From positions 1,113,093 through 1,177,092 of the forward strand of contig CP076745.1 in the NCBI GenBank assembly GCA_019262145.1: a stretch of DNA of 64,000 nucleotides, written 5' to 3'. The stretch's first letter is position 1; every line of letters begins with the position of its first letter. Position numbers and translations under genes: made by a program. Source of the DNA: Candidatus Methanogranum gryphiswaldense. GTDB taxonomy: Archaea; Thermoplasmatota; Thermoplasmata; Methanomassiliicoccales; Methanomethylophilaceae. The notes beneath the pieces were generated by a model. That model ran no database searches. It had not been told where the DNA came from and saw only the letters and a list, made by a program, of their open reading frames with translations. Below, in pieces: positions 1 through 64,000 of this stretch.

Positions 1-254
1 TTGTATTTGTTCAACAAGGCACCCTGCCTTAATTTACCACTTTCATCAACTTCAGATTCGACAGCCTCGATGAAACCGGAAGCCTGCAATTCAATCAGAT
101 CGAAATTTACATTATCTCTCTGAAAATTTGAGGTCATACCGTACTCATCCATCATCTGCTTTACTATATCGTAGTTCCACATTGTAGAACCGTCTGCGAG
201 AACCTCGAGTAGACGGAACTTCAAAGGACGTCCTTTCATGAGATCCTTCATCAT
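1..254 (-). CDS. Small winged-helix-like protein, 3' end outside the window
   Basis: Partial gene running off the left edge; 84 codons are visible without a stop. The start ATG (254-252) overlaps the stop of the upstream permease gene (ATGA), so the two are translationally coupled as the last visible genes of the methylamine operon. The visible protein begins MMKDLMKGRPLKFRLLEVLA, followed by a helix-rich stretch (WNYDIVKQMMDEYG) and a segment that reads like a winged-helix recognition region (NVNFDLIELQASGFIEAVES). No catalytic motif is visible. By fold and context I infer a small DNA-binding or accessory protein for methylamine use. The family is not firmly recognised. Confidence 0.55.
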   Translation of the reverse strand, partial: MMKDLMKGRPLKFRLLEVLADGSTMWNYDIVKQMMDEYGMTSNFQRDNVNFDLIELQASGFIEAVESEVDESGKLRQGALLNKY

Positions 255-1297
255 TCAGTCCCCCTTAGAGAATGCATTTCATCTGTCTTTTCAGTGAACA
301 GCATGAATGTACCAGCGATACAAATTATGGCACCTACTATATACACCCATTCAAACGTTCCACAGAATATGAATATGAATATGACGGCCATTAGACCATA
401 TAGCGATCCCACTGCCTGTCCTCTTCCGACCCCTATCAATGGGAACGCCTTGTACCATGTGACATAACAGAAACCAAAAGTGATTCCCATCATCAACAAT
501 ACCAGGAAAGTTGTAGGCTCGAATATTCCTGCAAATCCATCCAGTATCGGTACACCTGCAATGAGCAATATTGGAATCGCAATTACCCACCAGATGATAC
601 ATTCCATAACGAATCTCAGCGTAAGTGCAACATCTGGCTCAGATACGTCGAGTCCCTTGGCAGCAACTGCTCCCTCAATTCCCCAACCTAAGATGGCCAT
701 CAATCCACCGATATAACCGAGTGCATTTGCATTACCGGACTGAAGATCGCTTATCAAACTGGTAGAGTAAACGACAATACCACCGATAAGGATCACGAAC
801 AGTCCTGACAACGCACGCTTCGAGATCTTCTGCTTCAACCATATGACCGAGAGTGTAACTCCGATGACTGGATAACAAAGTGCTGCAACTGCAGAAAATC
901 CTGCTCCAATGAAATATGAAGCGATATAACTTCCCATAATTGCCATAGGTCCACCAAAAATGGCTCCCAGGAAGTAATACTTTGTACAACATCTAAGCTC
1001 AACGATCGATCTCTTCATTTCCTTAAATTTACCGAGCCCTGCACACCAGAACAACAGCGCAAGAACAACAAACAAAGCATTGATACCAGTGATCAAGACA
1101 CACAAAAGGAGTCCTGCAACATTGGGGTCGTACATTGTTTCTAATTGCGTCAGAAGTGTAGTGAACGGAGTCAGGCTGAAGGATAGGTTACCAGGTATGT
1201 ACCAGGCTCCCCAGAACACAGCACAGAGCAGTGCCATGATATATCCTAACTTGACACGCTGTTTCGTGTTATTTCTTTTTATTTCCTCAACATCCAT
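251..1297 (-). CDS. EamA/DMT-type membrane permease, probable methylamine transporter
   Basis: 348-residue polytopic membrane protein with about ten hydrophobic segments and an internal two-fold organisation typical of EamA/DMT-type carriers. The start at 1297 (MDVEEIKRNN) is chosen because GGAGGAAAAAC lies just before it; an upstream in-frame extension has no such site and would read through the hairpin at 1331-1350. It sits directly downstream of mttC in the same direction. Methylamine clusters of methanogens usually carry a permease in this position, so uptake of di- or trimethylamine is the likely job. Substrate is inferred from context only. Its stop overlaps the start of the next small gene. 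Confidence 0.7.
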   Translation of the reverse strand: MDVEEIKRNNTKQRVKLGYIMALLCAVFWGAWYIPGNLSFSLTPFTTLLTQLETMYDPNVAGLLLCVLITGINALFVVLALLFWCAGLGKFKEMKRSIVELRCCTKYYFLGAIFGGPMAIMGSYIASYFIGAGFSAVAALCYPVIGVTLSVIWLKQKISKRALSGLFVILIGGIVVYSTSLISDLQSGNANALGYIGGLMAILGWGIEGAVAAKGLDVSEPDVALTLRFVMECIIWWVIAIPILLIAGVPILDGFAGIFEPTTFLVLLMMGITFGFCYVTWYKAFPLIGVGRGQAVGSLYGLMAVIFIFIFCGTFEWVYIVGAIICIAGTFMLFTEKTDEMHSLRGTE

Positions 1298-1330
1298 TGT
1301 TTTTCCTCCAAACAATAAAAAAATTTGATG

Positions 1331-1350
1331 AAGGTGCCCGGAGGCACCTT
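1331..1350 (-). terminator. Hairpin plus T-run between mttC and the permease gene
   Basis: Perfect 8-bp inverted repeat AAGGTGCC / GGCACCTT around a 4-nt loop. Read on the minus strand it is followed after a few bases by a run of seven T. It lies in the 65-nt gap between mttC and the permease, so it probably terminates or attenuates part of the operon transcript and lets the methyltransferase genes be expressed above the transporter. Confidence 0.6.
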
Positions 1351-1362
1351 CGATTAACATGT

Positions 1363-2019
1363 TTATTTTTTCTCGAAGGCAGCCGTGAATTTGGCTGTAG
1401 CATCGGATGCATTCTCAGTGTAGAGATCTGCACCGATCTCGTCTGCCCAGTGCTGAGTAACAGGTGCTCCTCCGACATTTGTGAGCAACTTGTTCCTAAT
1501 ACCGGCCTTCTTGAGTTTCTCCTCGAGTGTCTTCTGACCGACCATTGTGGAGGTCATGAGTGCAGATGTACCAACAGCGACTGGCTGGTACTTCTTGCAG
1601 GCCTCTACGATCTGGTCGAGGGGGATGTCCCTTCCGATGTTCTGAACATCGAATCCGGATACTTTCAGCATAATGGCGACAATGTCCTTTCCGATGGAGT
1701 GGATATCTCCCTCGATAGAACATATGACGACAGTTCCGAGTTCCGATTTGACTGTTTTTCCCCTCTTCTCGAGTTCAGGCGAGAGGATGTCCATCGCAGC
1801 GTTCATCGCTGCGGCTGCTGCCATGACGTGAGGCAAGTAGAGTTTCTTTGCTTCGAACAGGACTCCAACCTCGGTCATTCCTTTTGTAAATCCATCCTGG
1901 ATGACCTCGACTATGTCGACATCGCCCGCAATGGCCCTCTTCGCTACCTCGACCGCCTCTTTATTGTTGTAGGTCATGACAGCGTGTTTTGCTTCCTTGA
2001 TTATTGCTTCTTTTGACAT
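1363..2019 (-). CDS. mttC: Trimethylamine corrinoid protein MttC
   Basis: 218-residue cobalamin-binding methyl carrier. It has the N-terminal helical cap (about 1-85) and the B12-binding Rossmann domain. The cobalamin motif GDIHSIGKD supplies the lower-ligand histidine, followed by the conserved SALMTSTM and GGAPVTQHWADEIGAD segments. It accepts the methyl group from trimethylamine delivered by MttB and passes it to the MtbA methylase for coenzyme M methylation. The start at 2019 is preferred over the ATG seven codons upstream because GGAGGAATAAG sits in front of it. It is 23 nt downstream of mttB. Assignment to MttC rather than MtbC rests on adjacency to mttB. Confidence 0.9.
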   Translation of the reverse strand: MSKEAIIKEAKHAVMTYNNKEAVEVAKRAIAGDVDIVEVIQDGFTKGMTEVGVLFEAKKLYLPHVMAAAAAMNAAMDILSPELEKRGKTVKSELGTVVICSIEGDIHSIGKDIVAIMLKVSGFDVQNIGRDIPLDQIVEACKKYQPVAVGTSALMTSTMVGQKTLEEKLKKAGIRNKLLTNVGGAPVTQHWADEIGADLYTENASDATAKFTAAFEKK

Positions 2020-2042
2020 TCTTATTCCTCCATGGTTCATGT

Positions 2043-3533
2043 TTACTGGCTAGCAAGGAATGCAGTGTCAGCTTTCTTGACGACAGCTTCCATTGCCTTT
2101 GCCTTGTCTGCGGGTATTGGTTCCACCTTGTGGTGTTTCATTACATCGACCACGATGTCATGTGCAACATCAACAGCGGCCTTGGAGCCTGCGGCTTTCC
2201 AATCTCCGATCATATATCTGTCGAATAGGAGGGGATCGGATGCGAGCTCAATGTTGTTCATTGTGGAGATATGTCCAATGAAGTCGTTTCCAACTCCGAT
2301 CTCCTTTATGGCGGGAACAGCGAGTGTCTCATCTGTAACGAGGACACCCTCCATTGCTTTCCTCTCCATAGCTATTATGTCATTGTCTATTACCAGTTGT
2401 TCAAGCGAGAACGTTACACCAAGCTCAAGCATTCCAGATCCGTAGATCGTGTTGGCTCCAGCCATTGCGGGGAGAAGAGATGTTATTGTCTTCTCGTGTG
2501 CGGCTTGGGAGTCAGGAACCTTGGCGTCAGTCTACATACCGGCAACGTAAACGGGCAGTCCGTAGTACTGTCCGAGTTTCGCAACAGCCGCGCTGATTAC
2601 ACCCAATTCGGGTGATCCAACGGGTGCTGTTCCTCTCTTAAGGTCGAATGTCGTTGTTGAAGATCCGTACCATACGGATGCTCCGGGCTTTGCGATCTGT
2701 GCAAGTACGATACCAGCAAGAACTTCAGCGTTGTGTGTGACAAGTGTTCCTGCAAGGAAAACAGAAGATGATCCGCCGGCCATGGCCATTGAAAGGACAT
2801 TGACTGGAATTCCGTACCTTGCTCCCTGTATGATCACCTGAGCTGCATTGTGGCTAAGTTCCAAAGGTGAGGTAGGACAGACAAGCATGGACATTATTGG
2901 TCTTGTGCGTGCAAGGTGTTCGTCTCCACCGTAGTAGGCCTTCAACATCTCCCAGTAGTACTTCACATGTGCAGCGACGGGGTCGATGTGATGGAAGTGC
3001 TTGACTGTGTTTGCGAGTGAGATGTACATCTCGTGGACATCCTCTGCTCCTTTTCCTGCCCAGTCCCTTGCGGAGACAGGGAGAGAGAAGTAGCTGATTC
3101 CGTCTGCCCAGTCACAAAGCTTTGCGACCTGTGCGAGGTCCGTGCTCGTAGAGTCACGGGTCTCGTATTTGCCATTTCCAAGGTAGTTACATACCTGGAT
3201 ACCTGTTCCGAAACAGGTGTAGTGCACACGGCCCTTCCATGCCTGCTCGATGGTATGATCTTCGTCCCTTCCGTAAAGATAGAACGTTTTTGGTGCAGAT
3301 GCGAGTGCTTTGTTGATCAGGAAATCGGGGATCTTAACCATCCTCGTTTTGAAATCTACATCGCAACCGGCTTCTTTGAAGAGTTTAAGTCCCTCTTCGT
3401 CGGAAACCTGGACACCGTATGTGCCGAGAACATCCCTTGTTGCACGGTCGATTGCCTCAATTCCCTCTTCCGAGAACAACTCAAGTTTTAGTCCCTGCAT
3501 CATGTTTTTTCCAGGATACTGTATTTGTTTCAT
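2043..3533 (-). CDS. mttB: Trimethylamine methyltransferase MttB, with in-frame UAG (pyrrolysine)
   Basis: Two open segments in the same frame are joined by one UAG at 2534-2532; together they give 496 residues, the normal MttB length. UAG is codon 334, the position of pyrrolysine in the characterised Methanosarcina MttB. The sequence before it ([14 protein letters not shown]) and after it ([20 protein letters not shown]) continues the TIM-barrel homology without a break, so the UAG is read as pyrrolysine, not as a stop. The enzyme demethylates trimethylamine and methylates the Co(I) corrinoid of MttC. The real stop is TAA. The gene lies between mtbB and mttC in one operon. Confidence 0.95.
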
Positions 3534-3565
3534 TTTTCTTCCTCCTTTTTACTTTTTCTCTTCCC

Positions 3566-4969
3566 TCAGTTCTTCAGCATGCCTCTGAACTTATCACAGC
3601 TGTTGATCTTTATATCGAGAAGTTTCTCGATATTCATCTTGGCTGCGATTCCTCTTGGTGCCCCAGGCAATCCTGTGACCACACCGATCTTGAGCTCTTC
3701 TCTGAGCTCTCTCATGATGTATTCATCAGCGATATCCATCGCTGAAAGACTGAGCTTCTTTGCAACGTACTCTTTCGCCTTGTCGACCTTCATGTTCTTG
3801 GAATACTCCATCCTGGCGACCAAGTCACCAGCTGTTCTTATTCCACCCATTCCGGATGCCATAAAGTGGGGGACTGCCATACCGGCGGTGTCTCCCACCC
3901 CGACCTATATTCCGTCGACGTGAGCAATCTCTACCATTGCTTTGTTACACCTTGTGACTGCGTCAATAGGTGCTGTCTCGCACATCGGAATTCCTCCGAC
4001 TCCCATTCCCATGTTAGCGTGAACGGGTATGTGTGACTGTTTTACACATTCCTTAGTGAATGTTACTGAACGAGCCAGGTTCCATGCAAGACTCCTGCTC
4101 GTGTTTGTGTTGACGACAGCTCCGAAAACGTTGGCTCCTGCCTTCTGTGCCATCTTACACTGCTGGTGAGGATACAATCCTGCAACGATATCCCCTTCGA
4201 ATTCAATCATTCCGTGAATTCCCATGACGGATTCTCCCGCCATTCCAACGTTGATATACGCGTTAGGACAGGCCTTCCTCAAGGCCTTCACTCCGTTCAA
4301 TGTACCAACACAGTCTGCGTCACCCGCAGATGCTGTTGTATCAAAGTCGAAACCATCAGCACCTGCTGCCATGATCCTTGTTCCTACGAACTCGATATCT
4401 CTTGCAAGGTGCTCTGCGGCTGCCTCGGATGCTGCCATGGATTCCTCTATTTTGTACTCCCTCATCAGGTCGGCGGGATTTCCATACGGTCCATCAGGAG
4501 CAAAGTAAAGACCCATGTTTGGCATTGCACCGTAGAAGTAAGGTGCGATGATCTCATTCTGGATCTCTTCCATAGCATGCATCTCGTTGGAGATGACTGG
4601 CTTGACTGGCTTGATGCTGTAATCGGCGTGCGCGAGCTCGAATGTATCGGCTCCTAATGCCCTCTCATGGAGAAGTGCTGCCTCCAGTCTTCCCATGTCA
4701 ACACCGTTTCCGCTGTTTCCATTATCACCTGTGAAATCTAACTGTCCGATATCATAGGTAAGAACGACCTCTTTCCCAGGTTCGACTCCTACGACCCTGT
4801 TCTTGTCAGTGATTATCTCAAAAAGCTTCTCAAGCTCATTTGCATCGAGTGCGGGGATGGTTCCCATATCGCATGCATCGGCCATTCCTTCCTGAAGATC
4901 GGCCATGATCTCTTGTTTGTTCATGGTGACTCTCTTACCGTCACCCCTTCTTGTGTAGTACTCTATCAT
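3566..4969 (-). CDS. mtbB: Dimethylamine methyltransferase MtbB, with in-frame UAG (pyrrolysine)
   Basis: 467-residue enzyme once the UAG at 3907-3905 (codon 355) is read through; the characterised Methanosarcina MtbB has pyrrolysine at essentially this place. The C-terminal 112 residues after the UAG ([20 protein letters not shown] and onward) complete the barrel. The start at 4969 gives [14 protein letters not shown]; the frame stays open upstream but that part overlaps mtbC and is not protein-like. It transfers a methyl group from dimethylamine to the corrinoid of MtbC, encoded 13 nt upstream. The glycine-rich stretch before the UAG ([20 protein letters not shown]) is typical of the family. 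Confidence 0.95.
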
Positions 4970-4982
4970 TAGATCGCCCCGA

Positions 4983-5618
4983 TTATAATGCTTTGACTTT
5001 TCTGGTCGTTTCTGATGCTGTCTCTCCGTAGACGTCTGCTCCGATCTTATCGGCATACGCCTGTGTGACAGGTGCTCCTCCGACCATGACCGTAACTTTG
5101 TCACGGATACCCTCTGCCTTCAGCATCTCGATGATGTCCTTTTGTACAGTCATCGTGGTCGTCATTAGTGCAGACATTCCGCAGAATGTGCATCCACCTT
5201 TTACTTCATCGACGAATTGATTCTTTGGAACATCACGTCCGAGGTCGTGAACATCAAAACCGGCACACTGGAGCATTGTAGAACAAATTGATTTTCCGAT
5301 ATCATGGACGTCTCCTTCGACTGTTCCCATGACCACGGACGACTTTGCCTTAACGGCTACTCCGGATGCACGCATATCGGGTTCGAGGACCTCCATAGCG
5401 CTCTTCATACCGGCAGCCGCACTCAAAACGTGTGGAAGGAATAGTTTTCCTCTTTCGAAGAGGACACCAACATCCGTCATTCCATTTCCAAGTGCATCGA
5501 TGATGTCATTGGGAGCCATTCCAGACTTCCTTGCTGCATCAACGGCTGCCTGAATTCCAGGTACCTTGTATGCTACCATTGCGTCGTGCAATGCTTTTTT
5601 TTCGTTCTCGTATGCCAT
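4983..5618 (-). CDS. mtbC: Dimethylamine corrinoid protein MtbC
   Basis: 211-residue corrinoid methyl carrier with a helical cap domain and the B12 motif GDVHDIGKS (His is the cobalt lower ligand). These are followed by CGMSALMTTTM and GGAPVTQAYADKIGADVY. It is the first gene of the methylamine operon and lies immediately upstream of mtbB, hence the assignment as the dimethylamine-specific partner. The start ATG at 5618 follows a purine-rich stretch. A TATA-like element and an inverted repeat lie upstream and are listed separately. Confidence 0.9.
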   Translation of the reverse strand: MAYENEKKALHDAMVAYKVPGIQAAVDAARKSGMAPNDIIDALGNGMTDVGVLFERGKLFLPHVLSAAAGMKSAMEVLEPDMRASGVAVKAKSSVVMGTVEGDVHDIGKSICSTMLQCAGFDVHDLGRDVPKNQFVDEVKGGCTFCGMSALMTTTMTVQKDIIEMLKAEGIRDKVTVMVGGAPVTQAYADKIGADVYGETASETTRKVKAL

Positions 5619-5635
5619 TTTCTCTCCCTCTTAGC

Positions 5636-5695
5636 CGGACGGAGCTATACTCTAGTCCGACCGCTGTAAATAAAAAGGTGTTATCAGATATAAAA
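5636..5695 (-). promoter_or_regulatory. Promoter and inverted repeat upstream of the methylamine operon
   Basis: The 354-nt gap 5619-5972 separates the divergent mtbC and aminopeptidase genes and is strongly AT-rich. For mtbC the best archaeal TATA box is TTTTTATATC at about 5695-5686 (minus strand), which predicts transcription starting near 5665. An inverted repeat CGGAC (5636-5640) / GTCCG (5655-5659) then lies in the leader between the presumed start and the ATG. TAAAAAGGT occurs twice about 22 bp apart around 5670-5700. These are candidate operator or leader elements for methylamine control. A plus-strand TATA-like stretch near 5890 would serve the aminopeptidase gene. Confidence 0.4.
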
Positions 5696-5972
5696 AGGTA
5701 ACTTATTGTTTATAGAAATTATTAAATACTGATATACGAAAAATGACTTGGAAAGCAATTCTCTCTGAAACTAATATATAAATATATTGTTTTGGAACAA
5801 ATTCAATATTGTAAAAAAAACATCCAACTAGGTGTACCATTTATTGTTCATTTGATGCTGGCTATTTTGTACACTAAATGACTGGACGATTAATATAAAT
5901 ATCATGAACTTTGGAAGACAAAATTGAGTTTAGATAGAAAACTATCAAGTACCATATACAAGATTATGGCTC

Positions 5973-7385
5973 ATGGATGATGAAAAAAGCCCGGGCCAGG
6001 AGCTTGAAGAGAAATTGTTGGTCAAACCGAAGACCCTCGGCGAGATAGATAATTCACTTTTGGCAGAGGCCCAAAAATTCTGCGAAGGATACAAAGAATT
6101 CCTGAACAATAAGACCGAGCGCGAAGTTGTAGATTACACATTACCTATTCTTAAGAAAAAAGGGTACAAGGAATATGAACTAGGTAAAAAATATGCAACT
6201 GGAGACAAATTCTACGTCAATAACCGTGGAAAGAATCTGATAATGGTCACAGTAGGTAAAAAACCAGTATCTGACGGTCTAAGAATAGGTGTAGCCCATA
6301 TTGACAGTCCTAGACTTGACTTCAAACCTAATCCACTCTATGAAGAAAGCAGCATGGCGTACTTCAAAACACATTACTATGGTGGGATCAAAAAATACCA
6401 ATGGACCGCCATACCTCTTTCCTTACATGGTGTTGTAACACTCAACAACGGTAAGACCGTAAAGGTCACCATAGGTGAAGATGAAAATGACCCTATACTG
6501 TGCATTACGGACCTATTGCCTCACTTGGCTAGAGACCAAATGCTGAAACCAGCGACAAAAATCATTGATGCGGAACAGCTGAACATACTCATTGGATGTT
6601 GGCCATATAACGATGAAAAAGTATCATCAAAAGTAAAATTGAACATAATGAACATCCTTTCGGAGAAATACGGTATTGTAGAAAGGGATTTCCTTTCCGC
6701 AGAACTTTGTGCCGTTCCCGCATTCAAACCTTGCGACATCGGACTCGACAGATCGATGGTGGGGGGATATGGACAGGATGACAGCGTGTGCGCATACGCA
6801 GAACTCATGGCTGAACTCGATACTAAAAAACCTGAGTTCACAACGGTGACTGTATTCATTGACAAAGAAGAGACGGGATCCGACGGTGTAACAGGAATGA
6901 GGTCATTCATGTTCAGAGATTTCATTGAGGACTTCGTATCTGCATATGGTATGCAGGTCCGTCATGTATTGAAAAGGTCCATGTGCCTATCATGTGATGT
7001 CAATGCCGCCGTAGACCCCGCGTGGCCGGAAGTATTTGAGATGAATAATTGTTCATTCCTGAATCGTGGACCTGTCGTGTCCAAATACACTGGAAGCGGA
7101 GGGAAACATTCAACAAATGATGCTTCCGCAGAAACAATGGGTTTCCTTAAGAAGATACTCGATGAATCCAATATCCCCTGGCAAGTAGGAGAGCTTGGAA
7201 AGACCGATGTCGGAGGAGGAGGCACAATCGCCTCAGAGATCTCCATGCATAATCTGGACACGGTGGACATGGGCGTCCCCGTACTATCCATGCATGCACC
7301 GATGGAAATAACATCCAAAGCGGACGTGCTAATGCTGTACAAGGCGATATTCGCATTCTATAACAGCAAGAACATTAAACCTTGA
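5973..7385 (+). CDS. M18-family aspartyl-type aminopeptidase
   Basis: 470-residue cytosolic metallopeptidase. Metal-binding and catalytic signatures of family M18 are visible: GVAHIDSPRLDFKPNP (first metal His/Asp), the DKEETGSDG segment with the catalytic Glu pair, SCDVNAAVDPAW, and the C-terminal KHSTNDASAETMG and HAPMEI (last metal His). Length matches the family. It should release N-terminal acidic or neutral residues from peptides. It is monocistronic and divergent from mtbC. A strong hairpin follows the stop. Confidence 0.88.
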   Translation: MDDEKSPGQELEEKLLVKPKTLGEIDNSLLAEAQKFCEGYKEFLNNKTEREVVDYTLPILKKKGYKEYELGKKYATGDKFYVNNRGKNLIMVTVGKKPVSDGLRIGVAHIDSPRLDFKPNPLYEESSMAYFKTHYYGGIKKYQWTAIPLSLHGVVTLNNGKTVKVTIGEDENDPILCITDLLPHLARDQMLKPATKIIDAEQLNILIGCWPYNDEKVSSKVKLNIMNILSEKYGIVERDFLSAELCAVPAFKPCDIGLDRSMVGGYGQDDSVCAYAELMAELDTKKPEFTTVTVFIDKEETGSDGVTGMRSFMFRDFIEDFVSAYGMQVRHVLKRSMCLSCDVNAAVDPAWPEVFEMNNCSFLNRGPVVSKYTGSGGKHSTNDASAETMGFLKKILDESNIPWQVGELGKTDVGGGGTIASEISMHNLDTVDMGVPVLSMHAPMEITSKADVLMLYKAIFAFYNSKNIKP

Positions 7386-7394
7386 ACTTAAAAA

Positions 7395-7414
7395 CCGCCG
7401 CAGAAATGCGGCGG
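7395..7414. terminator. Hairpin between convergent aminopeptidase and ubiE-like genes
   Basis: Perfect 8-bp stem CCGCCGCA / TGCGGCGG closing a GAAA tetraloop, flanked by A/T-rich sequence on both sides. It lies in the 41-nt gap between two convergent genes, so it can terminate transcription from either side. Confidence 0.6.
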
Positions 7415-7426
7415 TAAATATTAAAA

Positions 7427-8179
7427 TTATTTCTCTCCATAGTAAATATTCACGGCGCTGAAATTCTTACTATAATATCTAGCATTTTTAAATCCTGCCT
7501 TTTTGAATTTCTCTACCATGACATTTCCATGAGGAAATCCTTCGACTGAAGAAGTTAACCAATCATAGGCAGGTTGCTTTCCGTCAATGCTCTTTCCCCT
7601 ATCATATCTGCGAGCAATTCTAGTGACCCTGTGTTTGATATAAAACTCATAAAAATAACGTATGACCCTATTATCGGGTTTTGCCAGATCGGCAACAATG
7701 ACTTTTCCGCCTGGAGCAAGCACCCTATACATCTCATCGATTGCCTTTTGGACATCGCAGACATTCCTTAACATATATCCTGATGTGACAATATCAAAAG
7801 AATTATCGTCATATTTGAGATCCAATGCATCGCCAACTTCAAAAACGACCTGCTTGGGAAGGCTCTTATCCTTCATTTTGATCTCTGCCAGCTCCAGCAT
7901 CCTCGGCGTGATATCTACTCCGATCACATTGCCTTCAGCACCGGTTCTCTCAGCGACCATGAACGCGATCTCGCCGGTTCCAGTACCGATGTCGACGCAT
8001 CTCTTACCTTCTAATGGCTCGACCTTTTTTAACATGAACTTATGCCATCCAGTGACCATTCCCATGGTCATGATGTCATTCATTTCGTCATAGTAGTCCG
8101 CGATCTCCGTGAATACATCTTTTACGTACTCCTCCTTCCCCTCGAATTGCGTTCCATTTGACTTTACTTCTTCGTTCAT
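7427..8179 (-). CDS. UbiE/COQ5-like SAM-dependent methyltransferase
   Basis: 250-residue class I methyltransferase of the UbiE/MenG type. Motif I is VDIGTGTGEIAF, the acidic end of beta2 is GVDITPRMLELA, and post-I/II segments are GDALDLKYDDNSFDIV and YRVLAPGGKVIVADL. The N-terminal KDVFTEIADYYDEMNDIMTM matches the UbiE signature region. The ATG overlaps the stop of the upstream prenyltransferase gene (ATGA), so the two are coupled. UbiE proteins C-methylate prenylated quinone rings; the coupled MenA-like gene supports a role on a prenylated aromatic or quinone-like lipid. The actual substrate in this organism is unknown. Confidence 0.8.
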   Translation of the reverse strand: MNEEVKSNGTQFEGKEEYVKDVFTEIADYYDEMNDIMTMGMVTGWHKFMLKKVEPLEGKRCVDIGTGTGEIAFMVAERTGAEGNVIGVDITPRMLELAEIKMKDKSLPKQVVFEVGDALDLKYDDNSFDIVTSGYMLRNVCDVQKAIDEMYRVLAPGGKVIVADLAKPDNRVIRYFYEFYIKHRVTRIARRYDRGKSIDGKQPAYDWLTSSVEGFPHGNVMVEKFKKAGFKNARYYSKNFSAVNIYYGEK

Positions 8180-9096
8180 CAGATCGTCCCCGTGATTGCA
8201 ATATATTCTAATAAATATCCTATGACCAATAATAATCCAAAATGCCAATTCAATTTGAATGACATCGGCACAAGAAGCCTGCTATTTTTTTCATTCTGAG
8301 GGGCCTTTTTACTATTTAAGAAAAGCAAATAGAGATCATATAGGGTTATGAATGCCAAAGCACATCCCCAAGGAACAACCCCTGTTAGAATTATCAACGC
8401 AAGTATCGGGAAAGATATCATGTTTAAAAAAATGTACAGACGCATACTGTTTTGATAAGATAAACGTCCAGATAATGTTCCCACTTTGGACTTCTTATCC
8501 TCATAGTAATCTCTGGTCTCATTACCACTTAGAACCGCGGTTATCATGAAGGCGTTCGGTAATGACATTATAATAACTTCCCATGAGTATCCACCTGTAA
8601 GTACCAGATACGTACCCACTGGCATTAACAGACCCATGAGTATGAAAACACCAAAAAGCCCCATTGAATGATATTTATACGAAACACCTATCGTATATAG
8701 AGCGGCCCCCCCGATACCGAGGATCCCAATCAATAGGATCTGCCAGCCCGCATACCATATGAACACAAGACCCAGTAAAGCAGTGATACCCAAACAGACG
8801 AGCCCCATGAGTAATATCTGCTTCGGTCTCATGATCCCTGAAACAAGTTCTGGGGACCTGGTATGATTCTCTTCAGTATCCGTGCCTTTCACATAATCCC
8901 CATATGTGTTCAACAGGTTCGCTGCAGATTGCAAAAGACAACCCCCTACCAGTATGAGAACGAATATCCACCAGCAGAACGAACCGTCCTTCCAAGCTAC
9001 TGCCCCTCCAATGAGTATGGGTATTACTGCCCCGTGAAGCGTCCATGGCCTGAATGCATTGTACCATCCTGCCCTCACAGGCTTGATGTCTTCCAT
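8179..9096 (-). CDS. UbiA/MenA-family prenyltransferase
   Basis: 305-residue integral membrane protein with eight to nine hydrophobic segments. Two Asp-rich prenyl-diphosphate/Mg binding loops of the UbiA superfamily are visible: NLLNTYGDYVKGTDT (about 60-75) and GNETRDYYEDKKSKVGTLSG (about 192-211). The second loop and the TLSGRL tail resemble MenA (1,4-dihydroxy-2-naphthoate prenyltransferase) more than archaeal DGGGP synthases. It is followed without a gap by a UbiE-like methylase, the usual last two steps of menaquinone-type synthesis. No other men or mqn genes are in the window, so menaquinone production is not shown. A methanophenazine-like or other lipid electron carrier is possible. 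Confidence 0.8.
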   Translation of the reverse strand: MEDIKPVRAGWYNAFRPWTLHGAVIPILIGGAVAWKDGSFCWWIFVLILVGGCLLQSAANLLNTYGDYVKGTDTEENHTRSPELVSGIMRPKQILLMGLVCLGITALLGLVFIWYAGWQILLIGILGIGGAALYTIGVSYKYHSMGLFGVFILMGLLMPVGTYLVLTGGYSWEVIIMSLPNAFMITAVLSGNETRDYYEDKKSKVGTLSGRLSYQNSMRLYIFLNMISFPILALIILTGVVPWGCALAFITLYDLYLLFLNSKKAPQNEKNSRLLVPMSFKLNWHFGLLLVIGYLLEYIAITGTI

Positions 9097-9167
9097 GCTT
9101 CCTTAAAGTCTAAGGTATTCTTATAATATACCAATCGTTTAACTATCGATTCGGATATTACCGCACC

Positions 9168-10142
9168 ATGAAGATAAAGACACTACTTTGCAGCAGTGCT
9201 TTCATGATGAGCTTGGCCCTCATCATTTCACTTATAACCAATTTTGCTGGATGGTTCCCAGCAGATGTTCTGAATTCGACAATGAGGAGCAACATAACCA
9301 TCTTGTTATTGGCAATAATGATGACGGTATCCCTTTCCAGGATCCCGACACAGAACCTAAAACCTGATAAGGCCATAATAAGGGCACTGTTTCTTGGATT
9401 GCTGGTTGCCTCAGCGATTCCAATTGTCGGATATATGTTACTTAAAAACGGGCAATATTCAAATTATGCTGTAGGCTGGGTCTTTATCGCTGCAACCCCT
9501 TTTGCTGCTTCTGTAGCACCACTTTCATTCATACTCCGCGGAGATATGGAGCATGCGTGCAGGTCCACCATATACGTTTACATTACAGCACTTGTCTGGA
9601 TACCTCTTGTGATCTATCTCCTCATAGGCGAATACGTAAACATGGAGAATGTCATCCTGACCGTTATCGAGATAATAGGCGTACCGCTTGTACTTTCAAG
9701 ACTGCTTACCAAGGTTCAGATACCCAAAGATGTTATGGCCATAACCTTGAATTGTATCATAGGTTTCCTTGTATGGTTATCCGTAAGTTCTACAAATTTC
9801 AAAGGACTGGGTATATCTATTTTCATAATATTCGCAATTATCGCGATATGCAGAACCTTCGTTCTTGGTAATGCTGTGGAATATGTTGAAAAGAAGAACG
9901 GTCTACATTGGAATCAAAGGGTCACAGATATCTTAATGACCTCATACAAGAACAAAGGTATCGCTATTGCACTTTGTGTCTCCGTATTATCGGGCCCTAT
10001 GATCGGCTATGCGATGGTGGCGATCACAGTATCGATAGTGGTCGAGATATGCTGGGTCATATTCATGGATTCTGTACTTTTCTCCAGAAAGAGGATGAGA
10101 CGTGAACTAAAACAAGAAGGCTCAGAAGTCGTCGATCTTTGA
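9168..10142 (+). CDS. BASS-family (bile acid:sodium symporter/ACR3-like) membrane transporter
   Basis: 324-residue protein with nine to ten hydrophobic segments and a basic C-terminal tail. The TATPFAASVAPLSF-like segment (about 109-122) and the TSYKNKGIAIALCVSVLSG segment (about 266-284) match the conserved core helices of BASS-type carriers, which use a Na+ or H+ gradient. Substrate cannot be told. It is divergent from the menA-like gene and its end overlaps the convergent DUF1848 gene by 21 nt. No arsenic-resistance gene is nearby, so an arsenite role is not supported. Confidence 0.65.
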   Translation: MKIKTLLCSSAFMMSLALIISLITNFAGWFPADVLNSTMRSNITILLLAIMMTVSLSRIPTQNLKPDKAIIRALFLGLLVASAIPIVGYMLLKNGQYSNYAVGWVFIAATPFAASVAPLSFILRGDMEHACRSTIYVYITALVWIPLVIYLLIGEYVNMENVILTVIEIIGVPLVLSRLLTKVQIPKDVMAITLNCIIGFLVWLSVSSTNFKGLGISIFIIFAIIAICRTFVLGNAVEYVEKKNGLHWNQRVTDILMTSYKNKGIAIALCVSVLSGPMIGYAMVAITVSIVVEICWVIFMDSVLFSRKRMRRELKQEGSEVVDL

Positions 10143-11045
10143 TACATTCCTCGTTGACAGCTCGACGATCTTATCGTCCTTATCAACAGATCCCCAGAGC
10201 ATCTCACTCTGGGGGTCATAAATCCTTTCAATCCTTACTTCCGGATTGCTGCTATTGGCGTAGCAATAGACGCAATTGTGAGAACATGTGTTATATGCAC
10301 CTATGTCGACATTCTTGACACATCTGCAGCCTGCCCTAAGGGGCATGGACATATCTTCAAATGGAATGTTCAATGCACGCATTGTCTCTCTGTCTATGCA
10401 TCCTCTCGGCTCGATACCAAACCTTCTAAGATCGCGGTCAGCACAACAATAGCTGAGTGTCATTCCGCATTTTGAAGCCATTGAGGACATCATCTGAGCC
10501 ATGGCATCCTTCTCATCATTGGTAACGCCTCTTAAAATACCGGAATCGGTAAATCTTCCAAATTTACCATACATATCCAAAAAACTGAAAGTACACCTGT
10601 TTGTGTACCCTTCCAATTCCTTACAAAGAAGTTCAAATTTTTTCCTATGATATTCGAGACCCATCCGATCATTGAATATCACTGGATCGTACCTCCAAAC
10701 CATACGATCCCTGCCTATCTTATCCGAGATCTTTTTGAAAGCATCGGCAATATCGGCCTTGAATGGAACACCTGGCTCTAACTCTCTACCATATGGTGTC
10801 ATAGTTATCTGAAAGGTATACATATAGCCCATTGAACCTATCTCTTTCAAATAAGGTATTATCGGCCTTGGATCTTTGCTTATAAAAACTATGCAATCTA
10901 TGTTCTTACGAGTTAGGTCTAACTTGTATACAACATTGTTAGCGACTGGATTGCGTACTAGGACATATCCCGCGCGAAGTCTGTTCATCATCCATTCCGC
11001 ATGAAAAGCCGGAACATCGGTCCTTCTACTTGCACAGATGATCAT
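10122..11045 (-). CDS. DUF1848 family protein
   Basis: 307-residue cytosolic protein. The N-terminus MIICASRRTDVPAFHAEW and the C-terminal cysteine cluster CRCVKNVDIGAYNTCSHNCVYCYA are hallmarks of DUF1848. The spacing C-x3-C-x2-C at the end resembles a radical-SAM-type iron-sulfur motif, but its location near the C-terminus is unusual for that superfamily. Molecular function is not known. It is convergent with the BASS transporter gene and shares 21 nt with it. The TGA stop and ATG start are both clear. Confidence 0.8.
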   Translation of the reverse strand: MIICASRRTDVPAFHAEWMMNRLRAGYVLVRNPVANNVVYKLDLTRKNIDCIVFISKDPRPIIPYLKEIGSMGYMYTFQITMTPYGRELEPGVPFKADIADAFKKISDKIGRDRMVWRYDPVIFNDRMGLEYHRKKFELLCKELEGYTNRCTFSFLDMYGKFGRFTDSGILRGVTNDEKDAMAQMMSSMASKCGMTLSYCCADRDLRRFGIEPRGCIDRETMRALNIPFEDMSMPLRAGCRCVKNVDIGAYNTCSHNCVYCYANSSNPEVRIERIYDPQSEMLWGSVDKDDKIVELSTRNVSKIDDF

Positions 11046-11100
11046 ATCTTGTAGGTTATCGATCTTTTCTTAAAATCATTTGCTAACATGTATCTAGACA

Positions 11101-11763
11101 TCATCCTTCGTAAGGTACCAAATCATAATAAGAAAGGTCTAACTGAAGATTAAGATCTGAATATTCGTATATCACCCTATATGTGAGGCCATCATTGACA
11201 CCCTGATAGATGTAAATGTCATAATCATCTTCTATTTGGTAAAAGATGTACACGTCCACTGTTCCATATATGTCGTTAGCTATTGATGCAGTTCCCGTTA
11301 GCGTATAATCTCCACTGTCATAATCATCATTGATAACAACAACATCGGTACTACTTTGGCTACTGTACTCATCATAAAACACACATGTACATATCACTGT
11401 CATGGAATGAGCAGTTGTAGACGATATCGTCTCGGAATATGTTCCGGTTATCTGATTACCGTATGTATCTTCTCCGGTCATAATGTATGAAAAAACGGTT
11501 CCTGCATCATAACTTGGCACATAATTGCCACTTTCTTCATCATCTTTGTCAATAAATGCAACTATAGCAAAAGCGACAATTATTATGGCCACTACAAATA
11601 TTACAAAGATTACAATCCTATTATGGGATTTATTTGATGGCTGAGTAGACCTATCTGTTGATGTGGCCTCCTGAGGAACATTGTCCTGTTTTGCACCACA
11701 AATTGCACAAAACTTTTCAGAATCGTCAATATCTGCCCCACAATTGACACAGTGTCTTATCAT
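11101..11763 (-). CDS. Zinc-ribbon protein with one membrane anchor
   Basis: 220 residues. An N-terminal zinc ribbon (CVNCGADIDDSEKFCAICG, two CxxC knuckles) is followed by a short polar linker and one transmembrane helix (about 49-70). After these comes a Thr/Ser/Tyr-rich, beta-strand-like domain of about 145 residues predicted to lie outside the cell. This architecture is common for archaeal surface or sensor-like proteins of unknown role. No enzymatic motif is visible. It is divergent from ogt and shares no operon. Confidence 0.65.
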   Translation of the reverse strand: MIRHCVNCGADIDDSEKFCAICGAKQDNVPQEATSTDRSTQPSNKSHNRIVIFVIFVVAIIIVAFAIVAFIDKDDEESGNYVPSYDAGTVFSYIMTGEDTYGNQITGTYSETISSTTAHSMTVICTCVFYDEYSSQSSTDVVVINDDYDSGDYTLTGTASIANDIYGTVDVYIFYQIEDDYDIYIYQGVNDGLTYRVIYEYSDLNLQLDLSYYDLVPYEG

Positions 11764-11858
11764 ATTCGGCCCGGCTATCGAATGACGTTGTCATTTATAA
11801 TACATTATTGAATCCGCAACAGCAGAAAATAAGTATCGCAGTCTCCTTTCCACCAATC

Positions 11859-12326
11859 ATGGTCTGCGGTATCCATACTTACATGACCGTGATCGGGATG
11901 ATTAGCATCTCCGACGACGGGGAAGGAAACATCAATGGACTCTATCTTCCAAACTGCAATCTCCCTACTATGGCTGATAGAGTATCCGATATACTGGACG
12001 AGGCAGCAGGACAAATAGAAGAATATTTTTCTGGAAAAAGAAAATATTTTGAACTCCCTATCACGTATGACGGCACGGAATTTCAGAAAAAAGTATGGGT
12101 AGAATTATTGAAGATACCCTACAGTGAGACAAGAACATACTCCGAGGTCGCTATCTCAATAGGAAATAAGAACTCATATAGGGCCGTAGGTACCGCTTGC
12201 AACGCCAATCCTATGCCTATCATCATACCTTGCCATCGTGTCATAAGCTCCAGCGGGGTGGGTATGGGGTATGTCGGCGGTTCAATATTGAAAAAGAGAC
12301 TTTTGAATCTGGAGTCTAATATATGA
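11859..12326 (+). CDS. ogt: Methylated-DNA-protein cysteine methyltransferase (Ogt/MGMT)
   Basis: 155-residue suicide repair protein that removes methyl groups from O6-methylguanine. The active-site motif IPCHRV is present (cysteine acceptor), preceded by the helix-turn-helix region FQKKVWVELLKIPYSETRTY and the NPMPIIIPCHR asparagine hinge. The ATG at 11859 is chosen because the longer frame begins with TTG at 11808 and adds residues unlike the family; neither start has a clear ribosome site. It overlaps the downstream AlkD-like gene by 4 nt (ATGA). Confidence 0.85.
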   Translation: MVCGIHTYMTVIGMISISDDGEGNINGLYLPNCNLPTMADRVSDILDEAAGQIEEYFSGKRKYFELPITYDGTEFQKKVWVELLKIPYSETRTYSEVAISIGNKNSYRAVGTACNANPMPIIIPCHRVISSSGVGMGYVGGSILKKRLLNLESNI

Positions 12327-13027
12327 TCGATGTTCAAGCCGAGATACAAAAAAGGGCTGATCCGAAATACAAAGAATTCAACACTAAGCTCGTGCCCGGG
12401 ATCAAAAACTCATATGGGGTCAGGGTGCCACAGCTAAGAGAGATCACAAAAGAGATCTTAAAAGATGACTGGGAATGTTTCCTTGAATCAGAAAGTAAAT
12501 GCTTCGAAGAGATCATGCTTCACGGACTTGTGATCGCGAACGCAAAGACCGACATCGAAAAACGCATGTTCTATATCAAAAAATTTGTACCTACGATAGA
12601 TAATTGGTGCGTTTGTGATATATTTTGCGGAAAATGGAAATTGAATAAACAAGAAAAATCCATAATCTGGAATTATTGCAATGAACAACTAGATTCTGAT
12701 GAAGAATTCAGAATGAGATTCGCAACAGTGATGATAATGGCGAATTTCATGGATGATCAACACATAGATGAGATCCTTGAATTAATGAGTATAAAATATC
12801 ATCCTGGTTATTACTATCGTATGGGTGCAGCATGGTGCATATCGAACTGCTACATCAAATACCCAGAAAAGACGGAACCATACATCATATCTGGAAAATT
12901 CGATCCAGATATCATGAATAGGTCTGTACAGAAGATCTGCGATTCTTACAGAGTGGGAGAAGAGGAAAAGAAAAAATTAAGATCTGTGAAAAAAGAGATC
13001 CTCAACAGATCTCCTCGATCATCCTGA
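12323..13027 (+). CDS. AlkD-like DNA alkylation repair protein
   Basis: 234-residue all-helical HEAT-like repeat protein. The segments NSYGVRVPQLREITKEIL, PTIDNWCVCDIFC and YRMGAAWCISNCYIKYPE match the AlkD (DNA_alkylation) family, which excises N3- and N7-alkylated purines. Conserved Trp, Asp and Arg positions of the DNA-facing groove (W in DNWCVCD, W in AAWCIS) are present. It is translationally coupled to ogt, giving a two-gene alkylation damage unit. Its last 26 nt overlap the convergent hypothetical gene. Confidence 0.8.
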   Translation: MIDVQAEIQKRADPKYKEFNTKLVPGIKNSYGVRVPQLREITKEILKDDWECFLESESKCFEEIMLHGLVIANAKTDIEKRMFYIKKFVPTIDNWCVCDIFCGKWKLNKQEKSIIWNYCNEQLDSDEEFRMRFATVMIMANFMDDQHIDEILELMSIKYHPGYYYRMGAAWCISNCYIKYPEKTEPYIISGKFDPDIMNRSVQKICDSYRVGEEEKKKLRSVKKEILNRSPRSS

Positions 13028-13523
13028 ATATCTTTTCAGAATTCTCTTTTCCTATACGAGCGCCCTTACGCTCCAAAAATGCCCAACCTCTCTCTTCGCA
13101 ATCATTCCTGAAATCAAGACTTGTGACAGCTATTACTTTTTCTTTCTCGAAGGTATTATGCTCCAACATCATTGCGAACATATCTTTCGGAACACACACA
13201 ACGATCTTATCGAAAGGCTTGGCCACAAATTCCAATTTACCAAGATAATCTTTCGATGTCTGAACTCTTTCATAGTCTTCCTTACAAGACATTGTGTTCT
13301 CGTAAGGGGCTATCGTGTAATTACCTGGAACGAACCCGAAGTGTGATGATATGAGTCCGTACGAGACCTCGCACATCTTCTTATCATTCTTCGAAGCAGT
13401 ATCTAATCTCGCGACCAATTCCTTGACCTCGGTCACACGCCCTCCGAACATCTCAAAAGCATTTGCGAGACCATCTTTAAGGAATACTGTCGAATCATTG
13501 GTGATAACAAGTATCAATTTCAT
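13002..13523 (-). CDS. Hypothetical protein downstream of hypD
   Basis: 173-residue protein of unknown function (MKLILVITNDSTVFLKDGLA at the start). It has alternating strands and helices, as in a small Rossmann-like alpha/beta fold. The segment SYGLISSHFGFVPGNYTIAPY is the most distinctive part, with vague likeness to DUF6884/YaaA-type proteins, but I do not claim this. A GTG at 13544 overlaps the hypD stop (GTGA) and could be the start; the ATG at 13523 gives a more natural N-terminus. It probably belongs to the hypA-hypD transcript. The 3' end overlaps the convergent alkD-like gene. Confidence 0.6.
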   Translation of the reverse strand: MKLILVITNDSTVFLKDGLANAFEMFGGRVTEVKELVARLDTASKNDKKMCEVSYGLISSHFGFVPGNYTIAPYENTMSCKEDYERVQTSKDYLGKLEFVAKPFDKIVVCVPKDMFAMMLEHNTFEKEKVIAVTSLDFRNDCEERGWAFLERKGARIGKENSEKIFRMIEEIC

Positions 13524-13540
13524 ATCGGCCTTTACCACTA

Positions 13541-14617
13541 TCACACCTTCCTGAATTTATACGCTATATGACAACTTCCCTCATCGGAGACCATGCAAGG
13601 TCCCTTTGGACTCATTGGCTTGCAGGCAACTCCGAACATGGGGCATTCTTCGGATCTTATGATGCCTCTGAGGACCTCGCCGCATCTGCATCCTTTTGCT
13701 TCGGCCTCGACCTCTGGGGTCCCTGCCAAAATTTCCGCATGGATCTTTGTGGCATCATGTGCAGCATACTTCTCCCTTATCGCAAGAGCACTCTTGGGAA
13801 TTATCGGGAACCCTCTCCATGCCCTGTCGACAGGTTCAAACGCGTCATCCATGAGTCTCCTGGCAATAGGATTACCATCGGGTTTTACCAACCTGGTATA
13901 CTCGTTCTCCACATCGACGCGTCCCTCGTAGATCTGTTTTGTCAACATATAACAAGACATCAGTATATCCAAAGGTTCGAATCCTGCCACTACCTGCGGC
14001 ATATGATATTTCATCGCGAACGGTTTGAAACATTCGTAGCCTGTTATCACAGCTACATGACCTGGCATTATCAGGCCGTTGACCTTTGTCTCCCCCATAT
14101 TGAATATAGTGTCCAACACTGGAGGGCATATCCTGTGGCAACTGTAGATACTAAAATTAGCAGGTAATTTCTTCTGAAGGGGAACGGCCGTTGAGGGGGC
14201 CGTCGTCTCAAAACCAACGGAAACGAACACCAGTGGCTTGGTCTGCTCCAAGGCCATCTTAACAGCGTCCTCTATGGAATATACGATCCTTACATCGGCA
14301 CCTTCTGCCTTTGCATCGAACAAAGAACCTATCGTGGTCGGAACACGCATCATATCTCCGAATGCTGTTATCGTCACCCCGCTCCGAGCAAGCGTGATCG
14401 CATCCGCGATTTCTTTGCTGGTCGTAACACACACAGGACATCCGGGACCTTGTTGGATAGTGATCCCTACATCCTCCAGCATCTCCTCGAGGCCGAAACG
14501 TACTATCGTATCCTGATGTGTTCCACACACATGCATGAACTTGCATTCCATTCCCATGTCCTTGATCGATGCGAGTATTTTTTTCGCTGTCTCTTCATCC
14601 CTATATTTGAACATCAT
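13541..14617 (-). CDS. hypD: Hydrogenase maturation protein HypD
   Basis: 358-residue iron-sulfur protein that, with HypC, carries and assembles the Fe(CN)2CO unit of NiFe hydrogenases. Visible family motifs are the N-terminal HVCGTHQDT, the GPGCPVCVT segment, SVGFETTAPSTA and PGHVAVITGY. The C-terminal cysteine set (CRCGEVLRG and CPMFGVAC) forms the 4Fe-4S site. The start overlaps the hypA stop. Its presence implies that the organism makes at least one true NiFe hydrogenase, which must be encoded outside this window. Confidence 0.95.
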   Translation of the reverse strand: MMFKYRDEETAKKILASIKDMGMECKFMHVCGTHQDTIVRFGLEEMLEDVGITIQQGPGCPVCVTTSKEIADAITLARSGVTITAFGDMMRVPTTIGSLFDAKAEGADVRIVYSIEDAVKMALEQTKPLVFVSVGFETTAPSTAVPLQKKLPANFSIYSCHRICPPVLDTIFNMGETKVNGLIMPGHVAVITGYECFKPFAMKYHMPQVVAGFEPLDILMSCYMLTKQIYEGRVDVENEYTRLVKPDGNPIARRLMDDAFEPVDRAWRGFPIIPKSALAIREKYAAHDATKIHAEILAGTPEVEAEAKGCRCGEVLRGIIRSEECPMFGVACKPMSPKGPCMVSDEGSCHIAYKFRKV

Positions 14618-14997
14618 TCCGCCTCTTCGATATCCATATTTTTAACGCAACATGTCTGTCCTTTGACGATATTTACCGAACCGCCGCATTTTGGACAGGC
14701 TAGTACAGGAATGAAATGTTCATCGGTGTACTCTCCAAAATTCAAAGTCCTTGCAGGACCTCTATAATTGCATATCTTGCATTCTAACTCTATATCCTCA
14801 TCCTCGATGACGAGATTGGATCCTTCCAATATTGTACCTCTGGTAACGACCTCGTATGCAAATTCCATCTGCTCTTTTCCAAGATTGGTAAGTCTGCCAA
14901 TAATAAAGGTCACAGAATGGACCGAGACCACGTTGTATTTCTCCAGTTCTTTCAATATCGCTCTGACAAGATCTGAAACAACAGATACTTCATGCAC
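14614..14997 (-). CDS. hypA: Hydrogenase nickel insertion protein HypA
   Basis: 127-residue nickel metallochaperone. I place the start at the GTG at 14997, giving MHEVSVVSDL. HypA binds nickel through Met1-His2, and the family begins exactly this way, whereas the longer ATG frame (15042) buries that histidine at position 17. The zinc domain is C-x2-C (CKICNYRG) and C-x2-C (CPKCGG), followed by an extra Cys-Cys. The stop overlaps the hypD start. Together they form a hydrogenase maturation unit. Confidence 0.9.
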   Translation of the reverse strand: MHEVSVVSDLVRAILKELEKYNVVSVHSVTFIIGRLTNLGKEQMEFAYEVVTRGTILEGSNLVIEDEDIELECKICNYRGPARTLNFGEYTDEHFIPVLACPKCGGSVNIVKGQTCCVKNMDIEEAE

Positions 14998-15096
14998 GAA
15001 CCTGTATCGCACTAACCGTTTTAACCTTATCAGGTAATACAAAGATGAGACTGAGCAAAATCCGATATCTCACAAATAAAAGGTACAAAAACGTAA

Positions 15097-15765
15097 TCAA
15101 TTACGGCTATTGGATCCTTCATAATGATCGCACATCTCTTTGACAGGACACTTATCGCAACGCGGGTGATTGGGGAGACATACCATCTGCCCATGCCTTA
15201 CCAAATATCTGTTTATATCTGACCATCTGTCCTCCGGCGTTATGGCCATTAGTTTGAATTCTGTCTCCTCAGGATTCTTGGTATGCACCAATCCCATCAG
15301 ATTTGATATCCTATGGACGTGCGTATCGACGCATACTGACGGAATGCCCATAGCATAAGACCGCACACATGCTGCCGTCTTCCGTCCGACCATCGGCAAA
15401 CTCGTTAATTCTTCGGTCGATCTAGGCACCACAGACCCGTATTCTTTCCTTAAGATCTTACAGCAATCCACTATCGCCCTCGCTTTCTGTTGCGGAAATC
15501 CTGCAGGACGGACCAGATCGGCGATCTCATCAGGATCTGCATAAGCAATGGCTTCTATCGAGTTGTATCTCTTGAACAGATTGTCCGATGCCTTCCTTGT
15601 GTTATCGTCGCGAGTCCTTTGGGAAAGTATTGTGGCCACAAGAACATGGAATGGATCGCATTCCCACTCCGGATTCAATCCCTCTGAGGACCTTCCCGGA
15701 TAAGCACCACGATCGTATTCCTTAGATAAGATGTTCAAAATGAGGCATATGTCTTTCTCAACCAT
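15097..15765 (-). CDS. nth: Endonuclease III (DNA glycosylase/AP lyase)
   Basis: 222-residue base excision repair enzyme for oxidised pyrimidines. The helix-hairpin-helix LPMVGRKTAACV contains the catalytic lysine, and CVDTHVHR supplies the catalytic aspartate. The C-terminal 4Fe-4S loop has the standard C-x6-C-x2-C-x5-C spacing. The start overlaps the end of the folC-like gene by 31 nt in another frame, so the two are cotranscribed. Confidence 0.93.
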   Translation of the reverse strand: MVEKDICLILNILSKEYDRGAYPGRSSEGLNPEWECDPFHVLVATILSQRTRDDNTRKASDNLFKRYNSIEAIAYADPDEIADLVRPAGFPQQKARAIVDCCKILRKEYGSVVPRSTEELTSLPMVGRKTAACVRSYAMGIPSVCVDTHVHRISNLMGLVHTKNPEETEFKLMAITPEDRWSDINRYLVRHGQMVCLPNHPRCDKCPVKEMCDHYEGSNSRN

Positions 15766-17003
15766 GTCAATGCTTCCCCCGCCATGTAAAAAGACCCTGT
15801 CACAAGGATCATCTCTTCTTCCTTCCTTTCGATCAAAGCCATTTGGATGGCCTCACCTACATTATCGGCATGTTCAACATTTGAAAAATACTCCGTCATT
15901 ATCGGTAGAACACGGTCCATCGGCGCGGCACGAACAGAATCAGGGACGGTCACTATCACTTTGTCCGCGATACATGCAAGATTCTGAGAGATGTGCTCTA
16001 TGTCTTTATCGCCGAGTACCCCGAATACCAGCAGGACCTTCCCATATAATTCCGAAATATCACTAACTAGATCTTCCGAACCAGCACGAGTGTGGGTCAC
16101 ATCGACCACCATTGGTAATTTTTTCAATCTCTGCATACGGCACGGCCACTCTACCATTGACAAACCTTTTTTGACATTAGACTTGATGTGCGTGTCGAAT
16201 GTTCTCAACCTCGCAACAGCCTCGATCGCCAGCGCAGCGTTCCTTGCCTGATGCTTACCTGGTATGGACACTATGTATGACTCATCTTTATATCTGAAAC
16301 GAAGGACATACTGACCGTTCTCTTCCACGATTATATCCTCCGACCGTATCTTCATCAATTCTACCAGCCGTTCATCTGCGACCCTTGATATCACGCCTAG
16401 TGCTGGTTCAGGATTAAGGGTGACACACGGGATGCCTGGTTTGATTATCCCTGCTTTCTCGAATGCGATCTTCTCCACCGTATCTCCTAAGAATTCGGTA
16501 TGTTCCAAACTTATGTTGCATATCACACAAACATCAGGGATGATCACATTCGTAGCATCGAACCTCCCTCCCATACCTACTTCGATCACTGCGTATTCAA
16601 CACCTTTCCTTTTGAAATGCAGGAATGCCAAAGCAGTGGTGACCTCGAAGAAGGTACATCTCATACCCTGATCGTCCATATCACGAACGATTGGCATTAT
16701 CTCGGAGGCTAGATCGGATAATTCTTCGTCCGTTATCATTTGTCCAGATACCTTTATGCGCTCATTGAAATCTGTAAGATGCGGAGAAGTATACAGTCCC
16801 GTCCTGTATCCAGAGACACGTAGGATGGAGTCGATACACGCACATGTGGAGCCTTTCCCATCAGTACCGGCCACATGTACGCTGTGAAATTCTCTCTGAG
16901 GGTTCCCGAGCCTCCCGAGTAATTCAGTGATGTTCGTAAGGCCCAACTTTATACCGTGTACCTGAAGACCATAAAGCCATTCCAAGACCCCTTTAACGTC
17001 CAT
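15735..17003 (-). CDS. folC: FolC-type folylpolyglutamate synthase/dihydrofolate synthase (Mur ligase family)
   Basis: 422-residue ATP-dependent ligase. The P-loop VAGTDGKGSTCACI, the TGLYTSPHL stretch and the ERIKVSG segment are diagnostic of FolC. The central GMGGRFDATNV and ISLEHTEFLG loops bind Mg-ATP, and a C-terminal Rossmann-like domain begins around residue 290. In methanogens the substrate could be folate or a methanopterin-type pterin; the sequence alone does not decide. It lies in a minus-strand run with nth downstream and the AsnB-like gene upstream. Confidence 0.88.
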   Translation of the reverse strand: MDVKGVLEWLYGLQVHGIKLGLTNITELLGRLGNPQREFHSVHVAGTDGKGSTCACIDSILRVSGYRTGLYTSPHLTDFNERIKVSGQMITDEELSDLASEIMPIVRDMDDQGMRCTFFEVTTALAFLHFKRKGVEYAVIEVGMGGRFDATNVIIPDVCVICNISLEHTEFLGDTVEKIAFEKAGIIKPGIPCVTLNPEPALGVISRVADERLVELMKIRSEDIIVEENGQYVLRFRYKDESYIVSIPGKHQARNAALAIEAVARLRTFDTHIKSNVKKGLSMVEWPCRMQRLKKLPMVVDVTHTRAGSEDLVSDISELYGKVLLVFGVLGDKDIEHISQNLACIADKVIVTVPDSVRAAPMDRVLPIMTEYFSNVEHADNVGEAIQMALIERKEEEMILVTGSFYMAGEALTWLRKTYASF

Positions 17004-17022
17004 TTTAGTACCTCGGATAAGA

Positions 17023-17811
17023 TCACAATTCAGAACGGATCTGTTCCACTAATTCTGAATACCTTACACCTTTCTCCTTACAGATCTTGTGTACGGCATC
17101 CATCATTCCAGAACCATATTGGGCGGCCTTTTTTCCTTTATTTGAAATGAATGGAAATCCCTGATAGAGTGCCACGTCCTTCAGCAACATCTTCCTGGAA
17201 TCGGCATCCTTGGGCATTATTGCCTCGACCCCCAGACCTCTAACGGCGGACAATACACTTTCATCCAGGAACGGATACAATATCCTCTTACCAAAATGGT
17301 CTGCGACCTTTTTCTCATGTTCTAGTGTAGGTCCTATGAGTTTGGACATGTCCTCTGCCATCATATCAGTTAGCTCGTCCTTTCCTAGACCAACATATTT
17401 GGAATAACCTGCGAACAACTCATCTGAGCCCTGACCGCCGATGATCAAATCCTCTTTACAATTCTTGCACACATAAAAAGGCGGGGTCTCAAAGGCCAAC
17501 ATCAGAGGACTGGATGTCCCTGTGATGGATATCATTTCCTTCAAACTGTTTACAAGATCGTCCTCGTATATGGGGATGTATATCCAATCCATACCAAGTT
17601 TTTCTGACATCTCTCTGGCCATACGGACATCATATGATTCCCCATATCCCACTGTGTAAAGCACTACTGACTTTGCATATCTTCCGGTAATTGCCGCTAC
17701 TATGCCTGAATCCAGACCACCGGAGAATGCGACCGCCACATCCTTCCCCTCTGTCAGTCTCTTCACAGCAGATTCCAACGCCGTACTGACCGCTTCGATA
17801 TTGGATGCCAT
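17023..17811 (-). CDS. Asparagine synthase C-terminal-like ATP pyrophosphatase
   Basis: 262-residue protein with a PP-loop (VAFSGGLDSGIVAA, about 26-39) and the asparagine-synthase-like IIGGQGSDELFAGYSKY stretch. Unlike AsnB it has no N-terminal glutamine amidotransferase domain. Stand-alone AsnB-C domains of this type occur in many archaea and probably adenylate an acid or amide substrate; the exact reaction is unknown. The start at 17811 is supported by AGGAG four bases upstream. A CKNC pair (about 131-134) might bind metal. It lies 20 nt upstream of folC and 37 nt downstream of an unknown gene. Confidence 0.75.
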   Translation of the reverse strand: MASNIEAVSTALESAVKRLTEGKDVAVAFSGGLDSGIVAAITGRYAKSVVLYTVGYGESYDVRMAREMSEKLGMDWIYIPIYEDDLVNSLKEMISITGTSSPLMLAFETPPFYVCKNCKEDLIIGGQGSDELFAGYSKYVGLGKDELTDMMAEDMSKLIGPTLEHEKKVADHFGKRILYPFLDESVLSAVRGLGVEAIMPKDADSRKMLLKDVALYQGFPFISNKGKKAAQYGSGMMDAVHKICKEKGVRYSELVEQIRSEL

Positions 17812-17848
17812 ATCACTCCTAACGTACGTCGAAGATAAAACCCTATCT

Positions 17849-18391
17849 TCACAGTTTATTGAATGATAATAACGCAGATGCAATATTGGCAGAATTGATA
17901 TCGACCCCGAATCTCTCCTTTAGAAAGACATCGGTCGTCGTGGCTGGATAGAATATTATTGGATCTCTTACCCCTTCGCCCTCTCCGATACATCTGACCT
18001 TCTGAGGATGCATGACGACCTTGGCAATATCTGAATCTGCATTGGTACTGAGTACGAAATCATCAGAAAGCCAGACAATATCAGTCCTGTCGATGTACTC
18101 TTCCTGTTTTCCGGCAGGGATATCGAATCCAACGATATTTCCGCGGTCATCCTCCATTGTCATCACATGATCTGTAGGAACCTCAAAATTGTAATCGCAG
18201 AACACAACTATGTGCATTGACCGCTCCTTACAGGCTGCCAGTGCCCTGTTATCCATCGGCATTCCAAAGGTTGTATCCTCGATGCAGCCCTCACGATCGA
18301 ATATCTCCTCAACGACATCTTTGTCAGGGACAATGACCTTACGTATTCCGGATGCACTCGAAAGTGTCACCATGATCTTGTCGATATCCAT
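17849..18391 (-). CDS. Conserved-looking hypothetical protein
   Basis: 180-residue acidic soluble protein with mixed alpha/beta character and no membrane segment. Blocks that look structured are TTFGMPMDNRALAACKERSM, a VVMHPQKVRCIGEGEG region and DPIIFYPATTTDVFLKERFG. I do not recognise the family. It is first in a possible transcript with the AsnB-like gene and folC. It is divergent from nikR, from which it is separated by 110 nt. No function is proposed. Confidence 0.6.
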   Translation of the reverse strand: MDIDKIMVTLSSASGIRKVIVPDKDVVEEIFDREGCIEDTTFGMPMDNRALAACKERSMHIVVFCDYNFEVPTDHVMTMEDDRGNIVGFDIPAGKQEEYIDRTDIVWLSDDFVLSTNADSDIAKVVMHPQKVRCIGEGEGVRDPIIFYPATTTDVFLKERFGVDINSANIASALLSFNKL

Positions 18392-18501
18392 GTAAGATAA
18401 TCAAAACCTCAATATATAACATATCGAGCGTCAGTATTATCCGACATATAGATTAGTATACGGTTCGTAACATTCATTAATCTGAATGCTGATGCTATGA
18501 C

Positions 18502-18942
18502 ATGGACGGAGTAACCCGTATCGGCGTATCGCTGGAACCTGAATTATTGAAGGATTTTGATAAACTCATATCGAAAAAAGGGTATGTAAGCAGATCAGAA
18601 GCGATCCGTGATCTTGTGCGTGACTCCCTTGCCGAAAGTGAGTGGAAGAACGATAAAGAGTACATGTCCGGGGTCATAGTGATGATCTACGATCATGAGG
18701 TCACAGGCATCGGTGAGAAACTAACTGTACTTCAGCATGAAAAAATGCAGAACATAAATACGTCCATACATGTCCATTTGGACCATGACAGATGTATGGA
18801 GGTCATAATTGTAGAGGGAGAATTGGGGCACCTGAAAGAACTTACAAATGAGATCTCTGCCATAAAGGGCGTCCTGAGATGTAAGCTCACGATGGCATCA
18901 CGTTCCACTGGACATATGCATCACATAGGCACCAGAGGCTGA
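18502..18942 (+). CDS. nikR: Nickel-responsive transcriptional regulator NikR
   Basis: 146-residue ribbon-helix-helix repressor with an ACT-like nickel domain. The N-terminal RHH is TRIGVSLEPELLKDFDKLIS plus SRSEAIRDLVRDSL. The four nickel ligands of E. coli NikR (H76, H87, H89, C95) align with H79, H90, H92 and C98 here, all offset by three. It therefore should bind Ni and control nickel uptake or Ni enzyme genes. No nickel transporter lies next to it; the nearest Ni gene in the window is hypA about 3.5 kb away. Confidence 0.93.
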   Translation: MDGVTRIGVSLEPELLKDFDKLISKKGYVSRSEAIRDLVRDSLAESEWKNDKEYMSGVIVMIYDHEVTGIGEKLTVLQHEKMQNINTSIHVHLDHDRCMEVIIVEGELGHLKELTNEISAIKGVLRCKLTMASRSTGHMHHIGTRG

Positions 18943-19016
18943 TTCTCAACCTTTTATCGGGACCTTTTCGGTCCCTTACAAGGTTATTTAACCGTTGAGC
19001 ACGTCGAGGACGATGA

Positions 19017-21407
19017 ATGAGAAAACTGATCATTACGGAAAAGGCTAACGCAGCCAGAAGGATCTCTACTATCCTTTCCGATGGAAAAACACATTCTGAA
19101 TCCGGTGGTGGTGTCACCGTCCTGACCTTCGAAGCAGAAGGCGACGATTACACGGTGGTTAGTCTTAGAGGACACATTATAGAATTAGATTACCCCGAAG
19201 AATATAACGACTGGGGATCTAGTTCCCCCGTCGATTTAGTACGTGCACCCCAAGTCAAAACAGTACGTGTAAAGTCGATCCTGAACAAGATCGGCGAAAT
19301 GACCAAGCTCTCAGACGAAATAATAATCGCTACCGACTACGATAGAGAAGGGGAACTTATCGGAATGGAGACCGTCAGGGCCGTAGACACTGATATGTCC
19401 AAAGTTAAAAGGGCAAAATTCAGCGCATTGACCAAAGGAGAAGTTGAAAAAGCATTCTCTGAACTGACAGACCCCGACACAAAACTATCTGATGCCGCAG
19501 AAGCTAGACAGATAGTGGACCTCTCTTGGGGAGCTGTTCTCACAAGATTGATCTCGTTATCCGCTGGACAAGTTGGTAAGAATTTCATGTCCGTCGGAAG
19601 GGTCCAAAGCCCGACCCTAAAACTTCTAGTCGAAAGGAACGAAGAGATTGAAAGCTTCATACCAGTTCCGTATTGGAGCATTGTCGGAAAATTCGGAATG
19701 CTAGCGTTCAGAGGGGAGCATAGTAAGAATCCTTTTTGGAATGAGAAAGAAGCTCACACGATACTTGCCAATGTAACCAAACACACAAAAGGCACCATCA
19801 CAGAATACACTGTCACAGAAAAAGAAGAGTATCGTCCAGCACCTTTCGATACAACGATGATGCAGGTTGAGGCCAACAAAATAGGCATACCGCCGACCAT
19901 GGCCATGAAACTCGCTGAGGACCTCTACACCAGCGGATATATCTCGTACCCGCGTACGGAAAACACAGAATATCCCAAAAGCTTAGGTCTTAAGACTGTC
20001 CTCGAAAAATTAAAAGAATCGTCTGATTTCAAAGCGGACGCGGAAGAGATCCTCAAACAAGAGAAGATCTCCCCTTCCAGAGGAAAAAGAAGAACAACGG
20101 ACCATCCGCCAATATATCCTACGGCTGGAGCATCATCCGATAAAATGAAGGGTGACAAGTGGAAACTTTACGAACTGATCGTCAGAAGATTCCTAGCCAC
20201 TGTAGGACCTAATGCAAAAGCACAGATAACAGATGTTGTAATAAATGTGGATGGCGAAGAATTCAACTCACAAGGTTACATACAATTGGAATCTGGATGG
20301 AAAAAATACTACAAAAAATACATCAAGGTCACAGAAAACCATTTACCAAAAATGAATGTGGGGGACAAAATCGACATTAGATCGATTGGCATCGAAAACT
20401 CCGAGACGAAACCACCCTACAGATACAATCAGGGATCGCTGATCCAAGAGATGGATAGACTCCAACTCGGTACCAAGAGTACAAGACACGATATCATCGG
20501 AAAACTCTACTCGAGGAATTATGTTCAGGGAAATTATTTAGTGCCCACTGCGAGTGGTACTGCACTTACCAAATCCCTTGAAAAACATGGCGGAGGCATT
20601 ACAGAATCCGAAATGACCGCTAGACTCGAAGAAGACATGCTGATGATCAGTGAAGGGAAGTACACTCTCGAGGATGTTGTCAAAAAATCCCAAGACATGC
20701 TTTACGATGTCGCAGTGAAGATTTCCACTGAAAGCAACGATATTGGAAATGAGATCAAAGCAGCCTTAAGAAGTCAGCAATTTGTTGGTATCTGCCCATC
20801 ATGCGGTAAGAATATGACCATTAAGAAATCTAAGAATGGCAACTTCATAGGATGCGATGGATACCCTGACTGTACACGTGCTTATCCCCTGCCGAAAGGA
20901 GCTATGATTCAAACGGTAGAGACATTGTGTCCTATTTGCGGCCTTTCACAACTAAAGATTGTACGTAAGGGCATGCCGCCCTCCATACAATGTATAGATC
21001 CGAAATGCAGCAGCAATACATCGAAGAATCACCTTGGACTGTGTCCTACATGCAAAAAAGGCACAGTGCGCATAATGTATTCAAAAACAGGAAAACGCTT
21101 TGCAGGCTGTTCAGAATGGCCAAACTGTACTCAGACATATCCTCTGAGACCCAGAGGCACCATTACTCCCACAGACATAACATGTGAAGCGTGCGGAGCA
21201 CCGATGATACAGTTTGGAGCTATTGCAGAATGTATAAATCCAGATTGTACAACGAAAAAGAGGAGTGCACGTTCAAAAACTGTCTCTACAGCAGACAAGA
21301 ATGAACGTATCGGCAAAGTTGTTGTGGTCAAGAAAAGCTCTGACGCTAAAAAACCTAAAACCACAACAAAAAAATCTGTTGTTAAAAAATCTGTAACTGA
21401 AGAATGA
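19017..21407 (+). CDS. topA: DNA topoisomerase I (type IA)
   Basis: 796-residue enzyme that relaxes negative supercoils. The TOPRIM domain has the catalytic Glu in IITEK (E8) and the DYDREGE acidic motif (D107, D109). The active-site tyrosine is in SGYISYPRTENTEYP near residue 310. The C-terminus carries four Cys4 zinc-finger-like units between about residues 595 and 745, followed by a lysine-rich tail. Length and architecture fit archaeal TopA. No reverse-gyrase helicase part is present, as expected for a mesophile. Confidence 0.95.
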   Translation: MRKLIITEKANAARRISTILSDGKTHSESGGGVTVLTFEAEGDDYTVVSLRGHIIELDYPEEYNDWGSSSPVDLVRAPQVKTVRVKSILNKIGEMTKLSDEIIIATDYDREGELIGMETVRAVDTDMSKVKRAKFSALTKGEVEKAFSELTDPDTKLSDAAEARQIVDLSWGAVLTRLISLSAGQVGKNFMSVGRVQSPTLKLLVERNEEIESFIPVPYWSIVGKFGMLAFRGEHSKNPFWNEKEAHTILANVTKHTKGTITEYTVTEKEEYRPAPFDTTMMQVEANKIGIPPTMAMKLAEDLYTSGYISYPRTENTEYPKSLGLKTVLEKLKESSDFKADAEEILKQEKISPSRGKRRTTDHPPIYPTAGASSDKMKGDKWKLYELIVRRFLATVGPNAKAQITDVVINVDGEEFNSQGYIQLESGWKKYYKKYIKVTENHLPKMNVGDKIDIRSIGIENSETKPPYRYNQGSLIQEMDRLQLGTKSTRHDIIGKLYSRNYVQGNYLVPTASGTALTKSLEKHGGGITESEMTARLEEDMLMISEGKYTLEDVVKKSQDMLYDVAVKISTESNDIGNEIKAALRSQQFVGICPSCGKNMTIKKSKNGNFIGCDGYPDCTRAYPLPKGAMIQTVETLCPICGLSQLKIVRKGMPPSIQCIDPKCSSNTSKNHLGLCPTCKKGTVRIMYSKTGKRFAGCSEWPNCTQTYPLRPRGTITPTDITCEACGAPMIQFGAIAECINPDCTTKKRSARSKTVSTADKNERIGKVVVVKKSSDAKKPKTTTKKSVVKKSVTEE

Positions 21408-21532
21408 ATATTATTTCTTCTTTTATAGGCAACATTTTTTTCATATTATTGAGTATAGACCAGATTTTTTGTACATACGAATAAATATATTCGTAATAAT
21501 TAATTGTTACAAAAAAATTGAATTTGAAAGAA

Positions 21533-21838
21533 TCACGGCATCAAATGAGACCATGCTTCATTTTCCTCGGAGGTCCCATCGAAATGACTGTTCATTTCAT
21601 CGATCTCCGCAGATATCCTAAGGTTCCTGCAAGACACGCACTCAAGGTCCTTACCTAGTTTTTTCTTGAGTTGCATCTCGCTTTTATCGAGACCGACGAT
21701 ACGTCCGCAAGGACAATAGATCTTCATGAAGGATCTGGCGCCAACACTATCCAACGTGCAAACACAGCATGTTTTTGATTTTGAAGAACGACCAGACGGG
21801 ACATCATTATTGACGATAGTTTCACTTCCTTCATTCAT
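21533..21838 (-). CDS. Hypothetical cysteine-rich zinc-ribbon-like protein
   Basis: 101 residues from the ATG at 21838. The frame is open to about 21985 but the extra part is not protein-like. Four cysteine pairs (CCVC, CPCG, CVSC and nearby) suggest one or two zinc ribbons, with a basic helix between them (SEMQLKKKLGKDL). The start is uncertain, as no ribosome site is seen. It sits alone between topA (convergent) and enolase. No function can be given. Confidence 0.4.
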   Translation of the reverse strand: MNEGSETIVNNDVPSGRSSKSKTCCVCTLDSVGARSFMKIYCPCGRIVGLDKSEMQLKKKLGKDLECVSCRNLRISAEIDEMNSHFDGTSEENEAWSHLMP

Positions 21839-22021
21839 CGTAATATGGCGTAAATTCCCATCAAGACGCCTACCACAACCGACCTTCCTCTCAATCCACA
21901 GTAGGGATATAAGCTTTCTGTTACCACAGAAAATAGAGGTTCCTAAAACAGTACAAAGAGTACATAAATAAAAAAAATAAGACAATAATTCTTATATATT
22001 AGATATGAGGAGGTTTTGTAT

Positions 22022-22053
22022 GTCTTCGGCGGATATTTTTTTCCGCCGAAGAC
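22022..22053 (-). terminator. Terminator hairpin after enolase
   Basis: Perfect 12-bp inverted repeat GTCTTCGGCGGA / TCCGCCGAAGAC with an 8-nt A/T loop, beginning 8 nt after the enolase stop. It is the longest perfect hairpin I noticed in the window and is the likely end of the response regulator-enolase transcript. Confidence 0.65.
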
Positions 22054-22060
22054 TTGGAAC

Positions 22061-23329
22061 TCAGATCCTGAATACTTTTGTACCAGGGAAGACTGCCTTG
22101 GCGTCGAGGTCTTCCTCTATCCTTAAAAGACGATTATACTTAGCCGTCCTTTCTCCACGCGCGGGAGCCCCTGTCTTTATCTCACCAGAACCCCACCCAA
22201 CGGAGAGATCGGCAATGGTAGTATCCTCAGATTCACCGGAACGGTGGGAGACTATGACATTGTATCCGTTATCAAAACTCATCTTGGCCGCATCTCCGGC
22301 TTCGGATATCGTTCCTATCTGATTGACCTTAAGCAACAATGCATTGGCTGCACCGTTCTCTATACCCTTACAAAGACGCTTTGTATTTGTAACAAAGAGA
22401 TCGTCTCCAACGATCTGCACTCTCTTACCAATCATTTTAGTAAGTTCTGATGTCGTCTCAAAATCATCCTCGAAAAATGGGTCCTCTATACTTATCAGAG
22501 GGAACTCCTCCGTGAGGTCCTTATAATGATCTGCAAGTTCTCCAGCAGAGAGCTTCATTGCATCAACATCATAAATGCCATTATTATAGAACTCCGAAGA
22601 CGCTGCATCTATGGCCAAGAACACATCTTGCCCAGGAACGTATCCCGCACCAGAGATCGCCCCGACAATGGTCTCAAGAGCTTCAGAAACAGTGTTTAAT
22701 GGCGGAGCGAATCCTCCTTCGTCACCTATGTTTATAGCGCCCGCACCATATTTTTTCTTGAGTATGGTTTTTAATTCCATGTATATTTCAGAAGATATCC
22801 TGAGACACTCAGAAAAAGAAGGCGCACCTGCAGGAATGATCATACATTCCTGTATCTTAAGATCTCCACCGGCGTGCTTTCCGCCGTTAATTATATTGAA
22901 CATGGGAACGGGAAGCGTCACATGATCCTTTCCAATGTACTCGTATATTTGTTTGCCTTCGGCCATCGCCCCTGCCCTGACCGCGGCAAGAGACACAGCG
23001 ACCGTGGCATTACCACCCAAACGAGATTTATTGTCTGTACCGTCGAGATCGATCATTGCATCGTCGATTGCCCTCTGATCTGTTACATCCATCCCGACTA
23101 ATGTTCTAGCGATCTCACCACGCACATTTCCCACAGCTTTCATGACGCCTTTACCGCCGTATCTGCTTCCTCCATCACGGAGTTCGTGGGCCTCCCATGT
23201 TCCTGTTGACGCCCCTGAGGGTGCGATAGCACTTATCCTATGACCCTTAATGGTTATCTCAGCCTCAACTGTAGGATTTCCTCTCGAATCCAAAACTTCC
23301 CTTGCCCATACTTTCTCGATCTTCGTCAT
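22061..23329 (-). CDS. eno: Enolase
   Basis: 422-residue glycolytic/gluconeogenic enzyme interconverting 2-phosphoglycerate and phosphoenolpyruvate. Visible motifs are REVLDSRGNPTVEAE, GASTGTWEAHELRDG, GDEGGFAPPL, the Mg ligands in AIDAAS, SIEDPF and GDDLFVTN, the catalytic lysine in LLLKVNQIGT, and SHRSGESED. Length is standard. Its ATG overlaps the stop of the upstream response regulator gene by 4 nt, an odd pairing noted in the findings. Confidence 0.96.
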   Translation of the reverse strand: MTKIEKVWAREVLDSRGNPTVEAEITIKGHRISAIAPSGASTGTWEAHELRDGGSRYGGKGVMKAVGNVRGEIARTLVGMDVTDQRAIDDAMIDLDGTDNKSRLGGNATVAVSLAAVRAGAMAEGKQIYEYIGKDHVTLPVPMFNIINGGKHAGGDLKIQECMIIPAGAPSFSECLRISSEIYMELKTILKKKYGAGAINIGDEGGFAPPLNTVSEALETIVGAISGAGYVPGQDVFLAIDAASSEFYNNGIYDVDAMKLSAGELADHYKDLTEEFPLISIEDPFFEDDFETTSELTKMIGKRVQIVGDDLFVTNTKRLCKGIENGAANALLLKVNQIGTISEAGDAAKMSFDNGYNVIVSHRSGESEDTTIADLSVGWGSGEIKTGAPARGERTAKYNRLLRIEEDLDAKAVFPGTKVFRI

Positions 23330-24261
23330 TTCTTTACCTCTGTAGGCTTGATTTCTTTAGGCGCGTAGTACTCCAAATGACTCTTCAGAATGTACTTGTC
23401 ATTATCGGTAAATTCACGTGCATTAACTGATATCACCAGTGAAAAAGGCTTACCATACCTGGCCGATATTACCTCGTGAATCAACATAAATGTGGAATTT
23501 GTTCCATTTTTGTAGATCAAAGTATTCAAATTATCAAAAACTACCACAGGTTTTTTTGACTTGCTTATGAAATCGTTTATCTGATTGAGCATGGTCCCCA
23601 AATGGTACACATCGGAAAACTCATCGAAAGAAGATATCACCAGACCTATTGTCTCAACCTTAGAGCCTCTGAACCTTTCCTGCATCGTTTTCTCTTTTGC
23701 AGTTGTTATTATAAGCAGATTACAATCATCTGCTCCAAATGATGCAGTGACTCTGTAAACTTCTCTCGTATTGTCTTGAAAAAGAACATAGGATTTTCCA
23801 AATTCCAACCCCATTTCCTCAAGGGACTTGCCTAACTCTGGTTCGGCCTTTCTTCTGAATTTTCTTGATTCCTTTTTGTCGGGTTTAACGTTCTCCGCCT
23901 TGTCCTCTTCTATGTTGTTGATATCTTCTATCGCATCCAAAATATCAGACGACAGGAATGGCTTCGTTACTATTGCTTTTACATAATTATTATCGGAAGG
24001 GACCTTCTCTCCAGCACTTCTTAAAATAATTACTCTCGCCTTCTTTTCAGTTTGAATGTCACACATGGAATCGATGATCTTGAGGCCATTATTACCTTCA
24101 AAGTCAGCATCTATTATTACAAAATCATACCTTGGATCAAGGGCCATTCTAGCAGCGGTCTCAGAATTATCTTTGATCTGGACGTCATAATTAGCATCAC
24201 TGAGTATTTCTTTTACGATCTGCCCGATTGCCAAATTATCTTCGATCACCAATATCTTCAT
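23326..24261 (-). CDS. Response regulator receiver protein with C-terminal DUF835-like domain
   Basis: 311 residues. The N-terminal receiver domain (1-115) has the acidic pocket (IEDN), the phosphoacceptor Asp in FVIIDADFEG (about D53), a Ser/Thr position in VIILRSAGE and the lysine in VTKPF. A charged, Lys/Glu-rich linker (about 116-150) follows. The C-terminal domain (GKSYVLFQDNTREVYRVT to the end) has the layout of DUF835, with a Walker-B-like PVVVFDNLNTLIYKN strand. No DNA-binding domain is present, so it probably acts by protein contacts. A partner histidine kinase is not in the window. It is coupled to enolase. Confidence 0.8.
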   Translation of the reverse strand: MKILVIEDNLAIGQIVKEILSDANYDVQIKDNSETAARMALDPRYDFVIIDADFEGNNGLKIIDSMCDIQTEKKARVIILRSAGEKVPSDNNYVKAIVTKPFLSSDILDAIEDINNIEEDKAENVKPDKKESRKFRRKAEPELGKSLEEMGLEFGKSYVLFQDNTREVYRVTASFGADDCNLLIITTAKEKTMQERFRGSKVETIGLVISSFDEFSDVYHLGTMLNQINDFISKSKKPVVVFDNLNTLIYKNGTNSTFMLIHEVISARYGKPFSLVISVNAREFTDNDKYILKSHLEYYAPKEIKPTEVKK

Positions 24262-24373
24262 AGATTGCCTCCTGACAGGCCATTACGTGAACCACCATCG
24301 AACTATAAAACAAATAGGTGATTGACAGAGTTGTTCATTACACATATACAGCATCCGCTCTAACAAAGAAAAA

Positions 24374-24387
24374 CGGCCATTCGGCCG
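24374..24387 (-). terminator. Terminator after the eL40 gene
   Basis: Stem CGGCC / GGCCG with a 4-nt loop. On the minus strand it is followed directly by TTTTTC. It lies about 20 nt past the stop of the small ribosomal gene. Confidence 0.55.
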
Positions 24388-24407
24388 GAAATAAAATGAA
24401 ACAGCTC

Positions 24408-24557
24408 TCACTGCTTCCTGCTCTCTTTTGCCTTGGGCCTGAGATTGCTGTAACCACACTTACGACATTTAGCTGCCTTTGGAGGGTTGGTCGCATAGCA
24501 ATTCATGCAAACCGATTTGTCAAGGAGCCTGTGTTCGGCCTCTTTGAAACGCGCCAT
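24408..24557 (-). CDS. rpl40e: Large ribosomal subunit protein eL40
   Basis: 49-residue zinc-finger ribosomal protein; easily missed because of its size. The protein starts [20 protein letters not shown] and carries the C-x2-C ... C-x2-C finger (CMNC and CRKC) typical of archaeal eL40, ending in a basic tail ([10 protein letters not shown]). AGAGGAATTTAAG precedes the ATG as ribosome binding site. It is a single-gene transcript between the response regulator and a TIM-barrel gene, with its own terminator hairpin. Confidence 0.93.
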
Positions 24558-24613
24558 CTTAAATTCCTCTGGAAGGACGATTATATGTAAGTCTTATATA
24601 AGGTTTCTTAAAC

Positions 24614-25570
24614 TTAATAGAACAAAGAACGCTGCTTTTTAAAATCAGATATCACATCTTTGCCATTACCAGATAACATTTCATGAGTCACAAAATCAGG
24701 ATTTATTGAATTCACAAGTTCCAAACATCTTCTGTCTGTGAAAGGTCTATGCTGATCTATCATACTGACGTGCTGATATGAATCTCCCATTATCTTTTCG
24801 AATCCTTCGTCAATAGAAATGTCCTTCTCATCGAATGTATTCCTGTAATCCGCAGATGCACTGTAATGTAAATGCATCACCCTTATACGGTCTCTCATCT
24901 CCTGAGGGTACCTGTCTATTATCTTCATGGCTCCATCGATGGCCGAAGTCTCGTCTATGGCATCTGAAAGCCCGTTCATCAAGTGTCCGGTATCCAAACA
25001 GAAACACCAATTCTCGAACTCCATCTTATCCTCGATCAACCTATATTCCCAAGGTTCTCTCAATTTCAACCCTGACCACCATAGATTCTCAAAAGCAAGC
25101 CTGAATGGCGGTTCCCCGTTCTTATATCCAGAAACCACGGTGTTCATCATCTCTGCGAAAGCATAAAGGACCTTCCTGTCATCAGCGACGTATTTACGAT
25201 GACATACCTGCTCAAGGTCTGTGCTTCCGGCATGTAATATACCGTATGCTGGGTCTACCAATGTGGCCTTACCGATCATCTTACGTATGTTGGATACCAT
25301 CTCTTCCCGGTCTATTCCAAAAGTTATATAATCCAGATCTCCCCGAGAATACTTTTCCTTGTCCACATTACCTGTCCATCCCCTATACCAATCAACGGCA
25401 TACGGAAGATGGACAGATGCTGAGTACGGGAGATAACACTCTGGTACATCATCATATAAGGTGAACAGTTCCAATCCGTCACACCCGACACTTTTCAAAA
25501 ATTCGCCCACATCTACTTTTGAAAGCTCATCGAGGGGCTGAAATACAGAATAACTCAAAAGGTGTTTCAT
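24614..25570 (-). CDS. Xylose isomerase-like TIM-barrel protein (sugar phosphate isomerase/AP endonuclease family 2)
   Basis: 318-residue barrel. Family features are the N-terminal VGCDGLELFTLYDDVPE, the first metal-region histidines in SVHLPYAVDW and GILHAGSTD, the glutamate in LAFENLWW, CLDTGHLMNG, and the late HLHYSAS and THEMLSG. These would place three or more His/Glu/Asp ligands around a divalent metal site. Substrate is unknown; it may be an isomerase or an epimerase. The gene begins 11 nt after the DUF4443 regulator-like gene, so they are likely cotranscribed. Confidence 0.7.
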   Translation of the reverse strand: MKHLLSYSVFQPLDELSKVDVGEFLKSVGCDGLELFTLYDDVPECYLPYSASVHLPYAVDWYRGWTGNVDKEKYSRGDLDYITFGIDREEMVSNIRKMIGKATLVDPAYGILHAGSTDLEQVCHRKYVADDRKVLYAFAEMMNTVVSGYKNGEPPFRLAFENLWWSGLKLREPWEYRLIEDKMEFENWCFCLDTGHLMNGLSDAIDETSAIDGAMKIIDRYPQEMRDRIRVMHLHYSASADYRNTFDEKDISIDEGFEKIMGDSYQHVSMIDQHRPFTDRRCLELVNSINPDFVTHEMLSGNGKDVISDFKKQRSLFY

Positions 25571-25581
25571 GATCTCTCTGG

Positions 25582-26169
25582 TCAGATCAACTCGAACGCT
25601 GCGTTCAAAGCCGCTTCTACGGCCACAGCCTTTGAATACCCTGCACCGATGATCAAAACATCGCTCTGTGTGATGCCTGTGTCCTTACGTATGGTATATG
25701 CGATCGCTGGGTCCCTTTCATCCAATATCCAATCCGGAGGGATCATCAGATTTCCGTCCCTGATTATTATAGTTGTACAACCGGCCGCACCTACCTTTAT
25801 GCCGGCATCACGTTGTTGCATGCCGTTACCGATCTTATCGGAAACACCATACACAAGAACACCCTGCCAATAATCCCCTACAACTGACCCAGGGATCGCA
25901 GGAACCTCTACGACCTTTACCGGTATCTGGTGCAAGAATGTAAGCCCGGCTTTTGTAATGGAGATCCCTGTCTGTTTGACCAGTATAAAATCCCACTCTT
26001 TCAATGTGTCAATTATCCTGCGCATGCTTCCCTCACCGATTCCGATGAGATCTGCAAGACTTTTCCTACCCATCCTCCTTCCGTCGGAAAGAAGATGGAG
26101 TGCCCAATAGATGTTCGCGTCGTTAAAACGGAACATTGGACCGAATTGTGGGACCTCCATTATTTTCAT
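25582..26169 (-). CDS. Winged-helix protein with C-terminal DUF4443
   Basis: 195 residues. The N-terminal half is a winged helix-turn-helix (GRKSLADLIGIGEGSMRRIIDTLKEWDFI, about 34-62). The C-terminal half (GDYWQGVLVYGVSDKIGNGM, QRDAGIKVGAAGCTTIIIRD) matches the archaeal DUF4443 pattern, which probably binds a small ligand. It is likely a transcription factor, with unknown target. It is downstream of SAM synthetase (27 nt gap) and upstream of the TIM-barrel gene. Confidence 0.65.
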   Translation of the reverse strand: MKIMEVPQFGPMFRFNDANIYWALHLLSDGRRMGRKSLADLIGIGEGSMRRIIDTLKEWDFILVKQTGISITKAGLTFLHQIPVKVVEVPAIPGSVVGDYWQGVLVYGVSDKIGNGMQQRDAGIKVGAAGCTTIIIRDGNLMIPPDWILDERDPAIAYTIRKDTGITQSDVLIIGAGYSKAVAVEAALNAAFELI

Positions 26170-26196
26170 TTTCTCAACCCTGACCGGAGAACGTTC

Positions 26197-27432
26197 TCAG
26201 AACGTCCTTACCTTTCCATTGACGATAAGCTCTGTAACTTTATCAACATTGTCAAGCCAGTCATTAGCGATCGCTTCTGCTTCAGATTTCCACTTGCCAA
26301 GCTTGGGATTGCTGTCAGCACCAACGGAGACTATGTCGATAGAACAGTTCAAAGGATGTGATACGGGCTTTCCGATCTGAGAAAGGATCCTTACGCGGAT
26401 CTCTGCCTCGTCTGTGACCTTCTTTGCAATGTCGTCAGCCATTAACTTGGACATTATGTTGTAGATCTTTCCAATATGCGTTATCGGGTTCTTACCAGAT
26501 GTTGCTTCCATGGACATCGGTCTGTAAGGTGTGATGAGACCGTTGCATCTGTTACCTCTTCCGACAGATCCGTCATCTCCCATCTCCTGGGACATTCCGG
26601 TGCATGTAAGGTAATATACGCCTCTCTTGTAATCGTCACCAGTGTTGATGTCCAGTTCTATGCTCACTTTCTCTTTTCCAACAACCTTGAGAGCATTGTC
26701 ATAGATGGCACTGTGCATCTCTTTGATTATTGATTGGTATGCTGCCGCATCCTCGATGTATTTATCGACCATAGCACATGCGACCGTCAGAGTTATCTTG
26801 TTGTTGACCCTGGATGCCATTACTTTAACATCCTGTCCGGATGCTGGAATGGTTTTCTTCATCTTACCGTTGATGAACTCCTCGGTCTTGAGAACAACTG
26901 TATCTGTAACTGAGAACGGCGCATATCCTACTCCAAATGATGTGTCGTTTGCAAGGTGACCTGATGCCTTGTATACGCCTGTCAGATCATCGGAACCCAT
27001 TCCGAGCCTTGCATCAAGGACAACTTCTGAATCAACATCCAGGTTGGGGAAGGTCTTGTCGAGGTATTTCCTTGCCGCTTTCAATGCGACTGGTTTGCAT
27101 GGAAGGTCGATTACGTCCTTTCCAGTGTCGATCTTTGTTGTAGCGCGTCCTACAAGAAGGATGTACGAAGGGTCGATGATGTGTCCGCCGCCGAACTTGG
27201 TCGATGCCTGCCCTGCCGCGATCTGCGTCTCATCGGTATTGTGGTGGAGAACATATCCTACCTCTTTGATGTACATTCTACAAAGGGATTTACTGACTTC
27301 CTCTGCTAACGCGTCTGCGACAGAATCGGGATGTCCTATTCCTTTTCTTTCTACTATCTCTATCTGTCTCTGGGGAAGGGGTATCTCATTGACACCGCTC
27401 ACATAGATATTCTTCTTCTTTTCTGCAGCCAT
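26197..27432 (-). CDS. mat: Archaeal S-adenosylmethionine synthetase
   Basis: 411-residue archaeal-type methionine adenosyltransferase, distinct from bacterial MetK. Segments ERKGIGHPDSVADALAEEVS, HHNTDETQIAAGQ, TKFGGGHIIDPSY and GDDGSVGRGNRCNGLITPYR match the family. The start at 27432 (MAAEKKKNIYVSG) has AGAAGGT seven bases upstream; the open frame continues 59 codons upstream into the divergent promoter and is not used. It makes SAM from methionine and ATP. It is divergent from an HTH-CBS regulator with which it shares a 9-bp promoter motif. Confidence 0.95.
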   Translation of the reverse strand: MAAEKKKNIYVSGVNEIPLPQRQIEIVERKGIGHPDSVADALAEEVSKSLCRMYIKEVGYVLHHNTDETQIAAGQASTKFGGGHIIDPSYILLVGRATTKIDTGKDVIDLPCKPVALKAARKYLDKTFPNLDVDSEVVLDARLGMGSDDLTGVYKASGHLANDTSFGVGYAPFSVTDTVVLKTEEFINGKMKKTIPASGQDVKVMASRVNNKITLTVACAMVDKYIEDAAAYQSIIKEMHSAIYDNALKVVGKEKVSIELDINTGDDYKRGVYYLTCTGMSQEMGDDGSVGRGNRCNGLITPYRPMSMEATSGKNPITHIGKIYNIMSKLMADDIAKKVTDEAEIRVRILSQIGKPVSHPLNCSIDIVSVGADSNPKLGKWKSEAEAIANDWLDNVDKVTELIVNGKVRTF

Positions 27433-27447
27433 GTTAATTACCTTCTG

Positions 27448-27550
27448 TACGTCATAATGACGAATAATTTGAAGTAAAGTTTTGTATCTGTTAATAATAC
27501 ATAAATAGAATTGACAATAATAATCATATAGGAATATTTTATACGTCATA
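27448..27550. promoter_or_regulatory. Divergent mat / HTH-CBS control region with repeated motif
   Basis: The 121-nt gap between the divergent genes contains the 9-mer TACGTCATA twice, at 27448-27456 (just before the mat start) and 27542-27550 (just before the HTH-CBS start). The first copy is part of a perfect palindrome CGTCAT-A-ATGACG at 27450-27462. The two sites flank the shared promoter symmetrically, one near each gene start. This is a good candidate for the operator of the HTH-CBS protein. Confidence 0.5.
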
Positions 27551-27553
27551 TAT

Positions 27554-28117
27554 ATGAAATTCCCGCCTGCATCCGATATACGGAAAATACGCAAAGGACT
27601 AGAAGTCACACAAGTTGAACTTGCACGTGCTTCCGGGATCAGTCAAAGCACCATTGCAAAGATCGAGAGGGGAAAGATCGCTGCAAGTTACGAGACGGTT
27701 GTACAATTATTCGAAACCCTAGAACGTATAAACGAAGAGAACAAGAAAGAACTCATGGCAGTAGACGTAGCGTCAAAGAACGTTGTGACGGTCCAGAGCA
27801 CGGACAAAGTTCATGTGGCTACAGAACTCATGAGGACTACTGGTTTTTCACAACTCCCTGTACTTTTGGGAGAAACACCGGTGGGAAGCGTTTCAGAAAG
27901 AGGAATCTTCGATCTACTAAGATCCGGAAGAACAATGGAAGATCTTAAAGATGCAGAAATTTCCAGCATAATGGACGAATCCTTTCCAGTTGTCACAGAG
28001 AATACGTCTGTGTCTGCTGTAACAACGATGATGAGCGATTGTAACGCGGTTCTAGTGGCAAAAAAAGGAAAGATCGTGGGACTCATAACCAACGCAGATA
28101 TGCTCAAACTAATTTGA
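27554..28117 (+). CDS. HTH (XRE-type) regulator with a CBS-domain pair
   Basis: 187 residues. The N-terminal Cro/C1-type helix-turn-helix is IRKGLEVTQVELARASGISQ plus STIAKIERGK (about 10-42). Two CBS motifs follow (about 65-125 and 130-187), the second ending GKIVGLITNADMLKLI. CBS pairs usually bind adenosyl compounds such as AMP, ATP or SAM. Divergent placement next to SAM synthetase suggests it senses a SAM-related ligand and controls mat and itself; this is inference. It overlaps the convergent RNase Z gene by 14 nt. Confidence 0.85.
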   Translation: MKFPPASDIRKIRKGLEVTQVELARASGISQSTIAKIERGKIAASYETVVQLFETLERINEENKKELMAVDVASKNVVTVQSTDKVHVATELMRTTGFSQLPVLLGETPVGSVSERGIFDLLRSGRTMEDLKDAEISSIMDESFPVVTENTSVSAVTTMMSDCNAVLVAKKGKIVGLITNADMLKLI

Positions 28118-29012
28118 GCCCACTCTTGTTCAAACGATACAGTTGAAGATCGTCTGCGATATATGAATCCTGGAATATCTCCCGGGCCTCATTCTCCACC
28201 ACCTTGCGATCCTCGTAACGATTGCTGATGTGTACCAGGATCAGGTTCTTGCATTCTGCTTTTTTTGCGATCAACGCTGCCTGCTTGGAGGTTGAATGAA
28301 AATGCTTTGCTGCCAATGCACTCTCGCTCTCACAATATGTGGACTCATGGATGAGAAGATCCGCACCGATGGCTGCATCGATCGACTGATCACATGATGT
28401 GGTATCCCCGGAATAAACTACTTTCAAACCAGGCCTGGGCGGACCCATGACCATATCTGGAGTTATGCCGTTGACCTCCTGACCATCTTGAAGTTTCCCA
28501 TAGTCTGAAGACTTAAGACCGAATCCTATGGCCCTATCCTTATCGAATTTACCTTTCTGGTCCTTCTCTTTTAAGACATAACCCAGAGAAGGAATGTTGT
28601 GCATGGTGGAGAAACAGGAAACGGTCAGGTCCTTGAATCCAACAACATCTCCTGCTTCCAGTTCTCTTATGTCCAGAGGGTAGTCTATCTGCCCTTCACA
28701 TACGCTCAACATCATCTCCAAGGCTTTCTTGAACCCTGACGGACCGCACACTATCAATGGGTCCTTTCTGCCGGAGATGCCCATGGTCTGCAAAAGCCCT
28801 GGGAGCCCGAAAACATGATCTCCGTGCAGATGCGTTATGAATATCCCTGTTACCTTCATGAAGGAAAAGGGGGAGATCATCATCTGTCGTTGCGACCCTT
28901 CGCCGCAATCGAAAAGGATGATGTCCGAACCACCACGGAGTGCGATACATGGTGGCGACCTATCCCTAGAGGGCAAACTGGCACCTGTACCCAGGAACAG
29001 TATGTCCAACAT
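28104..29012 (-). CDS. rnz: Ribonuclease Z (tRNA 3' endonuclease)
   Basis: 302-residue metallo-beta-lactamase nuclease that removes tRNA 3' trailers, needed here since the tRNA-Arg gene lacks an encoded CCA. The zinc motif HLHGDHVFGLPG and the later STMHNIPSLGYVLKEK, VYSGDTTSCD and HFHSTSKQAA segments carry the remaining metal ligands and catalytic residues. The N-terminus MLDILFLGTGASLPSRDR is typical. A 70-residue Cys/His protein is encoded 6 nt upstream in the same direction. Confidence 0.94.
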   Translation of the reverse strand: MLDILFLGTGASLPSRDRSPPCIALRGGSDIILFDCGEGSQRQMMISPFSFMKVTGIFITHLHGDHVFGLPGLLQTMGISGRKDPLIVCGPSGFKKALEMMLSVCEGQIDYPLDIRELEAGDVVGFKDLTVSCFSTMHNIPSLGYVLKEKDQKGKFDKDRAIGFGLKSSDYGKLQDGQEVNGITPDMVMGPPRPGLKVVYSGDTTSCDQSIDAAIGADLLIHESTYCESESALAAKHFHSTSKQAALIAKKAECKNLILVHISNRYEDRKVVENEAREIFQDSYIADDLQLYRLNKSGLKLV

Positions 29013-29018
29013 CTTACA

Positions 29019-29231
29019 TCAATACACCGAATCCAATTCCCTTGTGGCCTTGGATTCCTTCTTGTATTCCTTATAATGTTCCTTACAGAGATGAACGTTG
29101 CGTAGGTCAGAACTCTTGAGTTTTAGGTTAGTTTCCACAACCAGTTTTATGTTAAGAGACCTCTCAGCCTCTTTATCGCAACCTGCTATATCGCAGACCT
29201 TGATGTCAGTGGCGTGCTTTGCTGTTGCCAT
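29019..29231 (-). CDS. Small Cys/His putative zinc-binding protein
   Basis: 70 residues. CDIAGC near residue 13 and HLCKEHYKEYKK near residue 47 could form a C-x4-C ... C-x2-H zinc site. The rest is basic and helical. It lies 6 nt upstream of RNase Z, so it is likely cotranscribed and possibly RNA related. The family is not recognised. It is divergent from rpe. Confidence 0.6.
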   Translation of the reverse strand: MATAKHATDIKVCDIAGCDKEAERSLNIKLVVETNLKLKSSDLRNVHLCKEHYKEYKKESKATRELDSVY

Positions 29232-29340
29232 AACGGTAAATCAATCTACATCAGATATATTACTTTCCTGAAAAATAATATCTGGGTAGTTCGATAATAT
29301 ATGAGTCATGTTTAAATCGGTGTAAAATATACGCAAAAAT

Positions 29341-30003
29341 ATGACCAAGATTGCACCTTCCATGCTCTCTGCAGATTTTTCCAAATTCGGAGAAGAACTG
29401 CTCCGCATCGATAGAGCTGGTGCGGACTGGGCACACCTTGATGTCATGGACGGTATGTTCGTGCCGAATATCACAATTGGACCGTCTGTTATAAAATCGA
29501 TCCGCCCACTTTCAAAAATACCCTTTGATGTGCACTTGATGATCGAGGATCCACTCAGGTACATCGATGCATTCGCGGCTGCAGGGTCGGACATGCTGAC
29601 CGTGCATACTGAATCTAACGGCGATATCATGGCAGCTGTGAAAAAAATAAAAGATAATAACCTCAAAGCAGGCATCACACTGAACCCTCCGACACCGGTG
29701 AAAGATCTGGACAAATATCTGGATGAAGTGGATCTTGTACTCATTATGACTGTACAAGCTGGATTCGGCGGACAATGTTTCAAAAACGAATGCCTGAAAA
29801 AGATAGAATATGTCAAAGAATGGGCAAATGACCACAATCCAAAACTTGAGATCTCTGTGGACGGCGGCATAAACCGTGAGACCGGAAGAATATGTGTTGA
29901 TTCGGGAGCGACGGTTTTGGCCGCTGGAAGTTCCCTATTCAAACTTAAGGACATGGCCTCTGAGATCGCACTTTGGAAAGGCTATACGCCAAACATAAAA
30001 TGA
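29341..30003 (+). CDS. rpe: Ribulose-phosphate 3-epimerase
   Basis: 220-residue TIM barrel. Diagnostic motifs are APSMLSADFSKFGEEL, the metal/catalytic HLDVMDGMFVPNIT, DVHLMIEDP, MTVQAGFGGQCF, and EISVDGGIN plus GATVLAAGSSLF (phosphate site). It interconverts ribulose 5-phosphate and xylulose 5-phosphate. It lies 9 nt before fen in one unit. Confidence 0.93.
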   Translation: MTKIAPSMLSADFSKFGEELLRIDRAGADWAHLDVMDGMFVPNITIGPSVIKSIRPLSKIPFDVHLMIEDPLRYIDAFAAAGSDMLTVHTESNGDIMAAVKKIKDNNLKAGITLNPPTPVKDLDKYLDEVDLVLIMTVQAGFGGQCFKNECLKKIEYVKEWANDHNPKLEISVDGGINRETGRICVDSGATVLAAGSSLFKLKDMASEIALWKGYTPNIK

Positions 30004-30012
30004 GGTATTCTG

Positions 30013-31041
30013 ATGGGAGTTAACCTGTCAGGGCTTGTGGAGCCCAAAACGATAGAATTATCGGATCTTCGCGGTAAGACCGTCGCGATTGATGCCTACA
30101 ACATGATATATCAGTTCCTTTCTATAATCAGACAGCCTGACGGCAGCCCTCTCTGTGACAAAGAAGGCCGCGTTACATCTCAATTATCTGGCATCCTATA
30201 CAGAACATCCAATCTCATCTGTCAAGGCATCGAACCGATATTTGTTTTTGATGGAAAACCCAACGAACTTAAGAAAGCCACATTAGATGAAAGGAAAGAA
30301 AGACGTGAAAAGGCCACTGCGGAATGGGAAGAAGCCAAAGAAGCAGGCGATATGAAAAAGGCATTCTCCAAAGCACAACAGACCTCCAGGATGACACCGG
30401 AGATCAGAGGGTCTTCGAAGAGCCTCATAAAAGCTCTCGGCCTACCAATGGTGGAAGCCCCATCCGACGGAGAGGCACAGGCGGCATACATGTGCAAAAA
30501 AGGTTCTGTATATGCCGCAGCATCACAAGATTTCGATTCGCTTCTCTTCGGTACACCGACACTCGTCAGGAACATGACCATAACCGGAAGGAGAAAGATA
30601 CCCGGCAAGGAAATGTACAGGGATGTGTTGACCGAGCTGATATCCACTGAGGATTTCCTTACATCTCTGGGTATAACAAGAGAACAGTTAGTGGACATGT
30701 GCATACTTATGGGGACGGATTTCAATGAAGGTATCTCTGGAATAGGTCCTAAAAAAGGATTGAAACTGGTCAAAGAAATGAAAGATCTGGAACATATACT
30801 CCCACATCTTGACAAAGAGATACCCGAATACGAGGAGATACGCACCATATTCCTGAATGGCGAACATTTTGACGATTATCAACTCAAACCTGTAGAAATA
30901 GACAGGGCGGCCGTCTTAGAACTTATGATGCAATACGATTTCTCACCTGATAGAGTTAACGGAACGCTGGATAAGATCGAAAACGCCCGTAATGATGAAT
31001 GCGCAAGAAAAAAACAAAGATCGCTGGATTGCTGGTTCTGA
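30013..31041 (+). CDS. fen: Flap endonuclease 1
   Basis: 342-residue structure-specific nuclease for Okazaki fragment maturation and repair. The N and I nuclease regions carry the metal acidic residues (VAIDAYNMIYQFL, FVFDGKPNELK, EAPSDGEAQAAYM, ASQDFDSLLFG, GTDFNEGISGIGPKKGLKL). The C-terminus ends QRSLDCWF, a PCNA-interacting (PIP) box. Length is normal. It is cotranscribed with rpe and followed by ileS. Confidence 0.96.
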   Translation: MGVNLSGLVEPKTIELSDLRGKTVAIDAYNMIYQFLSIIRQPDGSPLCDKEGRVTSQLSGILYRTSNLICQGIEPIFVFDGKPNELKKATLDERKERREKATAEWEEAKEAGDMKKAFSKAQQTSRMTPEIRGSSKSLIKALGLPMVEAPSDGEAQAAYMCKKGSVYAAASQDFDSLLFGTPTLVRNMTITGRRKIPGKEMYRDVLTELISTEDFLTSLGITREQLVDMCILMGTDFNEGISGIGPKKGLKLVKEMKDLEHILPHLDKEIPEYEEIRTIFLNGEHFDDYQLKPVEIDRAAVLELMMQYDFSPDRVNGTLDKIENARNDECARKKQRSLDCWF

Positions 31042-31152
31042 TCCTGAAGCCCACTCTTTTCGCCTAAATTCCCTGGATTAAATATATAATCACGATGAGG
31101 ATAGCCTATGCTACTGTCAGGCAAGATAGCCCTGGCATAATGGGGACGAGCG

Positions 31153-34143
31153 ATGATAAAGCAGATCCGCGCTAATTATGATGCGCCAACAATAGAGAAA
31201 GAGATCCAGAATTACTGGAACTCAGTGAATGCTTACGAAAAAACCAAAGCACTGAGGGCGAACGGGGATAAATTTTATTTTGTCGATGGCCCACCTTATA
31301 CATCAGGTAACGTCCACCTCGGTACTGCTTTGAACAAGACGATCAAGGACATACTCATCAGATATTGGAGAATGAAGGGATACAATGTTCGCGATCAACC
31401 TGGTTTCGACATGCACGGTCTGCCGATTGAGGTACAGGTCGAGAAAAAGATAGGTGTCCACTCAAAGAAAGAGATAGAAGAAGGAGGCATAGACAAGTTC
31501 GTAGATGCCTGCAAGAAGCATGCATATGCCCTTCAAGCAGATATGACCGAACAGTTCAAGGACCTCGGTGTGTGGATGGATTGGGACCACCCCTATCAAA
31601 CACTCAGACTCGATTTCATGGAATCAGCATGGTGGACGGTGCAACGCGCATACGACCGCGGCTTGCTTAAGCCCTCCAACAGGGTCGTTACCTGGTGCCC
31701 TAGATGCGAGACCGCGTTAGCTGAGGCAGAAATAGAATATTGGGATGAGACCGACCCTTCGGTCATGGTAAGATTCCCGCTCAAGAACAATAATGACGTC
31801 TCGTTGGTCATATGGACGACCACACCGTGGACACTGCCGGCAAATATGGCTGTCGCAGCGCATCCCGAATGCGAATACGCCGAAGTAAGGCTCTCTGGAC
31901 CCAAAGGAACAGAGACCGTGATCTGTATGGAATCACAGATAACTCACGTCGTTAAGAAAGGAGGATACGAGACCTCGGAGATACTCAGAAAAATGTCGGG
32001 CAAGGACCTCAAAGGTCTGGAATACATCCCGCCTTTCGAGATCGATCCCAAATATACAAGGCCTAATGAATGGACATTCAAGGTCGTGAATGCAGATTAT
32101 GTCGAAAAAGACAACACAGGTCTGGTCCACACCGCACCTGGGTTCGGTCCTGATGATTATGAGACCGGAAAGAAACACAACATTACCCCATTCTGTCCCG
32201 TCGGAGAATCTGGAAGATACACTGATGAATTCCCGATGATGTCTGGTCGTAAGGTAAAGACCGTCAACGAGGACGTCATCCTGTATTTGAATGAAAAGGG
32301 GATTCTTTTCAACAGCGAAAAGGTGACCCACAGATACGGACATTGCTGGAGATGTAAATCCCCCATAATATACAGGAACACCCGCCAATGGTTCATCAAT
32401 ATCCCTGCTGTCAAAGACACGATGATGAGCGAAATTGATCGCGTAAAATGGACCCCTGAATGGGCCGGAGCCTCCAGAGAGAAGAACTGGGTGGAAGGCG
32501 CCAGAGATTGGTGCATAACCCGTCAGAGATATTGGGGAATACCGCTTCCTGTCTGGGAATGTAAATGCGGCGAGGTCAAGATAGCAGGACAGTACAAAGA
32601 TCTGGAATCAGGAGATGGTTATACTCCAGGAATGGACACTCACAGACCTTGGATCGATAACGTGACATTCAAATGCCCTAAATGCGGCCAAACCATGCAC
32701 AGGATCCCAGACGTACTTGATGTTTGGTTCGACTCCGGTGTGGCCTCGTGGGCAGAACTTGGATATCCTGCAAAGAAAGAGGAATTCGATGCATGGTGGC
32801 CTCCAAGATTCATAGTTGAAGCACACGATCAAACAAGAGGTTGGTTCTACACCCAATTAGGTGCAGGTGTCGTATCCTTCGACAAGGCGCCCTATGATGA
32901 GGTGATGATGCACGGTTGGATGCTGGACATGAAGGGTGAGAAACTTTCCAAATCCAAAGGAAACTCCGTCGATCCCTCAGAGATCATACAGAAGGTAGGA
33001 AGAGACCCATTGAGACTCTATATGGTGGAAAGCAACGCCCCTTGGGAAGATACGTCATTCCAATGGAATCCCAAGAACTCTAACCCCGAGAAGAACAGTG
33101 GGCCCAGCAACTCCAGAAAGACCCTTAACACATTCTGGAATGTGGTCAATTTCGCATCGACCTATATGATGATCGACGATTATGATCCAGATGCCCATAC
33201 TTTGGGATCAGTGGATAAATATCTGAGGAATGAAGACCGCTGGATGCTTTCTAGAACTGAAAAACTGAAGAAAGCAGTGACGGAAGGCCTTGAAACAAAA
33301 GAATTGCACAAGGCGGCTCGTGCCATTGACAACTACATAATGGAGGATCTTTCCAGATGGTATGTACGTCTAGTCAGGGACAGAAGCTGGTCAGAGAATG
33401 AAGACGCTGAGAACGATAAGGTCGCATCTTACTTCATACTCCACCATGCTATCATGAACACCGCACTTGTTATGGCACCTTTCGTTCCGCATATCGCAGA
33501 AGAGGTATACCTCCATATGGGCGGCAAATTAGAATCTGTGCACATGGAAGATTGGGTCAACTGCAATGAAGAATTGATCAATGACGAACTTGAATACAGC
33601 ATGTCGCTCATACAGGGTATAATTGAGATCGTGGCCTCAGAAAGAGCAAAGATGGGAAGCAAACTCAGATGGCCGCTGAAAGAGGTCTTCATCAGTGGCA
33701 ACAACGATAAGGTGAACGATTCTATCAGGATTTTTGATGCTGTTCTTGCACAACAAGGGAATATCAAAACGATCGGATACATAAAACCCCAAGGATTTGC
33801 AGAAAGTACTGATATGGAACCTGTGGAATTCACCGAGGGTAGGATATTCATCGACTTTGAAGTGACCCCTGATATCGAGGCAGAGGGATATGCGAGAGAA
33901 TTGATACGCAGGATCCAGCAGATGCGCAAGGATATGAAGCTCAATGTGGAACAGTACATAAACTGCGACATAAGGGCCGAACCATACTTGGTAGAATTGT
34001 TCGAGACCTGGAAGGATCACATCTCAACCGAGGTCAGAGCCAAGAAATTGGTATTCACGGACAGCCCTGACGGACAAGAGGTCAAGACCTGGGACGTTAC
34101 TGGAAAGGACATCGAGATCGGTATCAGTTCAGCAGAACAATAA
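31153..34143 (+). CDS. ileS: Isoleucyl-tRNA synthetase
   Basis: 996-residue class Ia synthetase. The HIGH-type motif is PPYTSGNVHLGTA and the KMSKS-type motif is GEKLSKSKGNSVDP. The editing domain (CP1) includes IWTTTPWTLPANMAVAAHPE. Cysteine knuckles CPRCETALAEAE, CWRCKSPIIY and CPKCGQTM suggest zinc sites. The anticodon-binding domain follows residue 670. A typical archaeal/eukaryote-like IleRS. A hairpin follows the stop. Confidence 0.96.
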   Translation: MIKQIRANYDAPTIEKEIQNYWNSVNAYEKTKALRANGDKFYFVDGPPYTSGNVHLGTALNKTIKDILIRYWRMKGYNVRDQPGFDMHGLPIEVQVEKKIGVHSKKEIEEGGIDKFVDACKKHAYALQADMTEQFKDLGVWMDWDHPYQTLRLDFMESAWWTVQRAYDRGLLKPSNRVVTWCPRCETALAEAEIEYWDETDPSVMVRFPLKNNNDVSLVIWTTTPWTLPANMAVAAHPECEYAEVRLSGPKGTETVICMESQITHVVKKGGYETSEILRKMSGKDLKGLEYIPPFEIDPKYTRPNEWTFKVVNADYVEKDNTGLVHTAPGFGPDDYETGKKHNITPFCPVGESGRYTDEFPMMSGRKVKTVNEDVILYLNEKGILFNSEKVTHRYGHCWRCKSPIIYRNTRQWFINIPAVKDTMMSEIDRVKWTPEWAGASREKNWVEGARDWCITRQRYWGIPLPVWECKCGEVKIAGQYKDLESGDGYTPGMDTHRPWIDNVTFKCPKCGQTMHRIPDVLDVWFDSGVASWAELGYPAKKEEFDAWWPPRFIVEAHDQTRGWFYTQLGAGVVSFDKAPYDEVMMHGWMLDMKGEKLSKSKGNSVDPSEIIQKVGRDPLRLYMVESNAPWEDTSFQWNPKNSNPEKNSGPSNSRKTLNTFWNVVNFASTYMMIDDYDPDAHTLGSVDKYLRNEDRWMLSRTEKLKKAVTEGLETKELHKAARAIDNYIMEDLSRWYVRLVRDRSWSENEDAENDKVASYFILHHAIMNTALVMAPFVPHIAEEVYLHMGGKLESVHMEDWVNCNEELINDELEYSMSLIQGIIEIVASERAKMGSKLRWPLKEVFISGNNDKVNDSIRIFDAVLAQQGNIKTIGYIKPQGFAESTDMEPVEFTEGRIFIDFEVTPDIEAEGYARELIRRIQQMRKDMKLNVEQYINCDIRAEPYLVELFETWKDHISTEVRAKKLVFTDSPDGQEVKTWDVTGKDIEIGISSAEQ

Positions 34144-34148
34144 AAAAC

Positions 34149-34163
34149 GGGGGGAAATCCCCC
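34149..34163. terminator. Hairpin between convergent ileS and the Nudix fusion gene
   Basis: G-run/C-run stem (GGGGG / CCCCC) with an AAAT loop, in the 38-nt gap between two convergent genes. A/T-rich on both sides, so likely bidirectional. Confidence 0.5.
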
Positions 34164-34181
34164 AACTTAATTTATTTTATC

Positions 34182-34958
34182 TCACGGATCAAGAAGTTTG
34201 AGAAGAACATCATATGTCTTTACGACCATCTTGGGATCTTTCTTTATCTCTTCTATCGTAAGCCACTCAAACTCTACATTCTCATTGTTCAAAACAGGTT
34301 CTGCAGAATCCAATCTGTATATGAATGGCGTGACCTCCCACAGAATGTTGCCTTCTCTCACAAAGAAAGGCTTCATCTCCTTGTCTGGTTTTCCAACAGG
34401 TATCTGAGTTTCCTCCATTATCTCTCTTATAGAGGCCTCGATCGGGGACTCCCCTGGTTCTATCTTGCCAGCAACAAGCGAGTGCCCTCCTGGAAACGAC
34501 CTGGCCGTTTCCGGCCTGTGTAGGACCAGGATCCTCCCATTGACAACAATGGCAGAAGATACCGTCCTTATACAACTGACGCTCTCGATACAAACGGAAC
34601 CATCGGTACCATTAACAGTAACAATATCTCCCTCCCTCAAAAGGTCTGTATCTATCATATCCACCATAGGGATCGACGAGATTACGGCTCCGGTCGTGAC
34701 GATCGTCTCCGCCAGTTTATTTATGATCGCAACAGGCGCCTTACCATGAACCATCAGATCATACATTACGAACGAACCCACTGTACTTCCTTTTCCGTTG
34801 GTGAAAACAAAAACCTTACCTGAGATGTTGCTGCCTTCCCTGACCCTCAGATCTCCTGTAACGGTATCCACACCGCCAAGAAAACTGAATGCTTCGTCCA
34901 ATTTTACGACCTTTCCCTTGACAAGTCCCTGAGATATCGCCCTTCCTTTGATCATCAT
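34182..34958 (-). CDS. DUF126 (aconitase X small subunit) fused to a Nudix hydrolase domain
   Basis: 258 residues in two parts. Residues about 1-130 are the swivelling DUF126 domain (GRAISQGLVKGKVVKLDEAF, GKVFVFTNGKGSTVGSFVMY), the small subunit of aconitase X/phosphomevalonate dehydratase. Residues about 133-258 are a Nudix domain with a complete Nudix box of G-x5-E-x7-REIMEE form, starting GKIEPGES. The ATG overlaps the stop of the large-subunit gene, so it forms a complex with it. A Nudix partner in a mevalonate-pathway enzyme is unusual; it could hydrolyse a diphosphate intermediate or a damaged nucleotide. Confidence 0.85.
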   Translation of the reverse strand: MMIKGRAISQGLVKGKVVKLDEAFSFLGGVDTVTGDLRVREGSNISGKVFVFTNGKGSTVGSFVMYDLMVHGKAPVAIINKLAETIVTTGAVISSIPMVDMIDTDLLREGDIVTVNGTDGSVCIESVSCIRTVSSAIVVNGRILVLHRPETARSFPGGHSLVAGKIEPGESPIEASIREIMEETQIPVGKPDKEMKPFFVREGNILWEVTPFIYRLDSAEPVLNNENVEFEWLTIEEIKKDPKMVVKTYDVLLKLLDP

Positions 34959-36151
34959 GAGATCACCTTCAGAAGCGATGATATGTCATGGCACATCGCT
35001 TTTTGTGAACAGAGTGTGGGTAAATAATTGCCTGCTTTTGCAGAATCTGTTCCTGTACGCTGGAATGTTCCCTCTATCGGAGAAACAACCATGCATGTAT
35101 CCGCCAATACAGGTCCGAACTTCTCCATTATCCTTACTTCCTCAGGACACTGATCTCTGATGGATGCAGACGTACAGAACCATATCTCAACGTCCTTGTT
35201 ATTTTTCTTTTTTCCTTTGAGCAATGCAGCGATATCTTTCATCTCTTTGACAGTAAGATGTGGACATCCGAGAGCTATCAACTGAACATCATCTGCCGTA
35301 TTGAGCTTATCGTATGCCTTCTTCAATTCCTCTTTGCCGATCTTGATGGTCTCCAGACCGGTGATGTCGAATTTGTTGGCCTCAGGCGTAACTCCTTCTA
35401 CGTGGAACAATGCTACTGAACCAGATGCTGCCATTGCGGCGGCCATGGTCTTAACGTCCTCCAGAACTGGAGATATGCCTTTGAAATATGGTACGCCGCT
35501 TCCGATAGCCATACCGACCGCCTGACCAAGCATGGAATGACTGAATACAGATCCATCTATTTCAGCATCGATTATGACCGTGGGTTTCCTGTTCTCATCA
35601 AGATGAAGCCCATAATTCGCTGTCTTTCCTATTATTGCCGCGGCCAATGCCCCTGGACCCCCCTCACGGTTTGTCCTTGCTCCAATGTAACTATTTGCGA
35701 AAGAAAGAGCAGATGATTCTGCCCATGCGATATGATCCCCGAACTTGGGAACGTTGTCCCCAACATATGGTGTGCAGGAACATGTCGTCTTTATTCCCAT
35801 ACTGCCATAGAGTTCGATTATCTTGAGCTGTTTCTCAGCAAAATCAGACTTTATATGCATCTCTTTCCATCTTTTCCTGTCCATTCCCACAGGATTCAAT
35901 GTTGACAATACAGATACCTTGGCGCCACTGGCCACAATATCCTCGAGATACTTCAGACCACCATCTCCGATGGTCTTATATGATGCTCCGGATAAATGTG
36001 CAGAAGTTATATTCACCAGATTCTTCGCACCATAAACCTTTCCAAGCGCAACGACCAATTCCATGGCCTTTTGCACACCTTCGCCTTTCTCGCCATCAAG
36101 AATTGACTGCTCTTCCTTGGTGAGTTCCATGAGACGGTGAATATCTTTCAC
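34955..36151 (-). CDS. Aconitase X catalytic subunit (DUF521), probable phosphomevalonate dehydratase large subunit
   Basis: 398-residue Fe-S dehydratase-like protein. Visible motifs are ITSAHLSGASYKTIGDGGL, CSCTPYVGDNVP, SALSFANSYIGARTNREGGPGAL and, near the end, WFCTSASIRDQC; these carry the cysteines expected for the iron-sulfur site. Archaeal proteins of this kind dehydrate 5-phosphomevalonate to trans-anhydromevalonate phosphate in the archaeal mevalonate pathway for isoprenoid lipids. The small subunit follows in the same transcript as an unusual Nudix fusion. Confidence 0.85.
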   Translation of the reverse strand: MKDIHRLMELTKEEQSILDGEKGEGVQKAMELVVALGKVYGAKNLVNITSAHLSGASYKTIGDGGLKYLEDIVASGAKVSVLSTLNPVGMDRKRWKEMHIKSDFAEKQLKIIELYGSMGIKTTCSCTPYVGDNVPKFGDHIAWAESSALSFANSYIGARTNREGGPGALAAAIIGKTANYGLHLDENRKPTVIIDAEIDGSVFSHSMLGQAVGMAIGSGVPYFKGISPVLEDVKTMAAAMAASGSVALFHVEGVTPEANKFDITGLETIKIGKEELKKAYDKLNTADDVQLIALGCPHLTVKEMKDIAALLKGKKKNNKDVEIWFCTSASIRDQCPEEVRIMEKFGPVLADTCMVVSPIEGTFQRTGTDSAKAGNYLPTLCSQKAMCHDISSLLKVIS

Positions 36152-36302
36152 TGATTAATTTGTTCTTATCAAGATCAAAGACCGCACATTTTGTTAACAT
36201 GGATATATAATCGCGTTACAGAGACTGTGACGTTCATATCGGTAATAATTGTGGAAAAGGAAAAATAAGAGGTTTGACGAGTTTCCTTCACTTAATGCGA
36301 AA

Positions 36303-36518
36303 TCACTCGAATTTGTTTCCAATTCCGCCACCGGCAATGATTGTACCGGCTGTGAGAATTGCTGTTGCGATTGCGAGACTGTCTGCTGAGACATCTCCTA
36401 CTCCAACGAGCCCGACTCCAAGTTTTATGATGAAGGCGAGGATGATGAAGTAGATGATCGCGAAGATCAAATACAAGATGAACGCAGCTATTGCGTAGAG
36501 TATTCCTTTTACATCCAT
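36303..36518 (-). CDS. Small two-helix membrane protein
   Basis: 71 residues, almost entirely hydrophobic: helix 1 about 4-33 (ILYAIAAFILYLIFAIIYFI) and helix 2 about 46-65 (Ala/Ile/Gly rich), with a short charged tail NKFE. The ATG is preceded by a purine-rich GGAAAG stretch. It appears to be a single-gene transcript. No family is recognised. It could be a small membrane regulator or a toxin-like peptide; neither is supported. Confidence 0.5.
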   Translation of the reverse strand: MDVKGILYAIAAFILYLIFAIIYFIILAFIIKLGVGLVGVGDVSADSLAIATAILTAGTIIAGGGIGNKFE

Positions 36519-36780
36519 TCTAACACTTTCCTTACCTCAAGTAGAGGCAATAATAATTCAATTGTACAGTATTTAAAACTTTGTCTAAAAAATATGTAGC
36601 CAGACTTATAAAAATACTATTACTCCATTAATCCGACCCAAATACACACTCAAAATATTATTCATATTCCATCGTATTTTGATGCGTCTAAATGAACATT
36701 GCAGAAACTATTAAATTATTTTAAACCTAAAATATTGTAAAAATTCTCGATCATATTCAAAAATTTTCTTCCCAAAAAAA

Positions 36781-36906
36781 TCAGAAACTATTATCCATTA
36801 TCATTATACCTCCACAAGATGGACATATGGTCAACGGACAGAAAACAACTTTATCACATTGAGGGCAGAACATGAGTAAGTAATCTAATTTTATAAATTT
36901 AAACAT
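36781..36906 (-). CDS. Putative zinc-ribbon microprotein
   Basis: 41-codon ORF (start 36906; an internal ATG at 36873 gives 30 residues). The product contains MFCPQCDKVVFCP and then ICPSCGGIMIM, two CPxC knuckles spaced as in a rubredoxin-like zinc ribbon. It lies in the otherwise AT-rich, gene-free stretch 36519-36946 just downstream of the tRNA-Arg gene on the same strand. Two knuckles in one frame over so short a length argue against chance. The rest of the gap holds only A/T-rich sequence. It may be a real small protein or the remnant of a larger one. Confidence 0.4.
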   Translation of the reverse strand: MFKFIKLDYLLMFCPQCDKVVFCPLTICPSCGGIMIMDNSF

Positions 36907-36946
36907 TACCAAACACAGGAATATATGCTTACGCGACTCATACAAG

Positions 36947-37020
36947 TGAGCTCGCCGGGATTCGAACCCGGGTCTAAGGCTCCGGAAGCCCCTATGCTAT
37001 CCAGGCTATACTACGAGCCC
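36947..37020 (-). tRNA. tRNA-Arg (anticodon CCG)
   Basis: 74-nt tRNA on the minus strand. Acceptor stem GGGCUCG pairs with CGAGCUC (one G-U). The T arm is CCCGGGUUCGAAUCCCGG, and the anticodon arm GGGGC-UUCCGGA-GCCUU places CCG at 34-36 for the CGG codon. The 3' end is a discriminator A with no encoded CCA. It is downstream of the ribosomal operon and could be cotranscribed or have its own promoter. Confidence 0.93.
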
Positions 37021-37072
37021 ATTAAAAACGATGAAACCAAAAATGATTTTACTGGAAGATAGATAGTTTGCC

Positions 37073-37130
37073 AGGAGGTTAGATACTCCTCCCGGCGATC
37101 CTGAGGCTCCTCTTTGAGAGGGAGGGAGCC
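37073..37130 (-). other. Two consecutive GC-rich hairpins after rps27ae
   Basis: In the gap between rps27ae and tRNA-Arg, one stem AGGAG / CTCCT (37073-37077 with 37086-37090) is followed by a second, GGCTCC / GGAGCC (37105-37110 with 37125-37130), both standing out from the AT-rich surroundings. They may be a terminator, a processing site before the tRNA, or a small RNA. An ORF read across them looks like a frame shadow. Confidence 0.3.
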
Positions 37131-37148
37131 GAATGAAGATTCTTCCGA

Positions 37149-37355
37149 TCATTCTTTCTTGCTGAACTCGGTGTAACCGCAGTTCCCGCAAGAAACACGA
37201 TCCTTGTGCGTCGCCATGAAGACCCCGGGTCCACACTTCGGGCACGAGGGTTTGGTCCTGATTAACTTGATGCCGTCGATCTTGTACGCATCTTTCTTTG
37301 CCTTTGATTTTACCGCTTTTTTAGCTGGTGCTTTTGCTTTTGCTGCTGCTGCCAT
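37149..37355 (-). CDS. rps27ae: Small ribosomal subunit protein eS31 (S27ae)
   Basis: 68-residue zinc-ribbon ribosomal protein: an Ala/Lys-rich N-terminal extension (about 1-22) followed by CPKCGPGVFMATHKDRVSCG with C-x2-C and C-x2-C knuckles. It is last of the conserved archaeal set rpo7-spt4-dephosphoCoA kinase-eS24-eS31, 5 nt after eS24. Confidence 0.93.
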   Translation of the reverse strand: MAAAAKAKAPAKKAVKSKAKKDAYKIDGIKLIRTKPSCPKCGPGVFMATHKDRVSCGNCGYTEFSKKE

Positions 37356-37360
37356 TCAAA

Positions 37361-37675
37361 TCACTCCTTAGCGGGCGCCGCGGGTGCTGCCTCTTTCTCG
37401 ATTCCATTCCTCTTCAAGAGATATTCACTCTCGAACTCGAGTGCTGCCTCTTTGGAATCGTAAACCTTTGCGTATCCTTCTGATTTCCCGATTCCGTAAA
37501 CGGACTCGACCGAATCTATGACTACACAGTTTCTCTTTGTCTTGAGCTTCTTTGAAAGCTCTTCCGCGATTACATTCCTGCCGGGAGTTGACTGTCCGAC
37601 ATGCTCTAATGTGAAGTAAACCTCTGCTCTCTTCATCAGAGGGTTCTTTTTCTGCTCTTTAATTTCCATCTTCAT
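37361..37675 (-). CDS. rps24e: Small ribosomal subunit protein eS24
   Basis: 104-residue protein with the family pattern KNPLMKRAEVYFTLEHVGQS, NCVVIDSVESVYGIGKSEGY and an Ala/Pro/Glu-rich tail (about 93-104). The start ATG overlaps the stop of the dephospho-CoA kinase gene (ATGA). It is part of the ribosomal/RNAP operon. Confidence 0.94.
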   Translation of the reverse strand: MKMEIKEQKKNPLMKRAEVYFTLEHVGQSTPGRNVIAEELSKKLKTKRNCVVIDSVESVYGIGKSEGYAKVYDSKEAALEFESEYLLKRNGIEKEAAPAAPAKE

Positions 37676-38184
37676 TCTAACTCCTCCATTTGTTCTATGA
37701 GTAGTTCAATTTCCCTTTGGATGTCTTTGTCCGTGGTGATCAATTTCATCCCCACCCCTGGCCACCCATAGATTATATATGAGCCTAAAGGTGCAACGAG
37801 TATACATGGCATCGTAGCCAGATCCTCTTCTCCTTCGACACATATTATCCTTATGTGTTCCTCGAGGGCTTTCTTTATCGCCGATACGAGCTCCGCAGAT
37901 ATTGTACCTGCATCGTTCCTCGCGACGATCTCTTTTAGACCTTTGCTTTTGACAAAGGTCGCGAACTCGGTCATCTCGCGCCTTTCCGTCATCCCATCGT
38001 AGATGGAAAGCGTAGGTGTGATCCCGTGTTCCTTCACGACAAGCGATACCACGTCGCCTACCGTGATAAGCATCTGCTTACTGTCAAGTTTTGATAGTTC
38101 GTTCTCCAAGATGTCGTCTCCCAAGGATTTTTTGAACAGATCCCTTTTTTCTTCCGGGATCCTCTTACCCTTGGAAATCATCAT
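37672..38184 (-). CDS. GTP-dependent dephospho-CoA kinase (DUF359)
   Basis: 170 residues of the archaeal DUF359 family, which phosphorylates dephospho-CoA using GTP in the last step of CoA synthesis. Motifs seen are the TVGDVVS segment, SIYDGMTERRE, RNDAGTISAELVSAIKKAL and VEGEEDLATMPCILVAPLGS. It lies in the same place in the operon in many euryarchaea, between spt4 and eS24, though its function is unrelated to translation. Confidence 0.9.
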   Translation of the reverse strand: MMISKGKRIPEEKRDLFKKSLGDDILENELSKLDSKQMLITVGDVVSLVVKEHGITPTLSIYDGMTERREMTEFATFVKSKGLKEIVARNDAGTISAELVSAIKKALEEHIRIICVEGEEDLATMPCILVAPLGSYIIYGWPGVGMKLITTDKDIQREIELLIEQMEELE

Positions 38185-38185
38185 C

Positions 38186-38380
38186 TTAACGAACCTTCAG
38201 TGCATATCTCCCATTTGCCGTGATTCCCATCTTTTGAGCGATATCGGATTTCTCGTGATCGATGACCGCGATATATCCCTGCCACTCTTTGGATGTGGAC
38301 CCTCCGCAACGGGGACATGTATCATCCTCTGTGATGAAGTTACACTGTTTACACGCTCTAAGAACTGGCCCGACCATCAC
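38186..38380 (-). CDS. spt4: Transcription elongation factor Spt4 (RpoE2)
   Basis: 64-residue zinc protein: ACKQCNFITEDDTCPRCGG (two CxxC knuckles) followed by the Spt5-binding strand pattern SKEWQGYIAVIDHEKSDIAQ. It pairs with Spt5 to promote processive transcription. It overlaps rpo7 by 4 nt and is 1 nt from the next gene. Confidence 0.94.
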   Translation of the reverse strand: MMVGPVLRACKQCNFITEDDTCPRCGGSTSKEWQGYIAVIDHEKSDIAQKMGITANGRYALKVR

Positions 38381-38943
38381 TCCTCGCCTCCGAGTCTGCT
38401 TTTACGGTCATCCTCAAGCCATTGAAGCTTTCCGAGTCCCGGCTGGCGCATGGTAAGCCCGATCTTACTGTCCTGGGGATTCTTCTCGTTGAGATCTACA
38501 CTAACGATCCTTGCTTTGACGATATCTCCCACAACAAGCGTTCTTCCTGTATCTTTACCGACAAGCCTCTGGTTGACCTCATCGATGTCCACACGGTCAT
38601 CCATGACCTGGCTGATGTGCAGAAGTCCATCCAACGGTCCGAACCTAACGAAAGCTCCGAACTTAAGGATCTCGACTACCACACCAACGATGATCTCATT
38701 ATCCTTTGGCTTAAAGACAATCTGCTCATATTTTACCGTCTGATAGACCGCCCCGTCCCCGTGGACGATACGACCTGGCCCGACGGACCTAACATTCCTT
38801 ATGAGAACTGTGACCGTCTTCTCCTCCGTTAGCCTACCCTCGTAGGTCTCCCAAGTAAGTGCATCAATCACTTTCGAAATATCCTCATTGAGCTCTACAG
38901 GAGGGATACGGACAATCCTCTCGGCCTCTGTTAACATGTACAT
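38377..38943 (-). CDS. rpoE: RNA polymerase subunit Rpo7 (RpoE1)
   Basis: 188-residue stalk subunit with an N-terminal tip domain (MYMLTEAERIVRIPPVELNE) and a C-terminal S1/OB fold (GVVVEILKFGAFVRFGPLDG, LHISQVMDDRV). It binds the emerging transcript with Rpo4. First gene of the operon, preceded by a strong G/C hairpin that ends the upstream hppA transcript. Confidence 0.94.
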   Translation of the reverse strand: MYMLTEAERIVRIPPVELNEDISKVIDALTWETYEGRLTEEKTVTVLIRNVRSVGPGRIVHGDGAVYQTVKYEQIVFKPKDNEIIVGVVVEILKFGAFVRFGPLDGLLHISQVMDDRVDIDEVNQRLVGKDTGRTLVVGDIVKARIVSVDLNEKNPQDSKIGLTMRQPGLGKLQWLEDDRKSRLGGEE

Positions 38944-39029
38944 GGCGGATCCTCTTGAATAATCCGATTATGCCCATCCTATATATAAAATTCGTGCGGA
39001 GAACATTTATTCACGCGTAAAAATGTATT

Positions 39030-39046
39030 GGGGGGAGACCCCCCCC
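39030..39046 (-). terminator. Terminator after hppA
   Basis: GGGGGG / CCCCCC stem with an AGA loop, 10 nt after the pyrophosphatase stop and before the rpo7 promoter. Confidence 0.5.
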
Positions 39047-39055
39047 TTAATTTGT

Positions 39056-41248
39056 TTACGGTACCACGAAGAGGACGGCTGTTACCAAACATATCGTCGA
39101 TAACAACTTTACCAAGACGTGGATCGAAGGACCGGCTGTATCCTTGAAGGGATCTCCGATCGTATCTCCGACCACGGCTGCTGCATGTGCTGGAGATTTC
39201 TTTCCTCCATGAGTGCCGCTCTCGATATATTTCTTCGCGTTGTCCCATGCACCTCCTCCGTTGTTGAGGAAGTTGGCCATGAGTATACCAACGATCGTAC
39301 CGACCATTATAAGCGCTCCGACCGCCTGATACGGATAGTCCTCGAAACCTTCTATGTTTCCAAAGATGATCCTGTAGATGACACCGAACGCAACTGGAAC
39401 CACAATGGGCAACAATGCTGGAAGCACCATTGCTCTGAGTGCGCCACGTGTAGCGATATCAACACAATCCGCATAACTTGGTTCCTCTGTTCCTTCCATG
39501 ATGCCTGGGTGCTCACGGAACTGTCTGCGAACCTCCTCAATCATCTCACCGGCAGCCCTACTGACCGCACGGATCGCAAGTGATGCGAAGAAGAATACCA
39601 GAACTGCTCCGACAAGTCCTCCGACAAATATCAAAGGCTGTCCAATGTTGACAACAAAGATTTCCTCACTTAAAGTGGTTCCCTTGATCTCCGCAACTAT
39701 CTCGAAGAATGCAGCGAAGAGCAGGAATGCAGCAAGGGCTGCAGATGCCATAGCGTAACCTTTAGTAAGGGCCTTTGTGGTATTTCCAGATGAATCGAGC
39801 TTGTCGGTCCTTTTCCTTACCTCATCTGGCTGATTTGACATCTCTGAGATGCCCCCTGCATTGTCGGTGATGGGGCCGAAGGTATCCTCTGCAAGTATGA
39901 ACGCGGAAGATGCGAGCATCGCAATGGTTCCTACCGCTGTTCCATAAAGTCCGAAGATCATCTTATTTTCAGTATCGGGTGCTGCAAAGTATCCAAGAAG
40001 ATATGTTACCATTATGGCGACCACAATACAAACAACAGGAAGGACAGTAGACTCGAGTCCGACAGATATTCCCTCTATGACATTGGTGGCAGGTCCGGTC
40101 TCAGATGCCTGAGCGATATCCTTTACCGGCTTATGGTCACCAGTGTAGTACTGTGTGATGTAAACGATCGCGAGACCGAGGATGATACCAACTACTCCTG
40201 CTATCGTGAAGAAGTACCAGTTGTCACATTCTCCATGCAACAGATAATACGTCGTGATTACCAAGAACACGATCACGAGTGCGATCGTTAGGTAGTAACC
40301 CTTGTTGAGTGCCTTGCAAACATCTGCGTCCTCGCCAGGTAGCCTTACTACGAGAATTCCTACCAGGGAGGCGATCAATCCGAAGGCCATGAGGACCAAT
40401 GGAAGATAGACCCAGTTGTTAGAAAGTCCAGCTACGCATGCTACTACTGCGGTACCGATTACCATGGCACCGATTATTTCAGCTGCCGTTGATTCGAATA
40501 TGTCTGCTCCACGCCCTGCACAATCTCCAACATTGTCTCCTACCAGATCTGCTATCACGGCAGGATTTCTTGGATCGTCCTCAGGTATGCCTGCTTCGAC
40601 CTTACCAACAAGATCTGCTCCGACATCTGCTGCTTTGGTGTATATGCCTCCGCCGAGCTGTGCAAACAATGCTGCAAATGATGCACCGAATGCATATCCC
40701 ACAACTGCATGCAAAGTAGGTGTCAAAGACCCGTCTGCCGACTCACCTGAAAGAGCATTGAACAAAAGAACAACAGCAAAAAGTCCAACCAGACTTAATG
40801 CAGAAACAGCTATACCTGAAAGGGCACCGCCGCGGAAAGAACATTTGAATGCATCGTTGAGTGAGTTCCTTGCCGCACTTGCCGTCCTTATATTAGCGTT
40901 GACGGAGACCCTCATTCCGATAAATCCGGAAAGAATAGAGAATCCTGCTCCTATAAGGAAGGCCACTGCGACCTTTGGTCCGAGATAGTTCTGAAAACTA
41001 GGGACTAATCCTGCGACCGCAAGAATGACCGCAAGAATAATGCTCACAATTCCTATCGTTTTATACTGGCGCTTCAAATATGCCATTGCACCGGTCTCGA
41101 TAGCGTCGGAGATCTTCTGCATCTCGGGGGTACCTTTGTCTTTTGACCAAAGGTCCCTGAAGAAATACAATGCGAAGAATACCGCAACTACCGCTGCGAT
41201 AGGGATCATGAACAACATATTGTTCGTATCTAATACGTCAATTATCAT
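39056..41248 (-). CDS. hppA: Membrane-bound ion-pumping pyrophosphatase, K+-independent signature
   Basis: 730-residue polytopic protein with about 16 membrane segments. Pyrophosphate/Mg binding loops are GGGIYTKAADVGADLVGKVE, DDPRNPAVIADLVGDNVGDC, DNAGGISEM and DNAKKYIESG. The cation-selectivity motif reads GNTTKALTKGY: Lys and Thr at the two diagnostic positions mark the K+-independent, H+-pumping subfamily (K+-dependent forms have Ala and Gly). It would couple pyrophosphate hydrolysis to proton export. The start ATG has GGGGT seven bases upstream. Confidence 0.92.
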   Translation of the reverse strand: MIIDVLDTNNMLFMIPIAAVVAVFFALYFFRDLWSKDKGTPEMQKISDAIETGAMAYLKRQYKTIGIVSIILAVILAVAGLVPSFQNYLGPKVAVAFLIGAGFSILSGFIGMRVSVNANIRTASAARNSLNDAFKCSFRGGALSGIAVSALSLVGLFAVVLLFNALSGESADGSLTPTLHAVVGYAFGASFAALFAQLGGGIYTKAADVGADLVGKVEAGIPEDDPRNPAVIADLVGDNVGDCAGRGADIFESTAAEIIGAMVIGTAVVACVAGLSNNWVYLPLVLMAFGLIASLVGILVVRLPGEDADVCKALNKGYYLTIALVIVFLVITTYYLLHGECDNWYFFTIAGVVGIILGLAIVYITQYYTGDHKPVKDIAQASETGPATNVIEGISVGLESTVLPVVCIVVAIMVTYLLGYFAAPDTENKMIFGLYGTAVGTIAMLASSAFILAEDTFGPITDNAGGISEMSNQPDEVRKRTDKLDSSGNTTKALTKGYAMASAALAAFLLFAAFFEIVAEIKGTTLSEEIFVVNIGQPLIFVGGLVGAVLVFFFASLAIRAVSRAAGEMIEEVRRQFREHPGIMEGTEEPSYADCVDIATRGALRAMVLPALLPIVVPVAFGVIYRIIFGNIEGFEDYPYQAVGALIMVGTIVGILMANFLNNGGGAWDNAKKYIESGTHGGKKSPAHAAAVVGDTIGDPFKDTAGPSIHVLVKLLSTICLVTAVLFVVP

Positions 41249-41310
41249 CGTTTATACCCCATTTGGTTGTTTTTGGGATATGACAAGCTCGTATATAAGG
41301 CACACCAACA

Positions 41311-41769
41311 TCACATGAAAGGGCCCTCTGAATGGCCCTTTTTGGACATACCTAATTCCATCTCAGACACTTTGTTATTTCTATCCACAAGGAACAATTC
41401 ATTGTCTGCACCAATGTACCCTGGTCCCAAGGTTATCACGGGATTGATGACAGGAATATCGAACACTTTACCTGCTAAAAAAGAGCCTACATTACATGTC
41501 AACGAAAGTATGATGTCGATGTTTTCAGCGAATCCTTCTTCGGCTTTCTCGATCAGCTTCTTCTCCACACAAGATGCCGAAACAGCCCCTACGCTGACAA
41601 CATCTATGCCATCCTTCCTAAGTGATTCCGCCAGCCTTTCTGCGGATTCAAGACCTCCAAGACCTTTTGATAATCTGGCACATGTATTGCAGGTCCAAAT
41701 TGCCACCCTCTTACCTCTAAGATCTTTTATAAGCGCTGGGTAATCGCGATCCCTGACCATCATGATCAT
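41311..41769 (-). CDS. MetV-like (methylene-THF reductase C-terminal type) Cys protein
   Basis: 152 residues resembling the MTHFR_C/MetV domain. The pattern is WTCNTCARLSKGLGG (CxxC), then GAVSASCVEKKLIEKA (third Cys), then SLTCNVGSFLAGKVFDIPVI (fourth Cys), which together likely hold an Fe-S cluster or zinc. In acetogens MetV pairs with MetF; no metF is adjacent here. The first Met is uncertain, as several ATGs are in frame. A GGGCC-containing inverted repeat lies over its 3' end at 41318-41341. Function in this organism is unknown. Confidence 0.6.
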   Translation of the reverse strand: MIMMVRDRDYPALIKDLRGKRVAIWTCNTCARLSKGLGGLESAERLAESLRKDGIDVVSVGAVSASCVEKKLIEKAEEGFAENIDIILSLTCNVGSFLAGKVFDIPVINPVITLGPGYIGADNELFLVDRNNKVSEMELGMSKKGHSEGPFM

Positions 41770-41817
41770 GAGATGAGGATAGTCAATTGATTATATAGGG
41801 AATAGCATTCGGATTTC

Positions 41818-42021
41818 GTGAATGTGATCGCTTTCTATTCACCCCTCATCACGAATGGCCTATATTCAAACAGCAGCGCCAATGCAATCATCCCAACCTG
41901 GTCGGTATGCATAATTGCAGGTACTGCATCAGCTTTATTGGAGATGACCGTTCCTGGTAACTACGATAATATTGCTGTACCGATAGGTGTCACTTCAATA
42001 TTGTGCATTCTGGGAATGTGA
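41818..42021 (+). pseudogene. C-terminal remnant of a SEC59/VTE5-type (dolichol/phytol kinase-like) gene
   Basis: 67-codon GTG-initiated frame whose product (NGLYSNSSANAIIPTWSVCI, then ASALLEMTVPGNYDNIAVPI) looks like the last two membrane helices of CTP-dependent polyprenol kinases, with the diagnostic DN-x-x-VP-like end. The N-terminal two thirds are missing, and an in-frame stop lies 12 nt upstream of the GTG, inside a TATA-like promoter. It is probably a truncated remnant, or possibly a very small membrane protein. It ends 4 nt before the dTMP-kinase-like start. Confidence 0.45.
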
Positions 42022-42025
42022 TCTC

Positions 42026-42586
42026 ATGACATGGTATGTAATAGATGGAATGGATGGAAGCGGGAAGACCACTACTGCTTGCCTCCTCAAAGATATTCTC
42101 GAATCAAAAGATCATACAGTGAAGATAATAACGCATCCTGAAGAAGAACACATATTCGGAAAATTATCACGTAAGTGTCTTCTTAAAGAGGGCGGACCAG
42201 CAAAACTCTTCACCATCGTTTTCTTTATCCTCAACGTATCTGGGTCATTGATAAGAATAAAAAAATCTAGAACAGACGACGTAATATTTGTCAGATACAC
42301 ATTATCTGCATGCTATCTTCCTGAAAAATTGGTACCTTTTACATACAAGGCATTGACCGCTGTGCTTCCAAAACCAGACGTACTGATCTACAAAGATGTC
42401 GATGAAGAGATCGCTCTCGGTAGGATAAGAAAAAGAGGAAATAACTTAGAAATGTTTGAAAATATCGAGTCTCTGACAGAGACTAGAAAAAAAATGATCA
42501 TGGTTTCTAAAGACTGGTACATCATTAATGCAAAGGATACTCCGGATGAGGTCGCAGATCGCCTGCAGACCATCATTCCGAAATGA
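42026..42586 (+). CDS. Thymidylate kinase-like P-loop kinase
   Basis: 186-residue nucleoside/nucleotide kinase fold. The P-loop is IDGMDGSGKTTTACLL (about 6-21) and the LID-like region is LGRIRKRGNNLEMFENI. The DRY/DRH-type motif of true dTMP kinases is replaced by FVRYTLSACYLP, and LIYKDVDEEIALGRI follows. It probably phosphorylates dTMP or a related nucleotide; divergence makes the exact substrate unsure. The start at 42026 follows GTGATCTC. Confidence 0.65.
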   Translation: MTWYVIDGMDGSGKTTTACLLKDILESKDHTVKIITHPEEEHIFGKLSRKCLLKEGGPAKLFTIVFFILNVSGSLIRIKKSRTDDVIFVRYTLSACYLPEKLVPFTYKALTAVLPKPDVLIYKDVDEEIALGRIRKRGNNLEMFENIESLTETRKKMIMVSKDWYIINAKDTPDEVADRLQTIIPK

Positions 42587-42598
42587 ATGCCCGATAAG

Positions 42599-43321
42599 TC
42601 AACACTTGCTGACCTTCAATGTCTTACGGACCAAAGCTACTATCTCCGAACCATTGGCCGAATATCCATCTGCTCCGATCTCGTCCGCCCACTGTTGACT
42701 GCAAGGCGCACCGCCGATCAATACTTTGGCCTTAAGATCCTCATTCCTGACACACTCGACGAGTTCTTTTTGAGCGACCAATGTCGTTGTCATAAGAGCC
42801 GATGCCCCGATCGCGATAGCATCTGTCTTCTTTGCTTTCTCAATGAATTCATCGGTCGTCTGGTCAGAACCGATATCGATGACATTGTACCCTGCACCGC
42901 GAAGCATGGCACAGCAGACATCCTTTCCGATTTCATGTATGTCTCCCCTGACGGACCCCATTATTATGTTGCCCATTGAAGATGTCTCACCAGCCTCCAT
43001 GTGTGGCTCTAAGATACCGATGGCCAATTCCATGGCCTTGGAGGCGGCGACCACTTGAGGAAGGAATAACTTAGCCTCATTGAACTGCTTACCGATCGTT
43101 TCCATTCCTGCACCCAGGCCGTCCCTGATTATCTCTACAGGAGGAATGTTCATTCTGATAGCTTCGTTGACTGCATCTTCAGTCAATTTCATGTTCCAAG
43201 TTTCAACTGACCTGACCAAATCTGCCATTACATCTGCCTTATTCCTCATCACTCCTCCGCCCAACGGCTCAAAAGCACAATGACTGCTCATCTGCTGCAT
43301 GTTCATACTCTTACAATTCAT
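42599..43321 (-). CDS. Orphan methyltransferase corrinoid protein (MtbC/MttC-like)
   Basis: 240 residues. The B12 motif GDIHEIGKDVCCAMLRGAG is intact, followed by IGASALMTTTLVAQ and GGAPCSQQWADEIGADGY. The start at 43321 is supported by GAGGTGA upstream and adds a Met/Cys/Gln-rich leader (MNCKSMNMQQMSSHCAF) not seen in MtbC or MttC in this window. No methyltransferase gene adjoins it. It must act with a methyltransferase encoded elsewhere or with a different donor. A palindromic operator candidate lies 80 nt upstream. Confidence 0.82.
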   Translation of the reverse strand: MNCKSMNMQQMSSHCAFEPLGGGVMRNKADVMADLVRSVETWNMKLTEDAVNEAIRMNIPPVEIIRDGLGAGMETIGKQFNEAKLFLPQVVAASKAMELAIGILEPHMEAGETSSMGNIIMGSVRGDIHEIGKDVCCAMLRGAGYNVIDIGSDQTTDEFIEKAKKTDAIAIGASALMTTTLVAQKELVECVRNEDLKAKVLIGGAPCSQQWADEIGADGYSANGSEIVALVRKTLKVSKC

Positions 43322-43400
43322 CGAAGTCACCTCTCTCAATTTATTTTCCATCCCGAGATCTAATTTTGTCATGATCGGATATGCACCCAATTCGTGATTG

Positions 43401-43433
43401 ATTAGACGAATGTCTAATACTATATATATATTT
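43401..43433 (-). promoter_or_regulatory. TATA box and perfect palindrome upstream of the orphan corrinoid gene
   Basis: The 312-nt gap 43322-43633 is divergent and AT-rich. ATTAGAC (43401-43407) / GTCTAAT (43412-43418) is a perfect inverted repeat with a 4-nt spacer. An uninterrupted TA-rich TATA-like tract (43420-43433) lies directly on its upstream side for the minus-strand gene. The palindrome would cover the transcription start, as for a repressor site. The dys side has another TATA-like stretch near 43490-43505 and nothing else recognisable. Confidence 0.5.
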
Positions 43434-43633
43434 TTGAGTAAATGTCAAAAATTGTTGATTATTTTAGTTAATACCTCGTAAAAAATTAACATAATATATA
43501 CATATGTACAGTAAGAAATCAAAAAATCCAACGACTGATTTTCAAAACAGGACCGAGTTACAATATATTCGTAGCAGGCGAATTGTATATAATGGAGGAA
43601 GACTTGGATAGGCCTATACAGAGTTGACTCTAC

Positions 43634-44584
43634 ATGGCCAAGGCAAAATTAGAGCTTATACCAGTTGAAGATATCAAAGTAAGCAAAGGAATGACTGTCG
43701 ACGATATGCTGAAAGCAATGGGGCACGCAGGCGGATTCACAGCCCAAAAACTTGCTGATGCAACAGATATCGCTGAATCGATGATTAAACAAAAGGATTG
43801 TTTGAAGATACTTTCATTCCCTGCATGCATTATGGCTACAGGTACTCGCGGCGTGATCGTTGACATGGTGAAAAACCACATGGTCGATCTTATCATCACA
43901 ACGTGCGGGACTCTCGATCACGACCTGTCTAGAACCTTCGCCAACTATTACAAAGGCGACTTTATGATGGATGACGCAATGCTGAGAGATGAATACGAGA
44001 TAAGTAGACTTGGAAATGTCCTTGTACCTGATTCTTGTTATGGGTTGGTCCTTGAAGATAACCTTCTGCCGATGTTCGATGAGATATTCAAAGACACTAC
44101 TTCACTCACGACCCATGAGATCATCGATCAGGTCGGATCAAGACTCAATAACGAAGACAGTCTGCTGTATCAGTGTCACAAGAACAAGATACCAATTGTT
44201 GTCCCTGGTATAACCGACGGATCGTTCGGATGCCAATTATGGATGTATTATCAATTCCACAGAAAACTTAGAATCGATCTCTTCGGCGACGAACAAATGC
44301 TGAGCGAGATGACCAATGAAGCAAAGAACACCGGAGCGATCATAATCGGTGGTGGCATTTCCAAACATCACGTAATCTGGTGGAATCAATTCCGTGGCGG
44401 ACTTGATTACTGCATTTACCTAACCACAGCAGAGGAATATGATGGTTCCTTGTCAGGAGCACGCATAAGGGAAGCGGTCTCTTGGGGCAAAGTAAAAGAA
44501 GATGCTAAGAAGATGACCGTAGAGGGAGATGCAACAATAACTCTCCCGCTGATATATGCAGGACTGGCCAACAGACTCCTGTAA
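43634..44584 (+). CDS. dys: Deoxyhypusine synthase
   Basis: 316-residue NAD-dependent enzyme that transfers the aminobutyl group of spermidine to a lysine of aIF5A. The C-terminal SGARIREAVSWGKV holds the catalytic lysine (as in the GARPDEAVSWGK of characterised enzymes). Other family blocks are TTCGTLDHDLSRTFANYY and VPGITDGSFGCQLWMYYQ. Length is normal for an archaeal DHS. A divergent dehydrogenase gene starts 11 nt downstream in the same unit. Confidence 0.88.
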   Translation: MAKAKLELIPVEDIKVSKGMTVDDMLKAMGHAGGFTAQKLADATDIAESMIKQKDCLKILSFPACIMATGTRGVIVDMVKNHMVDLIITTCGTLDHDLSRTFANYYKGDFMMDDAMLRDEYEISRLGNVLVPDSCYGLVLEDNLLPMFDEIFKDTTSLTTHEIIDQVGSRLNNEDSLLYQCHKNKIPIVVPGITDGSFGCQLWMYYQFHRKLRIDLFGDEQMLSEMTNEAKNTGAIIIGGGISKHHVIWWNQFRGGLDYCIYLTTAEEYDGSLSGARIREAVSWGKVKEDAKKMTVEGDATITLPLIYAGLANRLL

Positions 44585-44595
44585 GGGAAATTCAT

Positions 44596-45594
44596 ATGGC
44601 GAAGAGGATCTTAGCTCTCCCCGGTGACGGAGCCGGACCAGAATTGATATCGTCTGCAACATCGGTGATCGGTGCTGCAACGCAGGAAGTAGACATAGTC
44701 TTCGGAGATATCGGAACAGCTGCGTACAAAAAAACAGAACGTTACCTCCCTCAGGAAACCATGGACCTTGCTGTTGAGTCTGATGCTATCATCGCCGGAG
44801 AAGTAACGAAAAGACCTAACGATATCAGGTATCGCGACCCGTTAAAGGTCCTCAAGAAACAACTTAATCTTTATGCCATCATGAGAAAATTCTATCCACT
44901 TTGCGACCGCATAGGAACGAAGGGCGTAGACCTCATGATCATGACAGGCAATCCTGATTCCTTGCTGAATATCATTGAAAAGGAAAATCTGGACGGTGTG
45001 GTCGCTGAAAAATTCATTTCCAGTGATAATTGCAAAAATCTTTTCAAACTGACAATGAAGATGGCAGAGATCAAAGGCAGACACAATATAATGTGTGCAC
45101 ACATGTCAGAAATGTTCCCTTTCTCAGATGGGATGTTCGTAGACCTCTTTTACAAGGAATTGGCAGCATCAGAATTCATATTGAACGATGAACATGTAGA
45201 CAGCATAGCATCGAAATTGATTTTAGATCCAGCATCTTTGGATGTACTGGTCTGCACAGATATCTATGGAACCACTCTTGCAGGTATCGCCGCAGGACTC
45301 GTTGGCGGTGCACACCTCACACCTGTGGGCAGCATAGGTAACACCCAGGGAATGTTCGAACCGATGCGCAGACCTGCACTCGATACGGTCGGTGGTATTG
45401 TCAATCCGACATCGGCCATTCTTTCAGGGGCCATGGCCATGGATCAGATAGGTATGCCGCGCATAGGTGAGAATATTAGGATCGCGGTAAGGACTGTCTA
45501 CAAAAATGGTGATGTAACACCAGATGTAGGCGGAAAATCAACCGCCAAAGAATTTACCGATAGCGTGATCAAGGTTCTGAAGAATAATTCTTGA
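44596..45594 (+). CDS. Divergent isocitrate/isopropylmalate dehydrogenase-family protein
   Basis: 332 residues with the beta-decarboxylating dehydrogenase fold: ALPGDGAGPELISSATSVIG at the start, RYRDPLKVLKKQLNLYAIMR (substrate region), LVCTDIYGTTLAGIAAGLVG (metal Asp) and a G-S-I-G-N region before the NAD site. The usual ENTEG motif is degenerate (GNPDSLLN), so it may not be a standard isocitrate, isopropylmalate or homoisocitrate dehydrogenase. Its substrate is uncertain. It lies in one unit with dys. Confidence 0.72.
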   Translation: MAKRILALPGDGAGPELISSATSVIGAATQEVDIVFGDIGTAAYKKTERYLPQETMDLAVESDAIIAGEVTKRPNDIRYRDPLKVLKKQLNLYAIMRKFYPLCDRIGTKGVDLMIMTGNPDSLLNIIEKENLDGVVAEKFISSDNCKNLFKLTMKMAEIKGRHNIMCAHMSEMFPFSDGMFVDLFYKELAASEFILNDEHVDSIASKLILDPASLDVLVCTDIYGTTLAGIAAGLVGGAHLTPVGSIGNTQGMFEPMRRPALDTVGGIVNPTSAILSGAMAMDQIGMPRIGENIRIAVRTVYKNGDVTPDVGGKSTAKEFTDSVIKVLKNNS

Positions 45595-45697
45595 CCTATC
45601 AAATAGAAAACATTATTTAGGGAAAGACCTAACGGCGTTTTAATGAAATGGAAGCAGGCATGCAAGACAGCAGCAGTGATCCATCAGGTGATCGTGA

Positions 45698-47638
45698 TTG
45701 ATACAACCTGAATTATACATATGTGTGCTTTTTATTCCTGCGGTCATCGGCGCCGCGATTTCTTTGATACCTTCAAAATCAAAGATCGTTAAAACTTTAA
45801 GCATGATATTCTGCGCCATCTCTTGTATCGCAGGTATAGCTGCATTCTTCGTAGCCAGCGAGCTTTCCTCTACCATTTACGTATTCAAACTGCAATCTCT
45901 TCTCGGAGTGTACAGCATTCAGTTCGATCAACTTTCTGCTTTGACCATTAGCTTCTCATCTTTGGTATATTTAATGGTCCTCATACACATGTGGAGATCT
46001 GGAACATCATACACCAACAAAATGTTCGGATTGGTCTGTATACTTTTCATTGCCTGTTCTGTAGCCATGTGCGCGAACAGCATCATACTCCTGATGATAT
46101 CCTGGGAATTAGTCACTCTGACAACCTTCCTCATGACCAAAGGAGCAGATGAGAATTTCAGATGGAAATACTTCGTCATCACTCATTTCGGTGGACTCAT
46201 TATAATGTCCGTATTTGCTGCAATGTGGTACGTATCTGGAACCGAAATACTATCAGATATGAGCATAGGACCTCTTGTAGGTTCCATGACCTCCGCCGTC
46301 ATGATACTTTTACTCTTCATAGGATTCGGTACAAAACTGGGACTCATGCCTTTCCATGCATGGATGCCAGATCTATACAATTCCGCGCCAGTGCATTCGG
46401 TCGCATTCCTTTCTACAGTCTGCTCCAATGTCGCCATACTGCTTCTGATCAAGAGCTCGTTCCTTTGGATAGGGATACCAGATAACATCACGATGATGTT
46501 CATGATACTCCTTCTTGCTTCGGTAGGTGCCATATGGGGGGCAATGGAATCACTCATACAAACAGAACCAAGACGCATACTGGCATATTCAAGTATGGAA
46601 AATATGTCCATGGTCATCCTTTGTCTTTCCATGGGAATGATATTCGCAGTAACCGACTTCGACAAGAATCTCCTTCCATTGATACTCGTTGCGGCGATAC
46701 TGCATACGATCAACCACTCTTTCTTCAAATCATTGATGTTGCTGAATGTGGGCACCATAGAAAATTCGACCGGAGAACACTCCATCAACCGTATGGGCGG
46801 ACTTGCAAAATTCATGCCGTTGCTTTCAGTGTTCGCACTTGTAGGTACCCTTTCGATGGCCGCCATACCTCCTCTTAACGGATTCGTAAGCGAATGGCTA
46901 ATGATCAAGACCGTCGTAACTGCAGGAACAGGCGAATCGATATTGAATATCGTACTGCCGCTCATAATAGCAGTACTTGGTGTTTGTGGAACTATGGCCG
47001 CAGTATCATATGCCAGACTTTATGGTTTTATATTCCTGGGACGCCCCCGTTCTGAAAGTATGAAGAACGCGAAAAAAATGGACAAGGTCACGGCCCTTCC
47101 TCTGTTCATCTTGTCTGGTGCATGCATATTACTAGGTGTATTCGCAATGCCTGTCATATACGCTATAATAAACAGCATCTGTAGCACATTGGGTATAGAA
47201 TATACCACAGGCAGTATTGTATCAGATGCGCTCAAACCAATAATGATCGCGGTGATACTTGCATCGATATGCATAATCCTATACCTATCGTTCAGATTAC
47301 TGAAGAAAAATAAGAGAAAAACACCAACATGGGATTGCGGTATAGAACTTGACCAAAACATGCAATACTCCTCCGAAGGATTCACCCAGCCTCTCGTAAA
47401 AGTATTTCATCCGATATATGGCGACGAGAGCGAGATAAAAGATGTCATTGGAGGAATGGATACATTCAAGATCAGCTTCTTAGAGCCTTTCTCATACTAC
47501 ATACTCAGACCGATAGGAAGATCCGTAGAATGGCTTTCCCTCAAGGTCGGAAAGATACAGACCGGTAACATCCAATCATATCTGGCATATCTAATGATCA
47601 CTCTTCTCATAATTCTATTGGGGGTCAGATTCTTTTGA
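45698..47638 (+). CDS. Ehr-type complex antiporter-like subunit (HyfB/NuoL family)
   Basis: 646-residue membrane protein with about 16 helices, homologous to Mrp/NuoL-type subunits of hydrogenase 4. The proton-channel lysine/glutamate helices are seen in WELVTLTTFLMTKGADENF and the FGTKLGLMPFHAWMPDLY loop. The start is a TTG at 45698 in a TTGA overlap with a small upstream ORF and with AGGTGATC as ribosome site. It heads a six-gene operon of overlapping genes. It probably pumps H+ or Na+. Confidence 0.88.
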   Translation: MIQPELYICVLFIPAVIGAAISLIPSKSKIVKTLSMIFCAISCIAGIAAFFVASELSSTIYVFKLQSLLGVYSIQFDQLSALTISFSSLVYLMVLIHMWRSGTSYTNKMFGLVCILFIACSVAMCANSIILLMISWELVTLTTFLMTKGADENFRWKYFVITHFGGLIIMSVFAAMWYVSGTEILSDMSIGPLVGSMTSAVMILLLFIGFGTKLGLMPFHAWMPDLYNSAPVHSVAFLSTVCSNVAILLLIKSSFLWIGIPDNITMMFMILLLASVGAIWGAMESLIQTEPRRILAYSSMENMSMVILCLSMGMIFAVTDFDKNLLPLILVAAILHTINHSFFKSLMLLNVGTIENSTGEHSINRMGGLAKFMPLLSVFALVGTLSMAAIPPLNGFVSEWLMIKTVVTAGTGESILNIVLPLIIAVLGVCGTMAAVSYARLYGFIFLGRPRSESMKNAKKMDKVTALPLFILSGACILLGVFAMPVIYAIINSICSTLGIEYTTGSIVSDALKPIMIAVILASICIILYLSFRLLKKNKRKTPTWDCGIELDQNMQYSSEGFTQPLVKVFHPIYGDESEIKDVIGGMDTFKISFLEPFSYYILRPIGRSVEWLSLKVGKIQTGNIQSYLAYLMITLLIILLGVRFF

Positions 47639-48573
47639 TGGAATTCATTGTTACAGCTTTGCAGGCGATATTCCTCATCGCAATATCCCCGCTGATAACG
47701 GGAATTATAAGGAAATTCAAAGCCTGGATGCAACACCGCGAAGGGTCTGATATATTCCAGCCATACAGGGACCTCATTAAATTGTTCAAAAAAGATGAGA
47801 CCATCTCTGAAAGTACGACTTGGTTGTTCCGTTTCATACCTTACATCTGCTTCTCAGCTATGACATTTTTGGCATTCATGGTCCCTGTATTCTTTGTAGA
47901 GATATTGGCACCATTTGATGACCTAATAACCATGGTATACCTTTTCACAATGTACAGATTCTGCATGGTCTTGGGAGGGCTGGAAGGAGGCTCTGTATTC
48001 GGAGGAATGGGAAGTAGCAGGGAAATGATGATGTCCGTACTTATCGAACCGGCACTTTTACTTTCTCTGATGACCGTATGCGTCCTCAGTGGGGCTGGTA
48101 CCGATATAAGCAACGTACCAACACTTCTGATGTCTATGGGGATTTTAGCATTCTGCCCGGCACTTTTACTCGCCGCTGCATCTTTCATAATAACCCTTGC
48201 TGCAGAGAATGCAAGGATCCCGTTCGATAACCCCGCAACACATCTCGAACTTACAATGGTGCATGAAGGAATGCTCCTTGAATATTCGGGAAGGAGCCTG
48301 GCACTTATGGAACTCTCTTCGATGATGAGGCTCACAATATTCATGACAATGTTGGGTACCCTGTTCCTGCCTTGGGGCATATCTATAACCACACAACCAC
48401 TGGACCTTGTTGTAGGTCTTGTCACAATAGTGGCCAAACTTGTGATATTCTCATTTGCATTGGCCCTACTGGAATGCTCTTCGACCAAATTCAGACTGTT
48501 CAAAGCACCGAACCTTCTGACAGCATCGTTCGTAATTGCGTTGCTGGCAATAATTTCGCTGTATATACTGTGA
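47638..48573 (+). CDS. Ehr-type complex subunit HyfC/HycD (NuoH family)
   Basis: 311-residue membrane subunit with eight helices. The NuoH-type loop RIPFDNPATHLELTMVHEGM followed by EYSGRSLALME is conserved and connects the membrane arm to the hydrophilic module. Its ATG overlaps the previous stop (TGATG). Confidence 0.88.
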   Translation: MEFIVTALQAIFLIAISPLITGIIRKFKAWMQHREGSDIFQPYRDLIKLFKKDETISESTTWLFRFIPYICFSAMTFLAFMVPVFFVEILAPFDDLITMVYLFTMYRFCMVLGGLEGGSVFGGMGSSREMMMSVLIEPALLLSLMTVCVLSGAGTDISNVPTLLMSMGILAFCPALLLAAASFIITLAAENARIPFDNPATHLELTMVHEGMLLEYSGRSLALMELSSMMRLTIFMTMLGTLFLPWGISITTQPLDLVVGLVTIVAKLVIFSFALALLECSSTKFRLFKAPNLLTASFVIALLAIISLYIL

Positions 48574-48582
48574 GGGAAAAAA

Positions 48583-49242
48583 ATGGATCCGACACTCTAC
48601 GAGAATCTTATCGATATCTGTGCAATATGCATGCTTGTAATATCGGTCATGGCAATAGCATCCACGCACATGAAGAAACTTGTACAGTTCTTCGCTGTCC
48701 ACTCTCTTTTCCTATCCATATTGGCATTCGTTGTCGCATACTATACTGGAAACTATCACATCTACATCATATTCGTACTGACACTTGTACTGAAGGTATT
48801 CCTTATCCCAAAATTCCTTGACTACACAATAGAAAAGATAAACATGGAAAAGGAAGTGAAATCCCAGATCGGCATTCCGGGAAGCCTACTGGTATGTTTG
48901 GTTCTGGTATTTATCGGATATCTTGTAGCCGATCCCATGCTAGACTCCCTTTCAACAGTTGGAAGAAATTGCTTTGCCATATCACTGTCAATAATCTTCA
49001 TTGGAATGTTCATGATGGTTTCCCGCAGAAATGCACTTACAGAATCGATTGGACTTCTGTTGATGGAGAACGGACTTTTCTTAGGAGCGATGACAATATC
49101 CTATGGTATGCCACTCATTGTCGAATTCGGAGTATTCTTCGATGTCATTATAGCGGTCGTAATAATCGGGATATTCGCATACAGGATCAATCGTACTTTC
49201 AACTCCATTGACACATCATTCATGAGGAGGCTGAAAGATTGA
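48583..49242 (+). CDS. Ehr-type complex subunit HyfE (NuoK-like)
   Basis: 219-residue membrane protein with six helices. The C-terminal half LLLMENGLFLGAMTISYGMP has the NuoK-like buried glutamate. It is the third gene of the operon, starting 9 nt after HyfC, and its stop overlaps the next start. Confidence 0.85.
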   Translation: MDPTLYENLIDICAICMLVISVMAIASTHMKKLVQFFAVHSLFLSILAFVVAYYTGNYHIYIIFVLTLVLKVFLIPKFLDYTIEKINMEKEVKSQIGIPGSLLVCLVLVFIGYLVADPMLDSLSTVGRNCFAISLSIIFIGMFMMVSRRNALTESIGLLLMENGLFLGAMTISYGMPLIVEFGVFFDVIIAVVIIGIFAYRINRTFNSIDTSFMRRLKD

Positions 49243-50708
49243 GCTATGAAATAGAAGCCATCCTCCTGATACCTCTACTGGCAGCGATACTATGCGGTAT
49301 CGCCCCCAAAGAACGCTTCATATCATGGGTATCAATAATCCTCTCAGCAGCCGATATGATCATTACAATCGTGATATGCGGCCCTATATTCCTAGACGGG
49401 ACCACCATACAATACAGTATATGGTACGTTGATGGTCTTTCAGCAATCTTCCTAATGGTAACATCCACCGTGGCATTCATGGTGTCGATGTATTCCCATG
49501 GCTATCTCGGGTTTGAAAGAGAAGAGAAAAAACTGACCATGAAGTCTGAAAAACTCTACTATCTCTGCCTGAATCTTTTTGTCGCTGCCATGCTTGCGGT
49601 GTTCACCGTCTCATCTGTAGGCATAATATGGATCATCATCGAAGCAACCACCTTGATATCGACATTCCTTGTAGGATTCTATCGTGACGAACAATCAACA
49701 GAAGCCTCCTGGAAATATCTGATAATCTGTTCTGTGGGCATAACACTCGCACTTGTGGGTATCTCGCTGGTATACGCATCCGCGGTCGGTGTGATAGGAG
49801 ATGAGTCATCTGCACTCGATTGGCCTGTGCTGGTATCTGTGGCCTCTCAGTTGGATCCTGTATTATTGAAAACGGCCATGGTGATGATAATAGTTGGATT
49901 CGGCACAAAAGCAGGATTCGCACCAATGCATACCTGGTTGCCCGATGCACACAGTCAAGCACCGACACCGATAAGCGCGTTATTGTCAGCAACATTGCTG
50001 AACTGTGCACTCTTTAGCATTTTGAGATTCTACATCATCTCTGAAATTGCGATACCTGGATTTGCATCGACGCTCTTACTTATTTTCGGATTTGTATCAT
50101 TATTCATTGCAGCTATGTTCATACTAAATTCCAAAGACATGAAACGCATGCTGGCATATTCAAGTATAGAACATATAGGATTGATATCTATCGGATTCGG
50201 CATCGGGACCTCTGCATCGATATTCGCAGCATTGTTCATGGTCGTGGCGCACTCTCTTACAAAGCCAATATTATTTTTCTGCGCAGGGAATATATTGCAA
50301 GAATACAAGACAAAAGACATGACTTTGATCCGCGGACTGAACAAAAATATGCCTTTTACTGCGATCATGCTGTCCATAAGTACTCTGGCAATAGTCGGTA
50401 TGCCTCCATTTGCAGTGTTCATAGGTGAATTCGCATTATTATTATCAATGATGGGTGCAGGCATGTGGTTCCTTGCAATTTTGATGGTCATACTTTTGAT
50501 AATCATATTTGCTGGTTTTACACTACATATATACCCTATGCTGACCGGAGAAACGGATAAAAAAACACATGACCCCAAAGGTCTGATACGCGCTGCACCG
50601 TTTGTCATTCTCACAACAGCCATTGTAATCTTTGGACTCTTTGTTCCAGAAAGTGTAACAAGTGGATTCAACATGGTGGCAGAAAACATATTCGAAGGTG
50701 TGATCTGA
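49239..50708 (+). CDS. Ehr-type complex antiporter-like subunit HyfF (NuoM/N family)
   Basis: 489-residue, about 14-helix subunit. The channel glutamate helix (WIIIEATTLISTFLVGFYRD) and the FGTKAGFAPMHTWLPDAHSQ loop match NuoN/HyfF. The start is TTG at 49239, overlapping the HyfE stop (TTGA), with AGGAGG eight bases upstream. A second antiporter-like subunit besides HyfB makes this hydrogenase 4-like rather than Ech-like. Confidence 0.88.
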   Translation: MSYEIEAILLIPLLAAILCGIAPKERFISWVSIILSAADMIITIVICGPIFLDGTTIQYSIWYVDGLSAIFLMVTSTVAFMVSMYSHGYLGFEREEKKLTMKSEKLYYLCLNLFVAAMLAVFTVSSVGIIWIIIEATTLISTFLVGFYRDEQSTEASWKYLIICSVGITLALVGISLVYASAVGVIGDESSALDWPVLVSVASQLDPVLLKTAMVMIIVGFGTKAGFAPMHTWLPDAHSQAPTPISALLSATLLNCALFSILRFYIISEIAIPGFASTLLLIFGFVSLFIAAMFILNSKDMKRMLAYSSIEHIGLISIGFGIGTSASIFAALFMVVAHSLTKPILFFCAGNILQEYKTKDMTLIRGLNKNMPFTAIMLSISTLAIVGMPPFAVFIGEFALLLSMMGAGMWFLAILMVILLIIIFAGFTLHIYPMLTGETDKKTHDPKGLIRAAPFVILTTAIVIFGLFVPESVTSGFNMVAENIFEGVI

Positions 50709-52165
50709 TGGAAGATGTGGACGTCCAAATAAACGATCTTAGCAATGAGATCTACAACATGATGCTGAACGGTTTTGGACTTGTCTGCATGTACGCCACA
50801 GAAAAAGAAAGTGAACAACGCTCGATACAGACCATTCTCAGAAAAGGAGGAAATGTTGTACATATGACGACAATCCTAAAATCTGATAGCTATTCTGCTT
50901 TATCTCTTGGTATCCCTCAGATCAGACCATATGAACGTGAGATGCAAGAGATGAGCGGACTCGACCCCATAGGCCTTAAAAACCATCACGGACCTCAGAG
51001 ACTCCAATGGGGTTACGTGAATGCACATCCTCTCCAAAAAGAACCGCTTCCAAATGAAAGATGTGCCTGTCCGATACCTGGTAACAGAATGTCTGGGGAC
51101 GGTGTGTTCGAAATACCCGTCGGACCGGTCCATGCGGGAATAATAGAACCTGGACACTTTAGATTCTCGGTCGCTGGAGAACCTATATTGAAAATGAGGA
51201 CCCATCTAGGATACACATATCGCGGTATCGAAAAACTGATGGAATCCTCGGCATCAGTGGATCGCACCAGAATGGTAGAACGGGTTTCCGGAGACACCTG
51301 TGTCGCCAACGCTTTGGCATATGCACATGCCATGGAAGGCGATGCAGAGATCCCCTACCGCGCAAAACTTTTAAGGACCATATTCGCAGAACTTGAAAGG
51401 ATATATTGTCATTTCGGAGATATCGGAGGAATGGCCTTGGATACTGGATTCTCGGTACCTGCTGCGTATGGTGCAGGACTGAAGGAAAAGGTCCTAAGAC
51501 TTAACGAACACATCGGCGGTCATAGATTCCTAATGGGAACAATAGTGCCCGGAGGAGTTCGCAGGGACATAACGAACGAAAGTTTAGAAGCAATAGAAAA
51601 CCGTATTCTCAAAATAAGTTTTGATATAGAGGATCTCATGGATATGCTCACAAACTCTTCTTTCTTCCTGGATCGCGCTGAAACCACAGGTATACTCACT
51701 CATGATGATGCTTTGAAATATCGTGCACTTGGACCATCTGCCAGAGCGAGTGGCGTCAAGACAGATGTAAGAAAAGAGGTACCGTATGATGCCTACAAGG
51801 ACATAGGCATGAGGATAATCTCCCATGATTCCGGTGATGTTTATTCCAGGTTATTGGTAAAAGCAGGAGAGATCGTTGAATCGACCAGTATAATAAACCA
51901 ATGTTTGGACAAAATGGAAGATGGCCCTCTCAGAACAAAAATAAGAATAAAAGATGGATTCGGCCTTGGTCTTGTGGAAGCTCCGAGAGGAGAGCTCGTT
52001 CATGCCGTGAATATCATCAACGGAAAGATCTGGAGATACAGGATCAGAGACCCCTCGTTCATAAACTGGCTTGCACTTGAGATCTCATTACCAGGAAACA
52101 TAATTCCTGATTTCCCGCTTATAAATAAAAGCTTCAATCTTTCCTACAGCGGAAATGACCTATGA
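50708..52165 (+). CDS. Ehr-type large subunit (HyfG/NuoC-D family) lacking NiFe cysteines
   Basis: 485 residues: an N-terminal NuoC/HycE-like part (about 1-125) and a NiFe large-subunit part. PVGPVHAGIIEPGHFRF is conserved. The N-terminal metal motif reads ERVSGDTC (191-198), with Ser and a displaced Cys in place of the RxCGxC pair. The C-terminal motif reads DPSFINW (448-454) instead of DPCxxC. So the four Ni ligands are largely lost and it is not expected to make or use H2. It belongs to the energy-converting-hydrogenase-related (Ehr) group; the electron acceptor is unknown. Confidence 0.9.
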   Translation: MEDVDVQINDLSNEIYNMMLNGFGLVCMYATEKESEQRSIQTILRKGGNVVHMTTILKSDSYSALSLGIPQIRPYEREMQEMSGLDPIGLKNHHGPQRLQWGYVNAHPLQKEPLPNERCACPIPGNRMSGDGVFEIPVGPVHAGIIEPGHFRFSVAGEPILKMRTHLGYTYRGIEKLMESSASVDRTRMVERVSGDTCVANALAYAHAMEGDAEIPYRAKLLRTIFAELERIYCHFGDIGGMALDTGFSVPAAYGAGLKEKVLRLNEHIGGHRFLMGTIVPGGVRRDITNESLEAIENRILKISFDIEDLMDMLTNSSFFLDRAETTGILTHDDALKYRALGPSARASGVKTDVRKEVPYDAYKDIGMRIISHDSGDVYSRLLVKAGEIVESTSIINQCLDKMEDGPLRTKIRIKDGFGLGLVEAPRGELVHAVNIINGKIWRYRIRDPSFINWLALEISLPGNIIPDFPLINKSFNLSYSGNDL

Positions 52166-52172
52166 GGTTACC

Positions 52173-52907
52173 ATGTACAGAAAAAGCATTGCTAACATGA
52201 TATCGAATACAAAACCGTGCGAATCATATCAGATAATGGAAAGCAAGAGGTTAGATATGCCTATGCCTGATGATCTGTGCGATTTGTGCGGAAACTGTGC
52301 AAAAGCCTGTTCTGGACGCGCGATCAATGTATCTGACAGATGGTCTGTGGATCTTGGTAAATGCGTATTCTGTCGTGACTGTTATGACGTATGTGAACAC
52401 ATTGTTGCCAACCCCGCTCCCCATTATGCACTTAAAAGAGAGGACCTTATTTTCTTTGCGAAAGAAGAAAAGGATGTTGAAGGCCGTTTGAGCGCAGAAA
52501 AAACATGTGGCCTAAAGAATTCGGTCGCTATCAGAGAATTAGATACCGGTTCATGTAATGCATGTGAAAATGAAGCGAATGCCATGAGTAACAAATATTA
52601 TGACATGGCACGTTTCGGTATTGAGATTAAACCCTCACCCAGGCATGCAGATGCCCTCCTTGTCACAGGACCGATGACGCGTAATATGTTGATAGCTGCA
52701 AAAAAAACATATGATGCTGTCCCTGAGAACAAACTTGTGATCGCTTGCGGAACGTGCGCTATATCAGGTGGTCTTTTTGTTGAGGGGGATGTTATTGGAA
52801 AAGGAATAAATGACACACTACCTGTAGACATCTATGTGGTCGGTTGTCCTCCAACGCCTAATGGCATCATCGTAACACTTATCAAAGCATTAGGGCTTCG
52901 TCATTGA
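52173..52907 (+). CDS. Ehr-type fused ferredoxin/small subunit (HyfH-HyfI, NuoI-NuoB-like)
   Basis: 244 residues from the ATG at 52173 (GAGGT upstream; 52155 is an alternative six codons earlier). Numbering from the 52155 ATG, the N-terminal part carries two 4Fe-4S ferredoxin motifs, C42-x2-C45-x2-C48-x3-C52 and C70-x2-C73-x2-C76-x3-C80. The C-terminal NuoB-like part has C134-x2-C137 (GSCNACENE), C198/C201 (ACGTCAISGG) and C231 (GCPPTPNG). All the cysteines needed for the proximal cluster remain. It is the electron-entry module of the complex, probably for ferredoxin. Fusion of HyfH and HyfI into one chain is noteworthy. Confidence 0.88.
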   Translation: MYRKSIANMISNTKPCESYQIMESKRLDMPMPDDLCDLCGNCAKACSGRAINVSDRWSVDLGKCVFCRDCYDVCEHIVANPAPHYALKREDLIFFAKEEKDVEGRLSAEKTCGLKNSVAIRELDTGSCNACENEANAMSNKYYDMARFGIEIKPSPRHADALLVTGPMTRNMLIAAKKTYDAVPENKLVIACGTCAISGGLFVEGDVIGKGINDTLPVDIYVVGCPPTPNGIIVTLIKALGLRH

Positions 52908-53290
52908 ACAACAATAACTGTGCATTTTGCGTTACGAACAACAGCGTCAGACACACTACCAAGAACCGCTCTATCGAAGAATGTTTTATCCGAACGTCCT
53001 ACCACTATGGCATCACATTCAAACCTCTCCGCAGCCTCCAATATTCCTTTTGCCGGAAATCCAGACCCCATAACGACTTGAACATCTGCACCGCGGTCTC
53101 TCGCAACTTTCTCAGCATCACTGAGAAATTCTTCAACCTTTGCAACTTCATTGTCATGGTCTAACTTGTCTTTGGACGCTATATCGGAGAAAATGTAGAG
53201 CTTTGTCTTATAAACCATCGAATAACCGATGGCGTATTCCAAAGCCTTTTTCGTATGTTCCATTCCATCATATGCTACCAATACTGACAT
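52901..53290 (-). CDS. Universal stress protein (UspA family)
   Basis: 129 residues. It has a UspA Rossmann-like fold with VLVAYDGMEHTKKALEYAI at the start and the ATP-binding GRSDKTFFDRAVLGSVSDAVV glycine-rich region near the end. Convergent with the Ehr operon, overlapping it by 7 nt. No specific role can be given. Confidence 0.85.
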   Translation of the reverse strand: MSVLVAYDGMEHTKKALEYAIGYSMVYKTKLYIFSDIASKDKLDHDNEVAKVEEFLSDAEKVARDRGADVQVVMGSGFPAKGILEAAERFECDAIVVGRSDKTFFDRAVLGSVSDAVVRNAKCTVIVVQ

Positions 53291-53502
53291 GCAAACAACT
53301 CCGGCCGGGACCGATACTCAGTCCATTATATCACAGTATTTACCAATTTCTAATAGCTAAAAAATTAATCTCACAAAAAAAGACCTATTTGATGATTAAT
53401 ATAATATTTTGTAACTCTGGTAGACAATATTGAATGAAGAATGTTTTAGAAAGAGAACAATTTATTTGGATCTCGTTTGCATTAAAACTGAAAAAACAAC
53501 TT

Positions 53503-53988
53503 TCATTTTATCTCACATAAGACAACATCCGCTACAATCGCCCCTGTAGCATCAACAAGATCTTTCGAACCCAAGCATATGGTACATCCTATCCTTCCAC
53601 CACTTACGTAAACCTTATCATGATTAAAAACAGAACAATCTATTACGATCTTACAAGCTTTTTTTATACCTAGCGGACTACACCCCCCACGAACATAGCC
53701 TGTAATCTTATTGATATCCTTTACGGGAATCAACTCGATGAATTTTTCATCCAATGCTTTCGCAACCTTTTTAAGATCCACTTCAGAATTTGCAGGCACT
53801 ACGATTACACAGTATTTCTCACTCTTTCCTTGGCCCACCAATGTCTTATATGTAACTTCTGTAGGTATCCCCGAAATCTCAGAAGCATGTATTGCGTCGA
53901 TGAATTCTCCGCATTCATATAGAATTACACTGTATTCGACATGTTGCTGATCCAGTATTCTCATTGCGTTGGTCTTTTGTTCACTCAT
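53503..53988 (-). CDS. YbaK/ProX-type aminoacyl-tRNA deacylase
   Basis: 161 residues. The YbaK fold is recognised from EISGIPTEVTYKTLVGQGKS, the catalytic-lysine region and the GGCSPLGIKK loop, and RIGCTICLGSKDLVDATGAI at the end. It hydrolyses mischarged Cys-tRNA(Pro) or a related species. Start at 53988 (MSEQKTNAMR); a TATA-like TTTATATT about 30 nt upstream suggests a leaderless transcript, which supports this start over the longer frame. Confidence 0.85.
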   Translation of the reverse strand: MSEQKTNAMRILDQQHVEYSVILYECGEFIDAIHASEISGIPTEVTYKTLVGQGKSEKYCVIVVPANSEVDLKKVAKALDEKFIELIPVKDINKITGYVRGGCSPLGIKKACKIVIDCSVFNHDKVYVSGGRIGCTICLGSKDLVDATGAIVADVVLCEIK

Positions 53989-54101
53989 TAAAAGTAAAAT
54001 GTATCTCAAATATAAAATATTAAAATCGAAGATGAAACATATTCAATAATAAAAAATCTCAAAACTATATCAATAAATCTTGATCGCTATGTTCAAACAA
54101 A

Positions 54102-54707
54102 TTATAAGAACATCTTCCTTGCAAGTTCCAGATCTTTCTGTGTGTTCACATTCACAGCGAATTCCTTACTATCTGTCTGATAAAAAGATTCCATGAGATA
54201 ATCCCCATCAAGGGTCTTCTGCCTATCCATTATAGATATACCTGAAACCGCCCAATTTTCACCATACCTGCTCATTACGAACGAGGGTTTTATTCCTAAA
54301 CTTTGAACAATTCTACAGCTCACCAATGCAATGAATGATTCCATCTTTACCGGATCAAATGATCCAATAAATGCGTCTAACATAGGCGTGGATATCAACG
54401 GTATGTCGGAAGGACATGTCAGAACGAAATCTCCTCCCATATGAGAGAACGATTGATGAAGATCGTCCATAAAACTCTCCCCTGATGTCCTAATTGTCTC
54501 TATTCCCAACGTTTTAAGAAACTTTTCTGTCTCAAGAGTGTTGTCGCTGACAGATACCAGAACCCGATCTATGTATCTTGAATTACAGAGGGCCTCTACG
54601 ACCCTCTGTACTGATGGTTTGCCCCCTATGATCTGCATGGGTTTCTCTACACCGCATACACCCATGCGGGAACCTTTACCACCAGCATTAATCAAAGCTT
54701 GCATCAA
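54102..54707 (-). CDS. cobY: Adenosylcobinamide-phosphate guanylyltransferase CobY
   Basis: 201-residue nucleotidyltransferase of the archaeal CobY type. GTP-binding motif LINAGGKGSRMG at the start, then KPMQIIGGKPSVQRV and LTCPSDIPLIS (metal Asp). It activates cobinamide phosphate with GMP before CobS. It overlaps cobS by 4 nt and is last in the operon. Confidence 0.88.
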   Translation of the reverse strand: MMQALINAGGKGSRMGVCGVEKPMQIIGGKPSVQRVVEALCNSRYIDRVLVSVSDNTLETEKFLKTLGIETIRTSGESFMDDLHQSFSHMGGDFVLTCPSDIPLISTPMLDAFIGSFDPVKMESFIALVSCRIVQSLGIKPSFVMSRYGENWAVSGISIMDRQKTLDGDYLMESFYQTDSKEFAVNVNTQKDLELARKMFL

Positions 54708-55744
54708 AACATTCCAAGTCCAAATCCAGCTATCATCATGAAGAACAAGATGACTGCACGAGATATCTCATTGGTAGCTCCAAGAACATCCCCATTCACA
54801 AAACCGATCTTTCTATTTGCAATCTCCGCGATACCAATGCCGGCAAGAACGGAGAATACAAGACCAACCACCAACAATACAAGACACTTCCACATCATGT
54901 CTGCAGAATATATCTCAAACCCAGTGATCAGCTGACACGCCCCCCCTCCTATGAGCAGGGCCACAACCGCCAATGCAAATGCGAGAACGGATGATATGAT
55001 GATGGAATTGAAATTCGTCTTGCTTACCTGCTTTGCGGCCATTCCGTTTCCGGGTTCTCCCCATGCCGCTGCCGCGACCATTGCATTCTTTATCAGCACT
55101 TCTGCAGGCCAGAACAACACCACAAGCAAAGTACCCATAGAGGTCAGCATGGATACTGTGATAAGTACCACGATCAAAGCTACACCAAATCCTCCAGCAC
55201 CGATGGCTGTATCTTTGAGCGCCTTGACGCGTTTCTCTCTATCTCCGGTAGCAACCAACGCGTCACCGAAATCGACGAGACCATCGAAATGCAGGAATTT
55301 GCTTACAATATAGACTGTTGCCAGCATCATAACAGATACAACAAATGCGTTGAATCCTATGCCCCAAAGTATAAGGCCCACGATGGCGGCAAAAAGGCCC
55401 ACAAAAAGTCCTGCGATAGGGGCCAACCAGAAATTATTATCCATCGAATCGACATCGTGTTCATTGACATCTACTCTGATGATCGTGAAAAATGATATCA
55501 TTGCCTTTAAAGAGCCGAATATGGGTCCTATTGACTTCTTACTGCTGCTCTTCTTCTTTTCACTATCATTCGATTCAGATTTTTCCTCTTTATCATCACT
55601 AGTTGACGGTGGAACTGTTTTAACAGTATCCTCACTACTTTCTTTACTTTTACCACCGACAACTACTTTTGGTGTACCCAAGGGTAAGCTTCCTTTAGTA
55701 TCAACAACATCTTCTGGTTGATTATCTTCAATCATAGTAAACAC
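54704..55744 (-). CDS. cobS: Adenosylcobinamide-GDP ribazoletransferase CobS with N-terminal charged extension
   Basis: 346 residues. The CobS core starts near residue 77 (FGSLKAMISFFTIIRVDV) and includes KFLHFDGLVDFGDALVATGD, the metal-binding Asp-rich loop of the family. About seven membrane helices follow. Residues 1-75 are an added Ser/Lys/Glu/Asp-rich, low-complexity cytoplasmic extension not normally present. It joins GDP-cobinamide with alpha-ribazole. Start could also be the Met four codons downstream. Confidence 0.88.
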   Translation of the reverse strand: MFTMIEDNQPEDVVDTKGSLPLGTPKVVVGGKSKESSEDTVKTVPPSTSDDKEEKSESNDSEKKKSSSKKSIGPIFGSLKAMISFFTIIRVDVNEHDVDSMDNNFWLAPIAGLFVGLFAAIVGLILWGIGFNAFVVSVMMLATVYIVSKFLHFDGLVDFGDALVATGDREKRVKALKDTAIGAGGFGVALIVVLITVSMLTSMGTLLVVLFWPAEVLIKNAMVAAAAWGEPGNGMAAKQVSKTNFNSIIISSVLAFALAVVALLIGGGACQLITGFEIYSADMMWKCLVLLVVGLVFSVLAGIGIAEIANRKIGFVNGDVLGATNEISRAVILFFMMIAGFGLGMF

Positions 55745-55776
55745 CGTGGAATCACATTTTTTGTATTATAATATTC

Positions 55777-56946
55777 TTAATTTTGGACAGAACACAATAA
55801 AGAACTCTTATCGAATAGATCTGTGTATATTGATGACATTATACCACCGATAAGACCGCATATCATATCGTCCATGAACGGTCCTAACTTTCCAATTATA
55901 CCTGGTTTGTACCTATCGAAACGATGGAACTCGAATATCCCGCGAGTTCCAGCTATATATTGAGCTATCTGCATGCCGATTATCTCGTCTGCGATCAGAT
56001 GGATCGGGTCCGTCTTGAACATTCCCCTGGGCATCGAACATATGCAATCCTTATTTCCAAGGTCTTCCAATTCTATGGCTGCAAGTATCAAAGATGACAC
56101 ATTTATGTCCTGACACAAGATATCGAGCTTCTCATCGAACAGACGGCGCAACATCCTATCATCCCATTCAGGATTTGGAACATATATCTCCATCGCGGCA
56201 TCCCACATACTATCACGTGTTATCCCTGACTTTGCCAATTTATCCACAAAATTCCCGACAACTGGATAATCTCCGCGCTTTACAAGATTGGATATCACTC
56301 CAGCCTTCACCGATCTGGCCATTGATATGCCCAATGGGACCCCGGTGCCTGCGAAACTCTCCTTTGCGTCCCCAACCGGTGACACGATAGCTATTGAATC
56401 AGAGGTCGTCCCTGTTTCCTTATAACCTAGGGCGTTCAGTGCCGCGGTCTTTGCTTCGATCATGGGCATCATTATGTTTATCTTTCCCTCATCGGTGAGC
56501 GAAAGAGGAGATATACCTATGATATTGATGGTTCCTCCAAGCAGTGCTTTGTACCTTTCCATTGATATTTTGAAACGTTCTTCCCAATTCTCAAGGAGGT
56601 CGCCGGCTACCACCTGGTTGCTAAGTCCTGCCGTGATCGCGGCGAATGTGTTCACTCCGCCATAATCAGATTCCGTGGTTGTGAAAACATACTTCACCTC
56701 AGCGGCCGTCATCATCCCTACCGCATCCTCGGGGAGCCCCAGTTTATCCCTTTGCTGTCTTATCAAAGCCCACGGGTCATCACAATGGAAATGGTGGGGC
56801 ACTTGCATTATGAAAAGTGTATCGGTGATCGTGTGCCCTCCATTCAGAACTGCGCTGCTGAGTACCTCCATCCTCTCTGTTAGATGAACGACGGCTGTGG
56901 CGAGTTCCCCCTCTTCTACGATTTCCGTACCCCTTACATACTTCAT
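55777..56946 (-). CDS. CbiZ-CobZ fusion: adenosylcobinamide amidohydrolase and alpha-ribazole phosphatase
   Basis: 389 residues in two domains. Residues about 1-215 are CbiZ-like (SAVLNGGHTITDTLFIMQVP, YGGVNTFAAITAGLSNQVVA, GTTSDSIAIVSPVG), used in cobinamide salvage. Residues about 245-389 are CobZ/PgpA-like (SLILAAIELEDLGNKDCICS, ADEIIGMQIAQYIAG and MDDMICGLIGG), the archaeal alpha-ribazole-5'-phosphate phosphatase. It overlaps cbiB by 4 nt. The fusion joins salvage and lower-ligand steps. Confidence 0.85.
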   Translation of the reverse strand: MKYVRGTEIVEEGELATAVVHLTERMEVLSSAVLNGGHTITDTLFIMQVPHHFHCDDPWALIRQQRDKLGLPEDAVGMMTAAEVKYVFTTTESDYGGVNTFAAITAGLSNQVVAGDLLENWEERFKISMERYKALLGGTINIIGISPLSLTDEGKINIMMPMIEAKTAALNALGYKETGTTSDSIAIVSPVGDAKESFAGTGVPLGISMARSVKAGVISNLVKRGDYPVVGNFVDKLAKSGITRDSMWDAAMEIYVPNPEWDDRMLRRLFDEKLDILCQDINVSSLILAAIELEDLGNKDCICSMPRGMFKTDPIHLIADEIIGMQIAQYIAGTRGIFEFHRFDRYKPGIIGKLGPFMDDMICGLIGGIMSSIYTDLFDKSSLLCSVQN

Positions 56947-57989
56947 ATTATCCCTCCAATAAGACCAGAAATGAAATTCTCAAACAATAACTGCACTTGT
57001 ATGCCTATTACAGCGTACAAAGGCATCATCACTATAACGACAAATAGAATGGATGTCAATTCGACAAGATGATAACACCTAGTGATATCATCGATCGTCG
57101 GCATATTTCCCTCACCCATCACATATACTCCCCTTTTCTCCATCGATATCCCCAATGCCGCGGCACAGGCGGTCATCGGATATCCGCTATTGGGGCTGGG
57201 TGTCTTTGTATGCTCCTTCTTTGCAGCCTGAAGTATCGAAGGATGGTCCTTAAAACCCATTATCTTTGCAGCTAGAACAACGAAATATGGTGATATCCTA
57301 GCAGTTAAAAATCCGAGAACATCATCGAATTTAGCTGGGAAAAATCCAAGATTTCCATACTTTTCATTCAAATAACCCCACATTGCATCCATAAGATTGG
57401 CACATCTGAACATTATCGCACCTGGAAGTCCCAAAAGACCACCGAAGAACGTGGGTGACATTGCACTGTCCACTAAATTCTCGGTCACTGTTTCACAGCA
57501 TGACGACGCTATGTGCTCGGCATCCATTCCTTTCGTATTACGACTGACGATCATCTGTACCTTTGCCGCAGCCTCTTCTACTCTGCCATTGCGAAGGTCC
57601 TCTTGAATGGGGATGCAGTGTTTTCTGAAAGAGAATATCGCGAAGGTTATCTTCAAAAATGCTCCGCATAAAACTATCCAAACTATCTCACTGAGCGTGA
57701 AGACTATTCCGTCTGTGATTATGAATGTTATATCGAACTTCTCAACTATGAGGCGAACTGCAGTAATGAATGTTATCGTTGAGAATAAGATGAGCAAAAA
57801 CACAAACATGTAAGAAAAGAACCCCCATAACTTGGCTGTCTTGCCCCTGTTCTTTATGTGTGAATCTATCCATCCCAGTATATTCCCTAACCATCTCAAA
57901 GGATGTATCGAGTTCGGAAGTTCTCCTATGAAACGATCTATGAGGAGAGCGACCAATATTATCAATATCGCATCTACCCAGACCTGCAT
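56943..57989 (-). CDS. cbiB: Adenosylcobinamide-phosphate synthase CbiB
   Basis: 348-residue polytopic protein of the CbiB/CobD family: DRFIGELPNSIHPLRWLGN at the start, SCCETVTENLVDSAMSPTFF and the SPNSGYPMTACAAALGISME region. It attaches the aminopropanol side arm to cobyric acid. It lies 1 nt from cobD in the operon. Confidence 0.93.
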   Translation of the reverse strand: MQVWVDAILIILVALLIDRFIGELPNSIHPLRWLGNILGWIDSHIKNRGKTAKLWGFFSYMFVFLLILFSTITFITAVRLIVEKFDITFIITDGIVFTLSEIVWIVLCGAFLKITFAIFSFRKHCIPIQEDLRNGRVEEAAAKVQMIVSRNTKGMDAEHIASSCCETVTENLVDSAMSPTFFGGLLGLPGAIMFRCANLMDAMWGYLNEKYGNLGFFPAKFDDVLGFLTARISPYFVVLAAKIMGFKDHPSILQAAKKEHTKTPSPNSGYPMTACAAALGISMEKRGVYVMGEGNMPTIDDITRCYHLVELTSILFVVIVMMPLYAVIGIQVQLLFENFISGLIGGII

Positions 57990-57990
57990 A

Positions 57991-59115
57991 TTAAGACCTC
58001 AGCTCTTTCAATGATTTTTCAACCGCTTTCACAAATATCTCATTCCTTTCACGGTCTTTGACACTATATCTGACATACCATTCAAAATATGAACCAAATG
58101 AAGCACAATCTCTGACCATGACCTTGTTCTTGAGCATAATTTCCTTGAATTTTGAACATTTTACGCCAAGTGGTCTCAGGGAATTGAAATAAAAGAATGA
58201 ATCAGAAACATTACCTGCGGGGAATCCGAGATCGTTGAGCTCCCTATTCATTATTTTGGATTCGACACCCATCATTAAAGCTGCTTTGTGAACATAATCC
58301 ATTCTTTCTCCGATGAGGACATTTGCCACGGTTTGTTCCACTTGTCCAACATTCCACGTCATTCTGACCTTTTCCATCTCAGAAACGAGAGGCTCCGATG
58401 CGAACCCGAATCCGATCCTTATGCCTGGTATGGCAAAGGACTTCGTCAAAGAACCTGCAACAACAAGATTATCGTATTCTTTTACCAGTCTGGAACATGT
58501 AACATCCTTATAATTGGGAAGCAATTCCAGAAGTGTTTCATCCAAGAATACAAGGACATTATTATCAGAACACTCTTTTATTATGCTGACGATCTTGTCC
58601 TTGGATTCAACACGTCCAGTCGGATTATTTGGATTGCATATGTAAACGGCTTTGGCACCATCATTTATACCGTCTGTCAATTTTTGACGGTCCATATAGA
58701 AATCATCCTCTTCGCGAAGATCGTTCCACCATATCTTTGCACCGACTATCTTGCATTGCTGTGCATATTCTGCAAAAGATGGTCTGCCTAGTATGACGAT
58801 ATCGCCTGGAGTAAGAAAAGTGTTGGGGAAATTACGTATTATATCTGAAGATCCAGCACCGATCATGACATTATGGTCGCTGACACCGAAGGTGCGTGAA
58901 ATCGTGGATTTTAACTCTGCACATGAATCATCGGGATAATGACCTATATCTTCCACAGCGGACATCATTATTTCGCCTATATCCTCAGGTGGACCGAAAG
59001 GATTTAGGTTATGACTGTAGTCCTCTATATCATTGAGTTTCCAGGCCTGTCCTCCATGAACGGTCTTTGGCAATTGCGCCAACGTCCCCCTTGCCCTTAT
59101 TGCCCCGTTTCTCAT
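57991..59115 (-). CDS. cobD: L-threonine-O-3-phosphate decarboxylase-like aminotransferase (CobD)
   Basis: 374-residue PLP enzyme of the HisC/CobD fold. It starts with a GGQAWKLNDIEDYSHNLNPF stretch typical of CobD. PLP lysine in AGSLTKSFAIPGIRIGFGF, NPNNPTGRV and FYFNSLRP motifs are present. It makes the (R)-1-amino-2-propanol phosphate used by CbiB. It is first in the cobalamin operon. The promoter gap 59116-59305 is AT-rich and no riboswitch is seen. Confidence 0.87.
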   Translation of the reverse strand: MRNGAIRARGTLAQLPKTVHGGQAWKLNDIEDYSHNLNPFGPPEDIGEIMMSAVEDIGHYPDDSCAELKSTISRTFGVSDHNVMIGAGSSDIIRNFPNTFLTPGDIVILGRPSFAEYAQQCKIVGAKIWWNDLREEDDFYMDRQKLTDGINDGAKAVYICNPNNPTGRVESKDKIVSIIKECSDNNVLVFLDETLLELLPNYKDVTCSRLVKEYDNLVVAGSLTKSFAIPGIRIGFGFASEPLVSEMEKVRMTWNVGQVEQTVANVLIGERMDYVHKAALMMGVESKIMNRELNDLGFPAGNVSDSFFYFNSLRPLGVKCSKFKEIMLKNKVMVRDCASFGSYFEWYVRYSVKDRERNEIFVKAVEKSLKELRS

Positions 59116-59305
59116 GTTATCCCCTTAACGCTGAAAGTTACCGAGATATACCCTATTGAATATACAAACATTTAGTAAAATAAAATCAGCCTAAATGCAT
59201 ATGTTTGTATTGCTGGCTATTGTTGGATGTAACTGGTGGTTATATCATCCAATATTTGATAGATAACGATAAAAGTATATTATCAACAATTATCATTCCT
59301 AAAAC

Positions 59306-59797
59306 ATGGCAATATTATCGGACAAAGACATATTGAAAGGAATGGAATCCGGATATCTCGGAATAAGCAACTACCATGAAAGAGGACTTACACCTAACGG
59401 ATACGATCTAAGGATCGCAGAGATATCGATAAGAGGGGACCTTTCAATAAAAAAAGAAGGTACTGTGAAAATACCTCCCAGAACAATGTTCTATGTTTCA
59501 ACGATCGAAAGAGTCAAAATGCCAACTGATTGCTGTGCCCAGCTATGGATGAGGACCACATGGATAAGAAAGGGATGCATAGGCGCATTCGGAAAGATCG
59601 ATGCTGGATTCGAGGGCACTCTGACATTAGGAGCATACAATGCCACAGATGATTTTGTTGAGATCCCCATCGGTGAAAGATTCTGTCAGATGATATTCGA
59701 AACACTTACTACCGCCTCGGAGAAGGATTACTCGGAGAGAAGCGGACATTACCAAGGACAGACAGGAATTACACTTAACCCTGTGAATAAAAAATGA
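59306..59797 (+). CDS. dUTPase-like member of the dCTP deaminase/dUTPase family
   Basis: 163 residues of the trimeric dCTP deaminase/dUTPase fold (MRTTWIRKG, FGKIDAGFEGTLTLGAYNAT). The catalytic glutamate of dCTP deaminase (ITLE-F) is replaced by Gly109, while Asp99 sits where the catalytic Asp of dUTPases lies (IDAGF). The serine/arginine site reads T84/R88. It therefore is more likely a dUTP diphosphatase than a deaminase, in spite of the usual name. A TATA-like AGTATATTATC about 30 nt upstream suggests a leaderless transcript. Confidence 0.8.
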   Translation: MAILSDKDILKGMESGYLGISNYHERGLTPNGYDLRIAEISIRGDLSIKKEGTVKIPPRTMFYVSTIERVKMPTDCCAQLWMRTTWIRKGCIGAFGKIDAGFEGTLTLGAYNATDDFVEIPIGERFCQMIFETLTTASEKDYSERSGHYQGQTGITLNPVNKK

Positions 59798-60808
59798 TCA
59801 GCCGCGAATGATGTCTAGAACATAGACACTCATGGTCGGTGAATAGGTCTTAAGCTCAGAAACTCTTTCAACTTCCATTTTCAATCCGTGGTGTTCCATA
59901 CGATGTGCCAGACCTTCCTTGAAAGATTCGAAATCTACACGTTCTATTATCTTGTATAGATGCACCGTACCTCCTATCTTGGTTTTCATCAGAGCATACT
60001 GAAGGAACTGATCGGCCATCTGAGGGAGATTCATTATCACACGGTCCGCATCTGGAAGTGTCATTATGACCTCTTTCGCATCCCCTGTTATCGGCATTAG
60101 GTTTGATATGTGATTCAGATCGGCATTCATTTTTGCAAAATGCTCTGCCTCAGGATTGAGGTCTATCGAATAAACCACACCTGGCTTTGCCGTCCTGCAT
60201 ATCACGGTCCCGAACGGTGCGACCCCTGCGAACATGTCTATTATTGTCTCTCCCTCTTTCACAAGAGATGCTATCCTCGATCTTTCCGTACAAAGCCTGG
60301 GATTAAAATAAACTTTAGCGGGATCTGTTATCATTCTGACCCCAAATTCCCTGTGCATTGTTTCTGATGTTCCAATACCAGCTATCTGTTCCAGATCTCT
60401 GATCCTGAAATCCCCCTTTACACCATGATCCAACATAACGACCCTAATATTCGGCGTAACCGATATCAGAGCTTTTCCTATCTCACATTTGTGATCCATG
60501 AGATCATCGGTCAATTTGACTAAAAGAACGTCTCCGATGACATCGTGTGAATTTGGAAGCTGCTCTTTCAACTCATCTGGAATATCAAGAATCTCTCTAT
60601 AATCTGTCTCATGACGTTCCTGTATCTTCAATTCTGCTTCCACTACCGGAAAATCACCATAGGATCCCGAAAGGATAGGTATCAAAAGACAGTCGCCATC
60701 TGGACATATCTTAACATCCAGATTCAAGAGCCCCTTCTCTCTGAGAACAGACCTGACAGATTCTCCGTCCATCTTCGGCACGCGTATGCATCTTACAGTC
60801 TGACTCAT
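59798..60808 (-). CDS. trm5: tRNA (guanine37-N1)-methyltransferase Trm5
   Basis: 336-residue class I methyltransferase. SAM site IIDMFAGVAPFGTVIC and the catalytic/substrate motif RVIMNLPQMADQFL. The N-terminal D1/D2 extension (RVPKMDGESVRSVLREKGL and GIGTSETMHREFG) is typical of the archaeal enzyme. Start at 60808 has GAGG seven bases upstream, so it is preferred to the ATG six codons earlier that overlaps dph5. It is cotranscribed with dph5. Confidence 0.9.
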   Translation of the reverse strand: MSQTVRCIRVPKMDGESVRSVLREKGLLNLDVKICPDGDCLLIPILSGSYGDFPVVEAELKIQERHETDYREILDIPDELKEQLPNSHDVIGDVLLVKLTDDLMDHKCEIGKALISVTPNIRVVMLDHGVKGDFRIRDLEQIAGIGTSETMHREFGVRMITDPAKVYFNPRLCTERSRIASLVKEGETIIDMFAGVAPFGTVICRTAKPGVVYSIDLNPEAEHFAKMNADLNHISNLMPITGDAKEVIMTLPDADRVIMNLPQMADQFLQYALMKTKIGGTVHLYKIIERVDFESFKEGLAHRMEHHGLKMEVERVSELKTYSPTMSVYVLDIIRG

Positions 60809-60822
60809 CTTGATGCCTCGGA

Positions 60823-61620
60823 TCATTCATCCTTTATGATCTCTTTAGGTGCACCGGCGAAATCAACAAGTGCATAGGATTCCATGAAATGGAGATTTCC
60901 AGGAAGGACCAGAGTATGTAATGGTGATCCAAGGTCCATTTTTAAAAGATCTTGCGGATATCCAGCAAATATCTTTTCATTTGTGGATCCTACCTGACAT
61001 GCAACACATAGAAGGGTCTTTTCTGTTATCAGGCCTTCTTTCCATTTCTTCTCTCCTTCTATGAGCCATTCTATTGCCTGATGAGCTGTCATATATCTCA
61101 ACTCATCAGCACGTATATCGAGAAGTATCATTGTGTGGAGTCCTCTGTCATGATTCTCCTTGATATGGTCATATGGTGATTTCGGTTGATAGTTCATCTC
61201 CAAAAAGGGTAACGTAACGGTTCTTCCGAATTTATACGGCTGAAGTCCCAGTGAGGTTGGACACGCCCCGAATATCGATACACCGTGGAATACCTTGACC
61301 GGAATTCCTTCTTCAGAAGCTTGTATCCTTAGGTCCACATGAGTTGTTGCCAACATTGTGTCTCCGGCTGTGACGAACCCAACCCTCATCTTCCTTGCAT
61401 CTGCAAGAATATCCTCTGATTCCTCTACCTGTGATCTGTAGACGACGTTGATCTTCTTACCTAAGACCTCTTCAAGCGCCTTAACGTCTGTGCCTATTAG
61501 TGTGGACGTGTAGAATTCAGCGTATATCTTGTCGCATTCTTTGAGCGCATTGAGGGCTTTTACTGTCATACCATCGATACCTGAAAGGCCCAAACCTGCA
61601 AAAACGAGTTCAGATGTCAT
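60823..61620 (-). CDS. dph5: Diphthine synthase
   Basis: 265-residue tetrapyrrole-methylase-fold enzyme that trimethylates the diphthamide precursor on elongation factor 2. Family blocks are LVFAGLGLSGIDGMTVKALN, FVTAGDTMLATTHVDLRI, CPTSLGLQPYKFGRTVTLPF and LLDIRADE. The start at 61620 (MTSELVFAG) fits the family better than the frame start at 61644. Confidence 0.93.
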   Translation of the reverse strand: MTSELVFAGLGLSGIDGMTVKALNALKECDKIYAEFYTSTLIGTDVKALEEVLGKKINVVYRSQVEESEDILADARKMRVGFVTAGDTMLATTHVDLRIQASEEGIPVKVFHGVSIFGACPTSLGLQPYKFGRTVTLPFLEMNYQPKSPYDHIKENHDRGLHTMILLDIRADELRYMTAHQAIEWLIEGEKKWKEGLITEKTLLCVACQVGSTNEKIFAGYPQDLLKMDLGSPLHTLVLPGNLHFMESYALVDFAGAPKEIIKDE

Positions 61621-61673
61621 CGGCTCATTATTGACATCATACAATTAAACGATTCGGTAAAGAAAAGATTGAT

Positions 61674-61693
61674 GGTCCGGGTCTCCCCGGACC
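61674..61693 (-). terminator. Terminator after the ADP-forming acetyl-CoA synthetase gene
   Basis: 8-bp stem GGTCCGGG / CCCGGACC with a TCTC loop, followed on the minus strand by a T-rich tail. 10 nt past the stop. Confidence 0.6.
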
Positions 61694-61703
61694 AATGAAA
61701 AGT

Positions 61704-63797
61704 TTACTTGTTAAGGGTCACAAGAGCATCGACTGCCCAACAGCCCTTGCCCTCCTTCCCTACTATGACTGGGTTGATCTCGAGTTCGTGGATCTCTGGA
61801 TTCTCTTCAGCTATCGCGACGAGTCTCTTGATCATATCCTTCATAGCATCTATGTCGGCAACTGGTAGTCCTCTGGCACCAGACATGAGCCTGTATGCCT
61901 TTGTGGACGTTATCATGTCGTCGAGCTGTTCCTCGGACATCGGAACATGCACCTGTGCGATCTCCCTGAGGATCTCAACATAGATACCTCCCAATCCGAA
62001 CGAAACGACCGGACCGAACTGTGGGTCGCGGATCATGGAGAGGATTACCTCCTGACCAAAGACCATCTGCTGTATGGAAACTCCGTCGAGCCTCGATGTG
62101 GGTTTCGCCTTTCTGCAATTTGTCATGATCTTATTGAACGCCTCCGCGGCCTCCTCTGGTGTCTCCACTCCGACAACCACACCTCCGACATCTGTCTTGT
62201 GTGCGATGTCTGGAGAAAGGATCTTCATGACCACTGGGTATCCGATCTTATTGCATGCAGTGACGGCTTCTTCCGAGGATTTGACCGTAGCCTCGCCTGG
62301 AACGGGCATTCCGTATGCCTTGAATATCTTCTTACCCTCTGACTCTGAAAGTCCATGCCTTCCTTCTGCAAAGGCAGCATCGATTATCTCCTTGGTCTTC
62401 TTCCTTCCGTCGACCTTGGGGACATCGAGGGCCGTTCTCTTCTGTTCCTCCTTAAGCGTGTATTTTCTCAGGATCGACAAAGCACGCACGGCTCTGTCGG
62501 GGGACGGATAGGATGGGATCCTTCCTGCTCTGAGGATCTTGTTAGCCTCTTCGCACTTGTTTCCTCCTGCAAAACAGCAGGTGGTGGGTATCGGGATGTC
62601 ATCTCTCATTTCAACAAGGATCTTGGCAATGTTGTTGAGGTCCGCTGTATCAAGAGGCGATCCCATGACGACGAGCCCACCGACCGATGGGTCCTTTATC
62701 ACTGCCTCTATCGCGCCCTTGAAGTATTCGGCCTTTGCATCTCCCCTTACATCAATTGGATTGGTGAGTCCTGCGATAGTGGGAACCGCCTTCTTTATTG
62801 CCTCGATGGTCTCCGGTGCAAGTTTTGCCGCTTCTATATACGGAGCATCGAATGCTGCGTCTGCGGACATGACCCCAAGTCCACCGGCATTCGTTATGAT
62901 CGCGATACCGTTCTTCTTCATAGGGCTGCATGTGCTGAAAACCTGCAACGCATCGCAGAATTCATCAAGATCCATTGCTCTGTGTATGTTGAGTTTCTTG
63001 AAGATCACGTTGTTCACTGCATCGGAACCTGCAAGGGAACCTGTGTGTGAGGACGCCGCCTTCGAGCCAGCCTCGGTCTTTCCTGACTTGAACATCACTA
63101 TTGGCTTCTTCTGAGGCATTCCCTCCACAGCCTTTATGAACTGATCGCCTCTGGATATTCCTTCGAGGTACATTCCGATGACCTTCGTTTCTGAGTCATT
63201 GGCAATTATGGAGAGCATGTCTGCTTCATCCATATCGCTCTTGTTTCCAAAGGTAACGAACTTAGAAAGCCCCAATCCACTGAGACGGAACCAATCAAGA
63301 ATAGATGATCCAACAGCTCCGGATTGTGAGAATATCGCCACATTACCAACGGCAGGACGAATATGTGTGAATGTTGTGTTGACACCGGCCTTGGGATTCA
63401 TCAGACCGAAACTGTTGGGCCCAAGGATCCTCACATTTGCTTTCTTGGCAGCTGCAAGCAACTCCATCTCAAGCTCTGCACCGGCTGGACCTTCCTCCTT
63501 GAATCCTGCCGTCAAGATCGATGCGACCTTTATTCCCGCTTTGCCGAGATTCTCCATCTCAGCTATCACCTGTGTATTCTTGACCGCCATGACGGCAAGG
63601 TCCACGGGTGCTCCGATATCAAGGACGGACGGATAGGCCTTATATCCCTGTATCTCCCCACCCTTGGGGTTAACGGGATATAATTTTCCCTTAAATCCTG
63701 CGTCGATCATGTTCTTTACGAGCATACCGCCTAATTTCGTAGTATCCGAGGAAGCACCAATTATGGCTACCGAATCGGGGGATAAGAAGTTCTTCAT
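61704..63797 (-). CDS. ADP-forming acyl/acetyl-CoA synthetase, fused alpha-beta
   Basis: 697 residues in one chain. Residues about 1-455 are the alpha part: CoA-binding VAIIGASSDTTKLGGMLV, LGPNSFGLMNP and SQSGAVGSSILDWFRLSG. The phosphohistidine site is SSHTGSLAGSDAVNN. Residues about 480-697 are the ATP-grasp beta part (GYPVVMKILSPDIAHKTDVG, ELEINPVIVG). It converts acyl-CoA + ADP + Pi to acid + CoA + ATP, or the reverse for acetate use. A TATA-like TTTATTAA about 25 nt upstream of the ATG suggests a leaderless mRNA. Confidence 0.9.
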   Translation of the reverse strand: MKNFLSPDSVAIIGASSDTTKLGGMLVKNMIDAGFKGKLYPVNPKGGEIQGYKAYPSVLDIGAPVDLAVMAVKNTQVIAEMENLGKAGIKVASILTAGFKEEGPAGAELEMELLAAAKKANVRILGPNSFGLMNPKAGVNTTFTHIRPAVGNVAIFSQSGAVGSSILDWFRLSGLGLSKFVTFGNKSDMDEADMLSIIANDSETKVIGMYLEGISRGDQFIKAVEGMPQKKPIVMFKSGKTEAGSKAASSHTGSLAGSDAVNNVIFKKLNIHRAMDLDEFCDALQVFSTCSPMKKNGIAIITNAGGLGVMSADAAFDAPYIEAAKLAPETIEAIKKAVPTIAGLTNPIDVRGDAKAEYFKGAIEAVIKDPSVGGLVVMGSPLDTADLNNIAKILVEMRDDIPIPTTCCFAGGNKCEEANKILRAGRIPSYPSPDRAVRALSILRKYTLKEEQKRTALDVPKVDGRKKTKEIIDAAFAEGRHGLSESEGKKIFKAYGMPVPGEATVKSSEEAVTACNKIGYPVVMKILSPDIAHKTDVGGVVVGVETPEEAAEAFNKIMTNCRKAKPTSRLDGVSIQQMVFGQEVILSMIRDPQFGPVVSFGLGGIYVEILREIAQVHVPMSEEQLDDMITSTKAYRLMSGARGLPVADIDAMKDMIKRLVAIAEENPEIHELEINPVIVGKEGKGCWAVDALVTLNK

Positions 63798-63817
63798 GAA
63801 TAGGGGGAATGAAAATG

Positions 63818-63991
63818 TGTTTAATAAACTTAACTGTGTCGAAAATCATTTTTAACGAATTTCATAAATATATCTACGAATATCGTATTTTTAACTATTT
63901 AATTCCTCGAAATTCGATAAAATTCGACAATAAATAGATTTTTTTTGCCTATATAGCAATTTACGACTTTTAAATACGTCAATTGTCGTAA
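63818..63991 (-). promoter_or_regulatory. Upstream region of acetyl-CoA synthetase with a spaced inverted repeat
   Basis: AT-rich region (63798-64000, no gene). TATA-like TTTATTAA is at 63818-63827. Further upstream, TTACGAC (63961-63967) and GTCGTAA (63985-63991) form a perfect 7-bp inverted repeat 17 nt apart. AATTCGA recurs near 63905-63925. Candidate regulator site; could equally belong to a gene beyond the right edge. Confidence 0.35.
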
Positions 63992-64000
63992 CTATATTAA

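Follow-up and report, generated by a model that had tools for sequence, protein, structure and literature searches.

Ehr complexes, a family reportedly defined in papers by Marreiros (2013) and Coppi (2005), are widespread, and their known members share a common Hyf-type gene set in which the NiFe ligands have been lost and the antiporter subunits kept. Among related systems, the E. coli formate hydrogenlyase and hydrogenase 4 (Hyc and Hyf; group 4a) contain homologues of HyfB, HyfC, HyfE, HyfF, HyfG, HyfH and HyfI, and the core subunits of the Fpo-like complex and complex I, which are ion pumps, are distantly homologous. The sulfane sulfur reductase MBS of Pyrococcus, a ferredoxin-linked and hydrogenase-derived complex that has also lost its metal site, uses ferredoxin, keeps two of the four NiFe cysteines and catalyses at a three-Cys proximal cluster, as described in a passage of PMC7684303. 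Ehr itself is known from Geobacter, Nitrospira and ammonia-oxidising archaea, according to parts of PMC10432482 and PMC12342949. Passages of PMC6349859, PMC10432482, PMC10284858 and PMC12342949 call its function unknown, the last one noting no rise of Ehr expression with H2 in Nitrospira moscoviensis.

Here we analysed a stretch of 64,000 nucleotides (the window), corresponding to positions 1113093-1177092 of the single-contig genome (1,516,968 bases) of Candidatus Methanogranum gryphiswaldense, of the order Methanomassiliicoccales. Members of this order are methane producers of gut and wetland, whose energy conservation is understood only in part. An Ehr complex is mentioned for one Methanomassiliicoccales MAG in a passage of PMC6147122, and the consulted passages of the broader literature on the order contained no discussion of it. 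A sequence-only reading of the window had pointed to an Ehr-type complex with its NiFe site lost and had considered it the strongest candidate for an undescribed system. Motifs, gene order and phylogeny agreed with the first statement, while the second had to be abandoned, since Ehr is already named and was once reported in the order (PMC6147122, in part). With its Hyf/group-4 type subunits, antiporter-like ones included, the complex encoded in this genome is, as judged from its sequence, a member of this named family.

A six-gene Ehr locus with a conserved Usp neighbour

Six consecutive genes were found on the + strand at window positions 45698-52907, in the order and place previously claimed, and their families were matched by profile. 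They encode a HyfB-like antiporter subunit (45698..47638; 646 aa; NCBIfam PRK06521, E 2e-113), a HyfC-like membrane anchor of the NuoH family (47638..48573; Pfam NADHdh, E 3e-41), a HyfE-like membrane subunit corresponding to the NuoK part (48583..49242; NCBIfam PRK11492, E 2e-31, below the curated cut-off), a HyfF-like antiporter subunit (49239..50708; 489 aa; NCBIfam PRK06458, E 5e-129), a HyfG-like large subunit (NuoD/HyfG; 50708..52165; 485 aa) and a fused HyfH-HyfI protein (52155..52907; Pfam Oxidored_q6, E 6e-26, and Fer4_7). Compared with E. coli Hyf, the cluster lacks hyfA, hyfD and hyfJ genes. The TTG starts proposed earlier are plausible for hyfB, with AGGTGATC upstream, and for hyfF, with GAGGAGG upstream, but for hyfC the ATG at 47638, which overlaps the hyfB stop by one base, is favoured over the TTG at 47635. 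Translation of HyfHI may begin at the ATG at 52155, or at 52173, with GAGGT just upstream.

The conserved unit, which had been taken to end at 52907, extends further. A universal stress protein (Usp) gene (52901..53290, - strand; Pfam Usp, E 1e-24) lies tail-to-tail with hyfHI, with a 7-base overlap, and such a gene converges on hyfHI in 51 out of 54 loci, typically overlapping it or at most 25 bases apart. A rough test on the f1 family loci distributed the genes upstream of Ehr among ~15 unrelated groups. In an archaeon of another class (locus L118), the Usp gene was located between hyfHI and hyfB on the same strand, inside the operon; two Paraburkholderia plasmids carry it just downstream, and the other bacterial loci are devoid of it. 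Because a paralogue in genus g9 obscured the strict presence or absence of Usp over the order, gene adjacency was used instead. This association of Usp with Ehr is new here.

Distribution and phylogeny

When the gene set was searched for throughout the order, it appeared in 58 of 147 species genomes, none of them with an internal stop, and in 36 of the 74 good-quality ones. A single gene order was observed in 54/54 loci, some of which are cut by contig ends. In some members of families f5 and f6, HyfH and HyfI are apparently encoded separately, and other Thermoplasmatota mostly have a fused HyfHI. Archaeal Ehr of this phylum adds a HyfH domain, mostly fused to HyfI, and a Usp neighbour, whereas the bacterial plasmid loci comprise hyfB, hyfC, hyfE, hyfF, hyfG and a HyfI homologue without HyfH, the six loci examined in detail all lacking the latter.

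In the phylogenetic tree, where bacterial Ehr was represented by plasmid loci rather than by the named Geobacter or Nitrospira references, Ehr formed one clade (100/100) that included the ligand-less bacterial plasmid loci and left E. coli HyfG outside. The sequences of the order grouped together with moderate support (90/88); the deeper branching is uncertain owing to several long branches. Besides Ehr, the genome studied here retains a canonical NiFe Ech hydrogenase (RVCGIC ... DPCISC) and, at a separate locus (L003), an Fpo-like complex; the retention of Ech indicates that nickel loss in Ehr does not reflect a general loss of hydrogenases. Within family f1, Ech was found in 7 of 29 genomes with Ehr and 10 of 73 without it (p 0.24), the two being neither mutually exclusive nor linked.

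Replacement of the nickel ligands in the large subunit

A profile built from 19 Ehr large subunits identified E. coli HycE (7z0s_E) as the best solved relative of HyfG, with a nearly full-length match (E 2.5e-117) scoring 396 bits, compared to 189 bits for MbsL. The first nickel motif of hydrogenases (L1, RVCGIC) corresponds to E191-R-V-S194-G-D196-T197-C (51278..51301, + strand), HycE RVCGICGFAH being aligned with HyfG RVSGDTCVAN. The second motif (L2, DPCxxC), which stands at the domain end of HycE as SLDPCYSCTDR, aligns with SFNLSYSGNDL at the extreme C-terminus of HyfG, within the Ehr signature N473-K-S-F-N-L-S479-Y-S-G482-N-D-L (52124..52162, + strand); the C-terminal extension past L2 present in E. 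coli Hyc and Hyf is lacking. All four Ni-Fe cysteine positions are therefore substituted in these alignments, by S194, T197, S479 and G482. The sequence-only reading had taken DPSFINW (residues 448-454; 52049..52069, + strand) as the counterpart of DPCxxC, but this stretch aligns with HycE AATYANW and stands ~30 residues ahead of the true L2 counterpart, NLSYSGNDL (477-485), so that the loss of the nickel ligands holds on other residues than those first invoked. Measured against the motifs as defined in the literature (L1 C[GS][ILV]C[AGNS]xxH, L2 [DE][PL]Cx[AGST]Cx[DE][RL]; PMC7886697), HyfG departs from group 4a at all four cysteines and falls outside this group. With the nickel centre gone, the complex should not make H2.

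The analysis was extended to 72 Ehr large subunits from Methanomassiliicoccales, other Thermoplasmatota and plasmids of Rhodococcus, Methylocalor, Paraburkholderia, Azospirillum, Rhizobium and Sinorhizobium. The nickel motifs were replaced in all of them, the L1/L2 signature being shared by the bacterial plasmid loci and archaeal Ehr. Sixteen residues were invariant (A143, G144, I146, G195, D196, D245, T327, S450, W454, F469, N473, K474, S475, Y480, G482 and D484), and S194 and S479 were kept in 69 and 71 sequences, respectively. Most of the 16 invariant residues differ in NiFe references and in FpoD. Since D196, W454, N473, K474, S475, Y480 and G482 occur in archaea and aerobic bacteria alike (72/72), their conservation at the former metal position suggests a rebuilt site under selection rather than decay. 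From the hydrogenase fold, we infer by alignment that they would line one cavity; the predicted structures of HyfG and HyfHI had mean pLDDT values of 43 and 37, obtained with an alignment of only five sequences. At the level of aligned sequences, these Ehr-wide signature residues are new here.

Iron-sulphur wiring and pump residues

HyfHI consists of an N-terminal two-cluster ferredoxin domain with eight ligand cysteines (42, 45, 48, 52, 70, 73, 76 and 80) and a C-terminal NuoB/HyfI domain with four (134, 137, 201 and 231), in agreement with the earlier claim that the Fe-S cysteines of both domains are retained. The HyfI ligands show the CxxC spacing of hydrogenases, in contrast to the paired cysteines of the Fpo-like complex and complex I, and both ligands and spacing were conserved in 69 of 72 homologues, two of the exceptions being incomplete sequences and the third having lost its ligands. 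The key Lys, Glu and His residues of the antiporter-like subunits of energy-converting ion pumps were also present. E137, K213, H220, H340, K344 and E399 of HyfB are invariant across the order and in E. coli HyfB, E191, E205, E211 and E216 of HyfC are invariant across the order, and K224, H231, D236, H338, K342 and E397 of HyfF are invariant or nearly so.

The homologue without ligands belongs to a MAG (G153) that is the single genome of its class in the comparison. All four HyfI cysteines are substituted and HyfH is absent, with the signature residues and hyfB-C-E-F kept, an arrangement that is hard to reconcile with electrons passing through HyfI. The class offered no second genome in which to look for further cysteine-less HyfI sequences. 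If confirmed, G153 would imply that the site may do chemistry needing no electrons.

Discussion

We favour, with a probability of about 0.5, the reading that this Ehr would be a ferredoxin-fed, complex-I-like ion pump that arose from a hydrogenase of the Hyf/formate-hydrogenlyase type, with conserved polar residues taking the place of the NiFe site. A ferredoxin-linked ion pump had been proposed before, and the wiring fits it, given the HyfH domain, the four HyfI cysteines and the invariant Lys and Glu residues of the pump subunits; the activity itself is what we infer from them. Electrons from reduced ferredoxin would enter at HyfH, with its two [4Fe-4S] clusters, and travel on through the proximal [4Fe-4S] cluster in HyfI; the acceptor would be a small polar molecule held at the former place of the metal, near D196, K474, N473 and Y480. 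The energy released would drive the export of H+ or Na+ through HyfB and HyfF, and the complex would work beside the true Ech hydrogenase and the Fpo-like complex of the genome. It should be considered that the bacterial Ehr loci examined have no HyfH, so that ferredoxin cannot donate electrons by the same route throughout the family.

The acceptor could instead be a heterodisulfide reductase, with Ehr oxidising ferredoxin and passing electrons to HdrD (or HdrBC), which would then reduce CoM-S-S-CoB, a scheme already put forward for the Fpo-like complex. An HdrD-like gene, with two CCG domains and Fer4, stands immediately upstream of Ehr in divergent orientation in 18 loci of families f5 and f6, usually separated from it by a rubrerythrin gene, and in genome G071 HdrC and HdrB genes lie upstream. 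HdrD is present in 132 of the 147 genomes of the order, but these include some without Ehr, and in the genome studied here it is encoded far from Ehr, beside a helicase gene. In genome G140, Ehr is cleanly missing between rubrerythrin and Usp, and HdrD stays. Moreover, we know of no heterodisulfide pathway in the aerobic bacteria bearing the Ehr signature, and an HdrD partner does not account for the invariant Ehr residues. A membrane-bound ferredoxin:heterodisulfide activity in M. luminyensis, from a reference cited in a passage of PMC7824343, speaks for this route, which we nevertheless regard as unlikely.

Ehr might also be no longer a redox enzyme, its rebuilt site binding or converting a small molecule and thereby gating ion flow through HyfB and HyfF, perhaps with Usp as a nucleotide sensor. 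G153, which keeps the signature and the membrane subunits without HyfI Fe-S ligands or HyfH, would be explained in this way, as would the bacterial complexes without HyfH and the company of Usp. However, nearly all other members keep the four HyfI ligands, archaeal Ehr even adds a ferredoxin domain, and G153 is one MAG, the sole representative of its class in the comparison, which makes a non-redox Ehr rather improbable. More doubtful still is the specific version in which a distinct Ehr active site, common to methanogens and aerobic bacteria and formed by S194/G195/D196 and NKSFNLSYSGND where the NiFe centre was, would work without any Fe-S cluster, perhaps non-redox, in a pump regulated by Usp.

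The suggestion that Ehr is tied to a MenA/UbiE-like pair, and could reduce a membrane quinone or similar lipid, was not supported by the comparison. Both proteins are genuine by family cut-offs, and in family f1 MenA was found in 27 of 29 Ehr genomes versus 53 of 73 without Ehr (Fisher p 0.03, a value that ignores kinship and completeness). Their genes, however, lie 37 kb from the Ehr locus, with no gene linkage, MenA is common without Ehr, and no match at E <= 1e-30 was obtained in the 29 Ehr-bearing genomes of f5 and f6. H142, the equivalent of Nqo4 H38, is kept in Ehr, but it is also kept in hydrogenases, and the position of the quinone-site tyrosine (Nqo4 Y87, according to a passage of PMC7684303) is occupied by G195 in 72/72 sequences, which sets Ehr apart from complex I and the Fpo-like complex. 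UbiA has been reported in M. luminyensis (a passage of PMC4153887), leaving room for a quinone-like lipid in general; no special tie to Ehr was seen, and we hold quinone reduction by Ehr to be very improbable.

We grant a similarly low probability to a mechanism like that of Pyrococcus MBS, with Ehr reducing sulfur, polysulfide or a disulfide. The parallel lies in the shared loss of NiFe cysteines and in the use of ferredoxin by MBS (PMC7684303, in part), but Ehr retains none of the four NiFe cysteines, compared to two in MbsL, its proximal cluster is fully ligated by four cysteines with hydrogenase spacing instead of three, and its large subunit belongs to another lineage, far closer to the group 4a HycE than to MbsL. 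Finally, a decaying, functionless hydrogenase, as the lost metal ligands and the patchy distribution (58/147) might suggest, is scarcely credible given that none of the 58 genomes has an internal stop, that the same new residues occur in archaea and bacteria, and that the large subunit is under purifying selection (dN/dS of 0.06-0.14 between close pairs).

For mutagenesis, the residues shared by the whole family and the association with Usp offer concrete targets. Because of its resemblance to group 4f and 4a hydrogenases, Ehr can be miscounted as an H2 enzyme. The group 4f transcripts ascribed to Ca. Methanogranum in a 2025 study (PMC12802149, in part) may be those of the Ehr complex. Roughly half of the good-quality genomes of Methanomassiliicoccales would carry this additional pump, which the energy schemes consulted for the order omit, save for a short passage in PMC6147122.

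Genes flanking Ehr

The universal-stress-protein gene of the window (52901-53290, minus strand) lies tail-to-tail with the Ehr genes, an arrangement found in 51 of the 54 Ehr loci across Methanomassiliicoccales, and an archaeon of another class carries such a gene within its Ehr operon (L118:8217-8612, minus strand). Genome G140 provided a natural empty site (locus L129, G140:C112:2719-5144): HdrD, rubrerythrin and universal-stress-protein genes are present and the six-gene Ehr cassette is missing between the latter two, which are separated by a gap of about 150 bases.

An HdrD-like gene and a rubrerythrin gene are divergent from Ehr in 18 loci of families f5 and f6 (for example, L081:346-2265). 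The HdrD of the source genome itself (L132:7219-8988, corresponding to C1:22218-23987) is extended at its C-terminus by about 190 aa that include proline-rich repeats and an unknown domain, and HdrD open frames of similar length occur in many family f1 genomes. Directly 5' of hyfB in G125 we found a gene unexpected for the order, encoding a CcmF/NrfE-type haem lyase (L083:16289-18271, minus strand; Pfam Cytochrom_C_asm, E 2.5e-27).

Variation in the Fe-S subunits

A regular-expression test did not find the canonical eight-cysteine pattern in HyfH of part of family f6 (loci L077 and L082-L087). In the single MAG G153, HyfH is absent from the Ehr locus (L119) and all four Fe-S cysteines of the HyfI homologue (G153:C4:26418-26936) are substituted, the corresponding stretches reading SGSDNSTE, IGDDA and GNPP. 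Despite this cysteine-less HyfI, the large subunit of this one MAG retains the Ehr signature and hyfB-C-E-F are intact.
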